A stretch of DNA of 64,000 bases, from the NCBI RefSeq assembly GCF_000423045.1, contig NZ_AUHF01000007.1, positions 248,001-312,000 on the forward strand. Reading direction: 5' to 3'. The notes below the pieces were generated by a model that worked only from the letters and a program-made list of their open reading frames with translations, made no database searches and was not told the DNA's origin. A program made the position numbers and the translations under genes. How positions within the stretch are numbered: position 1 is the first letter of the stretch; the number at the start of each line of letters is the position of its first letter. Source of the DNA: Christiangramia portivictoriae DSM 23547 (GTDB lineage Bacteria > Bacteroidota > Bacteroidia > Flavobacteriales > Flavobacteriaceae). Positions 1 to 64,000 of the stretch are shown in pieces.

Positions 1-111
1 TTACTCTTAATACCTGACTTACAGTATGTAGTATAGTTCATTGGACTATAAATTTATTTTCAATACTTCATCACAAGTGTTTTGGAAATAACTTTTTTAG
101 TATATTTCCCT

Positions 112-459
112 ATGCAAAAAACTTGCGAGGAGTGCAACGAGAAGATCGTTGGAAGAACAGATAAAAAATTCTGTAGTGATTATTGCCGTAATGCATATCA
201 CAACAGGATGAATAAGGATGCGAGTAACCTCATCAGAAACACGAATAATTCGCTGCGTAAAAATTACCGGATCCTGCAGGAATTAAATCCAGGCGATAAA
301 ACTTCGGTTGCTAAATCCAAATTACTTTCCAGGGGCTTTAACTTTGAATTCTTTACCAGTATCTATACCACCAAAACCGGGAAGCAATACTTCTTTGTGT
401 ATGACATGGGCTACCTGCCACTCGAAAATGACTTTTACGCTTTGGTAAAAAGAAGTTAG
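112..459 (+). CDS. Small zinc-ribbon protein, uncharacterised
   Basis: Hypothetical protein of 115 residues. The N-terminus carries a likely zinc knuckle, CxxC (Cys5, Cys8) and CxxxC (Cys21, Cys25), in a context (KFCSDYCRNAYHNR) seen in short bacterial Zn-ribbon proteins of the DUF2116 type. The rest is basic and mixed alpha/beta with no motif I recognise. The frame is open ten codons further upstream, but the hydrophobic extension has no family character and the Met at 112 directly precedes the first cysteine pair, so I use it as the start. The protein is probably cytoplasmic. Nucleic-acid binding is possible from the basic, Zn-ribbon character, but this is inference. Confidence 0.7.
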   Translation: MQKTCEECNEKIVGRTDKKFCSDYCRNAYHNRMNKDASNLIRNTNNSLRKNYRILQELNPGDKTSVAKSKLLSRGFNFEFFTSIYTTKTGKQYFFVYDMGYLPLENDFYALVKRS

Positions 460-502
460 GCAGTATTAAAGAAACAATTTGATCAACACAACTCTAAAGT
501 AA

Positions 503-934
503 ATGCGGAATCTAATAGTAATCATCATCTCAATTTTCTACGGAATGACCTTAACAGCGCAGGATCTGCAATCTTATAAATGGGAAAACCGAATCCTTGT
601 CATCTATTCCTCGAAATCTAAATCAGATTTGCTAGCAACCCAATTTGATGTATTAATAAAAGAACCAAACAAGCTTTCAGAAAGAAAACTTTTGCTGATT
701 CAAGCTTCTAAAGATCGATACCGAACTATTTTTCCTGAAGAATCGGCATGGATAAACTCATCTTTAAACGAAGATCTGAAAATTGCCCCGGATACTGGTT
801 TTGAAATATTCCTAATTGGGCTGGATGGCGGGATTAAATTAAGGCAACAGGAAATTGTTCAAACCGAAAAATTATTCAGCCTGATAGATGGCATGCCCAT
901 GAGAAAGGCAGAAATACGGAAACAGGATCAATAA
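503..934 (+). CDS. DUF4174 domain protein, exported
   Basis: Protein of 143 residues with a signal peptide (hydrophobic residues 4-18, likely cut near Ala19-Gln20). The mature part has the DUF4174 pattern: an early Trp followed by a hydrophobic strand (WENRILVIYS) and a late LIGLDGGIKLR segment. This family has a thioredoxin-like fold but no CxxC here, so no redox activity can be claimed. The function is unknown and the protein is probably periplasmic. Its stop codon overlaps the stop of the convergent CBS gene by a few bases. Confidence 0.75.
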   Translation: MRNLIVIIISIFYGMTLTAQDLQSYKWENRILVIYSSKSKSDLLATQFDVLIKEPNKLSERKLLLIQASKDRYRTIFPEESAWINSSLNEDLKIAPDTGFEIFLIGLDGGIKLRQQEIVQTEKLFSLIDGMPMRKAEIRKQDQ

Positions 935-1395
935 CTCCAGGTGTGTGCTTTTAATCTTAGCGCAGCTTCCAGAACATCTCGTTGTGATATCTGACCTATT
1001 AACTGATTATTTTCTACAATAGGAAATCTCCGGAATTTCTTTTCAATAAATATCTTCGCGGCATCAAGAACATTCATGTTCCCGTCTATGGTCTCCACAT
1101 CACAAATCATTCTTTTTCCAACCGTTTGATCTTTCATTGGCATATTGTAATACCTGCTGTCTGAAATCTGCTTCATACAATCTCCTTCAGAAATAATTCC
1201 CAGCAATTCATTCCTATCGTTGACCACACAACCGCCGGAGATCCTGTGTTTTATTAGTTTCTCCACAACATCCATGATGTTTTCATGTTCCCTGAAGGTG
1301 ATAAGCTTTTGTGTCATATAGTCTCTAACCAGCATAGGGACTTCCGCAGGTTTTTCCGGCGCTGCTCTCTTACCTGTAAAACTTTTAATACCCAT
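928..1395 (-). CDS. CBS-domain pair protein
   Basis: Protein of 155 residues made of two CBS motifs (roughly residues 24-80 and 92-150). CBS pairs typically bind adenosyl ligands such as AMP, ATP or SAM and regulate partner proteins. Visible marks are VRDYMTQKLITF at the start of the first domain and GIISEGDCMKQI and GQISQRDVLEAAL closing the two domains. No catalytic domain is attached. Neighbours give no hint of the partner, because the gene is monocistronic between two plus-strand genes. It converges on the DUF4174 gene with overlapping ends. Confidence 0.85.
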   Translation of the reverse strand: MGIKSFTGKRAAPEKPAEVPMLVRDYMTQKLITFREHENIMDVVEKLIKHRISGGCVVNDRNELLGIISEGDCMKQISDSRYYNMPMKDQTVGKRMICDVETIDGNMNVLDAAKIFIEKKFRRFPIVENNQLIGQISQRDVLEAALRLKAHTWSY

Positions 1396-1517
1396 AATTT
1401 AATTATTTGATTATCAATTACTTAAATATAAGGCTTTTGAATTTGTTTCTTATGGCACTTATTCCCTTATTCATATTTCAAAAACTTAACTAACTTTAAT
1501 ACTTTGATTCTCATTGC

Positions 1518-3839
1518 ATGAACTCTAAATTTTCAGGCTTAATTGCCTTCTTGCTTATTTTTGTAGCGGTTTGGTTAAGTTTTAATTTTGATGCTCCCCA
1601 GGCCAGGCTTTCCGAAGAAATTCCATTAGATCAATTTTCAACCAAAAGAGCTTTCCAGCATGTGGAAGCCATTGCACAGCAACCACATTATGTGGGGAGC
1701 AGTGAACATCCAAAAGTTCGAAATTACATCGTACAGGAATTGCAGAAAATGGGTCTGGAAGTACAGACTCAGGAAGGATATTTCCTAAACTCTGATGCTG
1801 TTTTGAGCAAACCCCAAAATATTCTCTCCAGAATTGAAGGTGCTCGAGATGGTGATGCGCTGGTACTTATGACTCATTACGACAGCGCCACGCATTCTTC
1901 ACCAGGTGCAAGTGACGCAGGAAGTGGGGTGGCCACCATTCTGGAAGGCATTAGGGCATTCCGCGAAAAGGAAACTATACCACAAAACGATATCATATTG
2001 CTCTTTACAGATGCTGAGGAAATTGGTTTAATTGGCGCCGAGATCTTTGTTCAGGATCATCCATGGGCCAAAGATGCACGATTAGCTCTTAATTTTGAAG
2101 CCAGGGGAAGTGGCGGAAATCCTTTTATGCTACTGGAAACAAACGGCAAAAATGCGAAATTGATCGAAGCCTTTGCAGATGCTAAGGTCGAATACCCTGT
2201 AAGTAACTCTCTCGCTTACAGCATTTATAAAATGCTTCCTAACGACACAGATCTTACCGTCCTGCGTGCAAAAGGCAATATCAACGGTTATAATTTTGCT
2301 TTTATTGATGATCATTTTGACTATCATACGGCGAATGATACCGCCGCCAACCTGGATCCCGAAACCCTTGCTCACCAGGGCAGCTACCTTATGCCCTTGC
2401 TTGCTCACTTTAGCGAAGCCAATCTTAAAGATCTATCCAGTGACAGGGATCTTGTTTATTTTAATTTACCATTTGGAGAATTTGTAAAATATCCGTTCGA
2501 CTGGATCATTCCGATGCTAATCTTCGCCATAGTGGTTTTCCTCCTCCTCGTTGTATACGGAATTCGAAGAGACCGTCTTAATATTACTGAAATCTTTAAA
2601 GGCTTTTTACCCATGTTCATCAGCATTGGTTTGTCAGGCCTGCTCAGCTGGGCATTCTGGCAGTTCTGTCTTTTTATATATCCGGAGTACTCTGAAATGG
2701 AACATGGTTTTACATACAATGGCTACTGGTACATTGCATTGATCATCTTTCTTGCCCTGTCGGTAAGTTTTATCACCTACCACTGGTTTCGCAAACGTTC
2801 GCACAAGGCTTCCGTTTTTATAGCGCCGCTTGCTCTGTGGCTGGTGATCTGTACGCTTATTGCTCTGTATCTCCAGGGAGCCGCTTATTTTATCATTCCC
2901 GTATTCTTCGGATTGCTGCAGCTCTTCGTTATGATTGGACAGAAAAGGCCCAACCGCATTTTCATGGTATTGCTAAGCTTCCCAGCGATTATTTTACTAC
3001 TGCCATTCATCTGGAGTTTACCGGTCGCCCTGGGTCTTAAAATGCTTTTTATTACCGCTATTCTTGTAAGCTTAGTGTTTCTATTCTTATTGCCGCTTTT
3101 TGGATACTTCAGAAAACTTAAGTCTTTCGCGGTGCTTTGCTTCCTGGTATTTAATGTGTTGCTCTTCACTGCGCACTATTACTCAGATTTTTCTTCGGAA
3201 AGACCTAAACCAAATAGCCTGGTGTATCTGAAGGATCTCGATCTGCAGGCCAGTTTCTGGTATAGTTACGATCTCATGCCAGATCCATGGACGAACTCCT
3301 ATTTTACTGAAGACTCAGAAAATTCGGGGACAGAGTCGAACTTCAGCAGTAAATATGGTAGTAATTTCCGAAGAAAATCTGCTGCTCCAAATATCGATAT
3401 TCCGGAACCTACCATCCTACTGGAAGAGCTTGAGAAAGACAGCTTAACGAACCTGAAATCCTATTCTTTAAAGATCGCTCCAAACCGGGATATGAACCGC
3501 CTGGAATTGTACGAAACGAGGGATATAGATTTTAAGGATTTCAAAGTCAATGATCTTAGAGCTGAGGATGAGCAACTGGGAGAGCAGTATTTCAATATGC
3601 ATACGCAGCGCTGGAAAGAAAGAATTCTTACTTACTATGCTTCGAACAGGGATACTTTGAGAATTGAATTCACGATAGCACCAGAAGATGAACCAGAATT
3701 TGTACTTTACGAATCGGCTTACGATCTTCTCGAAAATGAAGAATTGAAGCCTGAAAAAAGACCGGAGGACATGATTCCTCGGCCATTCGTTTTGAATGAT
3801 GCTACTATATTAAAGAAAACAATAAGAATTAAGGAATAA
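1518..3839 (+). CDS. M28 family zinc aminopeptidase with membrane domain
   Basis: Protein of 773 residues. An N-terminal membrane anchor (about 7-22) is followed by an M28 peptidase domain (about 40-310). The di-zinc and catalytic residues are in place: His120 in MTHYDS, Asp133 in ASDAGSG, Glu167-Glu168 in FTDAEE, Glu194 in NFEARG and His270 in FDYHTAND. After this come about eight or nine hydrophobic segments (330-555) and a soluble C-terminal domain (about 570-773). This architecture resembles the eukaryotic Fxna/ER aminopeptidase type and its Bacteroidota relatives. The catalytic domain is expected on the periplasmic side, removing N-terminal residues from peptides. The downstream Rossmann gene starts on the next base after the stop, so the two are probably co-transcribed. 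Confidence 0.88.
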   Translation: MNSKFSGLIAFLLIFVAVWLSFNFDAPQARLSEEIPLDQFSTKRAFQHVEAIAQQPHYVGSSEHPKVRNYIVQELQKMGLEVQTQEGYFLNSDAVLSKPQNILSRIEGARDGDALVLMTHYDSATHSSPGASDAGSGVATILEGIRAFREKETIPQNDIILLFTDAEEIGLIGAEIFVQDHPWAKDARLALNFEARGSGGNPFMLLETNGKNAKLIEAFADAKVEYPVSNSLAYSIYKMLPNDTDLTVLRAKGNINGYNFAFIDDHFDYHTANDTAANLDPETLAHQGSYLMPLLAHFSEANLKDLSSDRDLVYFNLPFGEFVKYPFDWIIPMLIFAIVVFLLLVVYGIRRDRLNITEIFKGFLPMFISIGLSGLLSWAFWQFCLFIYPEYSEMEHGFTYNGYWYIALIIFLALSVSFITYHWFRKRSHKASVFIAPLALWLVICTLIALYLQGAAYFIIPVFFGLLQLFVMIGQKRPNRIFMVLLSFPAIILLLPFIWSLPVALGLKMLFITAILVSLVFLFLLPLFGYFRKLKSFAVLCFLVFNVLLFTAHYYSDFSSERPKPNSLVYLKDLDLQASFWYSYDLMPDPWTNSYFTEDSENSGTESNFSSKYGSNFRRKSAAPNIDIPEPTILLEELEKDSLTNLKSYSLKIAPNRDMNRLELYETRDIDFKDFKVNDLRAEDEQLGEQYFNMHTQRWKERILTYYASNRDTLRIEFTIAPEDEPEFVLYESAYDLLENEELKPEKRPEDMIPRPFVLNDATILKKTIRIKE

Positions 3840-4646
3840 ATGAAGATTGCGATTTTAGGATGTGGATGGCTTGGTTTCGAGCTTGGAAAAGAATTGAGAG
3901 CATTGAATCATGAAGTAAAAGCTTCAGTAACAAGAAATGAGAAGTTTGTAGATCTTCACGCGGCGGGACTCGTTCCATATACTATCAAATTGTATGAAAA
4001 AGGGATACAGGGCGATATCAGGTCTTTTCTGGCGAAGTCTGACTGTATCGTGGTCAATATTCCTCCCGGCCTTCGAAAAAATCCTGAAGCCGACTTCGTT
4101 TCGAAAGTGAGGACCATTATTCCTTACCTTGAGAAAAGTTATTGTCCAAGGATCATTTTCGTAAGTTCCACTTCTGTCTATAAAAATGAACCGGGCTTTC
4201 CTGAAGTTAGCGAAAATACCGAGACCGATAACTCTTCTAATATCGCAGTACAACTACGCAATGCTGAGCTATTGCTGTTAAACAATGATAACTTTAAATC
4301 TGAAATTCTGCGCTTTGGTGGTTTAATTGGAGATGATCGTCATCCTGTGAATCAGCTTTCTGGAAAAAAAGACCTTAGTTCTCCTAAAGCCCCGGTAAAC
4401 CTGGTGCATCGTCGTGATTGCATCAAGGCCATTCTGGCATTAATTGAAAAACCTGCTACGAATTCTATTTATAACCTTGTATATCCAGAGCATCCTACAC
4501 GCGAAGAATACTACACGAAGATCGCACAGGACCGGCAACTCGAAGCGCCACATTTTAGTCAGGATAATGCTTCAGCAGGAAAGAAAGTAAGTTCAGAAAG
4601 ATTTCAGAAGGAATTTGATTTCAAATTTGAGCACTCCATTTATTAG
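3840..4646 (+). CDS. NAD(P)-binding epimerase-like protein (YeeZ-type)
   Basis: Protein of 268 residues with an N-terminal Rossmann fold (MKIAILGCGWLG, the GxGxxG loop at residues 7-12). It has an SDR-like VSSTSVY strand near residue 105 and a late YNLVYPEHPTREEYY segment typical of the extended SDR/NAD-dependent epimerase family related to E. coli YeeZ. The substrate is unknown. The gene follows the M28 peptidase with no spacing, and its TAG stop overlaps the TAA of the convergent gene inside the tetranucleotide TTAG. Confidence 0.8.
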   Translation: MKIAILGCGWLGFELGKELRALNHEVKASVTRNEKFVDLHAAGLVPYTIKLYEKGIQGDIRSFLAKSDCIVVNIPPGLRKNPEADFVSKVRTIIPYLEKSYCPRIIFVSSTSVYKNEPGFPEVSENTETDNSSNIAVQLRNAELLLLNNDNFKSEILRFGGLIGDDRHPVNQLSGKKDLSSPKAPVNLVHRRDCIKAILALIEKPATNSIYNLVYPEHPTREEYYTKIAQDRQLEAPHFSQDNASAGKKVSSERFQKEFDFKFEHSIY

Positions 4647-5368
4647 TTTCCGTAATAAGCTTCAGCATAAGATGACCAGATCTCTTTGATAGGATCACCC
4701 TTGGAACTTTTCCCTGAATGTACCCAGTTCCCATCCTCGAGTTCGTAATTGAACTCAAGACTCGCTCCCACTCTGCCAGCATCCCTGGAGAAAAATTCTA
4801 TATTCTCTATATACTGGCCATCTTTTGCGATATAAGTTCCACCGCCGGTACCAAAAAATTCACCGGTGGCTGAGTTAAAGGCTACCCATTGGAAGCGATC
4901 GCCGCCCAGCATTTTTATCGTTCTTCGATCGCCTGGCGTTATTCGCTTCATTTCACCGTTTCTTTCTCTGGCTGTGATCAGCCAGTTGCCGGTGAGATCA
5001 TTTGTATTTGCAGAGATGCGAGTCCATTTTTGAGTTGTTTTTTCATCTTCGATACTAAAGCTGTTTTCATCTTCGAACTCGATCTTATGTACAATGAGTG
5101 CTGCTGAAGGTTCTTCCTGCCTTGTGTCAAAATCAATTCGAACCTGAGCCGCTTCCTGGTCATACTCGCCACCTCGAGCCCAAAGGAATTCATCCGAATC
5201 CAGATCTTTGGCTCCTTCAGTAAAATAAGCATCAGCATAAATACGAATTACCTCTTTATCGGTCACGGCTTTGCCGTCTTCCGAAGTAAGTTTCCAGGAG
5301 CCCTGGTGTATTTGAGCCTGCGTATTCATATTAATTGCTAAAACGAGGAGAAATAGAATGCTTTTCAT
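4643..5368 (-). CDS. Exported protein with tandem lipocalin-like domains, unknown function
   Basis: Protein of 241 residues with a signal peptide ending near QAQ (residue 19). The mature part seems to contain two similar halves, each beginning with a G-x-W-x-hydrophobic strand (GSWKLTSEDG near 23, GNWLITAREN-type near 128) and closing with a Trp-rich strand (QKWTRI and KEIWSSYAE). This is the layout of the lipocalin-like or calycin-like secreted proteins common in Bacteroidota. The second half has the FFGTGGGTY and EFFSRDAG motifs seen in that group. I recognise no enzyme motif. The domain interpretation is inference. Confidence 0.65.
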   Translation of the reverse strand: MKSILFLLVLAINMNTQAQIHQGSWKLTSEDGKAVTDKEVIRIYADAYFTEGAKDLDSDEFLWARGGEYDQEAAQVRIDFDTRQEEPSAALIVHKIEFEDENSFSIEDEKTTQKWTRISANTNDLTGNWLITARERNGEMKRITPGDRRTIKMLGGDRFQWVAFNSATGEFFGTGGGTYIAKDGQYIENIEFFSRDAGRVGASLEFNYELEDGNWVHSGKSSKGDPIKEIWSSYAEAYYGN

Positions 5369-5442
5369 TGATATAGATTGTATCTTTTAAAAATAAGAAA
5401 TAATTGATCTCCAGATCTTTCCGAAGTATTAAAAAAACATCG

Positions 5443-6357
5443 ATGAACGAATATCAAAATTCTAATTCACGTCCTGATGAGACACCTGTAGCCATTGTAA
5501 CAGGAGCTAATGCCGGCCTGGGTTTTGAAACTGCAAAAGCGCTTGCTGCTAAAAATTTCAAAGTGATCATGGCTTGCAGAGATCTTGAAAAAGCTGAACA
5601 GGCGCGTAACCAGATCATTGCAGCGCATAGCGATGCACTGGTTGAAATACAGGAACTGGATCTGGCGAGTCTGGATTCTGTAAGATCCTTCTCTTCCATA
5701 TTTTTATCTTCATATAAAAAACTCGATCTTCTTATCAACAATGCCGGGGTAATGATGCCGCCATATCAAACAACTGAAGACGGTTTTGAGCTGCAATTAG
5801 GAGTCAATTACCTGGGGCATTTTCTACTTACCGGACTATTAAAAGAAGCTTTGACGTGTTCCCAGAATTCCCGGATCATATCCTTAAGTTCTATCGCACA
5901 TAAAAATGCCGAAATTGATTTTAATGATCTTCAAAGTGAAAAATCCTACTCGAAATTTAAAGCTTATGGGCAGAGTAAGCTGGCCTGTCTTATCTTTAGT
6001 CTGGAACTGGAACGTAGATTGAAAGCGCATTCTATAAGCCATGTGAGTTCACTTGCTGCGCATCCAGGTGTTTCTTCTACTGAACTGATGCGACATTTGC
6101 CAGCATGGCTAATGCTTATTGCAAAACCAATGGAACCGTTCATCTCTCATTCTGCGGAAAAAGGAGCGCAACCTACGCTCAAGGCTGCTTTAGATAAAGA
6201 ACTGGCAGGCGGTTGCTATATCGGGCCTGATGGTTTCAGAGAAATGAAAGGGCAGCCTGCAGAAGCTGAAATTGCCAGACAGGCTAAAAACAAAGAAACA
6301 GCCGCAAAATTATGGGCTGTTTCTGAAAATCTTACCGGCATCAAATTTCTAAGCTAA
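5443..6357 (+). CDS. Short-chain dehydrogenase/reductase (retinol dehydrogenase-like)
   Basis: SDR oxidoreductase of 304 residues from the Met at 5443. An upstream in-frame Met gives a basic extension of no family value. Classical SDR marks are present: the cofactor loop VTGANAGLGFETA near the N-terminus, the NNAGV motif, and the catalytic Tyr and Lys in YGQSK preceded by ISLSSIAH. The length and layout fit the WW-oxidoreductase/retinol dehydrogenase/protochlorophyllide reductase-like subgroup. The physiological substrate cannot be told. Its stop codon directly abuts the stop of hflX, which is read convergently. Confidence 0.85.
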   Translation: MNEYQNSNSRPDETPVAIVTGANAGLGFETAKALAAKNFKVIMACRDLEKAEQARNQIIAAHSDALVEIQELDLASLDSVRSFSSIFLSSYKKLDLLINNAGVMMPPYQTTEDGFELQLGVNYLGHFLLTGLLKEALTCSQNSRIISLSSIAHKNAEIDFNDLQSEKSYSKFKAYGQSKLACLIFSLELERRLKAHSISHVSSLAAHPGVSSTELMRHLPAWLMLIAKPMEPFISHSAEKGAQPTLKAALDKELAGGCYIGPDGFREMKGQPAEAEIARQAKNKETAAKLWAVSENLTGIKFLS

Positions 6358-7581
6358 CTATTCCTTAGCCTCGCCATATTTATCATATTCCGGGTATAGG
6401 AAATTATTGTACGGAAATCTTGTGATATGTATTTCTCGAACGGCTTCGTATACTCTTTTCCTAAAATGCTCGAAGTTCTCCTTTTCAGTAGCAGAAATAA
6501 AGACCACGTTGTTACCCATTTTATTCATCCAGGTTTTCTTCCATTCCTTTAGTGTATAGTGGGCTGAAGTGCGCTCTGTCACCAGATCATCTTCCTCGAT
6601 CTCTTCAGGCTCGTAAGCATCAATCTTATTAAAAACCATGATGGTTGGTTTGCCCAGGGCTTCGATCTCTGTAAGAATCTGGTTTACGGATGCAATATGA
6701 TCTTCAAAATTGGCATGAGAGATATCCACCACGTGCAAAAGAAGATCTGCTTCCCGTACCTCATCCAGTGTGGATTTAAAAGATTCCACCAGTTGAGTAG
6801 GCAGTTTTCTTATAAAACCTACGGTATCACTCAAGAGAAATGGCAGGTTTCGAATCACTACTTTTCTTACGGTAGTATCCAGTGTTGCGAACAATTTATT
6901 TTCAGCAAAAACCTCGCTCTTACTAATTGCATTCATCAAGGTAGACTTCCCTACGTTGGTATATCCCACAAGAGCTACACGAACCAGTTGTCCCCTGTTC
7001 CCCCTTTGCACTTCCATCTGCTTGTCGATGGTTTCCAGTTTTTTCTTAAGCAAGGATATTTTGTCACGAACAATACGACGGTCGGTTTCGATCTCTGTTT
7101 CTCCTGGTCCACGCATTCCAATCCCACCACGTTGTCTCTCCAGGTGAGTCCACATCCCGGCAAGTCTTGGTAATAAGTATTCATATTGTGCCAGTTCCAC
7201 CTGTGTACGGGCGTAACTGGTCTTAGCTCTTTGTGCAAAAATGTCTAGGATCAGGTTAGTCCTGTCCAGGATCTTGGCTTTTAATATTTTTTCGATGTTC
7301 TTCTGTTGAGCCGGTGTAAGTTCATCATCAAAGATCACGGCACCAATTTCATTTTCTGCCACGAATTCGCGTACCTCTTCCATCTTACCGGTTCCTATAA
7401 AGGTTTTAGGATTCGGCATGTCCATCTTCTGCGTAAAACGTTTCTGCACTTCACCACCAGCGGTAAAAGTTAGAAATTCCAGCTCATCCAGGTATTCATC
7501 AAGTTTATCCTCGTTCTGGTCTTTGGTAACTATACCTACAAGAACAGCTTTTTCAAAGGACAGGTCGGTTTTTTCAATCAT
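6358..7581 (-). CDS. hflX: Ribosome-associated GTPase HflX
   Basis: Protein of 407 residues from the Met at 7581; the longer open frame adds six hydrophobic residues with no family support. It has an HflX N-terminal domain (about 10-190, including TFIGTGKMEEV), a coiled linker, and a TRAFAC GTPase domain. That domain shows G1 GYTNVGKST, G3 DTVGF and G4 NKID, and before it the glycine-rich RQRGGIGMRGPGETE loop typical of the family. HflX binds the 50S subunit and helps split or rescue stalled 70S ribosomes under stress. It is probably monocistronic, with a hairpin upstream separating it from the SUF-linked genes. Confidence 0.95.
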   Translation of the reverse strand: MIEKTDLSFEKAVLVGIVTKDQNEDKLDEYLDELEFLTFTAGGEVQKRFTQKMDMPNPKTFIGTGKMEEVREFVAENEIGAVIFDDELTPAQQKNIEKILKAKILDRTNLILDIFAQRAKTSYARTQVELAQYEYLLPRLAGMWTHLERQRGGIGMRGPGETEIETDRRIVRDKISLLKKKLETIDKQMEVQRGNRGQLVRVALVGYTNVGKSTLMNAISKSEVFAENKLFATLDTTVRKVVIRNLPFLLSDTVGFIRKLPTQLVESFKSTLDEVREADLLLHVVDISHANFEDHIASVNQILTEIEALGKPTIMVFNKIDAYEPEEIEEDDLVTERTSAHYTLKEWKKTWMNKMGNNVVFISATEKENFEHFRKRVYEAVREIHITRFPYNNFLYPEYDKYGEAKE

Positions 7582-7650
7582 AAAAACAAAGATAATCATT
7601 AGATAGCTTCTGCATTAGAAGCCAACATACTTCAACAAAAATTTAACTGA

Positions 7651-7677
7651 AAAAGCCCGTGAACTTCACGGGCTTTT
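7651..7677 (-). terminator. Hairpin terminator after the sufE-DUF3078 unit
   Basis: A perfect 12-bp inverted repeat (AAAAGCCCGTGA / TCACGGGCTTTT) with a 3-base loop lies just past the stop of the DUF3078 gene. The T-run on the minus strand is short, but the stem is strong. Confidence 0.75.
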
Positions 7678-7697
7678 CATAAATCTATAGCTTTTTT

Positions 7698-8594
7698 CTA
7701 GAATCCGAAATTGATCCCAACTCCAAATACTTCCCGAATCTGGAAAGCTCCCACGGCATTATCATCATAGATCGCCTGGAAGATCAGGTTAGCAGAAAGG
7801 TAATCATTGATGCCCATGTTGAGGTTAAGTAAATAATCAATATCTACATTCTCCGGGTTCTCAAGGTAGTTTGAATATAAAGCAAGTGAATGCTCCATTT
7901 CTACGTTTTCAAGAATCTCATAGCTTAAGAATGCGGTAAGTGCAGCGCCTAGTTCGAACCTGGTGCTTTTTCCTTCATCAACTCCAAAGTAGTCCCCATC
8001 AACATAACCTGCACGACTCGTGAAATCACTGTCTACAAAGATCAATCTTGCCGTGGCCGGTGCAAGGTTCACCATGAAATTATCACCCTTCTTATACATC
8101 ATCCCGGGCCCGGTTTGTAAATAACCTGGTGAAAGAAAATGAGTGGTTTCGGTTCGAATGGTTTCCCCGGTTTCGGCATCTTCTGAAAATTCATAACCTT
8201 TCGCAAACTGGGTTCTGAAATTCAAAAACCAGGAGTAATAAAATTTCGTGTCTTCCACTTGCTTCCCGGCAATACTGTTGAGTTCAAGTCGGTCACTGGT
8301 CTTTCTTTCGAATTCATCATCCTTTACTTTTGTAAGTCCGTAATTCGCAAGAATTCTATTATCCCACGTAAAATCATCTTTACGATAATTAAACTGATAG
8401 TCTACAGTGAGGTTTCCGGCGATGCTGGAAGTTCCACCACCAGTCCATTCTTTATTGAAGGCAGACTGGTTAAATAATAACTGTACATTTCCTTCTTTCT
8501 GCCATCCATTAGGAGGAATGGAATCGTTTTCTTCCTGTGCAAGGGAAGATCCAAACAAGAACAGCGTAAAAGCTGTGAATAAAACTTTCTTCAT
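7698..8594 (-). CDS. DUF3078 outer-membrane protein
   Basis: Protein of 298 residues with a signal peptide (MKKVLFTAFTLFLFGSSLAQ). The mature region alternates hydrophobic and polar residues like a small beta-barrel and ends GVGINFGF, with a terminal aromatic residue suitable for outer-membrane insertion. The GWQKEGNVQLLFNQSAFN start is the hallmark of DUF3078. Its role is unknown. It is the last gene of the sufE/DUF59/DUF2480 unit, two bases after the DUF2480 stop, and is followed by a terminator. Confidence 0.82.
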   Translation of the reverse strand: MKKVLFTAFTLFLFGSSLAQEENDSIPPNGWQKEGNVQLLFNQSAFNKEWTGGGTSSIAGNLTVDYQFNYRKDDFTWDNRILANYGLTKVKDDEFERKTSDRLELNSIAGKQVEDTKFYYSWFLNFRTQFAKGYEFSEDAETGETIRTETTHFLSPGYLQTGPGMMYKKGDNFMVNLAPATARLIFVDSDFTSRAGYVDGDYFGVDEGKSTRFELGAALTAFLSYEILENVEMEHSLALYSNYLENPENVDIDYLLNLNMGINDYLSANLIFQAIYDDNAVGAFQIREVFGVGINFGF

Positions 8595-8596
8595 TA

Positions 8597-9109
8597 CTAT
8601 TTTCTTGGTTTTTTATAGAGCGGAACTGAAGAACAAGCCTCTCCATACATTAAGCTTTTAACTACAGGTTGTAGTTTCTGCATGATCATGATATAAGCAT
8701 TCTTTGGAACTGGCTTATTGGAACACCCCTTGATAATAACCGGCTTATCCTCCAGGTCACTCACATCCAGGTGATCGATCACCTCCTGATACAAATGGCT
8801 TTCCAGGTTCTCCAGGTCTCCAATAATAGTTTTTTTTGCGATCCCCTGCAGGTAAGAACTTACCAGCATAAAAGCCCATGAAGGTACGATGGCATCTGTA
8901 GAACACACCAGTGCAACGTAAGCACCATTGTATTGCTCCCAATTATGATTCCTGGCCTGTTCTCTAAAATCTTTTTCTCTTAGTACAAGGCCTTCAAGTA
9001 GCCAGTCACTAATATCAAAAACGATACGTTCTCCCCTGGGATAAAAATCTTCCAGATTAAAGGTTACCAGTTTGCTCTCGGCTACTCTGTTTACAATTTC
9101 TTCAGCCAT
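8597..9109 (-). CDS. DUF2480 family protein
   Basis: Protein of 170 residues recognised as DUF2480 by its full-length pattern (EIVNRVAESKLVTF near the start, FDISDWL, and VPSWAFMLVSSYL in the middle). It is a cytoplasmic protein almost restricted to Bacteroidota. Its constant position beside sufE and the DUF59 gene suggests a role linked to Fe-S assembly, but no activity is known. A late conserved GCSNKPVP segment contains a Cys that could be functional; this is inference only. Confidence 0.85.
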   Translation of the reverse strand: MAEEIVNRVAESKLVTFNLEDFYPRGERIVFDISDWLLEGLVLREKDFREQARNHNWEQYNGAYVALVCSTDAIVPSWAFMLVSSYLQGIAKKTIIGDLENLESHLYQEVIDHLDVSDLEDKPVIIKGCSNKPVPKNAYIMIMQKLQPVVKSLMYGEACSSVPLYKKPRK

Positions 9110-9118
9110 GTCTATGGT

Positions 9119-9442
9119 TTAAAGCAATCCTAACTCAAGTTTTGCTCCTTCGCTCATGAGATCCTGGCTCCATGGTGGATCGAAGGTAATTTCAACTTCA
9201 GCATCCTTAACCATGTCCAGTGACTTCACTTTTTCTTCCACTTCTAATGGAAGGGTTTCTGCTACCGGACAATTTGGTGTGGTAAGGGTCATCAAAATTT
9301 TTACGTCATAATCTGTAGATACCATCACGTCATAGATCAAACCTAATTCGTAGATATCCACCGGAATTTCCGGATCATAAATGGTCTTTAAAACAGTTAC
9401 GATTTTTTCTCCCAGTTCCTGTGTATTTATTTCCTGCTCCAT
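9119..9442 (-). CDS. DUF59/MIP18-like Fe-S assembly protein of the SUF system
   Basis: Protein of 107 residues of the MIP18/PaaD (DUF59) family. The DPEIPVDIYELGLIYDV signature is followed by LTTPNCPV with the conserved Cys58. Members linked to suf genes (SufT-like) assist maturation or transfer of Fe-S clusters to targets. It lies one base from sufE and ten bases from the DUF2480 gene, so these genes form one unit. Confidence 0.9.
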   Translation of the reverse strand: MEQEINTQELGEKIVTVLKTIYDPEIPVDIYELGLIYDVMVSTDYDVKILMTLTTPNCPVAETLPLEVEEKVKSLDMVKDAEVEITFDPPWSQDLMSEGAKLELGLL

Positions 9443-9443
9443 C

Positions 9444-9866
9444 TTAATTCAATTGTGTTTGATATGCCAAAGCATACATTTTTAATTGTTTGATCATACT
9501 TACAAGTCCGTTTGCTCTGGTTGGAGACAAATGTTCCTTTAGACCAATTTCATCAATAAACTGAGTGTCTGCATCAATGATCTGGGAAGGATGTTGATCT
9601 GAAAATACTCTTATCAGGATCGCGACAATTCCTTTGGTAATAATGGCATCACTATCTGCCGTGAACAACAAGCGGTCGCCATCCAGCTCTGCATGAACCC
9701 ATACTTTGCTTTGACAGCCTTTTATAAGGTTCTCTTCGATCTTGTATTTTTCGTCTATTAGCGGAAGTGATTTCCCAAGTTCGATCATATACTCATAACG
9801 CTGCATCCAGTCGTCGAACATTGCAAACTCATCAATTACTTCATTCTGTTTTTCCTGAATCGTCAT
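9444..9866 (-). CDS. sufE: Cysteine desulfuration protein SufE
   Basis: Protein of 140 residues, the usual SufE length. Cys51 in the loop IKGCQSKVWV accepts persulfide sulfur from SufS and passes it to the SufBCD scaffold. The gene begins a second SUF transcription unit with its own promoter-like element just upstream. Confidence 0.93.
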   Translation of the reverse strand: MTIQEKQNEVIDEFAMFDDWMQRYEYMIELGKSLPLIDEKYKIEENLIKGCQSKVWVHAELDGDRLLFTADSDAIITKGIVAILIRVFSDQHPSQIIDADTQFIDEIGLKEHLSPTRANGLVSMIKQLKMYALAYQTQLN

Positions 9867-9880
9867 AACTCAATTTTGCA

Positions 9881-9911
9881 CAAAAGTACGACATGCAGGC
9901 CTGCTATTCAA
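9881..9911 (-). promoter_or_regulatory. Bacteroidota-type promoter for sufE unit
   Basis: On the minus strand, TTG (9909-9911) and TACTTTTG (9881-9888) are separated by 20 bases, matching the TTG-N19-21-TAnnTTTG consensus of the Bacteroidota primary sigma factor. The -7 box ends about 14 bases before the sufE start, and the -33 box sits inside the 3' end of the preceding gene. Confidence 0.65.
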
Positions 9912-10335
9912 GATTTTCTGCCAATCTTAAAATAGCCTCAATCAATGGTTTTATTGCATTGGGTGGATTGCCGTGGTCGAAGGTTGAAGATTTATATTCA
10001 GAATCATCCAGTATGAGACTTAACTCGGCATGAGCAGCCGCATCACTGGCCCTGGATTCTGTTGGTGCCTCCAGATTTTCAATTTTAGATACGTCTATTT
10101 TCTTAACTTCTGAAATGATAGTATTCCATTGCTCTTCGGAAATTTTAATGGTACGTTCCCTCGCATCAAACCCAGTGCTTATTACTTTGATCACTTCCGG
10201 AGTAATAGTATAAGTTGAGGAAGATCCGCGGGTATAAGTTTTATAGCTTACAGATTTGATTTCTTCCTGAGCTTCATTAGAACAGTCATTAATAGCGAAG
10301 AATATTAGAATAAAAGATAATATTGAAAGTTTCAT
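9904..10335 (-). CDS. Putative lipoprotein or exported protein, unknown
   Basis: Hypothetical protein of 143 residues. A hydrophobic signal segment (about 3-16) precedes Cys18, which may be lipidated, although the sequence before it (INDC) is a poor lipobox. The remainder resembles small secreted Bacteroidota proteins with a Tyr/Thr/Ser-rich strand followed by an EQWNTIISEVKKIDV-like helix. I cannot assign a function. It lies between the two SUF units, directly after the terminator of the first. Confidence 0.6.
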   Translation of the reverse strand: MKLSILSFILIFFAINDCSNEAQEEIKSVSYKTYTRGSSSTYTITPEVIKVISTGFDARERTIKISEEQWNTIISEVKKIDVSKIENLEAPTESRASDAAAHAELSLILDDSEYKSSTFDHGNPPNAIKPLIEAILRLAENLE

Positions 10336-10363
10336 AACTGGAATTTTAGATAAGGCATATTAC

Positions 10364-10387
10364 AAAAAAAAGCGCCACGCAGGCGCT
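10364..10387 (-). terminator. Rho-independent terminator of the main suf operon
   Basis: Read on the minus strand: a 6-bp GC-rich stem (AGCGCC/GGCGCT, 10371-10376 with 10382-10387), a 5-base loop and a run of seven T. It lies downstream of sufS and the small PLDc_N-like gene. Confidence 0.85.
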
Positions 10388-10413
10388 TATTTGATGTATT
10401 TCAACGGAAGACA

Positions 10414-10608
10414 TTAGGCTGCTGATAAAGATTTTTTCCCGATAATTAAATAAGCAATAGATCCTATGAACGGTACAATTAGGATTGCTAAAACCCAGGC
10501 CAATTTGAACCAAAAGGTAGAGTTCATTCTAAAAATAATATACAAAACCAGCAATAAAGCTATAAAGATGTGAGTTTGCTAGATGAATAAGAGAATTGAA
10601 GGATCCAT
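10414..10608 (-). pseudogene. PLDc_N-like small membrane protein with in-frame amber stop
   Basis: A 64-codon frame from ATG (10606-10608) to TAA (10414-10416) reads as a two-helix membrane protein of the PLD-nuclease N-terminal (PLDc_N) family. The first hydrophobic segment is about residues 14-26. The second, LAWVLAILIVPFIGSIAYLI, is followed by a GKK end, which is the family signature. Codon 10 is TAG (10579-10581), so the product would end after nine residues. The reading frame on both sides looks coherent, and only this codon breaks it. It begins about 30 bases after sufS and ends just before the operon terminator. It is either a fresh nonsense mutation, a base-calling error, or a case of readthrough. 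Confidence 0.65.
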
Positions 10609-10638
10609 AGTAATTATTCGTTCACTAAGATAATCAAA

Positions 10639-11877
10639 TTACTGTAGCATCATCAAAGCCTTTTTCAACGCTTCCATAAATGTATCGATCTCTTCTTTGG
10701 TATTGTAAAATGCGAAGGATGCTCGTACTGTTCCGGGAATCTTAAAGAAATCCATTACCGGTTGTGCACAATGATGCCCTGTTCTAACCGCAATCCCCAT
10801 TTTATCCAGCAAGGTTCCTATGTCGTATGGATGCAATCCATTTACGTTAAAGCTGATTACCGCCGTCTTCTCTGAGGCTTCGCCGTAAATTTTCACACCT
10901 TCTATTTCTTTCAATTTAGAAGTCGCGTAGTGAAGTAGTTCTTCTTCGTAAGCAGCAATTTCTTCAAAGCCAATCGCATTCATATAGTCCAGAGCAGCGC
11001 CAAAAGCTATACCACCGCAAATGTTTGGTGTACCCGCTTCGAATTTATGTGGCAAGCCAGCGTAAGTAGTTTTTTCAAAGCTTACTGTAGCGATCATTTC
11101 ACCACCACCCTGGTAGGGAGGTAACTTTTCCAGCCATTCCTGTTTTCCGTAGAGCATTCCAACACCTGTTGGTCCACACATCTTGTGCGCTGAAACTACA
11201 TAAAAGTCAACATCCAATGCCTGAACATTGGCTTTGATATGAGGTGATGCCTGAGCTCCATCTATTAAGACCGCTGCACCAGCAGCATGAGCAATATCGA
11301 TAATTTCCTGAATAGGATTCACCGTACCCAATGCGTTGGAAACATGGTTTACAAAAACAAGTTTCGTGCGATCGCTAATCAGATTTCTGTATTCAGAAAG
11401 AACCAGTTCCCCTTTTTCGTCCATAGGGATGACTTTCAGCCTGGCTCCGGTCTTTTCTGCCAGCATCTGCCATGGCACAATATTCGAATGATGCTCCATG
11501 GCTGAAACCAGAATCTCATCACCTTCCTTCAGCAAAGAAGAAAAACCATTCGCCACCAGATTGATTCCGTGCGTAGTTCCTGAGGTCATGATGATCTCAT
11601 GAGCATGTTCAGCATTAAAATGTCGCTGAATTTTTATCCTGGCCTGCTCATATTTATCTGTCGCTTCCTGAGAAAGCGCATGAACTCCACGATGAATATT
11701 GGCATTGTAGTTCGAATAATAATCCACGATCGCATCCATCACCTGCTTAGGTGTTTGTGCGGTCGCGGCATTATCGAAATATACCAGCGGATAGCCATTC
11801 ACCTTCCGGTCAAGAATTGGAAAATCCTGACGGATCGTTGCAACATCTATTTTACTGACCTGAGTTGACTGACTCAT
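10639..11877 (-). CDS. sufS: Cysteine desulfurase SufS
   Basis: PLP-dependent class-V aminotransferase-fold enzyme of 412 residues. It removes sulfur from cysteine as an enzyme-bound persulfide, giving alanine. The Schiff-base Lys232 lies in VSAHKMCGPTGVG, and the active-site Cys370 lies in RTGHHCAQP, the SufS-type (group II) arrangement with a short Cys loop. SufE, encoded nearby, is the expected sulfur acceptor. The gene follows sufD by about 20 bases in the operon. Confidence 0.96.
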   Translation of the reverse strand: MSQSTQVSKIDVATIRQDFPILDRKVNGYPLVYFDNAATAQTPKQVMDAIVDYYSNYNANIHRGVHALSQEATDKYEQARIKIQRHFNAEHAHEIIMTSGTTHGINLVANGFSSLLKEGDEILVSAMEHHSNIVPWQMLAEKTGARLKVIPMDEKGELVLSEYRNLISDRTKLVFVNHVSNALGTVNPIQEIIDIAHAAGAAVLIDGAQASPHIKANVQALDVDFYVVSAHKMCGPTGVGMLYGKQEWLEKLPPYQGGGEMIATVSFEKTTYAGLPHKFEAGTPNICGGIAFGAALDYMNAIGFEEIAAYEEELLHYATSKLKEIEGVKIYGEASEKTAVISFNVNGLHPYDIGTLLDKMGIAVRTGHHCAQPVMDFFKIPGTVRASFAFYNTKEEIDTFMEALKKALMMLQ

Positions 11878-11898
11878 CCTGAAATATCTTTTTATTAT

Positions 11899-13212
11899 CT
11901 ATAAATTGAAACCTAGCTCGACTCCAAGTTTTCCTGCGATAAGCTTGTTGATTCGCTTCTTCACTTCTGGAATCTTTACACTTTCCAGTACATTATTCGC
12001 GAAGGCGTACATAAGTAACCCTCTGGCTTCCTTTCGTGGAATACCTCTGGACTGCAAATAAAACAAAGCTTCTTCATCAAGCTGCCCGATTGTACAACCA
12101 TGGCTGCAACGCACATCATCTGCGAAGATCTCCAACTGTGGTTTCGAGTTGATCGTGGCCTTATCATTAGCCAGGATGTTGTTATTAGACTGGTAAGCGT
12201 TTGTCTTTTGCGCTTCCTTCTCTACCACTACTTTACCGTTAAAAACTCCAACTGCCTTATCGTCAAAAATACCTTTATAATTCTGGTGACTTTCACAGTT
12301 AGGCTCGATATGGTGTACGAGCGTGTTGTGATCTACGTGCTGCTTGTCTTCAATGATCGTAACTCCTTTCATGGTAGAATCAATACGTTCTCCGTTTTGA
12401 TAGAAGTGCAGGTTGTTTCTGGTTAATTTTCCACCAAAAGAGAAGGTGTGAACAGAAACATTACTTTCACCTTTTTGATTGATAAAAGTATTATCAATGA
12501 GTGAAGCAGATGATTTATCATTCTGGATCTTATAATAATCTATAATCGCCCTTTTATCAGCAAAGATTTCAGTAACAGAGTTGGTAAGCACCGGATGATC
12601 TGTAAGACTTTGGTGTCTTTCAATGATCTGCACATGCGAATTCTCATCCACGACAACCAGATTTCTAGGCTGTAACATTAGGGCAGACTCGTTTCCAGTA
12701 GCAAAATTGATGATTTGTATAGGCTTATCTGCCTGTGTATTCTTATGAATATGAATAAAAGCTCCTTCCCTGGCAAATGCTGTATTCAGTGAATTAAGGC
12801 TGGTTTTTGGAGCTACTTTATTGTAGTAATTTTCAATGACCGCACTGTATTTGTCTTTATTGAGAGCAGCAGACATGAGGCAAACATCGATCTTATCGTG
12901 TGTCGTTTGCGACAGATGAGAAGAATAGATCCCATCGATAAAAACCAGGTCATACGTATCGATATCATGTATAAGGTACTTCTTGATATCACGATACTCA
13001 ATCGCGTCTTCTTTCTTCGGAAAAACACTGTAATCATGTTTTAATACCGAATTTAGTGAGGTATACTTCCAATCTTCATCCTTTTTACCAGGAAAACCAA
13101 GCGTTTCAAAATTTTTGATCGCTTCATTTCTCAAGGTGTCAAGATTCTCGTTCGGGTCCAAATTTTCCTCAAAGGCTAAAAATGACGAGACCAATTTGTC
13201 TTTCAATTCCAT
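11899..13212 (-). CDS. sufD: Fe-S scaffold subunit SufD
   Basis: SufD of 437 residues. The right-handed beta-helix core spans roughly residues 130-380 and has the C-terminal SufB/SufD signature, with the histidine in RCSHGCTIGQLDEEAL that corresponds to the cluster-site His of E. coli SufD. It forms the SufBC2D scaffold with SufB and SufC on which nascent Fe-S clusters are built. It lies between sufC and sufS in the usual order. Confidence 0.95.
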   Translation of the reverse strand: MELKDKLVSSFLAFEENLDPNENLDTLRNEAIKNFETLGFPGKKDEDWKYTSLNSVLKHDYSVFPKKEDAIEYRDIKKYLIHDIDTYDLVFIDGIYSSHLSQTTHDKIDVCLMSAALNKDKYSAVIENYYNKVAPKTSLNSLNTAFAREGAFIHIHKNTQADKPIQIINFATGNESALMLQPRNLVVVDENSHVQIIERHQSLTDHPVLTNSVTEIFADKRAIIDYYKIQNDKSSASLIDNTFINQKGESNVSVHTFSFGGKLTRNNLHFYQNGERIDSTMKGVTIIEDKQHVDHNTLVHHIEPNCESHQNYKGIFDDKAVGVFNGKVVVEKEAQKTNAYQSNNNILANDKATINSKPQLEIFADDVRCSHGCTIGQLDEEALFYLQSRGIPRKEARGLLMYAFANNVLESVKIPEVKKRINKLIAGKLGVELGFNL

Positions 13213-13258
13213 TACATTCTAATTTCTAATTCAACAATTCAATTTCTCGATTCGAGTA

Positions 13259-14008
13259 TTAAACTGTTTCCTGCTTAACCCAGTCGTATCCTCTTTCTTC
13301 CAGCTCGTAAGCAAGTTCTTTTCCTCCAGACTTAACGATCTTTCCATCTACCAGTACATGTACGAAATCGGGCACGATATAATCAAGTAGTCTTTGATAG
13401 TGCGTGATAAGTAATACGGCGTTATCCTCTGAACGAAGTTTGTTCACACCATTGGCAACGATCTTTAACGCATCAATGTCCAATCCACTATCTGTCTCAT
13501 CAAGAATAGATAATTTTGGCTCTAACATAGCCATCTGGAAGATCTCGTTACGCTTCTTTTCTCCTCCTGAAAATCCTTCGTTCAAAGATCTGGAAAGAAA
13601 TTTTCTATCGATTTCCAGCATTTCAGATTTTTCACGAATCATCTTCAGCATATCATTGGCTGGCATGTCTGGTTTTCCATGCGCTTTTCTTTGCGCATTA
13701 ATAGCCGTCTTGATAAAGTTGGTTACAGAAACACCTGGAATTTCCACAGGGTATTGAAATGATAGAAATACTCCTTTATGAGCTCTTTCTTCCGGATCAA
13801 GTTCGTTCAGGTCTTCACCTTCGAACATCATTTCTCCCTTGGTCATTTCATACTCTTCTCTTCCTGCAATTACTGAAGAAAGGGTACTCTTCCCGGAACC
13901 GTTTGGTCCCATGATCGCGTGAACTTCTCCGGGATTTATTTCCAGGTTAATTCCTTTAAGGATCTCTTTATCTTCAATACTGGCGTGTAAATTCTTTACT
14001 TTAAGCAT
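13259..14008 (-). CDS. sufC: Fe-S assembly ATPase SufC
   Basis: ABC-type ATPase of 249 residues. Walker A is GPNGSGKS (34-41). The signature region is GFSGGEKKRNE, and Walker B is LSILDETDSGLD with the SufC-typical DETDSGLD. It energises conformational change in the SufBC2D complex. There is no membrane domain, consistent with SufC rather than a transporter. Confidence 0.97.
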   Translation of the reverse strand: MLKVKNLHASIEDKEILKGINLEINPGEVHAIMGPNGSGKSTLSSVIAGREEYEMTKGEMMFEGEDLNELDPEERAHKGVFLSFQYPVEIPGVSVTNFIKTAINAQRKAHGKPDMPANDMLKMIREKSEMLEIDRKFLSRSLNEGFSGGEKKRNEIFQMAMLEPKLSILDETDSGLDIDALKIVANGVNKLRSEDNAVLLITHYQRLLDYIVPDFVHVLVDGKIVKSGGKELAYELEERGYDWVKQETV

Positions 14009-14061
14009 GTCTGTTATTTCTGAATCTGCTTTTGCAGACTGTTTGATATTCTTTTCTTATT

Positions 14062-14442
14062 TTATTCTATCGTATCTGAAATACTGGCTCCTGAAATTTC
14101 CAGGATTTCCTTGATCTCGATAATCTCATCCCAGCCTTCCAGTCTTGGATTTGCGAGAATTTTCGCTCTAACACGAACCGGGATCATTTCAAAATCGTCA
14201 GATTTCAGATCGCTCACTTTTTCTGATAGTAGCATCGCAACCGAATCCTGTTTAACTCCGTACACGAAATTTTCACCTCGAAGCACTGCCGCATCGGCTA
14301 CATAAACATAGTCTCCCTGCAGTATTTCCAGACTATCCTCAACCTTAGCAGTCGCCGGCTCTGTTTGCAGATCCTTTTGCTCATCATCCTGGCAGGATAC
14401 GAACAAAATAGCTACGATCAGTATTTCAAAAAACCTTTTCAT
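14062..14442 (-). CDS. Small lipoprotein inside the suf operon
   Basis: Protein of 126 residues with a clear lipoprotein signal (MKRFFEILIVAILFVSC, lipidated Cys17). The acidic DDEQKD stretch after the Cys resembles the surface-export type signal of Bacteroidota lipoproteins. No domain is recognised. It sits between sufB and sufC in the same direction with gaps of 24 and 53 bases, so it should be co-transcribed with cytosolic Fe-S genes. That is an odd location for an envelope protein and may be incidental. Confidence 0.75.
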   Translation of the reverse strand: MKRFFEILIVAILFVSCQDDEQKDLQTEPATAKVEDSLEILQGDYVYVADAAVLRGENFVYGVKQDSVAMLLSEKVSDLKSDDFEMIPVRVRAKILANPRLEGWDEIIEIKEILEISGASISDTIE

Positions 14443-14466
14443 CGATCAAGTTATTTTCCGGATCAA

Positions 14467-15912
14467 TTATCCTACTGAACCTTCCAGTGAGATCTCCAGT
14501 AATTTCTGAGCCTCCACTGCAAATTCCATAGGAAGTTTATTTAACACCTCTTTACTGAAACCATTTACGATCAACGCGATCGCTTTTTCAGTATCGATAC
14601 CACGCTGGTTACAGTAGAAGATCTGGTCTTCCCCGATCTTACTTGTTGTGGCTTCGTGTTCTACCTGCGCAGATTTATTTTTGACTTCGATATATGGAAA
14701 AGTATGCGCTCCGCATTCATTCCCCATCAAAAGCGAATCACATTGTGAAAAATTTCTGGCATTCTGCGCTCTACCATTTATCTGAACCAGACCACGATAA
14801 GAGTTCTGGGATTTTCCTGCGGAAATACCTTTGGAAATGATCGTACTCTTAGTGTTTTTACCAAGGTGAATCATCTTGGTTCCCGTATCTGCCTGCTGAA
14901 AGTTGTTCGTCACTGCGATTGAGTAAAATTCCCCTACCGAGTTATCACCTTTCAGAATACAGCTTGGATATTTCCAGGTAACTGCCGATCCTGTCTCTAC
15001 CTGAGTCCAGGAAATTTTCGCTCCTTTTTCACAAAGTCCACGTTTAGTTACAAAATTAAAAACTCCACCTTTTCCTTCTTTATTTCCAGGGAACCAGTTT
15101 TGTACCGTACTGTATTTGATCTCAGCATCATCCAAAGCGATAAGCTCCACAACTGCAGCATGCAGCTGGTTCTCATCACGCGATGGCGCAGTACAACCTT
15201 CCAGGTAACTTACATAACTGCTCTCGTCTGCAACAACCAGCGTTCTCTCGAACTGCCCGGTTCCTGCCTGGTTTATTCTAAAGTATGTGGATAATTCCAT
15301 TGGGCAGCGAACACCTTTTGGAATATAACAGAATGATCCATCACTAAATACTGCCGAATTAAGAGCAGCGTAAAAATTATCCTTCTGAGGAACCACGGTT
15401 CCAAGATATTTCTTTACCAGATCCGGATGTTCTTTGATCGCTTCAGAAATAGAACAGAAAATAATACCTTTTTCAGCAAGTGTCTTTTTAAAAGTGGTGG
15501 TTACAGAAACTGAATCCATCACCACATCTACCGCCACACCGGCAAGTTTTTTCTGCTCATCCAGCGAAATACCCAATCTCTTAAATGTGTCCAGTAATTC
15601 CGGATCCACCTCATCAAGACTATCATACTTCGGCTTTTTGTTTGGAGCTGAGTAATAAGAGATCGCCTGGAAATCTGGTTTTGGATAATTTACATTAGCC
15701 CAATCCGGCTCTTCCATTTTCTCCCATTCCCGAAAAGCTTCCAAACGCCATTGCGTCATCCACTCCGGCTCTTCCTTTTTCTTGGATATTGCTCTTACGA
15801 TATCTTCGTTCAAGCCCACAGGAAAAGTATCAGATTCTATATCTGTATAAAATCCATATTCGTATTCCTTTGTTTCGAGCTCTTTCTTTAAATCGTCTTC
15901 AGTATATGCCAT
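14467..15912 (-). CDS. sufB: Fe-S scaffold subunit SufB
   Basis: SufB of 481 residues, the expected size. The conserved C-terminal block [19 protein letters not shown] and Cys434 in FYCNQRGID mark the site where the nascent cluster is held together with SufD. It is paralogous to SufD. It is the second gene of the operon, after the IscA-like gene. Confidence 0.97.
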
Positions 15913-15963
15913 TCTTCGTATTTCTAATTAAATTAAAGATCGGTGATAACCGATACATAATTT

Positions 15964-16293
15964 TTACAGTGAAAAACTTTCACCGCATCCACAGGTTCTT
16001 TGTGCGTTCGGGTTGTTAAAAACAAATCCTTTTCCATTCAATCCTCCGGAATATTCTAAAATAGTTCCAGCCAGATAAAGCACACTGCGTTTGTCAACAA
16101 CGATCTTTACATCGTTATCTTCGAAGACTTTATCGCCTTCAGCCTGGTTATTGTCGAACGTAAGTTCATAAGACAACCCAGAACATCCTCCGCTCTTCAC
16201 TCCTACCCGAACATAGTCTGCTGAAGTGTTGAATCCCTCTTCAGTCATGAGGACAGAAATTTTCTTTTTAGCCTCTTCGCTAACTTTAATCAT
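15964..16293 (-). CDS. sufA: A-type Fe-S carrier (HesB/IscA/SufA)
   Basis: Protein of 109 residues with the three conserved cysteines of A-type carriers: Cys37 in GGCSGL and Cys101/Cys103 in the C-terminal CGCGESF. These proteins take clusters from the SufBCD scaffold to apo-targets. It is the first gene of the suf operon, preceded by a promoter-like TATATTTG. The symbol is given by context, as the erpA/iscA/sufA distinction cannot be settled from sequence alone. Confidence 0.93.
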   Translation of the reverse strand: MIKVSEEAKKKISVLMTEEGFNTSADYVRVGVKSGGCSGLSYELTFDNNQAEGDKVFEDNDVKIVVDKRSVLYLAGTILEYSGGLNGKGFVFNNPNAQRTCGCGESFSL

Positions 16294-16323
16294 AAGCTAT
16301 AAAGATTACATCTAAATTGACTG

Positions 16324-16331
16324 CAAATATA
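16324..16331 (-). promoter_or_regulatory. Promoter -7 box of the suf operon
   Basis: TATATTTG on the minus strand matches TAnnTTTG and lies 31 bases before the start of the A-type carrier gene. A TGG 19 bases further upstream (16351-16353) may act as a weak -33 element in place of TTG. Confidence 0.5.
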
Positions 16332-16482
16332 CTATAAAACAAGCGGTTTACCATAGACTAAGAATATGTTTTAAGAATTGAATGATAGAAGTCTTCAATA
16401 GACATTTCAGTAGTCTCTGCAACGATAATTTCGTAGTTCCAGAAGCTTTACATGCTTTCTTCTGAATTGCATTTTATTCTTG

Positions 16483-16490
16483 TATTTTTG
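16483..16490 (+). promoter_or_regulatory. Promoter -7 box of thiL
   Basis: TATTTTTG fits the TAnnTTTG element and lies 20 bases before the ATG at 16510. It falls inside an upstream in-frame extension of thiL, which argues for the shorter start. No clean TTG is visible at the proper distance. Confidence 0.5.
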
Positions 16491-16509
16491 CAGTCTAAAT
16501 TTTCATTGC

Positions 16510-17565
16510 ATGTTTGATAATAGTCAGGAAAGTAAGACGAACCTTTCAGAATTAGGTGAATTTGGATTGATCGAACACCTAACCAAACATTTCAGCCCAA
16601 AACTTGATTCCACGATCAAGGCGATTGGAGATGATGCCGCCGTTCTGAAGTTTGATGGGGAAGAAACCGTGATTAGTACAGATCTACTGGTGGAAGGAGT
16701 GCATTTTGATCTCGCCTATATGCCTTTAAAGCACCTGGGTTACAAAGCACTTATGGTCAATCTTTCAGACATCTACGCAATGAACGCTACCGCGAGCCAG
16801 GTTACAGTTTCTATCGCTGTATCAAACAGGTTCCCGGTGGAAGCCCTGGAAGAGTTCTACGCTGGGGTACAATTAGCTTCGAAAGTCTATAATGTTGATG
16901 TTATCGGTGGTGATACCACATCTTCGACTTCCGGATTCCTGATTAGTGTGACGGCGATTGGTCATGCAAAAAAGGAAGATATCGCGTATAGAGATGGAGC
17001 CAAACCTAACGATCTTCTCGTGGTTACCGGTGATCTTGGAGCAGCCTATATGGGTCTTCAGGTATTGGAGCGTGAGAAAGAAGTTTTTAAAGCAAATCCA
17101 AATTCGCAACCAGATCTTGAGCAGTACACTTATCTTATTGAAAGACAATTAAAACCTGAAGCACGAAAAGATATTCCAAAACTGCTGAAGGATCTTGGTG
17201 TAAAGCCAAATGCCATGATCGACATCAGCGATGGTTTATCTTCTGAGATCATTCATATTTGCAAAAGCTCAAAAGTAGGAGCCAATCTTTATGAAGAGAA
17301 AATTCCGCTGGATCCTGCTGTGATTTCAGTTTGCGAAGAATTCAATATCGATAGCACCACGATCGCACTAAGCGGTGGTGAGGACTACGAATTGCTCTTT
17401 TCAATCGCCCAGTCCGATTATGATAAAATCAAAGGAAATCCGCACTTAACCATTATTGGTCATATGACCGAGGAAAATGAAGGAATGCACTTGATCACCA
17501 GGGCGAATCAAAAATTACCATTGATTGCCAGAGGATGGAATTCCATGGATAAGGAAGAGGATTAA
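16510..17565 (+). CDS. thiL: Thiamine-monophosphate kinase ThiL
   Basis: Protein of 351 residues of the AIR synthase-related fold. It phosphorylates thiamine monophosphate to thiamine diphosphate with ATP, the last step of cofactor synthesis. Family marks are GDDAAVLKF for Mg/ATP binding, STDLLVEGVHF, the IGGDTTSS loop, MIDISDGLSSE and SGGEDYELLF. The start at 16510 is chosen because the upstream frame overlaps the promoter-like element. The gene is divergent from the suf operon and has no thi genes beside it. Confidence 0.95.
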   Translation: MFDNSQESKTNLSELGEFGLIEHLTKHFSPKLDSTIKAIGDDAAVLKFDGEETVISTDLLVEGVHFDLAYMPLKHLGYKALMVNLSDIYAMNATASQVTVSIAVSNRFPVEALEEFYAGVQLASKVYNVDVIGGDTTSSTSGFLISVTAIGHAKKEDIAYRDGAKPNDLLVVTGDLGAAYMGLQVLEREKEVFKANPNSQPDLEQYTYLIERQLKPEARKDIPKLLKDLGVKPNAMIDISDGLSSEIIHICKSSKVGANLYEEKIPLDPAVISVCEEFNIDSTTIALSGGEDYELLFSIAQSDYDKIKGNPHLTIIGHMTEENEGMHLITRANQKLPLIARGWNSMDKEED

Positions 17566-17731
17566 TTTTCTAAAAACCAATTCGGCCAGACATCTAGCAT
17601 CTAATTCGATTGGGGATTGGCTATAAACTGGACAATTCAACAGAATTTTTTCTCCTTGATTCAGCCTGGAATATGTATTCAGTTAGATAAAAAATTCAAA
17701 TTAGAAGGATCAAAGTTTAGAATTGAATGCG

Positions 17732-17983
17732 TTAAGAAGCTTCAGCGTAAAATGCCTGCTGTCTTTTCTGATGAATTTTAGCCAGGTAGGCGTTGGTTTC
17801 TTTGAATTTTGGAGTAAGCCTTGCAAGTAGGCCGTCTGCCGTGTCGGTCATTTCCATGCCGCATCTACAGCATTGGTATTCATGCACATGGTTCGTGATG
17901 TTTTTAGAAACTTTTAATTTATGACCAAACAAGTTGCATTGCACCTTTGTAATGGAGAACGAGCGAATGTGTTTTGTATTCAT
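17732..17983 (-). CDS. Small Cys-rich conserved hypothetical protein
   Basis: Protein of 83 residues with Cys16 in QCNLFGHKL and a later CCRCGM cluster (Cys38, 39 and 41), together a possible zinc site (C-x3-H plus CxxC). The C-terminal third is basic and helical. It looks like a short zinc-ribbon protein found in Flavobacteriaceae, with no known function. The preceding 166 bases (17566-17731) hold no gene or motif that I can see. Confidence 0.6.
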   Translation of the reverse strand: MNTKHIRSFSITKVQCNLFGHKLKVSKNITNHVHEYQCCRCGMEMTDTADGLLARLTPKFKETNAYLAKIHQKRQQAFYAEAS

Positions 17984-18055
17984 AGGTTTATAAATTTCTG
18001 ATTTCTAAGACTCTAAAGTATAAAAAAAAGTTAATTTTTCGATAAAAAGGTTAAA

Positions 18056-18838
18056 TTAATCGATCAATAGCATGTTTTTGTGTAAATATTCTGACACCTC
18101 CATCCAGGAATTATGACCTTTTTCCAGCACTACCAAATCTGAATTCGTTGTCCCTGCCAGCTTCTGAATATCAGCAATATCAATTAAAGTATCCTCTTTG
18201 CCCGCAATGATCATTTTTCTACCTGCATATTTTTTTAAGGTATCGGTATGATCTTTTCGGTCTCTCAAAGCTCGCAAAGTCTGCTGTATATTTTCAATAT
18301 TCAACAGTAATGCGTTCTGTTTTAAGCGATCGATTTCATCCTTAAAAATTTCCCGACTTTCGGCAGAAAATAAATTGGAAATTGCCATACTTACAAAAGC
18401 ATCCTTGTTGGTCTCCACGATATGTATAGACCTGTCCCGAATCTTTTTTCGTTCTACAGTATCTTCAGCAGGTGTAGAATTAATCAACATGATATCCTTT
18501 AACATCATAGGAAAATTATCGAGAAATTCCAAACCAACATATCCACCCATACTGTGACCTGCCAGACTAACCTGCTGTAAACCAGTATTTTTAAGAACAA
18601 CAGCTACAATATTGGCCATTTCCTGCATGCTATGCGATCCTGAAAAATCTTTGGATCTGCCATGACCGGGTAAGTCTATGCAAATTATTTGCCGTTCCTT
18701 TCCCAGGCTATTTATAATATCATCCCAGATCGTCGAATCCTCTAAAAATCCATGGAGTAAGACTAAGGGAATTTTCTTATTGCCAGTTCCCGATATTGTA
18801 TAAAATATCTCGTTGTTTTTATATTTTAAATTCATCAT
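18056..18838 (-). CDS. Alpha/beta hydrolase
   Basis: Hydrolase of 260 residues with the complete fold pattern: the oxyanion strand LVLLHGFLEDS (26-36), the nucleophile elbow GHSMGG with Ser96, an acid residue in the IIAGKEDTLID strand, and the catalytic His in EKGHNSWM near the C-terminus. It resembles the MenH/BioH-like group of small esterases, but there are no menaquinone or biotin genes adjacent, so the substrate is left open. It is probably transcribed alone; a strong hairpin lies upstream. Confidence 0.85.
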   Translation of the reverse strand: MMNLKYKNNEIFYTISGTGNKKIPLVLLHGFLEDSTIWDDIINSLGKERQIICIDLPGHGRSKDFSGSHSMQEMANIVAVVLKNTGLQQVSLAGHSMGGYVGLEFLDNFPMMLKDIMLINSTPAEDTVERKKIRDRSIHIVETNKDAFVSMAISNLFSAESREIFKDEIDRLKQNALLLNIENIQQTLRALRDRKDHTDTLKKYAGRKMIIAGKEDTLIDIADIQKLAGTTNSDLVVLEKGHNSWMEVSEYLHKNMLLID

Positions 18839-18851
18839 GCGCTTAAAATTA

Positions 18852-18895
18852 AAATACCGTGAGCCCCAGAATTAAACCTGGAATTCACGGTATTT
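18852..18895 (-). terminator. Hairpin terminator of the aminopeptidase P gene
   Basis: A perfect 11-bp inverted repeat (AAATACCGTGA / TCACGGTATTT) with an inner CCAG/CTGG stem lies 26 bases after the pepP stop codon. It is followed on the minus strand by an AT-rich, T-rich tract. Confidence 0.8.
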
Positions 18896-18920
18896 CTAAA
18901 CATTAGTTTTTAAATCCCTT

Positions 18921-20213
18921 TTATGAATTCATAATATCTTCTATTTCTTCGATTTCGATCGGAATATTCCTCATCAAATTGAAAGGTTCTCCTTTTTCCT
19001 GAATTACCACATCATCTTCCAGACGTATTCCGAAGCCTTCATCTGGCAGGTAGATTCCTGGCTCTACAGTGAATACCTGATTTGCCTGCATAGGCTCGGT
19101 TAATATTCCGTAGTCATGAGTATCCAGCCCAATGTGGTGCGAAGTTCCATGCATAAAATATTTCTTATACGCCGGCCAGTCTGGATCTTCATTCTGAACA
19201 TCTGCTTTATCCAGTAAGCCTAAACCTAATAATTCAGAAGTCATCATCTTACCAACCTCCATGTGATATTCCTTCCACATGGTTCCCGGAACAAGCATTT
19301 TTGTCGCTTCCTTTTTCACCTTATTCACCGCATTGTAAACCTCTTTCTGGCGATCTGAATATCGACCTGAAACCGGAATGGTTCTACTAAGATCACTGGA
19401 ATAATTCGCATATTCAGCCCCTGTGTCAAGCAAAATCAAATCCCCGGCTTTACACTGCTGGTTATTCTCCACATAATGCAATACGTTGGCATTGTTCCCG
19501 CTCGCAATTATTGGCGTGTAAGCAAAACCTTTGGACCTGTTGCGGATCATTTCATGATAATACTCCGCTTCGATCTCGTATTCCCAAACTCCCGGCTTTA
19601 CAAAACCTAAAGTTCTACGGAAAGCCTTTTCTGTAATATTACAGGCTTTCTGCATAAGCTCCAGCTCAATTGGATCCTTTACCGAGCGTAGTCTTTGCAG
19701 AATAGGGTTTGCTTTTGCCACCTGGTGCGCAGGGTATTTATCCTTACACCATTTGATAAAACGATCGTCCCTGGTTTGAGTATCGTGATTGGCTCGATAA
19801 TGCTCGTTCGTATTTAAATATACGGTATCACACTGGGTCATTACTTCAAAAAAAACTTTTTCAAAGTCCTTCATCCAGTAAACGGTACGAATACCGCTAA
19901 CATCAAACGCATCTTCTTTCGTAAGCTTCGCGCCTTCCCAAACTGCAATATGCTCATTGGTTTCAGTAAGAAAAAGGATCTCCCTGTGCTTTTCTTCCGG
20001 AGCATCCGGAAACAACACCAGAATACTTTCGTCCTGGTCTACTCCACTCAGGTAAAATATATCTCTGTTCTGCTGAAAAGGCATCGTGCTATCTGCGCCA
20101 ATCGGGTAAATATCATTTGAGTTGAAAACCGCCAGACTTTTAGACTTCATTTTGTCCATAAAGTTCTTACGGTTTTTTATAAAGAGTTTCGAATCTATTC
20201 GATCATATTTCAT
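18921..20213 (-). CDS. pepP: Xaa-Pro aminopeptidase (aminopeptidase P family)
   Basis: Protein of 430 residues: an N-terminal aminopeptidase-P domain (about 1-160) and an M24B pita-bread metallopeptidase domain (about 180-430). The five metal ligands are visible: Asp in LLDTGAEY, Asp in SSDLSRT, His in HGTSHHIGLD, Glu in FTVEPGIYLP and Glu in GIRLEDDV. It cleaves N-terminal residues that precede proline. It is cytoplasmic, with no signal peptide. TAATTTTG at 20236-20243 (minus) is a plausible -7 promoter box. Confidence 0.93.
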   Translation of the reverse strand: MKYDRIDSKLFIKNRKNFMDKMKSKSLAVFNSNDIYPIGADSTMPFQQNRDIFYLSGVDQDESILVLFPDAPEEKHREILFLTETNEHIAVWEGAKLTKEDAFDVSGIRTVYWMKDFEKVFFEVMTQCDTVYLNTNEHYRANHDTQTRDDRFIKWCKDKYPAHQVAKANPILQRLRSVKDPIELELMQKACNITEKAFRRTLGFVKPGVWEYEIEAEYYHEMIRNRSKGFAYTPIIASGNNANVLHYVENNQQCKAGDLILLDTGAEYANYSSDLSRTIPVSGRYSDRQKEVYNAVNKVKKEATKMLVPGTMWKEYHMEVGKMMTSELLGLGLLDKADVQNEDPDWPAYKKYFMHGTSHHIGLDTHDYGILTEPMQANQVFTVEPGIYLPDEGFGIRLEDDVVIQEKGEPFNLMRNIPIEIEEIEDIMNS

Positions 20214-20330
20214 AAAAAGTATTTTTCAATTTCTTCAAAATTAAGAGATTTGACTCCAAAAGCCATTAAAGCCGTTTAAAATTTTAGGTATGCGCGGGTT
20301 TTGCTATTTTTAAGCACTACAATATCAATT

Positions 20331-23186
20331 ATGAAAAAAACTTACCATTTTCTTGGTGCTTTTTTAATAGGGATCTCTCCTATTATTGCACAACAAACTG
20401 CCACAAGCGGAGAAGCTTTACAGGAAGGCTTCGAACAAAAGCAGGAACTTAACCAGCAATCTATTGTTAAGAACATTCCGCTGCAAAACATTGGGCCTAG
20501 CGTGATGAGTGGCCGTATCACCGATTTCGCGGTAAATCCTAAAGATCCAACCGAGTTTTATGCGGCTTACGCAACCGGCGGTCTTTGGTACACCAATAAC
20601 AACGGGATCTCGTTTACGCCGGTAATGGACAACAGCCCTTCGCAGAATATTGGTGATATCGCTGTTGACTGGAATTCTGGAACTATCTGGGTTGGAACCG
20701 GGGAAGTGAATGCCTCTCGTTCTTCCTATGCCGGGATAGGTTTACTGAAGTCGGCAGACCAGGGAAAAACCTGGGAATTCATGGGACTTCCAGATTCTCA
20801 CCATATCAGCCGGATTCTCATCAATCCTGAAAATCCCGATGAGGTGGTAGTGGGCGTCACCGGTCATTTATATTCCAGCAACCAGGAAAGAGGAATTTAC
20901 AAAACCAAAGATGGTGGTAAAAACTGGAACAAAAACCTTTTTATCAATGAGCAAACCGGGATCATCGATGTAGCGGTAAATCCTGAAAACTATAATGAAA
21001 TGTACGCGGCGGCCTGGGACAAGGATCGTAAAGCTTGGGATTTTAGAGAAAGCGGGAAGAACAGCGGAATTTATAAAAGCACCGATGCCGGGGATAGCTG
21101 GACAAAAATTTCTACGGAAGCTTCCGGGTTCCCAACGGGCGAAGGAGTAGGAAGAATTGGACTATCTGTCTACGACTCCAATACGATCTACGCCATCGTG
21201 GATAACCAGGATCGAAGAAAGTCTGAAGGCAAAAAATCTTCAGAAAAAAACGGACTCCAGAAAGATGATTTCAGAAACATGAAAAAATCTGCTTTTCTAA
21301 AGCTTGACGATAAGGAGCTGGAAACATACCTGCGATCCAATGATTTTCAGAAGAAATATTCCGCAGAGAAAGTGAAGGAATTGATCCGGAAAGATGAGGC
21401 AAGACCTCAGGATCTGGCCACGTATCTCGAAGATGCCAACACCCAGCTTTTTGATACTCCGGTGATTGGAGCTGAAGTTTATAAAAGTACCGATGCCGGG
21501 AAAACCTGGAAAAGAACTCATGAAGACTACCTGGATGACCTTTATTATAGTTATGGTTATTATTTCGGGATGGTACACGTAGATCCTCAGGATGAAAATG
21601 CGATCTATATATATGGAGTGCCAATTTTAAAATCCAAGGATGGCGGGAAAACCTTTACCTCCATCGATGCTCAGAATGTGCATGCAGATCATCACGCTTT
21701 ATGGATCAATCCGGAAAAAAGCGGACATCTTATTGATGGAAATGACGGCGGAATCAATATTTCCTATGATGACGGTGAAAACTGGGTGAAGAACAACTCC
21801 CCTTCAGTTGGACAATTCTATACGGTCAATGTAGACAATGAAAAACCTTATAATGTCTATGGCGGTCTTCAGGATAACGGCGTTTGGGTAGGACCACACA
21901 CGAATACTGAAGGCAATGGCTGGGCCGCTTCCGGAGATTACAACTACAAAAGTATCATGGGCGGTGATGGAATGCAGGTGGAGATCGATTCCAGGAATGC
22001 AGATATTGTATATACCGGGTTTCAGTTTGGAAATTATTTCAGAATAAACAGGGAAACTGGCGAACGTCTATACATACATCCTAAACACGAATTGGGCGAA
22101 AGTCCTTATCGTTACAACTGGCAAACGCCTATTCTTTTATCTTCTCATAACCAGGACATTTTATATATGGGTGGAAATAAACTGATGCGCAGTATGGATC
22201 AGGGAGAAACCTGGACCAGTATTTCCAAAGATCTTACCGGTGGTGGCAAAGAAGGGAATGTTCCTTATGGAACGCTGGCCACCATTGCTGAGTCTCCATT
22301 TCAATTCGGAAAACTTTATACTGGAAGTGATGACGGATATATCTACGGAAGTGACAATGCCGGGGCAGACTGGAAATTATTAAGCGCTAATCTTCCGCAG
22401 GACCTCTGGGTTTCGCGTGTGATCGCTTCTGAACATTCTAAGGATCGCGTTTACGCCAGTTTAAATGGTTACAGGTTTGATGATTTCAAGCCTTATGTAT
22501 ATGTGTCTGAAGATTCCGGAGAAAACTGGAAAGACATCAGCGCGAACCTGCCAACCTCATCTGTAAATGTAATTCGAGAAGAGCCCACAAATGAAAATGT
22601 GCTTTATTTAGGAACCGATAATGGGCTGTATGTAAGCCTGGATCGCGGTGATAGCTGGCAGGCATTCAGCACCAATTTTCCAAATGTAGCAGTTCACGAT
22701 CTTAGAGTTCAGGAAGAAGAACAGGATCTGGTAGTGGGAACTCATGGACGCTCGCTTTATATCGCAGATATTTCTGCCATTGCCGCCATGAACATGGACG
22801 ATATCAAAAGTGCACTAACGGTTTCTTCGGAAAAGGAAATCAGATTTAGTAACAGATGGGGGAATTCCTATAATAAATGGACGGATCCTTACACTCCAGA
22901 ACTTGGGTTCACCTATTATACTTCGAAGAAAGGGAATGGCACCCTGAAGATCCTGGCAGAGGATGGAACTTCCCTGCAAACAATGAATGTGAAGGCAGAC
23001 CAGGGTTTTAACACCGGAACTTACGATCTTAGTATTACCGAAGATGCTGCGAAAAAATTAGAGAAGGCTGATAAAATCAGTATTTCGAAAGCTCAGGATG
23101 AGAAATTCTATATTCCGAAAGGCACCTATAAAATGGTGCTTGACCTGAATAGGGCTACTACCGAATCTACTTTTGAAGTAAAATAA
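20331..23186 (+). CDS. Large exported Asp-box (sortilin/VPS10-like) beta-propeller protein
   Basis: Protein of 951 residues from Met at 20331 with a signal peptide ending near ISPIIAQQ. At least nine Asp-box motifs (S/T-x-D-x-G-x-x-W/F, for example STDAGDSW, STDAGKTW, SKDGGKTF, SMDQGETW, SEDSGENW, SLDRGDSW) are spread over the chain, indicating one or two BNR/sortilin-type propellers. A charged, helical insertion (about 295-375) interrupts the first half. The C-terminal 110 residues form a separate beta domain. Such proteins are often annotated as glycosyl hydrolase, but no sialidase catalytic set is visible. I see no T9SS sorting tail. The role is unknown; a surface or periplasmic binding or peptidase-associated role is inference. 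Confidence 0.85.
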   Translation: MKKTYHFLGAFLIGISPIIAQQTATSGEALQEGFEQKQELNQQSIVKNIPLQNIGPSVMSGRITDFAVNPKDPTEFYAAYATGGLWYTNNNGISFTPVMDNSPSQNIGDIAVDWNSGTIWVGTGEVNASRSSYAGIGLLKSADQGKTWEFMGLPDSHHISRILINPENPDEVVVGVTGHLYSSNQERGIYKTKDGGKNWNKNLFINEQTGIIDVAVNPENYNEMYAAAWDKDRKAWDFRESGKNSGIYKSTDAGDSWTKISTEASGFPTGEGVGRIGLSVYDSNTIYAIVDNQDRRKSEGKKSSEKNGLQKDDFRNMKKSAFLKLDDKELETYLRSNDFQKKYSAEKVKELIRKDEARPQDLATYLEDANTQLFDTPVIGAEVYKSTDAGKTWKRTHEDYLDDLYYSYGYYFGMVHVDPQDENAIYIYGVPILKSKDGGKTFTSIDAQNVHADHHALWINPEKSGHLIDGNDGGINISYDDGENWVKNNSPSVGQFYTVNVDNEKPYNVYGGLQDNGVWVGPHTNTEGNGWAASGDYNYKSIMGGDGMQVEIDSRNADIVYTGFQFGNYFRINRETGERLYIHPKHELGESPYRYNWQTPILLSSHNQDILYMGGNKLMRSMDQGETWTSISKDLTGGGKEGNVPYGTLATIAESPFQFGKLYTGSDDGYIYGSDNAGADWKLLSANLPQDLWVSRVIASEHSKDRVYASLNGYRFDDFKPYVYVSEDSGENWKDISANLPTSSVNVIREEPTNENVLYLGTDNGLYVSLDRGDSWQAFSTNFPNVAVHDLRVQEEEQDLVVGTHGRSLYIADISAIAAMNMDDIKSALTVSSEKEIRFSNRWGNSYNKWTDPYTPELGFTYYTSKKGNGTLKILAEDGTSLQTMNVKADQGFNTGTYDLSITEDAAKKLEKADKISISKAQDEKFYIPKGTYKMVLDLNRATTESTFEVK

Positions 23187-23198
23187 TAACCTGGCTAA

Positions 23199-23717
23199 TT
23201 GGGAGAATTTCGAAGTTTTGAGTCCGATCGATTATTGTTGAGACCTATGTCTCTGGATGATGATGCCTTTATTCTCGAGCTTTATAATTCTCCCAAATGC
23301 CTTCAGTTTATAGGTGATCGCAATCTTCAAAATACTGAGGATGCGCGATTATATATAAAAGATAAAATGTTGTCTCAGTTACATCGACTGGGCTTTTCCA
23401 ATTATTGCGTGATACGAAAAGTTGATCATGCGAGGCTTGGAGCCTGTGGCCTGTATGATCGGGAAGGACTGGATGAAATTGATCTGGGTTTCGCTTTTCT
23501 TCCGGAGTACGAAGGAAAAGGCTATGCTTGTGAAGCTGCTGCCGCTTTGGTCGATGCTACTAATAACGTTTTTAATTTGCAGGCGCTTCAGGCAATTACT
23601 AGAAAGGATAATTTTGGATCTCAAAAATTACTGCAGAAATTAGGCTTTAGCCACATCAGGAATATCCAGATTCCGCGTGATCCGGCAGACCTTATGCTTT
23701 ATCGTATGGAATTCTAG
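23199..23717 (+). CDS. GNAT acetyltransferase (RimJ/RimL type)
   Basis: Protein of 172 residues. The N-terminal SDRLLLRPM motif and the acetyl-CoA loop region (FLPEYEGKGYACEAAAAL, near residue 105) define the RimJ/RimL-like GNAT branch. A TTG at 23199 is used as start because the first conserved strand lies before the first ATG, which would remove it. The target is unknown. Its end is one base from the convergent cbpM stop. Confidence 0.85.
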   Translation: MGEFRSFESDRLLLRPMSLDDDAFILELYNSPKCLQFIGDRNLQNTEDARLYIKDKMLSQLHRLGFSNYCVIRKVDHARLGACGLYDREGLDEIDLGFAFLPEYEGKGYACEAAAALVDATNNVFNLQALQAITRKDNFGSQKLLQKLGFSHIRNIQIPRDPADLMLYRMEF

Positions 23718-23718
23718 A

Positions 23719-24009
23719 TTATTCGTAGAGACCTAATCTGTTTTTTAGCATGATATTTTCAGATTGTAATCGCTCTACCTTACCCAGGAGATGACTAATC
23801 GCTTCAAGTCCCTGCACATTAATTTCAAGCTCCTTATGCAGCCGGCGCATTTTTTCAAAGCGGGCAAGATGATCACAATGAATATATTCAGTTTCCTGTA
23901 CCGTTACGATCTCAATGATTCCGCTATCCTTTAGTGATGTGACAAATTGCCGTTCCACCTGGTAACGTACACAAATTTCCTCTGCCGGGATTAAATCTTC
24001 CTCTTTCAT
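23719..24009 (-). CDS. cbpM: Chaperone modulator CbpM-like (MerR-type fold)
   Basis: Protein of 96 residues with an N-terminal helix-turn-helix-like region ([12 protein letters not shown], then a beta-wing) and a C-terminal helix rich in Leu and Glu. It is translationally coupled to the DnaJ-like gene (overlap ATGA), the arrangement known for cbpA-cbpM, in which CbpM binds the J-domain and inhibits the co-chaperone. The call rests on both context and fold pattern. Confidence 0.82.
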
Positions 24010-24935
24010 AAGCCCGTATTTTTAAGTTTCTGGAACAGCTCCTTCTGTTCCTCTGTTAAGTTCTTCGGAATGTCCACCTGGTAAGTGATATAGAGATCGC
24101 CATATTGATCTTTCTGCTTATACTTTGGAAAACCTTTCCCTTTCAATTTCACCTTACTCCCGTTTTCGGTTGCAGGTTTAACTTTCAATTTCACTTCGCC
24201 ATCAAAGGTTTTTACAGTGATCTCTCCTCCAAGAATTGCCGTGGTTAGCGCGATCCTTTCTGTAGCATAAAGATGCTCTTTTTCTCTGCGGAAGTTGGTA
24301 TCATTTAAAACCTGAAACGTGATAAACAGGTCACCTTTTGGACCACCCTGTACTCCCGGGCCTCCATGACCCTTTATTTTAATTGTCTGGCCGTTTTCAA
24401 CACCTGCAGGGATGGTTAGCCTTATGGATTTGCCATTTACAGTAAGCGTTTGCTTTTGATCTTTGTAGATCTCACTTAACCGCAACTGCAGCTCTGCATT
24501 AAAATCCTGACCTTTAAAATGTGCGCCTCTATTGGCTCCCTGCGCCCGGGCTCTTCCTCCAAACATCTGCTCAAAAAAGTCTGAAAATGTATCGTCTTCA
24601 AAATTTCCTGAATATGACTGCTGGCCACCGCCCTGAAAACCTCCACCAAAGCCACCTCCAAATCCACCAGCTGCCTGCTGTTGTCGTCTGGCTTCCTCGA
24701 ATTGATCGGCATGTTTCCAGTCTTTCCCGTATTCATCGTATTTCTTACGCTTTTCTGGATCACTCAATACCTCGTGAGCTTCGTTGATCTGCTGGAATTT
24801 TATCTGGGCTTCTTTATCATCCGGGTTTAGATCTGGATGGTACTTCCTGGCGAGCTTGCGATAAGCCTTTTTGATATCTGCCTGAGAAGCCGATCTTTCC
24901 AGTTCCAGCAATTTGTAATAATCTATAAAGTCCAT
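24006..24935 (-). CDS. cbpA: DnaJ-class co-chaperone CbpA-like
   Basis: Protein of 309 residues: a J-domain (1-70) with the HPD triad at 33-35 (KYHPDLNP), a Gly/Phe-rich linker (about 85-120, with repeated GGG and GGGF), and two C-terminal substrate-binding domains (130-305), without the zinc finger of true DnaJ. It stimulates DnaK ATPase and delivers unfolded clients. The partner cbpM gene overlaps its stop. Confidence 0.92.
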
Positions 24936-24938
24936 GCT

Positions 24939-25448
24939 CTATGCTTTAAATACACCAGTATCCGGTTCAGTTCTATTTAACTGACTTTCTATTAGACCGA
25001 TCTGTCCCAGGTGATAAATATCATGTTGAAGGATTCCCAGAATAAGATGCTCCATATCATATTCCCGACCGCTAACCATCACTGAGAGATAGGAATCATC
25101 TGGCTTTTCCCGCAAGGCTTCGTAAATCCTGCATTGCGCTGCCACCAGGTTTCTCTTGAGTTCCTCCCACTCTTCTTTGTTGTGGATCTTGATTTCCGGC
25201 CAGTCCATTTCAGAATCTATTGTGATATCAAAATCATCATTGTTCTGTAATTTTTCGTGAACGAATTTTTTCCAGCAAATAAGATGAGCGACAATTTCTG
25301 CAACGCTATGTGAATCTGGAACACAGGTTTTATAACCGATGATGTAGGGTACATTTTCCAGTTTTCTCATAAGGGACTGCCCGAACCATGGGTCTCCCTC
25401 AAAAGTTTCAGACAATTTCCGGATCAATTCCTCGGTTCTTTTTTTCAT
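24939..25448 (-). CDS. DinB superfamily protein
   Basis: Protein of 169 residues with the four-helix DinB/YfiT-like pattern. Histidines at the expected metal positions lie in SHSVAEIVAHL (about residue 45-55) and in the late HLILGILQHDIYHLGQI segment. Members bind a divalent metal and some are thiol-dependent transferases; the reaction here is unknown. It lies three bases upstream of cbpA and probably shares its mRNA. Confidence 0.8.
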   Translation of the reverse strand: MKKRTEELIRKLSETFEGDPWFGQSLMRKLENVPYIIGYKTCVPDSHSVAEIVAHLICWKKFVHEKLQNNDDFDITIDSEMDWPEIKIHNKEEWEELKRNLVAAQCRIYEALREKPDDSYLSVMVSGREYDMEHLILGILQHDIYHLGQIGLIESQLNRTEPDTGVFKA

Positions 25449-25651
25449 AAATTTTTTAGTGAAAAGTGAAATTACAAAATTTTGATATGGAGCTTCAGTT
25501 AAGCTTTTGCTAAAACACTAAGTATCATCCACGGTTTCAATTTAACAATCGTTGAAATTCAATTTCCAAAAGCCGCTGTAATTCAAAGATTCAACAAATT
25601 ATAAAGTACTTTAAATTAAGTCTAAATAGACTGGAAAAAGCTTTGTAAAGC

Positions 25652-25682
25652 TTGTTAAAAATTAGAATGAAGCGTATTTTTG
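25652..25682 (+). promoter_or_regulatory. Promoter of the sdh operon
   Basis: TTG (25652-25654) and TATTTTTG (25675-25682) with 20 bases between them match the Bacteroidota sigma consensus. The -7 box ends 34 bases before the sdhC ATG. The rest of the 268-base intergenic region is AT-rich with no other feature I can support. Confidence 0.7.
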
Positions 25683-25716
25683 TTGCACTTATATAAAAAA
25701 ATAATTCTAAACATTT

Positions 25717-26433
25717 ATGGCGAAATCTGCGCTTTTAAAGTCATCACTGGCAAAAAAATACTGGATGGCTTTCACCGGCCTTTTTCTGTGCCTGTTTTTA
25801 GTAGGTCACTTATTTGGAAATCTGCAACTTTTACTACCCGTTAGTGAAATGGCAAAAGACCAGTTCAACGAATACGCGTTATTCATGACCACCAATCCTG
25901 CGGTTAAAGTGTTATCCTACGTCACGTACATTAGTATCATTTTTCACGCAATCGATGGATTACTATTAACAATCCACAATCGCAAGGCAAGACCACAGGG
26001 ATACGTTAACTTCAAACCATCTACGAACAGTAAATGGTCTTCAAGAAACATGGGGATTTTAGGAACTGTGATCCTCGCTTTTATTGTTATCCACATGAGC
26101 ATGTTCTGGGCAGAAATGAAGTTTGGAGGTCTTGATGATACTTTATACACCACGGCAAACGGCGAAGAAGTAAAGGATCTTTATACCCTTACGATCAAAA
26201 CCTTTCAGGACGCGCAATACGGTCTTCTATGGGCGATCGCTTACGGAGTAGCAATGCTGGCGATAGGTTTTCACCTGTCTCACGGGTTTGCAAGTGGATT
26301 TCAATCACTTGGTGTTAATCATCCTAAGTACAATGGATTTATCAGAAAAACAGGTTATGCCTTTGCGGTTTTAGTACCACTCGCATTCGCTGTTATTCCT
26401 TTTTATATTCATTTTGTACTAGAAAAAATTTAA
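25717..26433 (+). CDS. sdhC: Succinate dehydrogenase cytochrome b subunit
   Basis: Membrane anchor of 238 residues with five hydrophobic helices (about 20-38, 65-85, 110-130, 170-192, 212-232), the single-subunit cytochrome b558 type of SQR/QFR found in Bacteroidota and Bacillus. Histidines within helices (GHLFGN, FHAIDGLLLTIHN, VIHMSMF, FHLSHGF) are suitable haem b ligands. It transfers electrons from the SdhAB head to menaquinone. It is the first gene of sdhCAB. Confidence 0.95.
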   Translation: MAKSALLKSSLAKKYWMAFTGLFLCLFLVGHLFGNLQLLLPVSEMAKDQFNEYALFMTTNPAVKVLSYVTYISIIFHAIDGLLLTIHNRKARPQGYVNFKPSTNSKWSSRNMGILGTVILAFIVIHMSMFWAEMKFGGLDDTLYTTANGEEVKDLYTLTIKTFQDAQYGLLWAIAYGVAMLAIGFHLSHGFASGFQSLGVNHPKYNGFIRKTGYAFAVLVPLAFAVIPFYIHFVLEKI

Positions 26434-26436
26434 GCT

Positions 26437-28440
26437 ATGGGAATATTTGAATCAAATGCACCTAAAGGCCCATTGGCAGAAAAGTGGGTTAATCATAAAA
26501 ACGATATCAATCTGGTAAATCCTGCGAACAAGCGTAATATAGACGTGATCGTAGTAGGTACAGGACTTGCCGGGGGAAGCGCAGCGGCAACGCTTGCAGA
26601 ACTTGGATATAATGTAAAAACATTCTGCTACCAGGATTCTCCACGTAGAGCTCACTCGATCGCAGCTCAGGGAGGTATCAACGCAGCGAAAAACTACCAG
26701 GGAGATGGTGACTCGGTTTACCGTCTGTTCTACGATACTATTAAAGGTGGAGATTATCGTTCCAGAGAATCCAACGTTTATCGTCTGGCTGAAGTATCTG
26801 GGAACATTATCGACCAGTGTGTGGCGCAGGGAGTACCTTTCGCCCGTGAATATGGTGGATTGTTGGATAACAGATCTTTTGGTGGAGTACTTGTATCAAG
26901 AACTTTTTACGCAAAAGGGCAAACAGGACAGCAATTACTGCTGGGAGCCTATTCTGCAATGAACCGCCAGATCAACCGTGGAAAGATCCAGACCTTCAAC
27001 AGGCATGAAATGCTTGATGTGGTAAAGGTGAATGGGAAAGCTCGCGGAATCATCGCAAGGGACCTAGTTACAGGAAAACTGGAAAGACATTCAGCACACG
27101 CTGTGGTAATCGCTTCGGGAGGATATGGAAATGTATTTTTCCTGTCTACCAATGCGATGGGAAGCAACGTGACGGCAAGCTGGAAAATTCATAAAAAAGG
27201 AGCGTATTTCGCAAATCCTTGCTTCACTCAAATTCACCCAACATGTATCCCGGTTTCAGGAGATCATCAGTCAAAACTGACCCTGATGTCTGAATCACTT
27301 CGGAATGATGGTAGGATCTGGGTTCCGAAGAAAAAAGAAGATGCTGAAGCGATTCGTGCCGGAAAGAAAAAACCGACAGAACTTTCAGAAGAAGAAAGAG
27401 ATTACTACTTAGAAAGAAGATATCCTGCTTTTGGTAACCTGGTGCCGCGTGATGTTGCATCCAGAGCAGCTAAAGAACGTTGTGATGCAGGTTTTGGAGT
27501 AAATAAAACCGGAGAAGCGGTATACCTGGACTTTAGCTCGGCTATCATGAGATATGGTAAGGAAGCTGCTACTACCAGAAAACTGGATAATCCTTCAGAC
27601 GCAGATATTAAGAAACTAGGAAAGGAAGTTGTAGAAGCCAAATACGGTAACCTTTTCCAGATGTATGAAAAGATCGTTGATCAAAATCCATACGAAACGC
27701 CAATGATGATCTACCCGGCGGTACACTATACCATGGGTGGTGTCTGGGTTGATTATAATTTACAAACTACTATTCCTGGTTGTTTCGCAATTGGTGAGGC
27801 TAACTTCTCAGATCACGGAGCAAATAGGCTTGGAGCTTCTGCATTGATGCAAGGTCTTGCAGATGGATATTTTGTGCTGCCTTATACTATTGGCCACGCG
27901 CTTTCAGAAGATATTAGAACCGGAAAGATCCCAACTGATACTCCTGAGTTTGAAGCGGCGGAAAATGAAGTGAGAGCACAACTGGAAAAACTGATCAATA
28001 CCAAGGGAACAAAATCTGTGGATCATTTCCATAAGATTCTTGGGAAGATCATGTGGAACAAAGTAGGGATGGCCAGAAACGCTACTGGTTTAAAAGAAGC
28101 GATCTCTGAAATCCAGGCTTTAAGAGAAGAGTTCTGGAAAGATGTTAGAGTTCCTGGAACTGCAAACGAAATGAATGCTGAACTTGAAAAAGCAGGGCGT
28201 GTGGCAGATTTCCTTGAACTTGGAGAACTTTTCGCAAAAGATGCGCTACACAGAGAAGAGAGCTGTGGTGGTCACTTTAGGGAAGAACACCAGACTGAAG
28301 AAGGAGAAGCGCTTAGAGATGACGAGAACTTTATGTACGTAGCGGCGTGGGAATATACCGGGAAACCGGCCGATGCCATACTTCATAAGGAAGAACTTGA
28401 TTACGAGGATATCGAAGTAAAAACAAGGAGTTATAAATAG
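26437..28440 (+). CDS. sdhA: Succinate dehydrogenase/fumarate reductase flavoprotein subunit
   Basis: Protein of 667 residues. The FAD dinucleotide loop is [19 protein letters not shown] (near 40). The [13 protein letters not shown] segment carries the His that covalently holds FAD, and the dicarboxylate site includes GANRLGAS. It oxidises succinate to fumarate in the TCA cycle. It lies three bases after sdhC and 59 bases before sdhB. Confidence 0.97.
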
Positions 28441-28499
28441 ATTTGAGATCTGGGATTCTTTTCGAACAATCTCATTTCTAATTATTCAATACTAAAAGT

Positions 28500-29243
28500 A
28501 TGAACCTTACATTAAAAATATGGCGTCAAAAAAACGCCGAAGCAAAAGGAAAAATGACCACTTACCAGGTTTCCGACATTTCTACGGATATGTCTTTCCT
28601 GGAAATGATGGACGTGCTGAATGAACAGTTGATCGCTAAAGGTGAAGAACCTGTAGCTTTTGATCATGACTGTCGTGAAGGTATTTGTGGTTCATGTAAC
28701 CTGCAGATCAATGGAGAGCCGCACGGTCCAGACCGTGGAGTGACCACCTGCCAGTTGCATATGAGAAAATTTAAGGATGGGGACACGATCGTGATCGAAC
28801 CATTTAGAGCAAAAGCTTTTCCTGTAATTAAAGATTTAGTGGTAGACCGTACCTCATTTGATAGAATTCAGCAGGCTGGTGGATATATTTCTGTAAATAC
28901 TTCAGGAAATACGCAGGATGCGAACTCTATCCCGGTAGACAAAGAAAGTGCAGACATGTCTTTCTATGCTGCTACCTGTATTGGTTGTGGTGCCTGTGTT
29001 GCTGCATGTAAAAATGCGAGCGCGATGTTGTTCACCTCAGCCAAAGTGAGTCAGTTTTCATTATTACCTCAGGGTGAGGTTGAAGCAGACCGTCGAGTAC
29101 TGGCCATGGTTGAGCAAATGGATAAAGAAGGTTTTGGTAACTGTACGAACACAGGGGCCTGTGAAATTGAATGTCCAAAAGGAATTTCTCTTGAAAACAT
29201 CGCAAGAATGAACAGAGATTACCTGAAAGCATCGGTGAAATAA
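28500..29243 (+). CDS. sdhB: Succinate dehydrogenase iron-sulfur subunit
   Basis: Protein of 247 residues with the three Fe-S cluster sites: plant-type [2Fe-2S] ligands in CREGICGSC and a following Cys (TTCQLH), then ferredoxin-type motifs [11 protein letters not shown] and [14 protein letters not shown] for the [4Fe-4S] and [3Fe-4S] clusters. It links SdhA to the haem subunit. It is the last gene of the operon, followed by a terminator. Confidence 0.97.
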
Positions 29244-29267
29244 ACCATTGCATCAAGATAAACACAG

Positions 29268-29297
29268 ATCCCGGGCTAGTTTAGTCCGGGATTTTTT
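29268..29297 (+). terminator. Terminator of sdhCAB
   Basis: An 11-bp stem with one G-U pair (29268-29278 with 29282-29292), a 3-base loop and a following T-run, 24 bases past the sdhB stop. This is a classical intrinsic terminator. Confidence 0.88.
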
Positions 29298-29329
29298 ATA
29301 CATTAAAATCAGTAATTGAAATACTCGAT

Positions 29330-30472
29330 ATGAAGCTGGAATCAAAACTACCGGGAACTAAAGCAAGCATATTTTCTGTGATGAGCAGGATGGCCATGGA
29401 ACATGATGCCATTAATCTTTCCCAGGGGTTCCCGAATTTTGAAACAGATCAAAAGCTTAAGGATTTAGTGACAAAGGCTATGAATGATGGTTATAATCAA
29501 TATCCACCTGATGCCGGGATCATGGAGCTGCGCGAGTTAATTTCTCAAAAATTCAATAATCTCTACGGAAGGTATTACAAACCGGAAACTGAAATCACGA
29601 TCACTTCAGGAGCTACGGAAGCCTTATATAACAGCATTACCGCTTTCGTACAGAAGAATGACGAAGTTATTGTACTGAAGCCGGCTTACGATTCCTACGA
29701 GCCATCCATTAAACTGGCAGGAGGTACACCAGTACTAGTGCAACTAAAGGGTAACGATTATCAGGTCGACTGGGAAGAAGTGGCCAGTGCCATTACGAAC
29801 CGTACCAGAATGATTATCATCAATACTCCACATAATCCAACTGGCACGGTACTTTCAGAAGAAGATATGCTCAAATTGCAAGGTCTTCTGAAGGACACGA
29901 ATATCATATTACTAAGTGATGAAGTGTACCAGCACTTGATTTTTGATGGAACAATCCACCAAAGTGCTTCCAGGTTTCCAGGACTTGCAAAAAGAAGTAT
30001 CATCTGCGGCTCCTTTGGAAAGACTTTCCACAACACCGGCTGGAAAACCGGGTACTGTGTAGCACCAGCAGAATTGATGAAAGAGATAAGGAAAATTCAC
30101 GAACTCACTACATTTTCTGCAAATCATCCTATGCAAAGGGCTTATGCAGAATATCTGAAGCAACCTGAACATTACCTGCAACTGGCAGCATTCTATCAGG
30201 AAAAAAGAGATACTTTTTTGAAGCTGATTTCCGGTTCAAGATTTAGTAGCAAACCATCGAAAGGCACTTATTATCAATTACTGGATTTTTCAGAAATAAC
30301 CACAGAAAAAGATACCGATTTCGCTGAGAGACTGGTAAAAGAGCATCAACTTGCCGCGATCCCGGTTTCAGTATTCAATATTAACGAGAAAGATCACTCG
30401 CAGCTTCGCTTTTGTTTTGCAAAGACCAATGAAACACTGGAGAAAGCAGCCGAAATCTTATGTTCACTTTAG
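29330..30472 (+). CDS. Methionine-type PLP aminotransferase (class I/II)
   Basis: Aminotransferase of 380 residues with the PLP lysine Lys231 in GSFGKTFHNTGWK and the substrate-carboxylate region NTPHNPTGTVL. It matches the methionine/kynurenine aminotransferase branch (E. coli YbdL-like) that converts methionine to its 2-oxo acid and can accept aromatic amino acids. Kynurenine transamination is a possibility because a tryptophan dioxygenase is encoded 25 kb away, but this is speculative. The pdeM gene starts one base after its stop. Confidence 0.88.
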   Translation: MKLESKLPGTKASIFSVMSRMAMEHDAINLSQGFPNFETDQKLKDLVTKAMNDGYNQYPPDAGIMELRELISQKFNNLYGRYYKPETEITITSGATEALYNSITAFVQKNDEVIVLKPAYDSYEPSIKLAGGTPVLVQLKGNDYQVDWEEVASAITNRTRMIIINTPHNPTGTVLSEEDMLKLQGLLKDTNIILLSDEVYQHLIFDGTIHQSASRFPGLAKRSIICGSFGKTFHNTGWKTGYCVAPAELMKEIRKIHELTTFSANHPMQRAYAEYLKQPEHYLQLAAFYQEKRDTFLKLISGSRFSSKPSKGTYYQLLDFSEITTEKDTDFAERLVKEHQLAAIPVSVFNINEKDHSQLRFCFAKTNETLEKAAEILCSL

Positions 30473-30473
30473 C

Positions 30474-31109
30474 ATGAATATAAATATTCGAATCCTTACC
30501 CAGGACTTTGTTTTGCATCCACTCGGCGTGATTTACTGGCCAGAACAGGAAATACTACTGGTCGCAGATGTACATCTTGGAAAAGTGACTCACTTCAGAA
30601 AACATGGAAGCGCAGTGCCTTACCAGGCGATCGTAGAAAACTTTGACAGGCTGGACCGAATTCGGAAAGACTTTGATCCGGAACATATTATTTTCCTGGG
30701 AGACCTGTTCCATTCTTCTCTCAATATGGAATGGCAGATCTTTTCAGAATGGATATTTTCCATAGATAATCAGGTACATCTTGTTGCCGGGAACCACGAT
30801 ATTATATCTCCCCTGCGGTACCAGGAACTGGGAATACAGATTTACCAGGAATTACGTATCGATAAATTCATACTCACGCATCACCCTGAAGAACACGCAG
30901 GTTTCTTTAATATTTGCGGTCATATTCATCCCGGTTATAAATTGTTTGGATTTGGGAGACAAATGCTTAAACTTCCATGTTTCTACAAAAGCGCTAACCA
31001 AATGATACTTCCGGCCTTTGGTGAATTTACCGGGAACTATTTTATGGAACCTGAGGATGGAGATCGTATATTCGCCATTACTGGCAAAGAAGTGATTCCA
31101 ATTCAATAA
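30474..31109 (+). CDS. pdeM: PdeM-like calcineurin-fold DNA endonuclease/phosphatase
   Basis: Protein of 211 residues. The metallophosphoesterase motifs are all present: DVHLGKV, GDLFHS, GNHD, and GHIHPG near the C-terminus. The layout is that of the ligase-associated DNA damage response endonuclease PdeM. The Met at 30474 is chosen because the open frame before it overlaps the aminotransferase gene, and because this Met directly precedes the conserved N-terminus (LTQDFVLHPLGVIYWP). No LigD-type ligase, exonuclease or Lhr helicase lies beside it in this window. Confidence 0.85.
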   Translation: MNINIRILTQDFVLHPLGVIYWPEQEILLVADVHLGKVTHFRKHGSAVPYQAIVENFDRLDRIRKDFDPEHIIFLGDLFHSSLNMEWQIFSEWIFSIDNQVHLVAGNHDIISPLRYQELGIQIYQELRIDKFILTHHPEEHAGFFNICGHIHPGYKLFGFGRQMLKLPCFYKSANQMILPAFGEFTGNYFMEPEDGDRIFAITGKEVIPIQ

Positions 31110-31122
31110 CGCCCCCATTATT

Positions 31123-31920
31123 ATGATCAAGAAACTAGCTGTAGCCAATTTTATTTCTGTAATTATCACCATCGCCTTTACTTATTACACACAAACAGGA
31201 AATATCAACGGCAGGACGATTGGAGAAATTAGTGAACAGTATTCCAATTTATTTACACCTGCCGGCTACGCTTTTTCGATTTGGGGATTAATTTTCCTAT
31301 CGCTGGTTGTTTTTAGTGGTTATATGCTTGTCCAGGCCTTTGGTAATGGCAAACACACGGAATTTATCAAAAATTCGAAATTCTGGTTTGTTCTGGCAAA
31401 TATTGGTACCTGTTTATGGAGTATAGCCTGGCTGTATGATTTTCCAGGATTTTCAGTAGTGATCATGTTTCTGATCCTTGCGAAATTATGTAAGATCATC
31501 ATCAATACTGAAATGGAACTTACCGATCCACCTTTTAAAATCATCGCATTTTACTGGTGGCCTATTTGCCTGTATTCCGGTTGGATCGCAGTTGCAGCGA
31601 TTGCCAATACCGCGGCCTGGTTAAAAGAAACTGGCTGGGAAGGGGCATTTTTATCCGAAGTGCAGTGGACCCTGGTTATGATTCTGGCAACGGTGATTTT
31701 AAATATTATGATGATTTACCGCAGGAATATGCGCGAGTTTGCGGCAGTTGGAGTCTGGGCACTTATCGCCATCTATGTAAAGCAAATTGGAGCCTATGAT
31801 ATCATCGCATATTCCGCTGCAGCAGGTGCAGTTCTTATATTTCTGAACATTTCCTACCACGGCTTTATAAATAGAAAGCAGCAGCCTTTATATAAATTGA
31901 TGAAAGGAGATAACGCCTAG
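31123..31920 (+). CDS. TspO/MBR-like tryptophan-rich membrane protein
   Basis: Integral membrane protein of 265 residues with about seven or eight hydrophobic helices. Features such as FTPAGYAFSIWGLIFLSL near residue 45, several Trp in helices (LWSIAWLY, YWWPICLYSGWIAV) and an NxxA motif resemble the tryptophan-rich sensory protein group related to TspO, though it is longer than the five-helix core. Ligands in that group include tetrapyrroles and lipids, and none is established here. Its stop overlaps that of the convergent oxidoreductase gene. Confidence 0.7.
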   Translation: MIKKLAVANFISVIITIAFTYYTQTGNINGRTIGEISEQYSNLFTPAGYAFSIWGLIFLSLVVFSGYMLVQAFGNGKHTEFIKNSKFWFVLANIGTCLWSIAWLYDFPGFSVVIMFLILAKLCKIIINTEMELTDPPFKIIAFYWWPICLYSGWIAVAAIANTAAWLKETGWEGAFLSEVQWTLVMILATVILNIMMIYRRNMREFAAVGVWALIAIYVKQIGAYDIIAYSAAAGAVLIFLNISYHGFINRKQQPLYKLMKGDNA

Positions 31921-33272
31921 ATCATCGATTTGATATCGCTGGACCAACTTGGATACGTAAAGATCATTCCTTTCAAAGTAGAACAATCCAGTTTACCGCA
32001 CATCGCCATCACGAACATATTAATGGTTTCACTAGCTTCGTTACTTACCAGGTGAGCACCAAGCACCAGTCCTGTCTTATTATCCACGAGGGTTTTGTAC
32101 GCATAAACATCATCATTGATCCTTTTGGCATTGAACCATTCTGGAGCATTCTTTGCCTCTACCCTAAAATCATAACCTTTTTCTCGTGCTTGCTTTTCAT
32201 TTAATCCTACGGAAGCCAAATTAGGAAGTGTAAATACAACGGAAGGTTGAGGCGGATAATCATATTCATGAGGTCTGTCCAGATCCATGATATTGGCCGT
32301 TACTACCCGTGCTTCTTGGGAAGCAAGCGGTGTTAACGGTAAACCTTCACTGGCAGAAACATCTCCACAGGCATAGACATTAGGATTGGATATACTCTGA
32401 AGGTTTTTATTCACCAGAACTCCTTTTTTCGAGAATTCTACATTTCCTTTTTCCAGTTCGAGTTCATCTATGGAAGGAACACGACCGGCAGCATTTACAA
32501 CACACCTCGCCTTTAGTTCTATTTTTTTACCTTTTTGGTCTGCAGTGACGCGATAATTCTTCTGGAGTTTTTCAATTTCTTCTACCCTGGCATTCATCAC
32601 GAATTTGATTCCCAGACTTTCAGAGCATTCCTTTAGATATTTTACCATATCCTGATCAAAGTTGCTCAATGGAGCTTCTTCCCCATCAACAATAGTCACG
32701 TCAACTCCACAACGTGCGGCGATATGAGCGAATTCCATTCCTATATAACCGGCTCCTATAAAAATCATACTCTCTGGCAATTCGTCTAACTCCAGGAAGT
32801 CATCACTGTTAATAGCGAGATCCCGACCTGGGATTGGTAATTCCAAAGGTTTCATTCCTGTTGCAATAACGAGTTTATCGAACTTCACAGTTTTGCCTTC
32901 TACGGAAATTGTAGACTCATCCAGAAACTTTGGAGATTGGTGATACATTTTGATTCCCAATTTCTCCAGGTCCTTTTCGGTAGCTGCCGGCACGGCATCC
33001 ACGAACTTCTTCTTGAAATGCTGTAAATCTTTCCAGCTGATTTCCGGCATTTCTACAATCCCGTTTCCAACCATTTTTTGAGCACGGTTAAGAATTTCTG
33101 TAAGCCCTACAAGAACTTTTTTGGGATCGCAGCCTCTATTGGCGCAGGTACCACCAAATTCACGATTATCGGCAATAGCCACTTTCAAACCAGCCTGCAC
33201 ACATTCCTTGGCGACACTTTTCCCGGCAGTTCCGGTTCCAATAACAAATACATCAAATTTCTCGATTCCCAT
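31917..33272 (-). CDS. FAD/NAD(P)-dependent disulfide oxidoreductase
   Basis: Class-I pyridine-nucleotide disulfide reductase of 451 residues. The FAD loop GTGTAGKS lies near the N-terminus. The redox pair Cys43/Cys48 sits in GGTCANRGCDPKK, and the NAD(P) loop GAGYIGMEFA is near 175. The second FAD motif is YACGDVSASEGLPLTP, and a dimerisation domain lies from about 340. It is related to glutathione, mercuric and dihydrolipoamide reductases, but the C-terminal HxxxxE dimer motif is not clear, so the substrate stays open. A DoxX gene is 26 bases upstream and likely co-transcribed. Confidence 0.88.
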   Translation of the reverse strand: MGIEKFDVFVIGTGTAGKSVAKECVQAGLKVAIADNREFGGTCANRGCDPKKVLVGLTEILNRAQKMVGNGIVEMPEISWKDLQHFKKKFVDAVPAATEKDLEKLGIKMYHQSPKFLDESTISVEGKTVKFDKLVIATGMKPLELPIPGRDLAINSDDFLELDELPESMIFIGAGYIGMEFAHIAARCGVDVTIVDGEEAPLSNFDQDMVKYLKECSESLGIKFVMNARVEEIEKLQKNYRVTADQKGKKIELKARCVVNAAGRVPSIDELELEKGNVEFSKKGVLVNKNLQSISNPNVYACGDVSASEGLPLTPLASQEARVVTANIMDLDRPHEYDYPPQPSVVFTLPNLASVGLNEKQAREKGYDFRVEAKNAPEWFNAKRINDDVYAYKTLVDNKTGLVLGAHLVSNEASETINMFVMAMCGKLDCSTLKGMIFTYPSWSSDIKSMI

Positions 33273-33298
33273 AATGATATTTCTCTACTTCTAATTCT

Positions 33299-33700
33299 TT
33301 AATTGATTTTCTTACTGGCTATTAAGCTCCACTTGTCATTTTCCTGAAAATAGATCAGGAAAAATATATACAGAGCATATACCATCTGGGTGCTGACTGC
33401 ACCCCAATCTTCCTTAAATGCACTGCCGGCTATTAAGACGATCATTAATAGCGCGGAAGCTGTCAGCGCTTTTTGAGTATAAAGTCCAAGCAACAACATA
33501 ATGCCCAAGATTAATTCAACAATAGGAATTGCATAAGCGAAAGGGATTACTAAAAACTCTGGCAGCATGCTGCCTTCAAAACCTTTTAAGATGCCCTGAG
33601 CAAAACCTTCCAGCTTTGGCAGCCGAACCAATCCATGAATTCCAAAATTGACTCCAAGAGTGATCCTGGCAAGATAGTACGCCAGCTTCTTATGATGCAT
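33299..33700 (-). CDS. DoxX family membrane protein
   Basis: Protein of 133 residues with four hydrophobic helices and the DoxX-like pattern (RITLGVNFGIHGLVRL near the N-terminus, PIVELILGIMLLLGL in the second helix pair). DoxX-type proteins are small quinone- or redox-associated membrane proteins. It precedes the disulfide oxidoreductase in the same direction, which hints at a redox pair; this is inference. Confidence 0.82.
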   Translation of the reverse strand: MHHKKLAYYLARITLGVNFGIHGLVRLPKLEGFAQGILKGFEGSMLPEFLVIPFAYAIPIVELILGIMLLLGLYTQKALTASALLMIVLIAGSAFKEDWGAVSTQMVYALYIFFLIYFQENDKWSLIASKKIN

Positions 33701-33803
33701 GTCTAATTTTCAGGGGAAGTTATAGAAAGCTCTGCGGTTCTTGTGTTATGAATTTGGTAAAATCCAACGTATGCTATTTAATCGTTAAAAATGAGTCATC
33801 TGG

Positions 33804-33834
33804 TTGTAAGGCAGCACTCTTGAAATTATATTTG
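33804..33834 (+). promoter_or_regulatory. Promoter of mfd
   Basis: TTG (33804-33806) and TATATTTG (33827-33834) are separated by 20 bases and match the Bacteroidota consensus. The -7 box ends only five bases before the mfd ATG, so the transcript would be leaderless or nearly so. Confidence 0.68.
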
Positions 33835-33839
33835 CGGCA

Positions 33840-36800
33840 ATGAGTACAAAACTTATCGCCCAGAATTTTGCACAATCCCCCCAACAACGGGAATTGCAAA
33901 ATGCTCTTGCCTATTCTGAAAATAAAACTTCCAACATTCACCTCAAAGGCCTTGTTGGTTCTGCCCTTTCTTTTGTGACTGCGGAAGCTTTCAATAAAAT
34001 TGAAAGACCGTTTTTACTAATTTTCAATGACAAGGAAGAAGCAGCCTATTACCTCAATGATCTTGAACAGCTTGTAGGTGAAAAGAATGTTCTTTTCTAC
34101 CCGGGTTCTTACCGAAGACCTTACCAGATTGAGGAAACAGACAATGCCAACGTCTTATTACGTGCTGAAGTGCTCAACCGCATTAACTCACGTAAGAAAC
34201 CTGCGATCATTGTTACCTATCCAGATGCGCTCTTTGAAAAGGTCGTGACACGGAAAGAACTTGATCGTAGCACCCTGAAAATTGCTGTAGGCGATGAGCT
34301 TTCTATCGATTTTGTCAACGAAGTATTATTCGAATACCAGTTCAAGCGAGTGGATTTTGTAACTGAACCAGGAGAGTTTTCGGTTCGAGGTGGAATTATA
34401 GATGTCTTCAGTTTTAGTCATGATGAACCTTATAGAATTGAATTTTTTGGCGATGAAGTAGACAGTATTCGAACTTTCGATGTGGAAACTCAGCTTTCCA
34501 CCGACAAAAAGAAAAAGATTTCAGTCATGCCAAATGTTGAGAACAAACATCTCAACGAGGTTCGTGAAAGTTTTCTGAAATATATTTCCCCGAATACCGC
34601 GGTATTTATTAAAAACCTGGATTTACTTTCTGCTCAGGCAGACAAGCTTTTCAGTAAAGCGAAGGAAGCATTTGAGAAACTTTCAGAAGATGTACAACAC
34701 AGTGAGCCCTCAGAATTGTTTGCTAATGGCGAACTCATCAAAAAACAATTGCTGGAATTTACAGCGATAGAACTTAGTAACACGGCATTTCTCCAGCCTA
34801 AAACTGAAATCCAGTATCACACAAAACCGCAACCTTCCTTTAACAAACAATTCGACCTGCTTATTGAGAATCTGGTAGAAAACCAGGAAGCCGGTTATAA
34901 GAATTTCATTTGCTGCGTTAGCGATCAGCAAGCGCGAAGATTCAAGGATATTCTGGAGGACCAGGATCAAAAAGTAGATTATCAGACTCCTGTTTTTTCA
35001 ATGTTCCAGGGTTTTATCGATGATGATTCTAAAATGGTTTGCTACACAGATCACCAGATCTTTGAACGTTACCATAAATTTAATCTGAAGAACGGATACG
35101 CGAAAAAACAGGCGATCACGCTGAAGGAGCTTACCAATCTTGAAGTTGGGGATTATGTAACGCATATTGACCACGGGATTGGGAAGTTTGGCGGGCTCCA
35201 GAAGATCGATGTGGAAGGGAAAAAGCAGGAAGCGATCAAATTAATATACGGGGAGCGCGATATTCTCTATTTGAGTATTCATTCTTTGCATAAGATCTCT
35301 AAATTTAATGGTAAAGACGGGAAGCCGCCCAAGATCTACAAACTGGGAAGCAACGCCTGGAAAAATCTGAAGAAGAAAACCAAAGCCCGGGTCAAGCACA
35401 TTGCTTACGATTTAATCAAACTCTACGCGAAGAGAAGACTTGAAAAAGGGTTTAAATATGATCCTGACTCCTATCTTCAGCATGAACTGGAAGCTTCGTT
35501 TATGTATGAAGACACGCCAGATCAAAGTTCGGCAACCGCTGCGGTGAAGGAGGATATGGAAAGTGAACGTCCTATGGACAGGCTAGTATGCGGGGATGTT
35601 GGCTTCGGAAAGACTGAAATTGCCATTCGTGCAGCTTTTAAAGCTGTTGATAACAACAAGCAGGTCGCAGTACTTGTTCCAACCACCATACTTGCTTTTC
35701 AGCATCACCAGACCTTTTCAGAAAGACTGAAGGATTTTCCGGTGAGAATAGATTATCTAAACCGTTTTAGAACTGCCAAAGAGCGTAAGGAAACTCTCGC
35801 TGATCTTGCCGAAGGTAAGGTAGATATCATTATTGGAACACACCAACTGGTTAGTAAAGCAGTAAAATTTAAAGATCTTGGTTTATTGATCGTTGATGAA
35901 GAACAGAAATTCGGGGTTGCGGTAAAAGATAAATTAAAAACAATTCGTGAAAATGTAGATACCCTTACCCTTACGGCGACGCCAATTCCAAGAACATTAC
36001 AATTTAGTTTGATGGCAGCGCGAGATCTATCTACGATCACGACTCCACCGCCAAACCGTTATCCTATAGAAACGAATATCATCCGATTTTCAGAAGAAAT
36101 AATTCGTGATGCCGTATCCTATGAGATTCAGCGTGGCGGACAGGTTTTCTTTATTCATAACCGGGTAGAAAATATCAAAGAAGTTGCCGGTATGATCCAG
36201 CGACTCGTTCCCGATGCGAAAATTGGAGTTGGTCATGGCCAGATGGAAGGTAAAAAGCTGGAAAAACTGATGCTAAGCTTTATTAATGGTGAATTTGATG
36301 TACTGGTATCTACAACCATCGTGGAAAGCGGACTCGATGTTTCTGAAGCAAATACCATATTTATTAATAATGCGAATAACTTCGGACTTTCAGATCTCCA
36401 CCAGATGCGTGGTCGAGTTGGAAGATCCAACAAAAAGGCATTTTGTTACTTCATCACTCCGCCATATTCAGCAATGACCGAAGATGCGCGTAAAAGAATT
36501 ACTGCATTGGAGCAATTTTCAGAATTGGGAAGTGGATTTAATATTGCCATGAAAGATCTTGAAATCCGTGGTGCCGGAGACCTTCTTGGAGGAGACCAAA
36601 GTGGTTTTATCAACGACATTGGATTCGACACCTATCAAAAGATCCTGAATGAAGCGATTGAAGAACTTAAAGAAAATGAATTCCGTGATCTTTATGCTGA
36701 AACAGAAGACGTGGAGCTCAAGGATTTTGTCAAGGACACGCAGATAGACACCGATTTCGAGTTATTATTCCCAGATGATTATATTAATAATATCGCGGAA

Positions 36801-37217
36801 AGACTGAATTTATATACCAAGTTAAACGAACTTTCTACGGAAGAAGGCCTGCAGAAATTTGAAGCAGAACTGGAAGATCGGTTTGGTGAATTGCCTACCC
36901 AGGCGGTCGATCTTTTAAATTCGGTTCGAATCAAATGGATCGCTGCCAAGATCGGTCTGGAAAGAGTGGTGCTGAAAAAGAATAAAATGGTGGGCTACTT
37001 TATCGCAGATCAAAACTCAAGATTCTATCAAACAGCGAATTTTACGAAGGTATTGCAATACGTGCAAACACATAAGCAAAACTGCACCATGAAGGAGAAA
37101 CAAACCCGAAACGGATTGCGCCTCTTACTTACTTTTGACAGGATAAATTCCATCGATAAAGCTTTAAAAGTACTTGAGCCTTTGGATTTTAGAGAACGAA
37201 AAGAAGAATTGGCGTAA
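33840..37217 (+). CDS. mfd: Transcription-repair coupling factor Mfd
   Basis: Protein of 1125 residues, the full family length. In order: a UvrB-homology region (about 20-330), an RNA-polymerase-interacting domain (YVTHIDHGIGKF, about 430-500), a DEAD-type translocase (Walker A CGDVGFGKTE, Walker B DEEQ, motif III TATPIPRTL), a second RecA lobe with the TRG motif region (STTIVESGLDV, HQMRGRVGRS), and a C-terminal D7 domain. It displaces RNA polymerase stalled at lesions and recruits UvrA. uvrC is encoded at 61.7 kb. Confidence 0.97.
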   Translation: MSTKLIAQNFAQSPQQRELQNALAYSENKTSNIHLKGLVGSALSFVTAEAFNKIERPFLLIFNDKEEAAYYLNDLEQLVGEKNVLFYPGSYRRPYQIEETDNANVLLRAEVLNRINSRKKPAIIVTYPDALFEKVVTRKELDRSTLKIAVGDELSIDFVNEVLFEYQFKRVDFVTEPGEFSVRGGIIDVFSFSHDEPYRIEFFGDEVDSIRTFDVETQLSTDKKKKISVMPNVENKHLNEVRESFLKYISPNTAVFIKNLDLLSAQADKLFSKAKEAFEKLSEDVQHSEPSELFANGELIKKQLLEFTAIELSNTAFLQPKTEIQYHTKPQPSFNKQFDLLIENLVENQEAGYKNFICCVSDQQARRFKDILEDQDQKVDYQTPVFSMFQGFIDDDSKMVCYTDHQIFERYHKFNLKNGYAKKQAITLKELTNLEVGDYVTHIDHGIGKFGGLQKIDVEGKKQEAIKLIYGERDILYLSIHSLHKISKFNGKDGKPPKIYKLGSNAWKNLKKKTKARVKHIAYDLIKLYAKRRLEKGFKYDPDSYLQHELEASFMYEDTPDQSSATAAVKEDMESERPMDRLVCGDVGFGKTEIAIRAAFKAVDNNKQVAVLVPTTILAFQHHQTFSERLKDFPVRIDYLNRFRTAKERKETLADLAEGKVDIIIGTHQLVSKAVKFKDLGLLIVDEEQKFGVAVKDKLKTIRENVDTLTLTATPIPRTLQFSLMAARDLSTITTPPPNRYPIETNIIRFSEEIIRDAVSYEIQRGGQVFFIHNRVENIKEVAGMIQRLVPDAKIGVGHGQMEGKKLEKLMLSFINGEFDVLVSTTIVESGLDVSEANTIFINNANNFGLSDLHQMRGRVGRSNKKAFCYFITPPYSAMTEDARKRITALEQFSELGSGFNIAMKDLEIRGAGDLLGGDQSGFINDIGFDTYQKILNEAIEELKENEFRDLYAETEDVELKDFVKDTQIDTDFELLFPDDYINNIAERLNLYTKLNELSTEEGLQKFEAELEDRFGELPTQAVDLLNSVRIKWIAAKIGLERVVLKKNKMVGYFIADQNSRFYQTANFTKVLQYVQTHKQNCTMKEKQTRNGLRLLLTFDRINSIDKALKVLEPLDFRERKEELA

Positions 37218-37373
37218 AGCTTGCAAAGAACAGATTAGATTTTATAATATTGAGCCGGCATGAATTTAACCTTCACGCTTATCGTGACATGCTCATTTCA
37301 ATAGAAAATTGCTTAAGAGGTTTGATTTAATTTGTTGAATATCCCCAAATATTCTATCCATTTCAACAGGACC

Positions 37374-39239
37374 ATGATTAAAATTCTTTGGTCCGTCTGT
37401 ACTGTGCTCTGTTTTAGCCTACAACTTCAGGCACAGGAAGAAAATCCAACCGGGGAAAAGGACACCACAAACATCTATTCACGTTTGGAACGTTTTTCAG
37501 AAAAAAGAAAAATTACCAAAAGGGTTCATAAATTATTATTCAGGTCTACTACTGAAAAACCAAAAAAGGAGGTTAAGAAGAAGTTCAGGGATTATTCGAA
37601 ACTGGAAGGAAGGCCCATCAGACATGTGATCATAGAAACAAAAGATCCTTTTGGTTTCTCTTTTACAGATTCTACGGAAACCGCCAACAGTTGGGTGGAG
37701 AGAACCGGAAACCAGATTCACATCAAATCCAAAGATTTCGCGATCAGGAATTTTCTTTTACTGAAGGAAAACGAGGATCTGGACACTTTGCTTCTCGATG
37801 AATCTGAAAGATTGCTACGTTCACAGCGCTATATAAGAGAAGTTAAAATCACCGCTCATCCCATTAAAAATTCAGATTCTGTAGACGTTAGAATCCTGGC
37901 ACTGGATTCATGGAGTTTGACTCCGCAGGGAGTTTTTTCGACTAATGAAAACAAGCTGACTCTCAAAGAATATAACATTGTAGGAATTGGCCACCAGCTA
38001 AATTTTAGTTTTGCGAACAGGCTAAGTGATGGTAAAAATGCCTATTCTGGCATCTACCGTGTTCCGAATATCAAGAACACCTTCATAACAGGAGAAATTC
38101 GGTACCAAAGCGACTTCAACGAATTCTATCGTAAAAGCATTTTTATTGAAAGAGAGTTCTACTCTCCATTTGCCAGATGGGCAGCAGGATTGTATGTGGA
38201 TGAACAGTATAGACAGGTAGAACTTCCCGATGAGGCTATGGTGTTTGATGATCAGAACTTTAAATATATATCTCAGGACTACTGGGTGGGGCACTCCTAT
38301 CGCCTGTTTAAAGGTAATTCTGAAAAAGAGAGAAGTACCAATCTTATCACCAGCCTCGGCTTTCTGGATGTGAACTTTAAAGAGTCTCCTGCTGCTGCGT
38401 ATGACAGTATCAATTTTTTTTCAGATGAGACGCGGTATCTCGCCAGCGTAGGGATCTCCTCAAGACAGTTCGTTCAGGACCAATATATCTTTAATGATGG
38501 TATTACTGAAGATGTCCCGGTAGGCAAAGTTTACGCTTTAACAGGAGGCTTCCAGAACAAGAATGACCAAACCAGAATGTATCTGGGTGCGAGAGCTTCC
38601 TTTGGAAATTACTTCGACTGGGGATATGTTAGCACTAACTTTGAAGCTGGCAGTTACTTCAATGGTTCAAGAGCAGAGCAAACTGCTTATTCATTCCAGG
38701 CTAATTATTTTACAAATCTCATAGGTTTAGGAGAAAAATGGAAGATGAGACAGTTTGTAAAACCGCAATTCATAATTGGGACGAACCGGATGAATTCGAT
38801 AGGGGACCGTTTGAGCATAGACGATAACAACCTGTTTACCGGTAACTATGGAAGTGATTACCGGAGAACAACCGGAGCTCGCATCGCAGGTTTCGATAGT
38901 GATCTTACGGGAACAGAAAAATACGTACTGGAATTGCAAACTCAATTCTATTCACCATGGGACCTTTTTGGTTTTAGATTGAATCCGTTTTTAAACTATA
39001 CCGCCGGTATCCTGAAGGATACGAATCTTGGCAGCAATAACCTGTATTCTGCGATCGGTGTTGGTTTTATCTTTAGAAATGATTACCTGGTTTTCAACAA
39101 TTTTCAGCTTTCCTTTTCTTTTTATCCTGAAATTCCTGGTCAGGGACCTAACATTTTTAAAACGAATTCTATTGAAACCAACGATTTTGGCTTTCAGAAT
39201 TTTAATTTAGGTAAACCCAGAACTGTATTATTCAACTAG
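37374..39239 (+). CDS. Outer-membrane beta-barrel protein with POTRA-like domain
   Basis: Protein of 621 residues from Met at 37374, which begins a good signal peptide (IKILWSVCTVLCFSL, cut near QAQ). A basic, helical segment (30-75) is followed by a POTRA-like alpha/beta region (about 75-180, with the LLRSQRYIREV motif typical of POTRA helices). The rest, from about 190, is amphipathic strands rich in aromatics, as in BamA/TamA-like barrels. It is too short and too divergent for BamA itself. A role in outer-membrane insertion or translocation is inference. The 156 bases between mfd and this start contain no feature I can support. Confidence 0.78.
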   Translation: MIKILWSVCTVLCFSLQLQAQEENPTGEKDTTNIYSRLERFSEKRKITKRVHKLLFRSTTEKPKKEVKKKFRDYSKLEGRPIRHVIIETKDPFGFSFTDSTETANSWVERTGNQIHIKSKDFAIRNFLLLKENEDLDTLLLDESERLLRSQRYIREVKITAHPIKNSDSVDVRILALDSWSLTPQGVFSTNENKLTLKEYNIVGIGHQLNFSFANRLSDGKNAYSGIYRVPNIKNTFITGEIRYQSDFNEFYRKSIFIEREFYSPFARWAAGLYVDEQYRQVELPDEAMVFDDQNFKYISQDYWVGHSYRLFKGNSEKERSTNLITSLGFLDVNFKESPAAAYDSINFFSDETRYLASVGISSRQFVQDQYIFNDGITEDVPVGKVYALTGGFQNKNDQTRMYLGARASFGNYFDWGYVSTNFEAGSYFNGSRAEQTAYSFQANYFTNLIGLGEKWKMRQFVKPQFIIGTNRMNSIGDRLSIDDNNLFTGNYGSDYRRTTGARIAGFDSDLTGTEKYVLELQTQFYSPWDLFGFRLNPFLNYTAGILKDTNLGSNNLYSAIGVGFIFRNDYLVFNNFQLSFSFYPEIPGQGPNIFKTNSIETNDFGFQNFNLGKPRTVLFN

Positions 39240-39280
39240 CACATCTCCAGCCATCTACTGCAAATAATCAGATTAAAATT

Positions 39281-39667
39281 ATGAATATTCAAAGATTACA
39301 TCATGTTGCCATTATTTGCTCCAACTATAAAAGGTCTAAACAGTTTTATACAGAAGTGTTAGGTTTTAAAGTTGAGAAGGAAACCTACAGGGAAGAACGT
39401 GCATCTTTTAAACTTGACCTTTCCTTAAACGGAGAATATATACTGGAACTGTTTTCATTTCCCAATCCACCTGCCAGACTAACCCAACCGGAAGCGGCAG
39501 GATTGAGACATCTAGCTTTTGGCGTGCAGGATCTTGAGGCTTCTATTGAAGAACTGTTAAGCAAAAAATTAGAGACCGAGCCCATACGCACCGATGAATT
39601 CACTGGCAAAAAGTTCACTTTCCTTTATGATCCGGATCAATTACCTATTGAATTATACGAACTTTAA
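39281..39667 (+). CDS. VOC (glyoxalase-fold) protein, YaeR/GloA2-like
   Basis: Protein of 128 residues forming one vicinal-oxygen-chelate unit: LHHVAIICSNYKRS at the start, a GLRHLAFGV strand in the second half, and a C-terminal PIELYEL with the last metal Glu. The SMU1112c/YaeR-like subgroup has this length. The metal-dependent reaction is unknown. The gene is in the same direction as, and 41 bases after, the barrel protein. Confidence 0.88.
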   Translation: MNIQRLHHVAIICSNYKRSKQFYTEVLGFKVEKETYREERASFKLDLSLNGEYILELFSFPNPPARLTQPEAAGLRHLAFGVQDLEASIEELLSKKLETEPIRTDEFTGKKFTFLYDPDQLPIELYEL

Positions 39668-39761
39668 AAACAATTCACCTTCTATTCGATAAATGCCAGA
39701 AGCAGGCTTAGAATGCTTATACCTTTCAATTTCAAAGTACCCGAGGGCTATTTTTAGAATT

Positions 39762-41141
39762 TTAGTTACCTAAAACTCTGAAATTATCCAGATCGTAAGT
39801 GGTAGTTTTATCTGGAGCAGCTCCCAGGTATCTAAAGCCTATCCAGACCTCGCCCTCCAAACAGGAAATATCCAGTTCTGAAGTTTTGAATACATTTCCA
39901 GATCCTCCCGATGGACCGTATGGAATTGCGGCATCAAGCAACTTCCATTCTGTGGTTCTGGGATCACCAGTAAAATCCTGAGTAAAAAACACCTTTAAAA
40001 ATATGCCGTTATCATAGGACGCAAGCAAATCAAAACTTACCAGATTCGCCCCTGTCGAGCTAATATCTATGACAGGAGAGACTAGCCATGCCTCCAGCGG
40101 ATTCTCAAGTGTATTGTAAGCAGAAATTCGTAGTAGCCGGTTGCCGTTTACCATCGTGGGCGTAAAGCGTTTTTCACCTCCGCTCACATTAATATTGGTC
40201 CATTTTCTTGCCGAGAGGGTCGTATTGGATGTTACACCATCAAAATTCTCTTCCGAGATTACATTTCTGCTGAAATTTCCTCCTGAATCACATTTGAAAA
40301 ACTGGTCATCACATCGTTCAGCATCAAAATCCAGCGCGGTTGGATCGTTTACGATAAGCACAAAATGTTCATCATAATAATTGCGACTAAGAACCCCCTG
40401 AATTTTACCGGAGCCTGTGGGTAGCAATAAAGATCTAAAGTTTGCATAGGTACTTGTACTCAAAAATAGGGTCTCACCGCTTGTACAGCTTTCCAATTGT
40501 CTCTCACCATCATATTCATCATACCTGTGTGATGCAAATGAAAAGTTTTCTGTTTCTCTCACCAGATTAATATCGAATTGAATATCGTTCACTTCCACAT
40601 ATAAATTCTTGGTTTCTTCTGAGAATTCTGAAATGGCTAATCTCTTCGGAACAATTTCAGACGTTATTTCAGATCTAATGATAAAATCGTCGATCATAGA
40701 AGAGGGTATTGCCACCACATCTCCTCTATTCTGAATCCCTAGTTGCAAAACACCGTTATTAAATCCCAAACTGAGTCCGTCAAGCTTTACATAGACTTTT
40801 CTTCCGAAGTTATATGTCTGGTGCAGGGAATTATCGTCCACCAGAATTTGAATCCCAGCCTGAGGATTTTGAGGTTTATCCTGTACTACGAGCTTTTTGT
40901 AAAAATTTCCTCCAGCATCATCACTAATGACAAAAGCTTCAAACCAGGTATCGGTATCCCTGAAGTTATGAATTTCACCGGTTTCCATTTTGTAATTGCC
41001 TTTTACCGCCGCAATACTGGTAAAACTTCCATCTACAACGACAGGTTCTTCCAATAAACCGGGGATCTCGAAGTCATCTGTAGGCACGCAGGAAAGTAGA
41101 CTAATAGTAAGAAGATAACTAAGAAAAAATGTTCTGTTCAT
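39762..41141 (-). CDS. DUF5689 / choice-of-anchor lipoprotein next to TonB receptor A
   Basis: Lipoprotein of 459 residues (signal LLTISLLSC, lipidated Cys18). The N-terminal half (about 30-285) has the DUF5689 pattern: FEAFVISDDAGGNFYKK, then NGVLQLGIQN, a layout resembling OB-fold repeats. The C-terminal half (about 290-459) is a jelly-roll-like choice-of-anchor domain (ENFDGVT, then RKWTNINV, WLVSPVIDISS and YDLDNFRVLG). It lies three bases after the receptor gene, so the two are surely one operon. By analogy with SusC partners it may be a surface lid or substrate-binding protein. Nucleic acid as ligand is inference from the nearby nucleases. Confidence 0.8.
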   Translation of the reverse strand: MNRTFFLSYLLTISLLSCVPTDDFEIPGLLEEPVVVDGSFTSIAAVKGNYKMETGEIHNFRDTDTWFEAFVISDDAGGNFYKKLVVQDKPQNPQAGIQILVDDNSLHQTYNFGRKVYVKLDGLSLGFNNGVLQLGIQNRGDVVAIPSSMIDDFIIRSEITSEIVPKRLAISEFSEETKNLYVEVNDIQFDINLVRETENFSFASHRYDEYDGERQLESCTSGETLFLSTSTYANFRSLLLPTGSGKIQGVLSRNYYDEHFVLIVNDPTALDFDAERCDDQFFKCDSGGNFSRNVISEENFDGVTSNTTLSARKWTNINVSGGEKRFTPTMVNGNRLLRISAYNTLENPLEAWLVSPVIDISSTGANLVSFDLLASYDNGIFLKVFFTQDFTGDPRTTEWKLLDAAIPYGPSGGSGNVFKTSELDISCLEGEVWIGFRYLGAAPDKTTTYDLDNFRVLGN

Positions 41142-41144
41142 CGA

Positions 41145-43928
41145 TCAAAATCTAAGGTTTAAGTTTACAAAATAGCTGGTGCCGTTTCCATACCAGTATT
41201 TATTGCCGAAAATTGGAATCTCGCGATCCCTATCTTCCTTTAAAGTTCTATAATTGGCATTTCTAGCCTGTTCAAAACCACCGGTCCTGAAAGTAGTGTT
41301 CAAAGCATTATTGATACTAGCGAAGAAACCAAGATACTTGTCTCTAATTCTCCAGCTTTTACCTCCAATAATGTTGGTAAGAAAATAGGGATCAAACTGT
41401 TCCTGTTCCAGCAATTGCCTTGCGATCGTTGCGTCATATTCCACGAGCTCCAGACCGTCGTAGTCTTTTTGAAAGTTTGATGTTCTGGTTAATGGGCTCA
41501 CATCTATGAATGCACCGGTAAAATAGTTTTGCGAAATCCCAAACCACCAGTATGCTGGATCTCTGTATTCAAAACCAAGCTGAAAAGCAGATTGTGAACC
41601 ACCCGGCAAGCGATATCCTTTAAGAAAGGATCTTTCATAATCCAAATTATCGAAAGCGCCGGAGTAAAGACTTAGCGCCGGGTTGTTTTTATAAATAAAC
41701 TGTCCGCTTCCACCAGCGAGCTTTACTTTAATAGTGGAAGTAACCTGGTATTCTGAACTTAATTCGACGCCAAGCAATTGTTTGTCAATATCTGAAAGCA
41801 CTTCCTGAACAAATGCAGTGGAATTTTCTCTGCCAAGACCGGAAAGTCCATCGGTATAATAAAAAGAAACTTCGGTACTATTCGCAATTCGCTGAGCATA
41901 ACCTGTGATCCTAAGGTTAAAAAGATTGGTGCGATAACGGTAACTAAGATCTGAAGCTTTAATAATCTCTTCGGAGATGCCTGGAGCAAGCAAATTATTC
42001 TGCCTTGGATTGATAAAGGTGTTTTTAAGGTGTGGTGCTTTGGAATAAGCGGCCAGGTTTAATTCCAGGCTTTGACGTCCTGAAAATTTGTGCAGCAAAT
42101 GAGTTTTAAAGCCTGAAGTTAAAAAATCAACGTTCTGTGAGCTTCCGAATGAACTTACTGGAAACGCTTCATTCTGATAGTTTCCGAAACGTTGGTAGCC
42201 TGAGGCCGAGGCCTGTCCCGAAATACTCAGTTCCCAGCTTCGCCATTGCTTCTGTAGCTGAGCAAATACTTCAGCCTTTTGCGCAGTTAGATCATAATTA
42301 TACTTATAGTCCTGTCCTTCAAAAACTTTTCGATCAGGATTTCTGAGGTCATTCTGAGAAAATCCAGTAAAAACTTCAACATCCAGGAAGCTGGATGCAC
42401 CAAAAAGATCTTCGATCCTGGCGAAGTTCTGACTGTTCAGCGAAGAAATTTTGAAACTACTAATGAGCTGCAGACTGGAATCCAGTTGTAAGTTCAAAAT
42501 ACTACTCGCCACAAAATTTCGGTCTCTATTAACGTCTGCCGCGAGAGCGTACAATGCATCCGGACTAGTATTAGCTTTATAAATATCTGTCCAGTTAAGT
42601 TGTCCTTTATCAACTAATTCCTTTTCAGACAGATAAGCTTTCTGAAAATCTTCAAGGCCCTCAAATCTCAGGAAATATCCCGGCAACTTCTGGTAATAAA
42701 CCGGATCTGGATTTGATGCTCCTCCAAGATAGGTACGTTGTGATTCAAAATCAACAAAACTAGTACCTCCATAATCTATGCGGGTATTCGAAACTTCACC
42801 GAACTGGTAGGAAAGGTTGGTATTCAAATGCAAATTTTTAGATGGATTCCAGAAATGGCTGAGCATGAAGATGGGTTCTTGAATGTTCTTCAACCGGCTA
42901 TTCCGTATCTCATTCCCCTGCAATCCCCAGTATGGATTGTAACGACTTCCTTTAATTTCAACAACCTCTTGCGTAAGGGGAGCAGATTTTCCACGAAGCG
43001 TAGGCGTGTAGATCGCGGTTACATTTAATGAATGAGCAGGACTTATGATCTTTTCAAGTCCCAGGTAAACAGAATTTGCATCGAAAGGAGTTCCTTCCAT
43101 ATAGCCTTCCGTGGCATAACGGCGTCCTATGGAAAATGCGTAAAACCAGCCATTATTCTGTTCTCCGCTAGCATAGGTTGCCATTAATCTTCCAGTATAA
43201 CTACGGTTGGAACCTGAGGCTGTTATTCTACCACCGCTGGCAAACCGTGAAGCTCGCATTATAATATTCGTCGTACCGCCAAGACCTCCAAAATCATATT
43301 CAGATGGAGAGATACCCGACGTAAACACCTGGTTTCTCTGGACATCGTTAAGGCCTCCCCAGTTGCTCCACTGAGGTCTGCCATTATAGGCCTTATTCAT
43401 TTCAACACCGTTGATCATTAATGTTCCATATTCTGAACCGAGCCCACGCACTCTGTAAAACGTCTGACTAAAATCAAATGCGGCAGCGCTGAAATATGCA
43501 TCACGGGTGGACTGAAGAATTCCTGAAATATTATCAAAACCAGCTTCGTCATCCACCATATCCTCTTCTGAAAGGCTTATGGTATTCTGAAATGATAGAT
43601 CCTGGCTTGAATCTGGACTAAGCAAAATGGAGGAAAGGTCCAGTTCATCAACCCCAGTTAAATTAACGGATATTCTCTTCCCAAGATATCCCGATCTGCT
43701 GATGTGCAGAATAACCTCTTTAGATATAATACCATCAATCTCCAAAGAAAACTTTCCTTCAGGATCTGAGAATGTCTCTTCAAAAGAATTCTCTTTTGCA
43801 ATTTTAACCTGGGGTAAGGGCACCTGGGTAATTGCATCTATAATCCGACCACTTATGATCGGAGTTTGGGCATATAAACTTTGATATAGCAAAGAAAACA
43901 GACACGCCCAAAAACAGGTTTTATTCAT
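41145..43928 (-). CDS. TonB-dependent receptor A
   Basis: Outer-membrane receptor of 927 residues: a signal peptide (cut near YAQ), a carboxypeptidase-regulatory-like domain (about 24-110, ISGRIIDAITQVPLPQV), a plug domain (about 125-235), and a 22-strand-type barrel ending FVNLNLRF. The plug contains MINGVEMNKAYNGR and a WSNWGGL motif, shared with receptor B. No classical SusD follows; instead a DUF5689 lipoprotein does. It imports an unknown large substrate using TonB energy. Confidence 0.93.
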   Translation of the reverse strand: MNKTCFWACLFSLLYQSLYAQTPIISGRIIDAITQVPLPQVKIAKENSFEETFSDPEGKFSLEIDGIISKEVILHISRSGYLGKRISVNLTGVDELDLSSILLSPDSSQDLSFQNTISLSEEDMVDDEAGFDNISGILQSTRDAYFSAAAFDFSQTFYRVRGLGSEYGTLMINGVEMNKAYNGRPQWSNWGGLNDVQRNQVFTSGISPSEYDFGGLGGTTNIIMRASRFASGGRITASGSNRSYTGRLMATYASGEQNNGWFYAFSIGRRYATEGYMEGTPFDANSVYLGLEKIISPAHSLNVTAIYTPTLRGKSAPLTQEVVEIKGSRYNPYWGLQGNEIRNSRLKNIQEPIFMLSHFWNPSKNLHLNTNLSYQFGEVSNTRIDYGGTSFVDFESQRTYLGGASNPDPVYYQKLPGYFLRFEGLEDFQKAYLSEKELVDKGQLNWTDIYKANTSPDALYALAADVNRDRNFVASSILNLQLDSSLQLISSFKISSLNSQNFARIEDLFGASSFLDVEVFTGFSQNDLRNPDRKVFEGQDYKYNYDLTAQKAEVFAQLQKQWRSWELSISGQASASGYQRFGNYQNEAFPVSSFGSSQNVDFLTSGFKTHLLHKFSGRQSLELNLAAYSKAPHLKNTFINPRQNNLLAPGISEEIIKASDLSYRYRTNLFNLRITGYAQRIANSTEVSFYYTDGLSGLGRENSTAFVQEVLSDIDKQLLGVELSSEYQVTSTIKVKLAGGSGQFIYKNNPALSLYSGAFDNLDYERSFLKGYRLPGGSQSAFQLGFEYRDPAYWWFGISQNYFTGAFIDVSPLTRTSNFQKDYDGLELVEYDATIARQLLEQEQFDPYFLTNIIGGKSWRIRDKYLGFFASINNALNTTFRTGGFEQARNANYRTLKEDRDREIPIFGNKYWYGNGTSYFVNLNLRF

Positions 43929-44025
43929 GCAGTGCCTCGTAGTCGAAATATGGGATAATTTTAAATCATTTTTCTGTAATATTCAAAAAACCAGTACTTT
44001 AATTGCGGTCTAAAATGATAAAAAT

Positions 44026-45081
44026 TTGAAGAAATATATTACAGCGATTTATTTGGTAATTGGGCTATATCTGACGACTTCAGAAAACCTATATTGTCAG
44101 AATATGAGAGATTACCACATTGAAACCATTGCCTTCTACAATGTAGAGAACCTGTTCGACACCGTAGATGACACCCTCACGTTTGATGATGACAGGACTG
44201 CTCTAGGTAAAGACAACTGGACCGAGGAACGATATGCTGTCAAAATAGCCAATATTTCCCGCGTTCTCTCTGAGATAGGAACCCTGGAATCTAAAAAACC
44301 ACCTTTGGTGATCGGTCTTTGTGAGATTGAAAATAAGAAGGTTTTAGAAGATTTGATCGGCCACCCTAACCTTGCGAAATTCAATTACAAGATCGTGCAT
44401 TACGACTCTCCAGATGAGCGAGGTATTGATGTCGCCCTGCTGTATCGTTCGCAGTCTTTCGTAGTTACGAATTCACAGGCTCGTAAATTAATGATCTACG
44501 ATAACGATAAGCGGGATTACACCCGGGATCAACTTGTCGTGAGCGGTATGGCCATGGGACAGGAAACTCATTTTATAGTAAACCACTGGCCTTCCAGGTC
44601 TGGTGGTGAAGCTAAAAGCAGTTACAAACGTGAAAAGGCGGCCATGCTAAATAAACGTATCATTGATTCTATTTACCAGGAAGACCCAAAGGCAAGAATT
44701 ATAGGAATGGGAGATTTTAACGACGATCCTACTAATAAAAGCTTTAAAAAGTTCCTACAAACCAAAGCTGAAATCAAGAATTTGAAGGAAGGAGACCTGT
44801 ATAATCCTATGGAAAACATGCTCAAAAGAGGTCGCGGAACACTGGCATATCGTGATTCCTGGAACCTGTTCGATCAATTTTATCTTTCTGAAAGCTTACT
44901 GAGTAGAACTTCTGAAGGATTTCAATACTATAAAGCAGGAATTTTCAATGCGCCCTACCTCATCACTCAGAGCGGGCAGTACCGTGGCTATCCTATGCGT
45001 ACATATGGCAGCTCTGGCTACCAGCCTGGCTACAGCGATCATTTTCCTGTATATCTTTATTTGATTAAAGCTGTAGAATAA
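44026..45081 (+). CDS. Exported endonuclease/exonuclease/phosphatase-fold protein
   Basis: Protein of 351 residues in the EEP (DNase I-like) fold. Catalytic and metal motifs are visible: FYNVENLFDT (Asn39/Asn42), GLCEIEN with Glu100, NHWPSRSGG, GMGDFNDDP and a C-terminal SDHFPVYLY. A TTG start at 44026 is chosen because it gives a signal peptide (MKKYITAIYLVIGLYL), whereas the first ATG at 44104 removes it. It should hydrolyse phosphodiesters of DNA or RNA outside the cytoplasm. It is divergent from the receptor A operon and flanked by the endonuclease I gene cluster. Confidence 0.88.
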   Translation: MKKYITAIYLVIGLYLTTSENLYCQNMRDYHIETIAFYNVENLFDTVDDTLTFDDDRTALGKDNWTEERYAVKIANISRVLSEIGTLESKKPPLVIGLCEIENKKVLEDLIGHPNLAKFNYKIVHYDSPDERGIDVALLYRSQSFVVTNSQARKLMIYDNDKRDYTRDQLVVSGMAMGQETHFIVNHWPSRSGGEAKSSYKREKAAMLNKRIIDSIYQEDPKARIIGMGDFNDDPTNKSFKKFLQTKAEIKNLKEGDLYNPMENMLKRGRGTLAYRDSWNLFDQFYLSESLLSRTSEGFQYYKAGIFNAPYLITQSGQYRGYPMRTYGSSGYQPGYSDHFPVYLYLIKAVE

Positions 45082-45110
45082 AAAAAGCCTGGTCTAATAC
45101 CAGGCTTTTT
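45082..45110. terminator. Bidirectional terminator
   Basis: A 12-bp perfect stem (AAAAAGCCTGGT / ACCAGGCTTTTT) with a 5-base loop lies between two convergent genes. It has A and T runs on either side, so it can stop transcription in both directions. Confidence 0.9.
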
Positions 45111-45128
45111 TAACAGGATGTTCTTCTT

Positions 45129-45563
45129 CTAGAACCATGCGCTCCACGGAATTCTGGATAATACTACCAGAAAAGCGATTCCGTAGAAAATAGCCAGCAT
45201 CTTGAATTTTGGCTTTGAAGTAAGTTTCTTTTTATGTTTGGAGTAACCAATAGTGATCAATGCGATCGCGATGATCATCATTAATGGATGCTCCACCAGG
45301 TACAGTCGGGTAGTATCGTTACCCATAACTTCTCCCATACCACCTTCCCATCTCGCCATATTACCAGAGGTAAAGTAAAGTACAATTCCTATAAGCAATT
45401 GTATATGCGAAACGATTAGCGTAAATAAGGCTATTCTAAAATTAGTTGCACTGTATTCCTTGTTCGCCGCAAAACCAATGATTGCATTAAAAGTTGCAAT
45501 CAAGAGCATTATAAGAACCAGATAGGCCCAGTAAGAGTGTATAAATTGAACTGTTTGATACAT
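45129..45563 (-). CDS. Four-helix membrane protein, cytochrome-b-like, unknown
   Basis: Integral membrane protein of 144 residues with four hydrophobic helices (about 12-32, 43-64, 90-108, 122-140) and a short loop bearing NMARWEGGMGEVMG. Histidines (His9, His53, His92) in or near helices could ligate haem, giving the occasional cytochrome B label. It is a conserved flavobacterial protein of unknown role. It sits in the middle of the nuclease/receptor region, 32 bases downstream of the endonuclease I gene and in the same direction. Confidence 0.7.
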   Translation of the reverse strand: MYQTVQFIHSYWAYLVLIMLLIATFNAIIGFAANKEYSATNFRIALFTLIVSHIQLLIGIVLYFTSGNMARWEGGMGEVMGNDTTRLYLVEHPLMMIIAIALITIGYSKHKKKLTSKPKFKMLAIFYGIAFLVVLSRIPWSAWF

Positions 45564-45595
45564 ATAATCTTTATATAAATGTTATAAGTTAAAGG

Positions 45596-47233
45596 CTATT
45601 CCCAACGATTTTCCGCAGCATCACCACCCCAGATTAGTGTAGCGAGGAATGGATTATCTATGAACGGGTTTCGATTTCCCTGAGCTGCTTCTATCACATC
45701 ATTTCGCTGTAATTCGAAGGCTGAAACCGGATCTTCCCGATTCCATTTCAGAAAAAGTTCAAGATTCCCAACTTCGTCAAAGGAGTCTCCGTAGCTAAGG
45801 TTTACATACATTACCATTCTGGCAACATCACCTTTCCATTCATCTCCAGGAAACCAGCTATCACCGCCTACAAGCTTATATTCTCCACTTCCATCGGTAA
45901 ATGGGTAATTAAGCCTTTCAGAATTAACATCTACATCTGCAACCCTCAGTAAATGCAGGTCACTTACAGATTCCTCAGTATTTAAAAGGGATTGGGGATA
46001 AATGTGTTCTGTATTAAAACTTTCATCTCCATCCAGGTCACCTAACTGGAATTCATCATCTGGTCTAAGTTCACCAGAATAAACCAGTACAACCATAGAC
46101 TCGTCATCAAGAGCAGCATCGGCATCATATAAATAATCATGACGATCTGTGTAAGTCAGTCGGTTCGTATGTTGCGCATTCGTAAGATCTGAAAGCTCTG
46201 AATACAACAAGTCTGGATCTACCGTAAAGCTGGCATCTTGATAATACGATTTAAGATCATCAGGAACATTGAATTTAACAGCTTCTACGATGTTCACTGT
46301 GACTGTCGCAGTAGAACAAGTGGCATCTGCATCATCATCACAAATGGTGTAAGTGAAGCTATCCTCACCTAGAAAACCGGCCTGTGGAGTATAGGTTACA
46401 GTCCCATCATTATTCAAAACTATGCCTGCGTTACTTCCCGAATCATCTATGGAAGTTATGGTGGCATCATCAGTAAGATCATCATTATCCAGAAGTTTTG
46501 TGATCACTTCTTCGGAAGTTCCAATTTCTATAACCACGGTATCATCTGAAGCTACCGGTGAACCTTCATCTTCCACGGTCATGGTAACAGTAGCAGTAGA
46601 GCAATTTGGTGTATCATCATCATCACATAAGGTATACGTGAATGTATCCTGACCAGAAAAACTGGATTCTGGCACATAAAGAATGCTTCCGTCGTCCTGA
46701 AGTGTTACACTGGCGTTACCACTCGTGCTTTCTACTGAAGTGACTTGCGCATTATCTACCACCTGGTCATTATCAAGATGGTTGCTTATGGTGTAGGTCT
46801 TTCCTTCCTGGGTGGTATAGCTGTCATCGGCTGCTATTGGTTCCCCGGCATCACCTACGATAATGGTAACTACAGCACTGGAACACCTGTCTGAATCTCC
46901 AGGTACACAAATCGTATACGAGAAGGTATCATTTCCAGTAAAATCTAATGCAGGCTCATAGGTGTAGGTTTGATCACGATTATCTGTGATCGTTCCGCCT
47001 GCTTCAGTTTCAGCATCAATACTGGTGATGATCGCGTTATCCACGAGTTCATCGTTTTCCAGCAACATCGCTCTGTTGAAAGTGTAGGTTTCATTTTGAA
47101 CAGCAGATAGTTCATCTGCCGTTGCTACTGGATTTTCTTCTTCAACTGGAGGAACGGGAGTTGGTGTAGCATCATCATCACCTGAACAACCCAACATGAG
47201 CGCCAGCAAAAAAAGTCCGGTATATTTTTTCAT
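45596..47233 (-). CDS. Endonuclease I lipoprotein with three Ig-like repeats
   Basis: Lipoprotein of 545 residues (LLALMLGCSGDDD, lipidated Cys16). After a Pro/Glu linker come three cadherin/Ig-like repeats of about 92 residues (36-126, 131-221, 226-316). Then comes an endonuclease I (EndA-type His-Me finger) domain, about 320-545. The catalytic His410 lies in FNTEHIYPQSLL, followed by LHLLRVADVDVNSER. It should cut DNA, and perhaps RNA, non-specifically at the cell surface. Each repeat carries a pair of Cys around an acidic loop. The acidic tail after the lipid Cys fits surface export. Confidence 0.9.
   Translation of the reverse strand: MKKYTGLFLLALMLGCSGDDDATPTPVPPVEEENPVATADELSAVQNETYTFNRAMLLENDELVDNAIITSIDAETEAGGTITDNRDQTYTYEPALDFTGNDTFSYTICVPGDSDRCSSAVVTIIVGDAGEPIAADDSYTTQEGKTYTISNHLDNDQVVDNAQVTSVESTSGNASVTLQDDGSILYVPESSFSGQDTFTYTLCDDDDTPNCSTATVTMTVEDEGSPVASDDTVVIEIGTSEEVITKLLDNDDLTDDATITSIDDSGSNAGIVLNNDGTVTYTPQAGFLGEDSFTYTICDDDADATCSTATVTVNIVEAVKFNVPDDLKSYYQDASFTVDPDLLYSELSDLTNAQHTNRLTYTDRHDYLYDADAALDDESMVVLVYSGELRPDDEFQLGDLDGDESFNTEHIYPQSLLNTEESVSDLHLLRVADVDVNSERLNYPFTDGSGEYKLVGGDSWFPGDEWKGDVARMVMYVNLSYGDSFDEVGNLELFLKWNREDPVSAFELQRNDVIEAAQGNRNPFIDNPFLATLIWGGDAAENRWE
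46286..47128 (-). repeat. Three tandem Ig-like coding repeats
   Basis: Coding repeat of about 95 codons present three times within the endonuclease I gene. Each copy has an NDxxxDxAxITS start, a DGTVTYTP-like strand, DTFTYTxC and a CSTATVTV-like end. The copies are diverged at DNA level, so this is domain duplication rather than a simple DNA repeat. Confidence 0.85.
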
Positions 47234-47273
47234 AATTGTAAATTATAGTTGCAAATATCTGACAATTTAAGTC

Positions 47274-47308
47274 AAAAAAAAACCTCTTATCGTGAAGATA
47301 AGAGGTTT
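47274..47308 (-). terminator. Terminator of the receptor B / repeat lipoprotein unit
   Basis: A 12-bp perfect stem (AAACCTCTTATC / GATAAGAGGTTT) with loop GTGAA and a T-run on the minus strand lies 20 bases after the stop of the repeat lipoprotein. It separates this unit from the endonuclease I gene. Confidence 0.88.
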
Positions 47309-47328
47309 ATATAGATTGAGTTCTGAAC

Positions 47329-49047
47329 CTACTGGTTTACTACCCACATTCCACCTTCTTTGATAAGGCTTAGGCTTTCTGTAGTATTCGATCCATTATA
47401 GATATCGAAAGTAAGTAAGTACTTCTGTCCTTCTTCAGCATTTGGAGCGATCTCATTTAAAAGCGCCTGCATTGCAAGAAGTAAGTTGGCATCATTCCAG
47501 TAAGCGCTGGCTCCCGGACGACGGTCAAAGTTACCGTAACGATCTACACTTGCAAGTTGCGTTGAAAGTTCAGCATTTCCTGATAAAGCATCGGCAATGA
47601 TCGAGTAATCTGCAGAAGTAAGTGTATAGTTAATCGTGTTATCAGGCACCCACATTCCGTCTTCAAATCCAAACTGAAGAGCATCTGAAATTACACTAGG
47701 AATAGCCATCCATTTACCATTTTCGAAAGTAAAGTTAGCATACTCAGTCACAGTCGCTTCACCGTTATAGAAACGATATGCTACAGCTTTATATTCACCT
47801 TCTTCAGCATAAGGAAATTCTCTACCTAAGAAGATCGCGATTTTAGCAAGAGCTTCATCCTCGTCTCCAAAGTTGCTGAAACGCTGACCGAATTCTTCAG
47901 TATAAGAATTTTCAGGAAGCATGTAAGGCTCGTCCCAGTCTCCGTTAGTGTAAGCGAAAACTTTAGTTTCTTCAATAGTTGAAACTGAAGCATCCTCATC
48001 GATAGTGACAGCACCACCGTCAAGAACAAGGTTTACCACGATTGTAGCTACAGAACCATTATAAACTCTGTAAGTCAATACAAACTGGTCTCCATCCTGA
48101 GCTGCAGGAAATTGTTCGTTGATCACAAAAGCAAAAGCTTCTAAAAGCATAGCTTCGCTCCAGTAGTTGTCGCTGGTTTCTCTAACATCAAAACTTCCAA
48201 ACTGAGCAGCATTTCCAGCTGGTCCAGGATATGCAGCAGCGAATTCATCACCAATTGCATCATAATCTTCACTGGAAATTTCGTAAGAAGTACCACCAAC
48301 GGCTACATAGGTATTACCATCGAACTGAACAGTCATACTTTCAGTTCCAGAGCTACCATCATAGATTGCGTAAGTTACGTTGTATTGCTGACCGGCGATG
48401 TCACCAAATTCTTCTGAAATGGCCACACCAAGAGCTTCCACGATCATATCATTGCTCCAGTAAGCATCTCTGTCTGATCTTCTATCGAAGTTGCTGTATT
48501 GCGCAGCGCTAGATGCAGCATCTGGATATTTATCTCCAAGTTCGTCTCCAATTACATCAAAATCATCTGCAGTAAGCTCGTAAGCAATCTCTTCAGCAAG
48601 GATGTTGTAAGTAAGTCTAACATACTCTCCATCCTCTGCCTGTGGATACTTTGCGTCAAGGAAATCTGCAACATCACCCATTCCAGAGAAATAGTTTGTT
48701 GAAAGATCGATCATCCCGTAGTCTGAAGCAGATACTGAATAGTCCTGAACTCTAAGCGGATCGAAAAGATCAAATCCTACATTGATAATAGAACCTGCAC
48801 CATAAGTTGGGTAAAGGTCTGAAAGTAAAGAAGGAATTAAAGTTCTTGCATCTTCTACTGAACCGAAGTTTGGAAAGCTCTGTCCAAGTTCCTCGTAATC
48901 ATCTTCAGTAAGTACATAATCTCTCTCAGCAACAGCAAGCTGGCTATCCAGGTCGTTGTCGATCTCATCATGAATGTCTTCCATTGGCTCACAGCTCGTT
49001 AAAGCCAGACCTACAAAAGCCATTAGTACATAAAATGTCTTTTTCAT
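47329..49047 (-). CDS. Repeat lipoprotein partner of TonB receptor B, unknown family
   Basis: Lipoprotein of 572 residues (signal FVGLALTSC, lipidated Cys19, followed by acidic PMEDIHDEIDND). The whole mature chain is built from about six copies of one module of up to 100 residues (starting near 44, 103, 156, 255, 375 and 474). Its consensus contains Y-x-L-T-x-x-D-Y-x-x-I-G-D, then YP, FDRR, AYW, a helix with LLxA, FPxAxxGxxY, a YNGS-like hairpin and a final G-x-W. I do not recognise the family. It lies ten bases after the receptor gene, so it is very likely its surface partner in place of SusD. Very acidic overall. Confidence 0.85.
   Translation of the reverse strand: MKKTFYVLMAFVGLALTSCEPMEDIHDEIDNDLDSQLAVAERDYVLTEDDYEELGQSFPNFGSVEDARTLIPSLLSDLYPTYGAGSIINVGFDLFDPLRVQDYSVSASDYGMIDLSTNYFSGMGDVADFLDAKYPQAEDGEYVRLTYNILAEEIAYELTADDFDVIGDELGDKYPDAASSAAQYSNFDRRSDRDAYWSNDMIVEALGVAISEEFGDIAGQQYNVTYAIYDGSSGTESMTVQFDGNTYVAVGGTSYEISSEDYDAIGDEFAAAYPGPAGNAAQFGSFDVRETSDNYWSEAMLLEAFAFVINEQFPAAQDGDQFVLTYRVYNGSVATIVVNLVLDGGAVTIDEDASVSTIEETKVFAYTNGDWDEPYMLPENSYTEEFGQRFSNFGDEDEALAKIAIFLGREFPYAEEGEYKAVAYRFYNGEATVTEYANFTFENGKWMAIPSVISDALQFGFEDGMWVPDNTINYTLTSADYSIIADALSGNAELSTQLASVDRYGNFDRRPGASAYWNDANLLLAMQALLNEIAPNAEEGQKYLLTFDIYNGSNTTESLSLIKEGGMWVVNQ
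47332..48918 (-). repeat. Six-copy protein module repeat
   Basis: Tandem coding repeat spanning residues 44-572 of the lipoprotein. The fullest copies are at 156-254, 255-350 and 474-572. The first two are shortened, and the copy near 375 lacks the FDRR-AYW section. This indicates old internal duplication with later loss. Confidence 0.78.
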
Positions 49048-49057
49048 CGTGTTGTGT

Positions 49058-51592
49058 TTAGAAGTTTAGTTTAGCTCCTACAGTGTAAGTTCTTCCGAAA
49101 CCGTACCATACAAGTGCAGTACGTGCGTTGTTCTGAAGACCATTCTGTGCGTTAGCAATATATTCTGTATCTGTAATGTTATAAACGTTCGCATTCAAAG
49201 CAGCATCAAAACCAGCTACAGAGAAATCGTAAGATAGACCTACATCAAGTGTTCCGAAATCTGGAAGCTTCCAAGTTTCACCAGCATCAGGATTCGTACG
49301 GCTTACCGGATCAAAATCTGACCAGAAGTCACCAAAGTAGTTATAGTTAGCTCTTAATCTCATATCTGTTAGGAACTCATAGTCTACTCCAAGACCGGCA
49401 GTAGTTTGTGGCGTACCACCAACTTTAGTATCCTCAATGAAAAGGTTGATCTCATCAATTAGATTCTGCTCTTCGTCAAAGATCTGTACTCCTGTTACAT
49501 CATCTTCCCATCTAAAATCACCAAAAGAAGCGAAACCTGTGATAGAAAGTTCCTCGAAAGGACGGTATTCAAAATCAAGTTCAAGACCCTGGTGAATTGC
49601 ATTTACACCCAAGATGTTTGCAACTCCAAGAGATCCATCAGGATTGTTGTATGAGTAGATCAAAGATCTGTCTCTCCAGTTCGTTCTGTAAACGTTTACG
49701 TTAGCTCTCAATACAGAGCTTCTGTAAGTATATCCAAGTTCAGTACTAAAGATCTTTTGATTTTCAGCATCTGGGTTAAGGTCATTTACAAAGTTTAAGA
49801 ATACAGCATCAAAGAAAGGTGCTCTTTCAAAGTACCCGATGTTTGCGAATACACCACTAGTTCTGGTGAAGTTATAGTTCGCTCCACCTTTCAGCTGGTA
49901 TCCAAAGAAGTGTGCATAATCAGATTCCTGGTTAGGATCTGAATCAAGGTTGTTGAAATAATCAACACGCTTGTAAGAAGTGTTCGAAGCTGCAAGAGAA
50001 ACGAAGATATCAAGATCATCTTTAGAATATTCTCCCTGAAGGAATCCACCTTCCCAAAGAACGATACCGTCGTTGTTGTAGCTAATCTTGTCTCCAACCT
50101 TTGCAAGGTTTACAGGATTGTTTACGTTAGAATCATCAAAGTAGTACTGTCCACCAAGAAGATCTGTAACTTCCTGGAAGTGCTCTCCTTTATAGTATCT
50201 TAAATCGATCCCTGCAAGAAGTTCGATATCATCTGTAAGATCTGTAGATAAAGTAGAAAGTGCTCCATACCAGTTGTGGTCGTTTCTGGAAGCTCTCAAG
50301 ATAGTTTCTGAACCATCAGCTCCTCTTTCAATGTTCTCATCTACGATAAGATCAAGGTTTACCGGTTGAAGGTAACCATCTCTGTATTTAGAATCAAGAC
50401 CAAACTTATTAGTTCCGGCCCATCCACCACCTCCGCCAGTTCCAAAGGAAGCGTAAAGTGCAGTAGATAATTCAGTATTCTCATTGATATCCCAGTAGTG
50501 ATTCAGGGACATTTGTGGCTTATGGTAGAAGTTATCCTCGATATGAGTAACCTGACCATTTAAGTAACCCCAGTCTCCGTTAAATTTGATACCTCTCTCA
50601 CTTTCTCTATAAGTTTCGATAGTGTATCTGTTTTGGCGTTGCCCGTGTCTTTGTGGCGCTCCAAAAGCAGTGAAAGAAAGTTCGTGATCTTCACCAAGTT
50701 CTTTTGCGATGTTTACGAAGTAGTTGTACCCAATAAATTCAGTACCGTCTACATAACCATCTCCAACTGTTCTGGAAGCAGATACTGTTGCAGCAAGTCC
50801 ATTTTCAGACTTTCCAGTAGAAACTGTAGCACCAAATTTTGTGTAACCATCGTTACCAGTAGCCGCGTAGATATTTCCACCTTTCTCAGCATCTGTAGTT
50901 TTAGTTACGATGTTTACCGTACCAGCGATAGATGGAACAGCTACTTTAGCAGCACCCAAACCTCTTTGAGTTTGCATAGTTCTTGTAACATCAGAAAGAC
51001 CAGCCCAGTTACTCCAGTAAACACGACCATTTTCCATGTCGTTTACAGGAACACCGTTAATCATTACTGCGATGTTTTCTCCTTCAAAACCTCTCATTCT
51101 AAGCTCAGCATCACCAAAACCACCACCGGCTTTGTTAGCGTATACACCAGGAGTAGATTTTAGCACTTCAGGAAATTCCTGGTTACCAATCTTGGTTTCG
51201 ATCTCTGCAGCACTAATAGTTGAAACAGCTACTGGTGTTTTTCTGTCGATAGCAAGTGAGAAACTTGTTACCACGATCTCATCCAATGCGTTATCATCTG
51301 CACCCAATACGATCTGTCCAAGATCCTGAGTATCACCAGTTACATTGAATTTTACTTCCTTGGAAGTATAACCTACGAAGGTAATTTTGATAGTACCTTC
51401 AGAATCTGCAACGTTCAAAGTGAAGTTACCATCGAAATCTGTCATTGTACCATTGTTAGTACCAACTACCATCACATTAGCTCCTGGAAGTGGACCTGAT
51501 GTTTGGGAATCCATTACCACACCGGTAACAGTTCCTTGAGCAAAAATCGTAGCAGACGTTAAGAACATCGCTAAGAGTAATAATTTCCTCAT
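49058..51592 (-). CDS. TonB-dependent receptor B
   Basis: Receptor of 844 residues from Met at 51592, which gives a proper signal peptide (MRKLLLLAMFLTSATIFAQ). A carboxypeptidase-regulatory domain (about 20-105) precedes a plug (about 110-240) with EIVVTSF (TonB-box-like entry), RMRGFEGENIAVMINGVPV and YWSNWAGLSDVTR, and a barrel ending YTVGAKLNF. The same NGR-x-x-WSNW-x-GL-x-DV sequence occurs in receptor A, so the two are paralogues. The partner lipoprotein gene follows directly. Confidence 0.93.
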   Translation of the reverse strand: MRKLLLLAMFLTSATIFAQGTVTGVVMDSQTSGPLPGANVMVVGTNNGTMTDFDGNFTLNVADSEGTIKITFVGYTSKEVKFNVTGDTQDLGQIVLGADDNALDEIVVTSFSLAIDRKTPVAVSTISAAEIETKIGNQEFPEVLKSTPGVYANKAGGGFGDAELRMRGFEGENIAVMINGVPVNDMENGRVYWSNWAGLSDVTRTMQTQRGLGAAKVAVPSIAGTVNIVTKTTDAEKGGNIYAATGNDGYTKFGATVSTGKSENGLAATVSASRTVGDGYVDGTEFIGYNYFVNIAKELGEDHELSFTAFGAPQRHGQRQNRYTIETYRESERGIKFNGDWGYLNGQVTHIEDNFYHKPQMSLNHYWDINENTELSTALYASFGTGGGGGWAGTNKFGLDSKYRDGYLQPVNLDLIVDENIERGADGSETILRASRNDHNWYGALSTLSTDLTDDIELLAGIDLRYYKGEHFQEVTDLLGGQYYFDDSNVNNPVNLAKVGDKISYNNDGIVLWEGGFLQGEYSKDDLDIFVSLAASNTSYKRVDYFNNLDSDPNQESDYAHFFGYQLKGGANYNFTRTSGVFANIGYFERAPFFDAVFLNFVNDLNPDAENQKIFSTELGYTYRSSVLRANVNVYRTNWRDRSLIYSYNNPDGSLGVANILGVNAIHQGLELDFEYRPFEELSITGFASFGDFRWEDDVTGVQIFDEEQNLIDEINLFIEDTKVGGTPQTTAGLGVDYEFLTDMRLRANYNYFGDFWSDFDPVSRTNPDAGETWKLPDFGTLDVGLSYDFSVAGFDAALNANVYNITDTEYIANAQNGLQNNARTALVWYGFGRTYTVGAKLNF

Positions 51593-51970
51593 TTTTTTGT
51601 GTGTTTGAGTTTTGTTTAAAATTCGATGCAAAAGAAAACTAATTGTTCTTCTCTAACATTATCTCAATGTTAAAATATTTAACGTACAGAAGTTTAACAT
51701 TTCAACAAATTTCGGCGCAATATACTGCTAATTAGAGTAAAACAAAATATTATGTTAAATGGAATGATTCAAAATAAGCTCCAACAATGTTAAAGACGTT
51801 AAATCGGGCAATAAATAGGAGATAAAATTTCAGATATATTAATTTTTACACCTATAAGAACAGATTTTTGTGGTATTCCTAATTGGGAATTATTAGCACT
51901 TCCATAGAATATATTTTTAGGTGGGCCGTAATTAATCATCAAACCAGGGAGCGGTTGAAATTTCCAAATA
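51593..51970. promoter_or_regulatory. Receptor B leader with clustered GTTAAA / AATGTTAA elements
   Basis: AT-rich intergenic stretch without a gene. GTTAAA or its complement occurs six times in 135 bases (51669, 51678, 51693, 51754, 51789, 51798). AATGTTAA or its complement occurs at 51666-51673, 51694-51701 and 51786-51793. A perfect 15-base palindrome, GTTAAAATATTTAAC, lies at 51669-51683, and AACATT/AATGTT flank a 5-base gap at 51655-51671. A further near-palindrome (ATTCC..GGAAT) lies at 51875-51890. The cluster begins about 60 bases before the receptor start. A role as operator is inference. Confidence 0.5.
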
Positions 51971-52003
51971 AAAAAGCCTGAAATGCAATACTCCAGGCTT
52001 TTT
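51971..52003 (-). terminator. Terminator of the DUF3108-TDO-M23-pgi operon
   Basis: A 10-bp stem (AAAAAGCCTG / CAGGCTTTTT) with T-run on the minus strand lies 23 bases after the pgi stop. Confidence 0.88.
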
Positions 52004-52026
52004 TTAATATATAACTCGTAAAGTTC

Positions 52027-53658
52027 TTAGCTCATATAAAACTTCAGCAGATTTTCTGTTGAAGAATCGTGACCTTCAGAGTTTTTAGCATCAAAATCTG
52101 AAAGAATTTTGTTTGCCAGTTGTTTTCCCAATTCGACTCCCCATTGATCATAACTAAAAATATTCCAGATTACACCCTGTACAAATATTTTATGCTCGTA
52201 CATCGCGATTAGTTTACCAAGGCTTTCCGGAGTTAATTTTTGAACCAGTAAGGTATTCGTTGGATTGTTACCTTCAAATACTTTAAATGATTTGATCCTG
52301 TCAATTTCTTCCTGGTTAAACCTCATGGAGCGCAATTCCTCTTCCACTACTTCTTCAGTTTTACCATTAAGAAGAGCTTCAGTCTGAGCAAAATAATTCG
52401 CCATCAATTTATCGTGATGTCCCTGGTCTCCAAACAAACTTTCCTTAAAACCGATAAAATCTGCCGGGATAAGTTTGGTACCCTGGTGAATCAACTGGAA
52501 GAATGCATGTTGTGAATTCGTACCTGGCTCTCCCCAGATAATAGTACCGGTCTGGTAATTAACTTTCTCACCATTACGATCCACACTTTTCCCATTGCTT
52601 TCCATGATTGCCTGTTGCAGGTAAGATGGAAATTTATCCAGGTATTGAGAATAAGGGATCACCGCTTCACTTTCAGCACCAAAGAAATTATTATACCATA
52701 TACTTATAAGTGCCAGCTGCACCGGAATATTCTTTTCAAAATCTGTACTTCTGAAATGATCATCCATTTTACGGGCTCCTTCCAGAAGAGATTCGAAATT
52801 GCTGTACCCAATTCCAAGTGCTACTGAAAGCCCTACAGCGCTCCATAATGAAAATCTACCGCCAACCCAGTCCCACATTGGGAAGATATTGTCGGGATCT
52901 ATTCCGAAGCTTTTTACCTTTTCCAGATTGGTAGAAACTGCTACAAAATGCTTTGAAACTTCATCTTCTGAAGCCTTTTTCAAAAACCAGTTTCGCACCG
53001 TCGTGGCATTGCTTATGGTCTCCATCGTCGTAAACGTTTTGGAAACAATCACGAACAGGGTTGTTTCTGGATTCAGATCCTGAATAATATCATGTACATG
53101 ATCTCCATCTACATTGGAAATAAAATGTAAATTCAGATGATTCTGATAGAATTTAAGACTATCCGCAACCATCACCGGTCCAAGATCAGACCCTCCAATC
53201 CCTATATTCACGATATCGGTAAAGTTCTTTCCGGTAAAACCTTTGCGCTTCCCTTCAATTACCTCATCAGTAAATGTCCTGATCTTTTCTTTTACTTCCT
53301 GTACTTCAGGAATTACGTTTTCGCCATGCACCTCAACATTGGCTGTTGTAGCAGCTCGTAAAGCAGTATGTAAAACCGGTCTTCCTTCTGTCTGGTTGAT
53401 GGCCTCTCCCTGGAAATATGCATCCATGGCTTCTTTTAAACCACATTCCGCAGCAAGATTATTCAGAAGTTTTCCGGTAGTTTCATTCATCCTGTTCTTA
53501 CTGTAATCAAGGTAAAAATCCTCCCATCTAATGGTGAATTTCTCAGCTCTTTCCTTATCATTATTGAACATATTCTTCATATGCTCAACCTGGATTTCTT
53601 TGAAATGATCTTCTAACTCCTTCCAGGCTTTGGTCGTGGTTGGATTGATATTTTTCAT
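52027..53658 (-). CDS. pgi: Glucose-6-phosphate isomerase
   Basis: Protein of 543 residues, near the usual 547-550 of the PGI family. It interconverts glucose-6-phosphate and fructose-6-phosphate. Signature segments are [24 protein letters not shown]-like [15 protein letters not shown], and [18 protein letters not shown], which holds the catalytic-site Glu and His. It is the last gene of the operon and starts directly after the M23 gene stop. Confidence 0.97.
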
Positions 53659-54891
53659 TTAAATTTCTTTATATGGAATTTGATCCAGTTCTGCCCGGAT
53701 CGGTTCTATATGATTTAAATAATCGTCTTTTAGATTGTCGGTAATATGTTCTGCTGAAGGAAGATTCTGGCGGAAAGGATCCACCTGCTTGCCATTAACC
53801 CAAAAGCGGTAGCATACATGAGGTCCTGTGGCAAGACCCGTACTACCAACATAACCAATTACGTCTCCCTGCTTAACACTTTGCCCGTTTCTTACTGCGC
53901 GTTTACTCATGTGAAGATACTGCGTGGTATACTTTCCATTATGTCTCACTTTCACATAATTTCCGTTTCCAGAGGTATAGCTCGATGCGATTACCGTACC
54001 GTTGGCTGTACTTACGATGGGCGTGCCATGTGGAGCAGCATAATCTGTCCCCAGGTGTGCCTTCCATCTTTTTTGTACTGGATGAAAACGCCTTTTAGTG
54101 AACCGTGAAGAAATCCTGGAATAATTTAGCGGAGCTTTCAGAAAAAAGCTTTGCAATGCCTTGGCTTCTTCATCATAAAAACTGGGCTGTCCAGAAATAC
54201 TATCGGTCATATAACTAAATGCGTAATAAGGTCTGTCTGAGTGTTTAAAGACTGCGGCATCTACCTTTTCAATCCCGGCGAAAATAGTATCGTCTATGTA
54301 TTTCTCCTGATAAACCATTTTAAACTGATCTCCCTTCTGAAGTTTGAAAAAATCGATACTCCACTGGTAAATATTGGACAGCTCATAAACAAGCAGATTG
54401 CTTAAGCCCTGCGCCTGCATTGCTTCTGAAAGTGAAGAGGTGATCACACCGCTTACTTCCCGTTGTTTAATGGTTACCGGCCTTTTTTTCTTTTCAGCAT
54501 AAATGGAATCACCTATAGATACCACCGTATAATTGATCTTGTCATTCTCATATATAAAATACTGCGGAGTCCTGGCCGAATCTTTTGCCTTCAGGATCAT
54601 GTATTTTTTACCTGCAGTGATCCTTGCCGGGTTAAATGTATCTTTCACCTTTTCTGAAACTTCAAAGACCTTTCCATGACCCACGCCATTTTGATCCATG
54701 ATGTATCCAAAACTATCGCCAGACCGTATGGTATCCCTAATCACCTCATAATTATTAAGGATAAAACCATACTGTTTCTCGATCTTAGGAATTTTTTTGG
54801 TCTCGACCTCATTTACGGCCTGTTCTTTCTCATCGTCATTGCAGGCAGTCATTGCCAGCATTAGCATTACTAATAAGCCTAATTTCTTCAA
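53659..54891 (-). CDS. M23 family peptidase lipoprotein with HxC metal motif
   Basis: Lipoprotein of 410 residues (LMLAMTACNDD, lipidated Cys17). A mixed N-terminal region (about 40-250) precedes a LytM/M23 peptidase domain (about 260-375). The first zinc motif is His279-x3-Asp283 (HLGTD). At the usual HxH position the sequence reads GPHVCYRFW, so the final zinc ligand would be Cys360 instead of His. His327 (QYLHMS) is kept. It may cleave peptidoglycan cross-links as an envelope lipoprotein, or be a binding-type relative. It lies between the tryptophan dioxygenase and pgi genes. Confidence 0.88.
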   Translation of the reverse strand: MKKLGLLVMLMLAMTACNDDEKEQAVNEVETKKIPKIEKQYGFILNNYEVIRDTIRSGDSFGYIMDQNGVGHGKVFEVSEKVKDTFNPARITAGKKYMILKAKDSARTPQYFIYENDKINYTVVSIGDSIYAEKKKRPVTIKQREVSGVITSSLSEAMQAQGLSNLLVYELSNIYQWSIDFFKLQKGDQFKMVYQEKYIDDTIFAGIEKVDAAVFKHSDRPYYAFSYMTDSISGQPSFYDEEAKALQSFFLKAPLNYSRISSRFTKRRFHPVQKRWKAHLGTDYAAPHGTPIVSTANGTVIASSYTSGNGNYVKVRHNGKYTTQYLHMSKRAVRNGQSVKQGDVIGYVGSTGLATGPHVCYRFWVNGKQVDPFRQNLPSAEHITDNLKDDYLNHIEPIRAELDQIPYKEI

Positions 54892-54895
54892 GTTT

Positions 54896-55864
54896 TTATG
54901 CTTTTTGATTTTCTGTATTAAAGGTATGATTTACCCATTGTTTTCCCCAGTCGTTTAATTCCTGCTCGCTCCATAATTCAGGGAAGAAAGAGACTCTTTG
55001 AAAACTCGGTGGCAGGAATTTTTTCCAATTCGTACCGCCAGTCGCTTTTATCGTTTCATCTTTCCTGCTCAAATATCGGTAAGCAGCGCCCATGTGCATG
55101 AGCAACCAGTTAATATTAACGTTCACGTCAAAATTACGTAATGCCTGTTTAAGATCTTCATTAGTACGATCATCCTGGTGCATGGCCTGGTAACGCTGGT
55201 ATATGGTGTTTCCGTATACATTCTTCGCAATTCTTAGAAACCTGGGAGTGTATCTTTTTTCAAATTGCTTGAGCGTAAGAGTTTTCTCGCCTGTTTCCAG
55301 ATCGATACCACCCTTTTTCCAGTAAATATTCTCAAAAAGTTCTTCGGAAGAGTTTTCTACTGTAAATTGATCTCTCAAATTGAAATCAACAAGATTTTCC
55401 AAAGGGGTCGAATATAGTTCGATCATCCTGAACTGGGCCGACTGGAAGCCGCTGGCAGGTAATAACGCCATTCTAAATTTCAGAAATTGCTCTCTTTCCA
55501 TTCCCTTGATCATCACGTCAAAAGAATCTATAAGAATTCTAAAATACCTGTTCATCCTATTGAGTTTTTCAACGAAATAGGAAGTAGTCAAACTGGTGGT
55601 TTCTATGATCTGCTTTTGCTCATGAATAATGAGCTTAAAATATAATTCTGTGATCTGGTGATAAGTGATAAAGATCATCTCATCCGGGAAGTGCGTATTG
55701 GTTTTCTGTAAACTCAATAACGTATCTACACTTATATAATCCCAGTAGGAAAGATAACGGTCGTACAAAAGGCCATCCAGATAAGAACCCATATCCTGTC
55801 CCGAATTTTTGAACTTTTCTTCAAGCTTTCCAATTCGTTCCGCGATTTCGGGTTGTATCTCCAT
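54896..55864 (-). CDS. kynA: Tryptophan 2,3-dioxygenase family protein
   Basis: Haem dioxygenase of 322 residues. FITYHQITELYFKLIIHEQ near residue 85 contains the distal His and matches the TDO signature. The C-terminal KATGGTNWKKFLPP loop corresponds to the TGGS substrate loop. It would open the indole ring of tryptophan to N-formylkynurenine. The length is somewhat longer than the compact bacterial TDO of about 280. No kynureninase or kynurenine monooxygenase gene is in the window. It lies two bases after the DUF3108 gene. Confidence 0.88.
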   Translation of the reverse strand: MEIQPEIAERIGKLEEKFKNSGQDMGSYLDGLLYDRYLSYWDYISVDTLLSLQKTNTHFPDEMIFITYHQITELYFKLIIHEQKQIIETTSLTTSYFVEKLNRMNRYFRILIDSFDVMIKGMEREQFLKFRMALLPASGFQSAQFRMIELYSTPLENLVDFNLRDQFTVENSSEELFENIYWKKGGIDLETGEKTLTLKQFEKRYTPRFLRIAKNVYGNTIYQRYQAMHQDDRTNEDLKQALRNFDVNVNINWLLMHMGAAYRYLSRKDETIKATGGTNWKKFLPPSFQRVSFFPELWSEQELNDWGKQWVNHTFNTENQKA

Positions 55865-55866
55865 AT

Positions 55867-56643
55867 TTAATCCATTTGTATACTAAATTGATGCTTTAAA
55901 CCTTTATAAGCTTCAAGATCTGCATCCAGTGACCCGACAGCCAGATCTGCCTCAATTTTTACCGGAATTTTATTTTTATCATCACTAATCCAGAAAGTAA
56001 GACTTTCTTTCTCCTTAAATACTCTTCCGGCCAGTACATAAGGTCTGAATTTGAGCGTTGCAACCTTACCAAACTTGGTTTTGATCGTATCGCGGCCCAG
56101 AAAAACGAGTTTAAAATCAAGGTTTTCATCATCGATGAACATGTTCAAACGCATCTCATCCCCCGGCTTTAACTCATCATTTTTAATTTGGTTGCGAATA
56201 TAGTAAAATGATGATAACATATCGTGCACATTATAAGGCACAGCATATGATTTTTTCTGATTGTTCTCCCTGTTAAGAACATGCGCTTTTTTATCATCAT
56301 GATCAAAATCGATCACCAGGTCTTTAGTATAACCACCCTCATTGATATTCCGCACAAAACGATATGGTTTTCCGGTTCGCTTATCTATATAAGTTTGATA
56401 ATCATCGTCAACCTTGAAAAATAAACCCAATAAACCTGTGGATCTTCCCCGCCCCTTGATATGATATACCGGCTTATCCTGAAATCTGGTCTCGTCTACC
56501 TTGAGTGTGGCGTAGCTTGCATTAAATAGTCCATAATGGATCCTGAATTTAAACCACTCACCTTCACCAAATGCTTCCTGCGAAAACACATTGCTGGTCA
56601 TGAATACTAAAAAAAGGAAGGTAATTGCAATATAATTTCTCAT
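55867..56643 (-). CDS. DUF3108 exported protein
   Basis: Protein of 258 residues with a signal peptide (ITFLFLVFMTSNVFSQ). The body is beta-rich with DUF3108 marks: GEWFKFRIHYGLFNASYATLKV at the start, HVLNRENNQ, and LTFWISDDKNKIPVKIEA near the end. Members are periplasmic proteins of unknown role. It is the first gene of the operon with TDO, M23 and pgi. Confidence 0.88.
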   Translation of the reverse strand: MRNYIAITFLFLVFMTSNVFSQEAFGEGEWFKFRIHYGLFNASYATLKVDETRFQDKPVYHIKGRGRSTGLLGLFFKVDDDYQTYIDKRTGKPYRFVRNINEGGYTKDLVIDFDHDDKKAHVLNRENNQKKSYAVPYNVHDMLSSFYYIRNQIKNDELKPGDEMRLNMFIDDENLDFKLVFLGRDTIKTKFGKVATLKFRPYVLAGRVFKEKESLTFWISDDKNKIPVKIEADLAVGSLDADLEAYKGLKHQFSIQMD

Positions 56644-56702
56644 AGGTTTAATGGTCTAAGTAACAGAATTTTCAGGCGTATGATGGATTACAATTACTAT
56701 TC

Positions 56703-56733
56703 CAAAAGTATCAAAACAAAAAAACCCCATCAA
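56703..56733 (-). promoter_or_regulatory. Promoter of the DUF3108 operon
   Basis: TTG (56731-56733) and TACTTTTG (56703-56710), 20 bases apart on the minus strand, fit the consensus. The -33 element lies within the hairpin that terminates hppD, so promoter and terminator overlap. Confidence 0.62.
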
Positions 56734-56746
56734 ATTAATGATGGGG
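56718..56746 (-). terminator. Terminator of the hmgA-hppD unit
   Basis: A 7-bp GC-rich stem (CCCCATC/GATGGGG), an 8-base loop and a run of seven T on the minus strand, about 190 bases after the hppD stop. Confidence 0.82.
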
Positions 56747-56780
56747 AATTTTGTCTTATTAACCAACTAAAACTTAAATT

Positions 56781-56873
56781 ATGAAAAAAAATTCAATTCT
56801 GGTAACCACTCCAGAAATGCGGTGCAAAAGTCTCATATTTCTCCCTTACCCGCAACTCTTAAATAAACTTTAA
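56781..56873 (+). other. Short open frame with outer-membrane-gene-like leader
   Basis: A 30-codon frame beginning MKKNSILVTTPEM lies on the plus strand between two minus-strand genes. Its upstream sequence, ending CTAAAACTTAAATT before the ATG, resembles leaders I associate with flavobacterial outer-membrane protein genes. The peptide has no recognised domain. It could be a leader remnant or chance. Confidence 0.25.
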
Positions 56874-56937
56874 CTAAACGTTTACCGAATTGTCATTTAT
56901 TTCATTTGGACACTTAAATTTCGTTAAATAATTAATC

Positions 56938-58080
56938 TTAATTTAATGTACCTCGCAAATCCTGCTCTCTCTCAATTGCCTCAAACAGAGCCTTAAAGTT
57001 TCCTTTTCCGAAGGATTGAGCACCTTTTCTCTGGATGATCTCGAAGAACATGGTTGGCCTGTCCAGTACTGGCTTTGTAAAGATTTGAAGCAAATACCCT
57101 TCATCATCGCGATCTACCAGGACTCCGAGTTCTCTCAGTGGCTCCAGGTCTTCATCGATTTCCCCAACACGATCCAGAAGATCATCATAATAAGTTTCCG
57201 GTACGTATAAGAATTCTACTCCGCGATCCCTTAACGCCGTTACTGTTTCGATAATGTTATCTGTCGCCAGGGCGATATGCTGCACTCCCGCACCATTGTA
57301 AAAATCGATATACTCCTCGATCTGAGATTTCTTTTTCCCTTCCGCTGGTTCGTTGATTGGAAATTTGATCCTACCATTCCCGTTGCTCATCACTTTGCTC
57401 ATGAGCGCAGTATAATCTGTAGAAATGTCCTTATCATCAAAAGAAACCAACTGTGCAAAACCCATTACTTTTCCGTAGAACTCAACCCACTTGTTCATCT
57501 CATTCCAGCCTACATTTCCAACCATATGGTCGATAAATTTTAAGCCTGTATCTGGTACCTGTGTTTTGGTATTGTAAATCCTGTATCCAGGTAGAAACGG
57601 ACCGGTATAATCCTTTCTTTCCACAAATAAATGAATGGTCTCCCCGTAAGTATGAATACCAGAGATTACAGCTTTCCCGTTTTCATCCTCCATTACATAG
57701 GGTTCTACATAAGATTTCGCTCCTCTTTTTGTAGTTTCCTCATAGCTCTTTCTCGCATCGTCTACCCATAAAGCAACGAATTTCACCCCGTCACCATGTT
57801 TGTCGATATGCGCATTGATATCTCCTTCGGGCTGCAATGGCGATGTAAGTACAATTCTGATCTTTCCCTGTTGCAATACATAAGAGACGCTGTCCTTACG
57901 TCCAGTTTCCAATCCAGAATAGGCGATTGGCTGGAATCCCCACGCATGCTGGTAATAATAGGCCGCCTGCTTGGCATTTCCTACGTATAATTCTACAAAG
58001 TCTGTTCCCAGGATTGGCAGGAAGTCTTCTGCTTCAGGAACTACTTTTTCTAAATTTAATGATGTATTATCTGTTGACAT
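56938..58080 (-). CDS. hppD: 4-hydroxyphenylpyruvate dioxygenase
   Basis: Fe(II) dioxygenase of 380 residues made of two VOC domains. The iron ligands are His185 (KFIDHMVGN), His268 (GVQHIALAT) and Glu347 (FFEIIQRKG), followed by the C-terminal FGKGNFKALFEAIE helix. It converts 4-hydroxyphenylpyruvate from tyrosine to homogentisate. hmgA, which uses the product, lies 103 bases upstream in the same direction. Confidence 0.97.
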   Translation of the reverse strand: MSTDNTSLNLEKVVPEAEDFLPILGTDFVELYVGNAKQAAYYYQHAWGFQPIAYSGLETGRKDSVSYVLQQGKIRIVLTSPLQPEGDINAHIDKHGDGVKFVALWVDDARKSYEETTKRGAKSYVEPYVMEDENGKAVISGIHTYGETIHLFVERKDYTGPFLPGYRIYNTKTQVPDTGLKFIDHMVGNVGWNEMNKWVEFYGKVMGFAQLVSFDDKDISTDYTALMSKVMSNGNGRIKFPINEPAEGKKKSQIEEYIDFYNGAGVQHIALATDNIIETVTALRDRGVEFLYVPETYYDDLLDRVGEIDEDLEPLRELGVLVDRDDEGYLLQIFTKPVLDRPTMFFEIIQRKGAQSFGKGNFKALFEAIEREQDLRGTLN

Positions 58081-58183
58081 TAGTTGTTATTTTAAAAGAT
58101 GTAAATATGATATAAATTCGAAATCAAATTTCAAATTGTTACCACATCGCCCTGTCCTGTGCTGATAAATCTTCTTTCATTTT

Positions 58184-59350
58184 TTAATGTTCTCCATCTA
58201 ACCACGACCTGTAATAGGTCTCATCGGCAATTTTCATCGCTTCTTCTGTAAGTTTCAACGGCTTAAAGGTATCTACCATTACGGCCAGCTCTTCAGTTTC
58301 CACCTGTCCTATACTTCTCTCAACTGCTCCTGGGTGCGGCCCGTGAGGGATTCCTGCCGGATGTAATGATATATGACCAGCTTCAATATCGTTTCTGCTC
58401 ATAAAATCACCATCTACATAGTAGAGCACCTCATCACTATCTATATTGCTGTGACTATAAGGAGCTGGAATACTTTCCGGATGATAATCATATTTACGCG
58501 GACAAAAACTACAGACTACAAAGGCATCTGTCTCGAAAGTTTGATGCACCGGTGGCGGTTGATGTATTCTTCCTGTTATGGGCTCAAAATCATGAATGGA
58601 AAAAGCATACGGGTAGTTATAACCGTCATAGCCTACAACATCAAATGGATGGGTGGCATAGACCATATCGAAAATTTCTCCCTGCTTCTTGATCTTGATT
58701 AAAAAATCTCCCTTTTCGTCATTGGTTTCCAGTTCATGCGGCTGGCGCAAATCTCTTTCACAAAATGGAGAATGCTCTAGCAGTTGCCCGAACCAGTTCC
58801 GGTATCGCTTCGGAGTATAGATCGGTCTACGGGACTCAACAATAAAAAGCCTGTTGTTCTCATCATCAAAATCCATTTTATAAATGGTTCCGCGAGGAAT
58901 CAACAGGTAATCTCCATATTTGAAATCAATATTTCCAAGATGGGTCCTCAATTTTCCAGATCCTTTATGAACAAAGATCAACTCATCTGCATCAGAATTT
59001 TTGTAGAAATAATCTTCCTTAGAACCCTGAGGAGATGCGAGAATAATATCACAATCTGCATTGGTTAGCACTGCTTTTCTACTTTGCAGGTAATCTGGGT
59101 GCGGAGTGATTTGAAAACCTTTTAACCGGTATGATTTAAGGTTATTTTCGATCGCGATCTTGGGTCGCACATCATAACTTCCTTTGATCTCTTTCACTTG
59201 GGTTGGCCTGTGCTCGTGGTATAGATTAGAAGACATCCCGTCGAAGCCAATCGTTCCAAAAAGCTGTTCATAATAAAGGCTTCCATCAGGTTTCCTGAAA
59301 ATCGTATGACGCTTATGCGGGATCTTGCCGAGTTTATGATAAAAAGGCAT
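58184..59350 (-). CDS. hmgA: Homogentisate 1,2-dioxygenase
   Basis: Protein of 388 residues of the cupin-type HGO family, a compact bacterial form. The iron-site His and Glu are seen in PYSHSNIDSDEV, and the last His in HISLHPAGIPHGPHPG. It opens the ring of homogentisate to maleylacetoacetate. The next pathway enzyme, fumarylacetoacetase, is not in the window. The 169 bases upstream (59351-59519) hold nothing I can identify. Confidence 0.94.
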   Translation of the reverse strand: MPFYHKLGKIPHKRHTIFRKPDGSLYYEQLFGTIGFDGMSSNLYHEHRPTQVKEIKGSYDVRPKIAIENNLKSYRLKGFQITPHPDYLQSRKAVLTNADCDIILASPQGSKEDYFYKNSDADELIFVHKGSGKLRTHLGNIDFKYGDYLLIPRGTIYKMDFDDENNRLFIVESRRPIYTPKRYRNWFGQLLEHSPFCERDLRQPHELETNDEKGDFLIKIKKQGEIFDMVYATHPFDVVGYDGYNYPYAFSIHDFEPITGRIHQPPPVHQTFETDAFVVCSFCPRKYDYHPESIPAPYSHSNIDSDEVLYYVDGDFMSRNDIEAGHISLHPAGIPHGPHPGAVERSIGQVETEELAVMVDTFKPLKLTEEAMKIADETYYRSWLDGEH

Positions 59351-59519
59351 GTGACTATATTTTAAAATCGATCAAAAATGAATTCATTCATTGAAAGATT
59401 GTTATTATTTCCAGTATTTATTTCGATTTACACAAATATCAAGAAAATTTACCGAAACAATCTTAAATCTAGTGTAAAAACCGGGCTCAAAAATGATAAT
59501 TTAATGATACCCGTACAGC

Positions 59520-61748
59520 TTAGAACCAGAATCCAAGACTAAAGAACCAGTAACTTTCTTTCGTTTCTGGAGAATAGGAATATTTCGCTTCCAGTGGCCC
59601 CATAAAAGTCTCGATCCCATAACCAATTCCGTAGCCATTATAATCGGGCATGCTTAGCCAGTTTCCGGTCGTGTACAGGTCATCTTCCACATTAGCAATG
59701 TTGGCGCTGGCGATAATGTGGTTTTTTCTGAAGAGCTCATAGTCAAATTCCAGCTGCGCTTTAATATAACTATCTGCGGAAAGGCTTAAAAAATCATAAC
59801 CCAGGAAAGGTTTGAAATTATTGATAAAATCATTCCCATAACCTCCCAGAAAGAAATCCAGCACCTGGCTTTCGTCATTTCCAATTTTAAAACCTGTTCC
59901 TGTACTAATACGGGTCGTGAATTTGGGAAAAGGCTGCACGGCATATCCCAAAGTTCCCTTGGCAATGGAAAACTCTGAAAAATCATTATTATAGTCTGAA
60001 GAATACAGGTAAATATGAAAATCTCCATCAAATAGAACTCCCTTGGTGGGGAAATATTTGTTATCGTAGGAGTCGAATCTTACATACCCGAATGCTCCGG
60101 CATAATGATCGTTCGCGAGAACAAGTTCCTGACTTTGGTTAATGGCATCGTTAAATGTGTTACTGCTATATTTGAGATATTTGTGTTCCAGTCCTGCGCC
60201 TATGGAGAACACCTGTTGAAATAGTGTTTCCACATAAACCTGATTTGTAAAATCCTTTACCGTAACCTCAAGTTCCCTGATATCCTGAAATTCACTGAGA
60301 CCTTCCGTATCCCTGATGCCATTTAAGAGCAAGCCTTTATCGAAAGTATTATAGCGTGAATTTATTCCAAAACTCCAGTAAAAACCTTTATCCAGGTAAT
60401 AATTGAAATTATAACGCAGGTTATCCCCAACAATAAGATCCAGAGAGGCAACATCATTGGTGAATAACAAACTCTTGCGGGTAAGATTCACCAAAGCACC
60501 GCTTTTATAGAGTTCGTCATAATGTAATCCCAGGCGTAGCAGCATCTTGTTCTCGCTCTCCTCGATCTGCATGGCCAGCGCATAATTGCCATTTTCATCC
60601 TCAGGAACCAGCTGGTAATTGATCCTTTCAAAATTCCCGGTAGCAGACAGGTTATTGATGCCGATGCTTAGATCTTCAAAATTGTAAGTTTCATCATAAT
60701 CAAGTTTCAGCTTACCCTGTACGTAAGCTTTTGGATAGGTATTATTCCCTTTTACCGTAAGAGCACTGATATTGAAACTATCGATCCTGGGAACCGGCTT
60801 TCGGATTATCAAGCTATCGGCTGGCTTACTAAGAAAGCTGAGCTTTTCTATCATGTTATTAGCAGCTACTGCACCAGAATCTATGATTGCCTGGCCCTTG
60901 TCAAAAGCCATCACCGAGAAGGAATTAACGTTTGGTTTAATATAGATATCTGTTTTCGGCGCCTTCTCCTTCATGTCGTTGATCGTACGGAAATTTGAGA
61001 TCTGGCTCATGATCTCAAAGACACTGCGCAGCTTATCTCTTTTCACCAGACTATCCTGTACATCCACCCCAATGATCACCTCGGCACCACGGCGCCGCAA
61101 TTCCTCGATTGGGTAATTGTTGGCAACCCCACCATCTGTAAGCAATTGTCCATCAATTTTAATGGGACTTAGAAGCGTTGGAATCGCGCCACTGGCTGAA
61201 ATGGCTTTCGCCAGGGAACCGCCATCCAGTATCACTTCCTCACCGGTTTCCACATTCGCGGCGATACAGAAAAATGGAATAGGCAATTCGCTGAAATCCT
61301 CTACATCGCTTACGTGGATGGTAAGTCTTGATAATAAATTGTAAATATTCTGACCTTTAAATAGTCCGCTGGGAAATGAAATGTCGAAATTATCAAAAGG
61401 AAGCGTGATCGCATATTTTTCTGAATCCTCCTTTTCGTAGAACGTTTTAGCCCGCCTTGGCAGGTCATCCTGGATAAGAACATCGAACTGAGTGTTTTTA
61501 AAAATAGAATCAAGTTCACTGGCTGAATATCCAGACGCATAGAGCCCGCCAATAATTGCTCCCATGCTGGTCCCTCCAATATAATCGATCTTAATTCCTT
61601 GTTCCTCCAGTGTTTTTAATACACCAATATGCGCAAGACCTTTAGCGCCACCCCCGCTTAATACCAGTCCAACCCTCGGCCTATCCTCTTCCTGGCAAAT
61701 TGCTCCAAAGGAAATGATAAGACCAAGGATGAAAAGATATTTACGCAT
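59520..61748 (-). CDS. Patatin-like phospholipase fused to outer-membrane barrel (PlpD-type)
   Basis: Protein of 742 residues from the Met at 61748, which gives a signal peptide (YLFILGLIISFGAICQ). A patatin domain (about 23-310) shows the oxyanion loop SGGGAKGLAHIG, Ser61 in GGTSMGA and the dyad Asp in TDGGVANNYP near 211. A POTRA-like segment (about 335-410) and a 16-strand-type barrel (about 420-742) ending FFSLGFWF follow. This type V autotransporter-like layout resembles Pseudomonas PlpD. It may act on phospholipids at the surface. Its start overlaps uvrC by eight bases. Confidence 0.9.
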   Translation of the reverse strand: MRKYLFILGLIISFGAICQEEDRPRVGLVLSGGGAKGLAHIGVLKTLEEQGIKIDYIGGTSMGAIIGGLYASGYSASELDSIFKNTQFDVLIQDDLPRRAKTFYEKEDSEKYAITLPFDNFDISFPSGLFKGQNIYNLLSRLTIHVSDVEDFSELPIPFFCIAANVETGEEVILDGGSLAKAISASGAIPTLLSPIKIDGQLLTDGGVANNYPIEELRRRGAEVIIGVDVQDSLVKRDKLRSVFEIMSQISNFRTINDMKEKAPKTDIYIKPNVNSFSVMAFDKGQAIIDSGAVAANNMIEKLSFLSKPADSLIIRKPVPRIDSFNISALTVKGNNTYPKAYVQGKLKLDYDETYNFEDLSIGINNLSATGNFERINYQLVPEDENGNYALAMQIEESENKMLLRLGLHYDELYKSGALVNLTRKSLLFTNDVASLDLIVGDNLRYNFNYYLDKGFYWSFGINSRYNTFDKGLLLNGIRDTEGLSEFQDIRELEVTVKDFTNQVYVETLFQQVFSIGAGLEHKYLKYSSNTFNDAINQSQELVLANDHYAGAFGYVRFDSYDNKYFPTKGVLFDGDFHIYLYSSDYNNDFSEFSIAKGTLGYAVQPFPKFTTRISTGTGFKIGNDESQVLDFFLGGYGNDFINNFKPFLGYDFLSLSADSYIKAQLEFDYELFRKNHIIASANIANVEDDLYTTGNWLSMPDYNGYGIGYGIETFMGPLEAKYSYSPETKESYWFFSLGFWF

Positions 61749-63540
61749 TCTCTGTATGATAATGTTGATAGACGATGCTCGCCCGCGAAGCTCCAATCAC
61801 TTCAGCAAGTTCCTTCTCACTTGCTTCCTTAACTCGTTTTAAGGATCTGAAATTTTTCAGCAATTCCACAACCGTTTTTTCCCCTATTCCGCTGATGGAT
61901 TCCAGTTCAGTATTTAACGCAGACTTACTTCTTTTATTCCGGTGAAATGTAATTCCGAAGCGATGCGCCTCATTTCGCAGCTGCTGGATGATCTTTAAAG
62001 ATTCAGATTTTTTATCAAGATATAAAGGTATGGAATCGCCGGGATAATAAATCTCTTCCAGTCGTTTTGCGATTCCTATAATGGCGATCTTTCCGCGTAA
62101 ACCTAAGGTATCCAGCGCTTTTACACCGCTGGAAAGCTGTCCTTTTCCTCCATCTACGATAATTAATTGTGGAAGTGGCTCCTCTTCGTTGAGCAATCTT
62201 CGATAACGACGAAAGACCACCTCTTCCATAGAAGCAAAATCATCTGGACCTTCCACGGTCTTGATATTGAATTTTCGATAATCTTTCTTACTTGGTTTCC
62301 CGTCTTTAAAAACCACACAGGCAGCAACCGGGTTGGTTCCCTGTATATTCGAGTTATCGAAACATTCTATATGTCGAGGTTCTTCGCTAAGTCTAAGATC
62401 TTCTTTCATCTGCGCCATGATGCGGTTCACATGTCGATCTGGATCTATGATCTTCATCTGCTTGAATCGCTCCTGCCTGAAATATTTGGCATTTCGCTGT
62501 GACAACTCCACGATCTTCTTTTTATCGCCCAGCTTTGGAACCGTGATCTTCAGGTCCTCCCCTACATCTACTTTAAATGGAACATAGATTTCGCTGGACT
62601 TTGAGTCAAAGCGCTGCCTGATCTCCACTATGGCCAGTTCCAGCAACTCCAAATCACTCTCATCCAGCTTCTTCTTCATCTCGATGGTATGGGAGCGTAT
62701 GATCGCACCGTGAGATAACTGAAGAAAGTTGACATAACCATAACCCTCATCGCTTACTACTGAAAATACATCCACATTATTGATACGTGGATTTACCACT
62801 GTAGATTTGGATTGATAATTTTCCAGCACATCGATCTTGATCTTGATACGCTGAGCATCTTCAAATTCCATATTTTCAGCATGTACTTTCATTTGATTAC
62901 GAAACTGCTGAAGGGAATCCTTAAAATTACCTTTTACGATCTGGCGTATCGCTTCAATATTGCGATTATATTCTTCTTCTGGCTGCAAGGATTCACAGGG
63001 ACCTTCACAGTTCCCTAGGTGATATTCCAGGCAAACTTTGTATTTATCGTTCTGGATCTTGTCCTCGGCGAGATCGTAATTACAGGTTCTAAGTTTGTAT
63101 AAACCTTTGATTAGATCGAGCAAAGTGTTTACCGTCTTGAAACTGGTAAATGGTCCATAGTATTCACTCCCATCCCGAATAAGCTTCCTGGTTGGAAAAA
63201 CACGTGGAAAACGCTCATTTTTAATACAGATCCAGGGATAGGTTTTGTCATCCTTCAGCATTACGTTGAAACGAGGCTGGTGTTTCTTGATGAGGTTATT
63301 TTCCAGCAGCAATGCATCGGTTTCCGAAGCAACCACGATGTGTTTGATTTCCCGAATCTTCTTGACCATAACCCCAATCCGATGGCTATCATGTCGCTTG
63401 GTAAAATACGAAGTCACCCTTTTCTTCAAATTCTTGGCTTTCCCTACATAAAGGATCCTTCCGTTCTTGTCGAAATATTGATAAACACCCGGGCTGTTGG
63501 GTAAGGTTTTTAACTGTACTTCCAGAGCTGGCTTTTCCAT
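61741..63540 (-). CDS. uvrC: Excinuclease ABC subunit C
   Basis: Protein of 599 residues from Met at 63540; the longer frame adds 39 residues with no family match. It has an N-terminal GIY-YIG nuclease domain (SPGVYQYF, ILYVGKAKNLKKR), a Cys cluster (CLEYHLGNCEGPC), a UVR motif near 205-240, an RNase H-like 5' nuclease domain (ECFDNSNIQGT, VDGGKGQLSSG) and a C-terminal HhH pair (SISGIGEKT). It makes both incisions in nucleotide excision repair with UvrAB. Confidence 0.97.
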   Translation of the reverse strand: MEKPALEVQLKTLPNSPGVYQYFDKNGRILYVGKAKNLKKRVTSYFTKRHDSHRIGVMVKKIREIKHIVVASETDALLLENNLIKKHQPRFNVMLKDDKTYPWICIKNERFPRVFPTRKLIRDGSEYYGPFTSFKTVNTLLDLIKGLYKLRTCNYDLAEDKIQNDKYKVCLEYHLGNCEGPCESLQPEEEYNRNIEAIRQIVKGNFKDSLQQFRNQMKVHAENMEFEDAQRIKIKIDVLENYQSKSTVVNPRINNVDVFSVVSDEGYGYVNFLQLSHGAIIRSHTIEMKKKLDESDLELLELAIVEIRQRFDSKSSEIYVPFKVDVGEDLKITVPKLGDKKKIVELSQRNAKYFRQERFKQMKIIDPDRHVNRIMAQMKEDLRLSEEPRHIECFDNSNIQGTNPVAACVVFKDGKPSKKDYRKFNIKTVEGPDDFASMEEVVFRRYRRLLNEEEPLPQLIIVDGGKGQLSSGVKALDTLGLRGKIAIIGIAKRLEEIYYPGDSIPLYLDKKSESLKIIQQLRNEAHRFGITFHRNKRSKSALNTELESISGIGEKTVVELLKNFRSLKRVKEASEKELAEVIGASRASIVYQHYHTENA

Positions 63541-63545
63541 TACCT

Positions 63546-63553
63546 CAAAAATA
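63546..63553 (-). promoter_or_regulatory. Possible -7 box of uvrC
   Basis: TATTTTTG on the minus strand lies six bases before the uvrC ATG. No TTG is present at the standard distance upstream, so support is partial. Confidence 0.35.
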
Positions 63554-63693
63554 AACATTAAAATAAGCTCACTAAACCTTTTTTGATTTCCGAAGTGAAT
63601 TTTAAGAATATAAGTACAGGTATCCGGAAAATGCATAATCTTTCGCTTACTTTGCATGGCGCCGGGACTTAGGGCATTTTAGTATATTGCATC

Positions 63694-64000
63694 ATGGAAA
63701 AGATTGTGATAGGAAGATTTGACAAGGCAGATTTTCCTGCTTTGCACCTCAACGATATCGCCATTAAAATTGATACGGGAGCTTACAGCTCTTCGATACA
63801 TTGCGAGAATATCAAGGAAGTTGAAGATGAATTACATTGTACCTTTCTGGATGCCGAGCATCCTCTGTACAATGGCAGAGCTTTTGTTTTTAAGGATTAC
63901 GACATTGTATTTGTGAGAAGCAGCAACGGTATTATTCAGCAACGATATCTGGTGCGCACCAATATCAGGCTCTTCGGAAAAGTATATAAGATATCTTTAT
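63694..64000 (+). CDS. RimK-associated ATP-dependent zinc protease-like protein (5' part)
   Basis: Partial gene of 102 codons that continues past the window end. The frame starts MEKIVIGRFDKADFP and contains IDTGAYSSSIH (Asp27-Thr28-Gly29-Ala30), the aspartyl-protease-like motif of the RimK/LysX-associated family (PF05618). These genes often stand directly before rimK, which encodes an ATP-grasp ligase, but the next gene is not visible. It is divergent from uvrC. Confidence 0.85.
   Translation, partial: MEKIVIGRFDKADFPALHLNDIAIKIDTGAYSSSIHCENIKEVEDELHCTFLDAEHPLYNGRAFVFKDYDIVFVRSSNGIIQQRYLVRTNIRLFGKVYKISL

Follow-up and report, generated by a model that had tools for sequence, protein, structure and literature searches.

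The competence systems of Vibrio and Neisseria are of the type IV pilus/secretin kind. In Riemerella anatipestifer, clean deletion of either of two adjacent genes, RA0C_RS04915 and RA0C_RS04920, which encode a carboxypeptidase-regulatory/TonB-receptor-like outer-membrane protein and a DUF5689 lipoprotein, abolishes natural transformation, and Huang et al. (2021) proposed the pair as the DNA entry point while leaving the step from double- to single-stranded DNA unknown; an EEP nuclease is not among the genes reported from their screen of 3000 mutants (PMC8459023). Here we describe a related locus in a 64,000-nucleotide stretch of the Christiangramia portivictoriae DSM 23547 genome (the window). 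Its core is a three-gene cassette at positions 39762-45081, composed of TonB-dependent receptor A, a DUF5689 lipoprotein and an EEP-fold nuclease, and this core probably serves a pilus-free natural-transformation system as its outer-membrane stage.

The receptor A/DUF5689 pair matches RA0C_RS04915/RS04920 in domains and in order, with a TonB-receptor-like protein whose carboxypeptidase-regulatory domain scores below cut-off and an adjacent DUF5689 lipoprotein. From domains, gene order and family we infer that the two pairs are orthologous and work in the same way. Like Riemerella, the window genome has no type IV pilus genes and encodes ComEC, DprA, a ComEA-like HhH protein, NamZ_N/DUF1343 and a ComF-like gene (85.9 bits, below the curated cut-off of 233.55). 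ComEA-like HhH, ComEC, ComF and DprA are shared in kind with the pilus-based systems of Vibrio and Neisseria; unlike in those systems, outer-membrane entry would be through a TonB-type receptor, and the secretin model PF00263 had no match in the window's genome. The locus also differs from the Riemerella pair as described (PMC8459023) in having a linked EEP nuclease, which is a new element of the proposed transformation locus.

All seven genes placed here by the original prediction, including two TonB receptors, two partner lipoproteins and two nucleases, were recovered at their positions by ORF calling and Pfam/NCBIfam scans, which covered nine proteins in and around the locus (Table 1). For receptor B the called ORF starts from a TTG at 51631; an ATG at 51592 agrees with the end given previously. 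The EEP nuclease gene lies on the strand opposite to receptor A, and the spacer between their divergent starts presumably holds the promoters of both.

Table 1. Features of the locus, in window coordinates
Feature	Position	Strand	Evidence
DUF5689 surface lipoprotein with C-terminal jelly roll	39762-41141	(-)	PF18942 176.8 bits, cut-off 28.6
TonB-dependent receptor A	41145-43928	(-)	Plug 30 bits, cut-off 23.9; CarbopepD_reg_2 30.5, slightly below cut-off 32.2
Divergent spacer, receptor A / EEP nuclease starts	43929-44025		97 bp, from sequence
Exported EEP-fold nuclease, TTG start	44026-45081	(+)	Exo_endo_phos_3 PF19580, 393 bits
144-aa hydrophobic four-helix membrane protein	45129-45563	(-)	sub-cut-off Pfam matches only
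Ig/cadherin-repeat lipoprotein with endonuclease I domain	45596-47233	(-)	Endonuclease_1 PF04231 109 bits; Big_9/cadherin-like repeats in 3 stretches
Six-module repeat lipoprotein	47329-49047	(-)	no Pfam/NCBIfam family
TonB-dependent receptor B	49058-51592	(-)	Plug, barrel, CarbopepD_reg_2

Conservation of gene order was assessed in the family across 100 genera, the window's own included, of which 89 have a strong match to receptor A at a threshold that we set ourselves; six genomes with weak matches only (E 3e-41 or worse) were scored as lacking it. Among the 88 other family genomes with receptor A, the loci of 80 were fetched and counted. The DUF5689 lipoprotein lies downstream of receptor A in 80/80, and the EEP nuclease lies within 600 bp of it in 72 of the 76 loci with enough flank, with the two genes diverging across 37-253 bp (median 125). 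By coordinates, a PF19580 nuclease adjoins receptor A in five of the remaining eight genomes (G058, G077, G079, G086 and G021); it is not beside the receptor in G016, G057 and G037, and two of these three have their listed nucleases on different contigs. The same trio is found in Weeksellaceae, the family of both Riemerella and Chryseobacterium, with the nuclease adjoining receptor A in 13/13 loci with flank. It also adjoins the receptor in 76 of the best 80 named loci kept, among which Riemerella is absent, and, beyond the order, in 8/11 loci. Across the phylum the distribution of receptor A is patchy (40 of 247 genomes at E 1e-70), which counts against a role in transformation.

The predicted linkage of a receptor, a non-SusD lipoprotein and an exported nuclease is thus conserved, and the same gene-order comparison did not bear out a single 12-kb locus. 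Under that proposal receptor B, the six-module lipoprotein and the endonuclease I lipoprotein would join the trio in one nucleic-acid utilisation locus. These genes are co-located in the window, and the four-gene arrangement with endonuclease I, the six-module lipoprotein and receptor B occurs in 4/80 loci (L038, L044, L046 and L049). Individually, however, the endonuclease I lipoprotein is on the expected side in only 6 of the 80 family loci, the six-module lipoprotein in 14 and receptor B (at 350 bits or more) in 34, as against 45 for M23 and 33 for pgi, comparison neighbours taken as unrelated. None of the three has a match of its own at 14 Weeksellaceae loci, where the receptor B matches fall on receptor A. 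We therefore reject the 12-kb set as a unit, a reading that is now scarcely credible. Receptor B and the endonuclease I lipoprotein are not core members, and the six-module lipoprotein, also outside the core, accompanies receptor B as its partner in some genera. Receptor B has an ordinary TonB box (EIVVT motif) and scores 103 bits with the SusC/RagA model, below its cut-off of 368. The 144-aa membrane protein, on the expected side in 57/80 family loci and without a match at the 14 Weeksellaceae loci, is a frequent family neighbour that probably lies outside the unit. The fetched downstream flank of 4.5 kb mostly stops short of mfd, so that the absence of mfd there is uninformative.

In overall plan the locus resembles SusC/SusD glycan-uptake loci, in which a TonB-dependent receptor and a surface lipoprotein also stand beside an exported enzyme. 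It is unlike them in that the lipoprotein is of the DUF5689 type, the enzyme is a nuclease and receptor A matches no SusC/RagA model or other NCBIfam family; no SusD family matched among the nine proteins scanned with Pfam and NCBIfam. The predicted structure of receptor A is a barrel plus plug (mean pLDDT 81.2) with PqqU as its best PDB match (E 2.7e-25), and its sequence has three matches among solved structures, all on the N-terminal domain. We propose that it is an outer-membrane DNA channel, of which the DUF5689 lipoprotein may be the DNA-binding lid. The lipoprotein scores 203 bits with NF052645, below the cut-off of 475 that a Weeksellaceae partner lipoprotein passes with 717 bits (L122). 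The original description of it as a choice-of-anchor protein did not hold as a Pfam/NCBIfam call on the window protein itself; it gains support from the structural model (mean pLDDT 88.5), whose C-terminal part matches gingipain cleaved-adhesin domains, and from relatives that score choice_anch_J above cut-off.

The DUF5689 model also has matches in the control genome, Bacillus subtilis. An OB fold was suspected for DUF5689 on the basis of these matches together with the Foldseek result for the window lipoprotein, in which a HIN200-dsDNA structure with tandem OB folds ranked 15th among the 50 entries shown (E 1.2e-5, TM about 0.2, rmsd 15 A). When DUF5689 was compared by profile with N-terminal regions of ExeM/NucH-type proteins, probabilities stayed below 1% (best 0.9%, reversed-sequence controls 0.1-0.4%); each target consisted of one sequence or a pair, which kept the power low. 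Pfam DUF5689 had no match in three ExeM/NucH-type proteins. Homology to an OB-fold nucleic-acid-binding domain was not demonstrable in this low-power comparison.

The nuclease itself has five EEP-type motifs and, as judged by eye, an export signal. Linked EEP nucleases form a lineage apart from 15/15 unlinked family paralogs (support 0.998). Although exported and EEP-fold like the extracellular endonucleases ExeM and NucH, the window protein belongs to the Pfam family Exo_endo_phos_3, lacks their N-terminal and sorting domains and scores 28.1 bits with NF033681, against a cut-off of 300. Its sequence had no match among solved structures. A literature search of titles and the beginnings of abstracts, covering sources other than preprints and most subscription journals, returned no link between an EEP nuclease and the receptor pair.

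Secretin PF00263 is present in 19 of the 100 family genera and has no match in the other 81, the window's own included. Receptor A and ComEC are concordant in 92/100 genera (85 with both, 7 with neither; Fisher 5.8e-6), so that ComEC is also absent in 7 of the 11 genera without receptor A. One genome rated complete (G030, 3.6 Mb) lacks both; its DprA match is partial, and its single HhH match falls in a frame of 716 aa. Against a role in transformation, a full ComEC and the EEP nuclease are present in G032, which has neither receptor A nor DUF5689. The co-loss is partial and confounded by genome reduction, with p 0.35 in genomes of 2.3 Mb or less and p 0.048 above that size. The value for the smaller genomes becomes 0.009 only when three short ComEC frames are scored as absent, and fragmented genomes with receptor A (G016 and G079) contain short ComEC frames too. 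Also counting against a role in transformation, Flavobacterium johnsoniae was not transformable in a published test (PMC7965970), and the EEP nuclease is not reported from the Riemerella screen (PMC8459023).

An exported nuclease adjoining a receptor and a surface lipoprotein is also what would be expected of DNA foraging, in which the nuclease would cut DNA at the surface and receptor A and the lipoprotein would import the fragments for phosphorus, nitrogen or bases; this is the original nutritional suggestion narrowed to the core trio. Sediment bacteria are reported to forage DNA (PMC8289736), and transformation of R. columbina is reported to be better without peptone or phosphate (PMC7965970). 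R. anatipestifer without phosphate, however, transforms less, not more (PMC8383284), the scan of nine proteins at and around the locus revealed no nucleotidase or phosphatase family, and the joint absence of receptor A and ComEC is not predicted by a purely nutritional system. The matching Riemerella pair is essential for transformation (PMC8459023); because what is known of its phenotype is a loss of genetic transformation, the evidence does not support nutrition as the purpose, and we regard foraging as unlikely. The same anatomy would fit one uptake machine serving both food and transformation, with the nuclease setting the amount of intact DNA; such dual use would make sense of a nuclease that looks wasteful if the system serves transformation alone, but we consider it very unlikely.

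DNA uptake for transformation is the likelier purpose, because the first two genes of the core match the Riemerella transformation pair and so favour the intake of genes over the eating of DNA. The original suggestion that the genes act together in nucleic-acid uptake is accordingly supported for the core, through its conserved linkage and this match, and not supported for the 12-kb set as a whole. The steps that follow, including the role of the nuclease, are inferred. DNA at the surface would bind the DUF5689 lipoprotein, seated on receptor A in the manner of SusD on SusC, and receptor A would pass it through the outer membrane. The ComEA-like HhH protein and ComEC, whose genes lie in other parts of the genome, would then carry one strand to the cytoplasm, where DprA and RecA would act on it. 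Outside the inner membrane, the EEP nuclease may cut or trim DNA, either to produce ends or the entry strand or to remove DNA that has stalled.

More tentatively, and with rather less confidence than we place in the role of the core, many Bacteroidota might import transforming DNA without a pilus secretin, through a modified TonB-type receptor. In this three-part machine, DNA would be held at the surface by the DUF5689 lipoprotein, the receptor would have a conserved acidic stretch in place of the usual TonB box, and an EEP nuclease dedicated to the pathway would supply the missing dsDNA-processing step by making an importable end or strand, as a counterpart of EndA.

Standing beside the pair in two families and in 8/11 more distant loci, the nuclease is a direct candidate for the dsDNA-to-ssDNA step. 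The trio bears on the question of how DNA enters through the outer membrane in pilus-less Bacteroidota, and may serve as a marker for genomes that are possibly competent. More broadly, a receptor-lipoprotein-nuclease pattern need not mean a nutrient locus.

The original prediction grouped seven genes within 12 kb as a surface locus for degrading and importing nucleic acid, and all seven were recovered as open reading frames at the predicted positions, with the proposed domains borne out by Pfam and NCBIfam. The features central to the analysis are listed below.

Features of the receptor A locus (window positions)
Feature	Coordinates	Strand	Basis or remark
Receptor A	41145-43928	-	Open reading frame, domain scan
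DUF5689 lipoprotein	39762-41141	-	Open reading frame, domain scan; 3-bp gap to receptor A
EEP nuclease (Exo_endo_phos_3)	44026-45081	+	Divergent from receptor A, 97 bp between
Six-module repeat lipoprotein	47329-49047		No Pfam or NCBIfam match

By domains and gene order, the TonB-dependent receptor A and its DUF5689 lipoprotein are the same pair as RA0C_RS04915 and RA0C_RS04920 of Riemerella anatipestifer, and on this likeness transformation is what they most likely do. In the accessible text of Huang et al. 2021 (PMC8459023), who screened 3000 transposon mutants of R. anatipestifer, RA0C_RS04915 is an outer membrane protein with a carboxypeptidase-regulatory domain, adjoining RA0C_RS04920 with its DUF5689, DUF5017 and choice-of-anchor J domains; markerless deletion of either gene took transformation below detection. 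Against the NCBIfam model NF052645 (“M949_1556 family lipoprotein”, cut-off 475 bits), a Weeksellaceae lipoprotein (locus L122) scored 717 bits and the window lipoprotein a sub-threshold 203 bits over nearly the whole model. M949 is presumably a Riemerella tag. A lipobox-like stretch can be seen by eye in the window lipoprotein, and a simple lipobox pattern occurs in 68 of 80 relatives.

Within the Flavobacteriaceae, receptor A was searched for in 100 genus-level genomes including the strain's own, giving a match at E 1e-3 in 95 and none in five; we counted it as present at E 4e-98 or better (89 genomes) and took the other six matches as weak relatives. In 80 loci drawn from the 88 other receptor A genomes and searched with the window proteins, the DUF5689 gene lay downstream of receptor A on the same strand in every case (within 600 bp in 75); of the 76 loci having at least 1.5 kb upstream, 72 had a divergent EEP gene no more than 600 bp away. 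On their expected sides we found the 144-aa hydrophobic protein (4TM) in 57 loci, M23 in 45, TDO in 38 and pgi in 33, with yaeR and the 635-aa outer membrane protein (OMP) in 0/80. The gene-order check thus upheld the predicted linkage for the lipoprotein and the EEP nuclease but not for receptor B (34 of 80), the six-module lipoprotein (14) or endonuclease I (6). The analysis supports the core of the prediction, in which receptor, lipoprotein and nuclease work on nucleic acid at the cell surface, and supports neither the extent of the set nor its nutritional purpose. The six-module lipoprotein, which adjoins receptor B in a subset of genera, is a separate and undescribed receptor partner.

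Among the matches listed for 148 genomes of the Flavobacteriales, strong receptor A matches (E 1e-189 or better) fell in 42: 20 of 21 in the window's family, all 19 in f5, one each in f2, f3 and f10, and none in the other sampled families. Family f5, with Chryseobacterium-type contigs, is the Weeksellaceae, to which Riemerella also belongs; the 14 loci examined from it carry the lipoprotein in every case and the EEP gene in all 13 with flank, with no match to 4TM, pgi, M23, TDO, endonuclease I or the six-module protein. In the three loci from f2, f3 and f10, the EEP gene was found in two and a weak DUF5689 match in two. In the lipoprotein downstream of receptor A in the f3 locus (L131, 1966-4473), Pfam found two lamin-tail-domain stretches, together with a DUF5017 match below the cut-off, and nothing for DUF5689. 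Several Flavobacterium-type loci (L177-L181, L183, L184 and others) leave ∼630-660 bp between receptor A and DUF5689, room for a small gene; at this position F. columnare has a DUF5017 gene according to the accessible text of Huang et al. (PMC8459023). Across the best 80 named loci, EEP lies upstream in 76 and DUF5689 downstream in 78, two of the four EEP misses being contig ends. Receptor A is patchy in the Bacteroidota, since only 40/247 genomes match at E 1e-70; in the 11 matches outside the order, all fetched and examined, EEP adjoins receptor A in eight (six divergent, two directly upstream on the same strand) and ten of the 11 have a related lipoprotein downstream.

All five EEP-type motifs sought are present in the window nuclease. 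Of 76 related proteins, between 68 and 73 contain each of four of these patterns, and only 25 contain the strict GDFND pattern. A tree built from every third linked EEP, the full set of 15 unlinked paralogs from the family and 14 distant ones places the unlinked family paralogs in a clade of their own (support 0.998). Two f25 loci (L225, 7261-8292; L226, 7258-8292) have the EEP gene in an operon-like arrangement directly upstream of receptor A on the same strand, and L226 holds a second at 11616-12632. We infer a role for the linked nuclease; in the accessible text of PMC8459023, “endonuclease” refers to restriction enzymes only and the authors term the dsDNA-to-ssDNA step unknown.

The lipoprotein model (mean pLDDT 88.5) has a beta-rich N-terminal domain and a C-terminal jelly roll that matches gingipain cleaved-adhesin and Eph ligand-binding domains, and nothing in these predicted-structure matches proves DNA binding. 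Receptor A is modelled (mean pLDDT 81.2) as a TonB-receptor barrel and plug, with PqqU the best PDB match. None of the 160 receptor A proteins contains a simple TonB-box pattern, which is present in 17 of 34 receptor B proteins and also in the window's own receptor B. Where the box would stand in receptor A, the family alignment has a conserved acidic ISLSxxELDxDE stretch (residues about 105-135). This absence is a motif count and does not prove that receptor A works without TonB, and published effects of tonB mutations suggest the opposite: in the accessible text of the companion paper (PMC8383284), tonBA and tonBB mutants of R. anatipestifer showed lowered transformation, the tonBB effect being put down to iron by its authors.

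The strain's own genome encodes ComEC (a 677-aa frame with Competence and DUF4131 domains), DprA, NamZ_N (formerly DUF1343), a 287-aa HhH protein with a hydrophobic N-terminal stretch and three HHH_3 stretches, and a ComF-like gene below the curated cut-off, with no match to a secretin. NamZ_N/DUF1343 and ComEA-like HhH genes lie ∼12 kb apart (G000:C2:349697-350308 and 361740-361922); the accessible text of PMC8459023 reports their Riemerella counterparts, by domain, as both essential for transformation.

In the 100-genus set, receptor A tends to occur together with ComEC: 85 genera have both and 7 have neither, with four carrying just receptor A and four just ComEC (Fisher 5.8e-6). The four genera with receptor A alone are represented by genomes 82-87% complete, and three of the ComEC-alone genomes have short ComEC frames (G046, 544 aa; G064, 465 aa; G092, 459 aa), as do receptor A genomes with fragmented assemblies (G016, G079). 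G032 has a full ComEC and no receptor A; at its locus (L134) receptor A and DUF5689 are gone, with EEP, 4TM, receptor B, pgi and M23 still in place. Genome reduction confounds this test: for the 18 genomes of at most 2.3 Mb p = 0.35, or 0.009 when the three short frames are taken as absent, and for the 82 larger ones p = 0.048. The clearest case of joint loss is G030, a 3.6 Mb genome rated complete that has neither gene; its sole HhH match lies in a 716-aa frame and its DprA match is partial.

The role of the pair is already in print for Riemerella, in the accessible text of PMC8459023. What the present analysis adds is the recognition of the pair in the genome of Christiangramia portivictoriae, the linked EEP nuclease and the test of co-occurrence between receptor A and ComEC.
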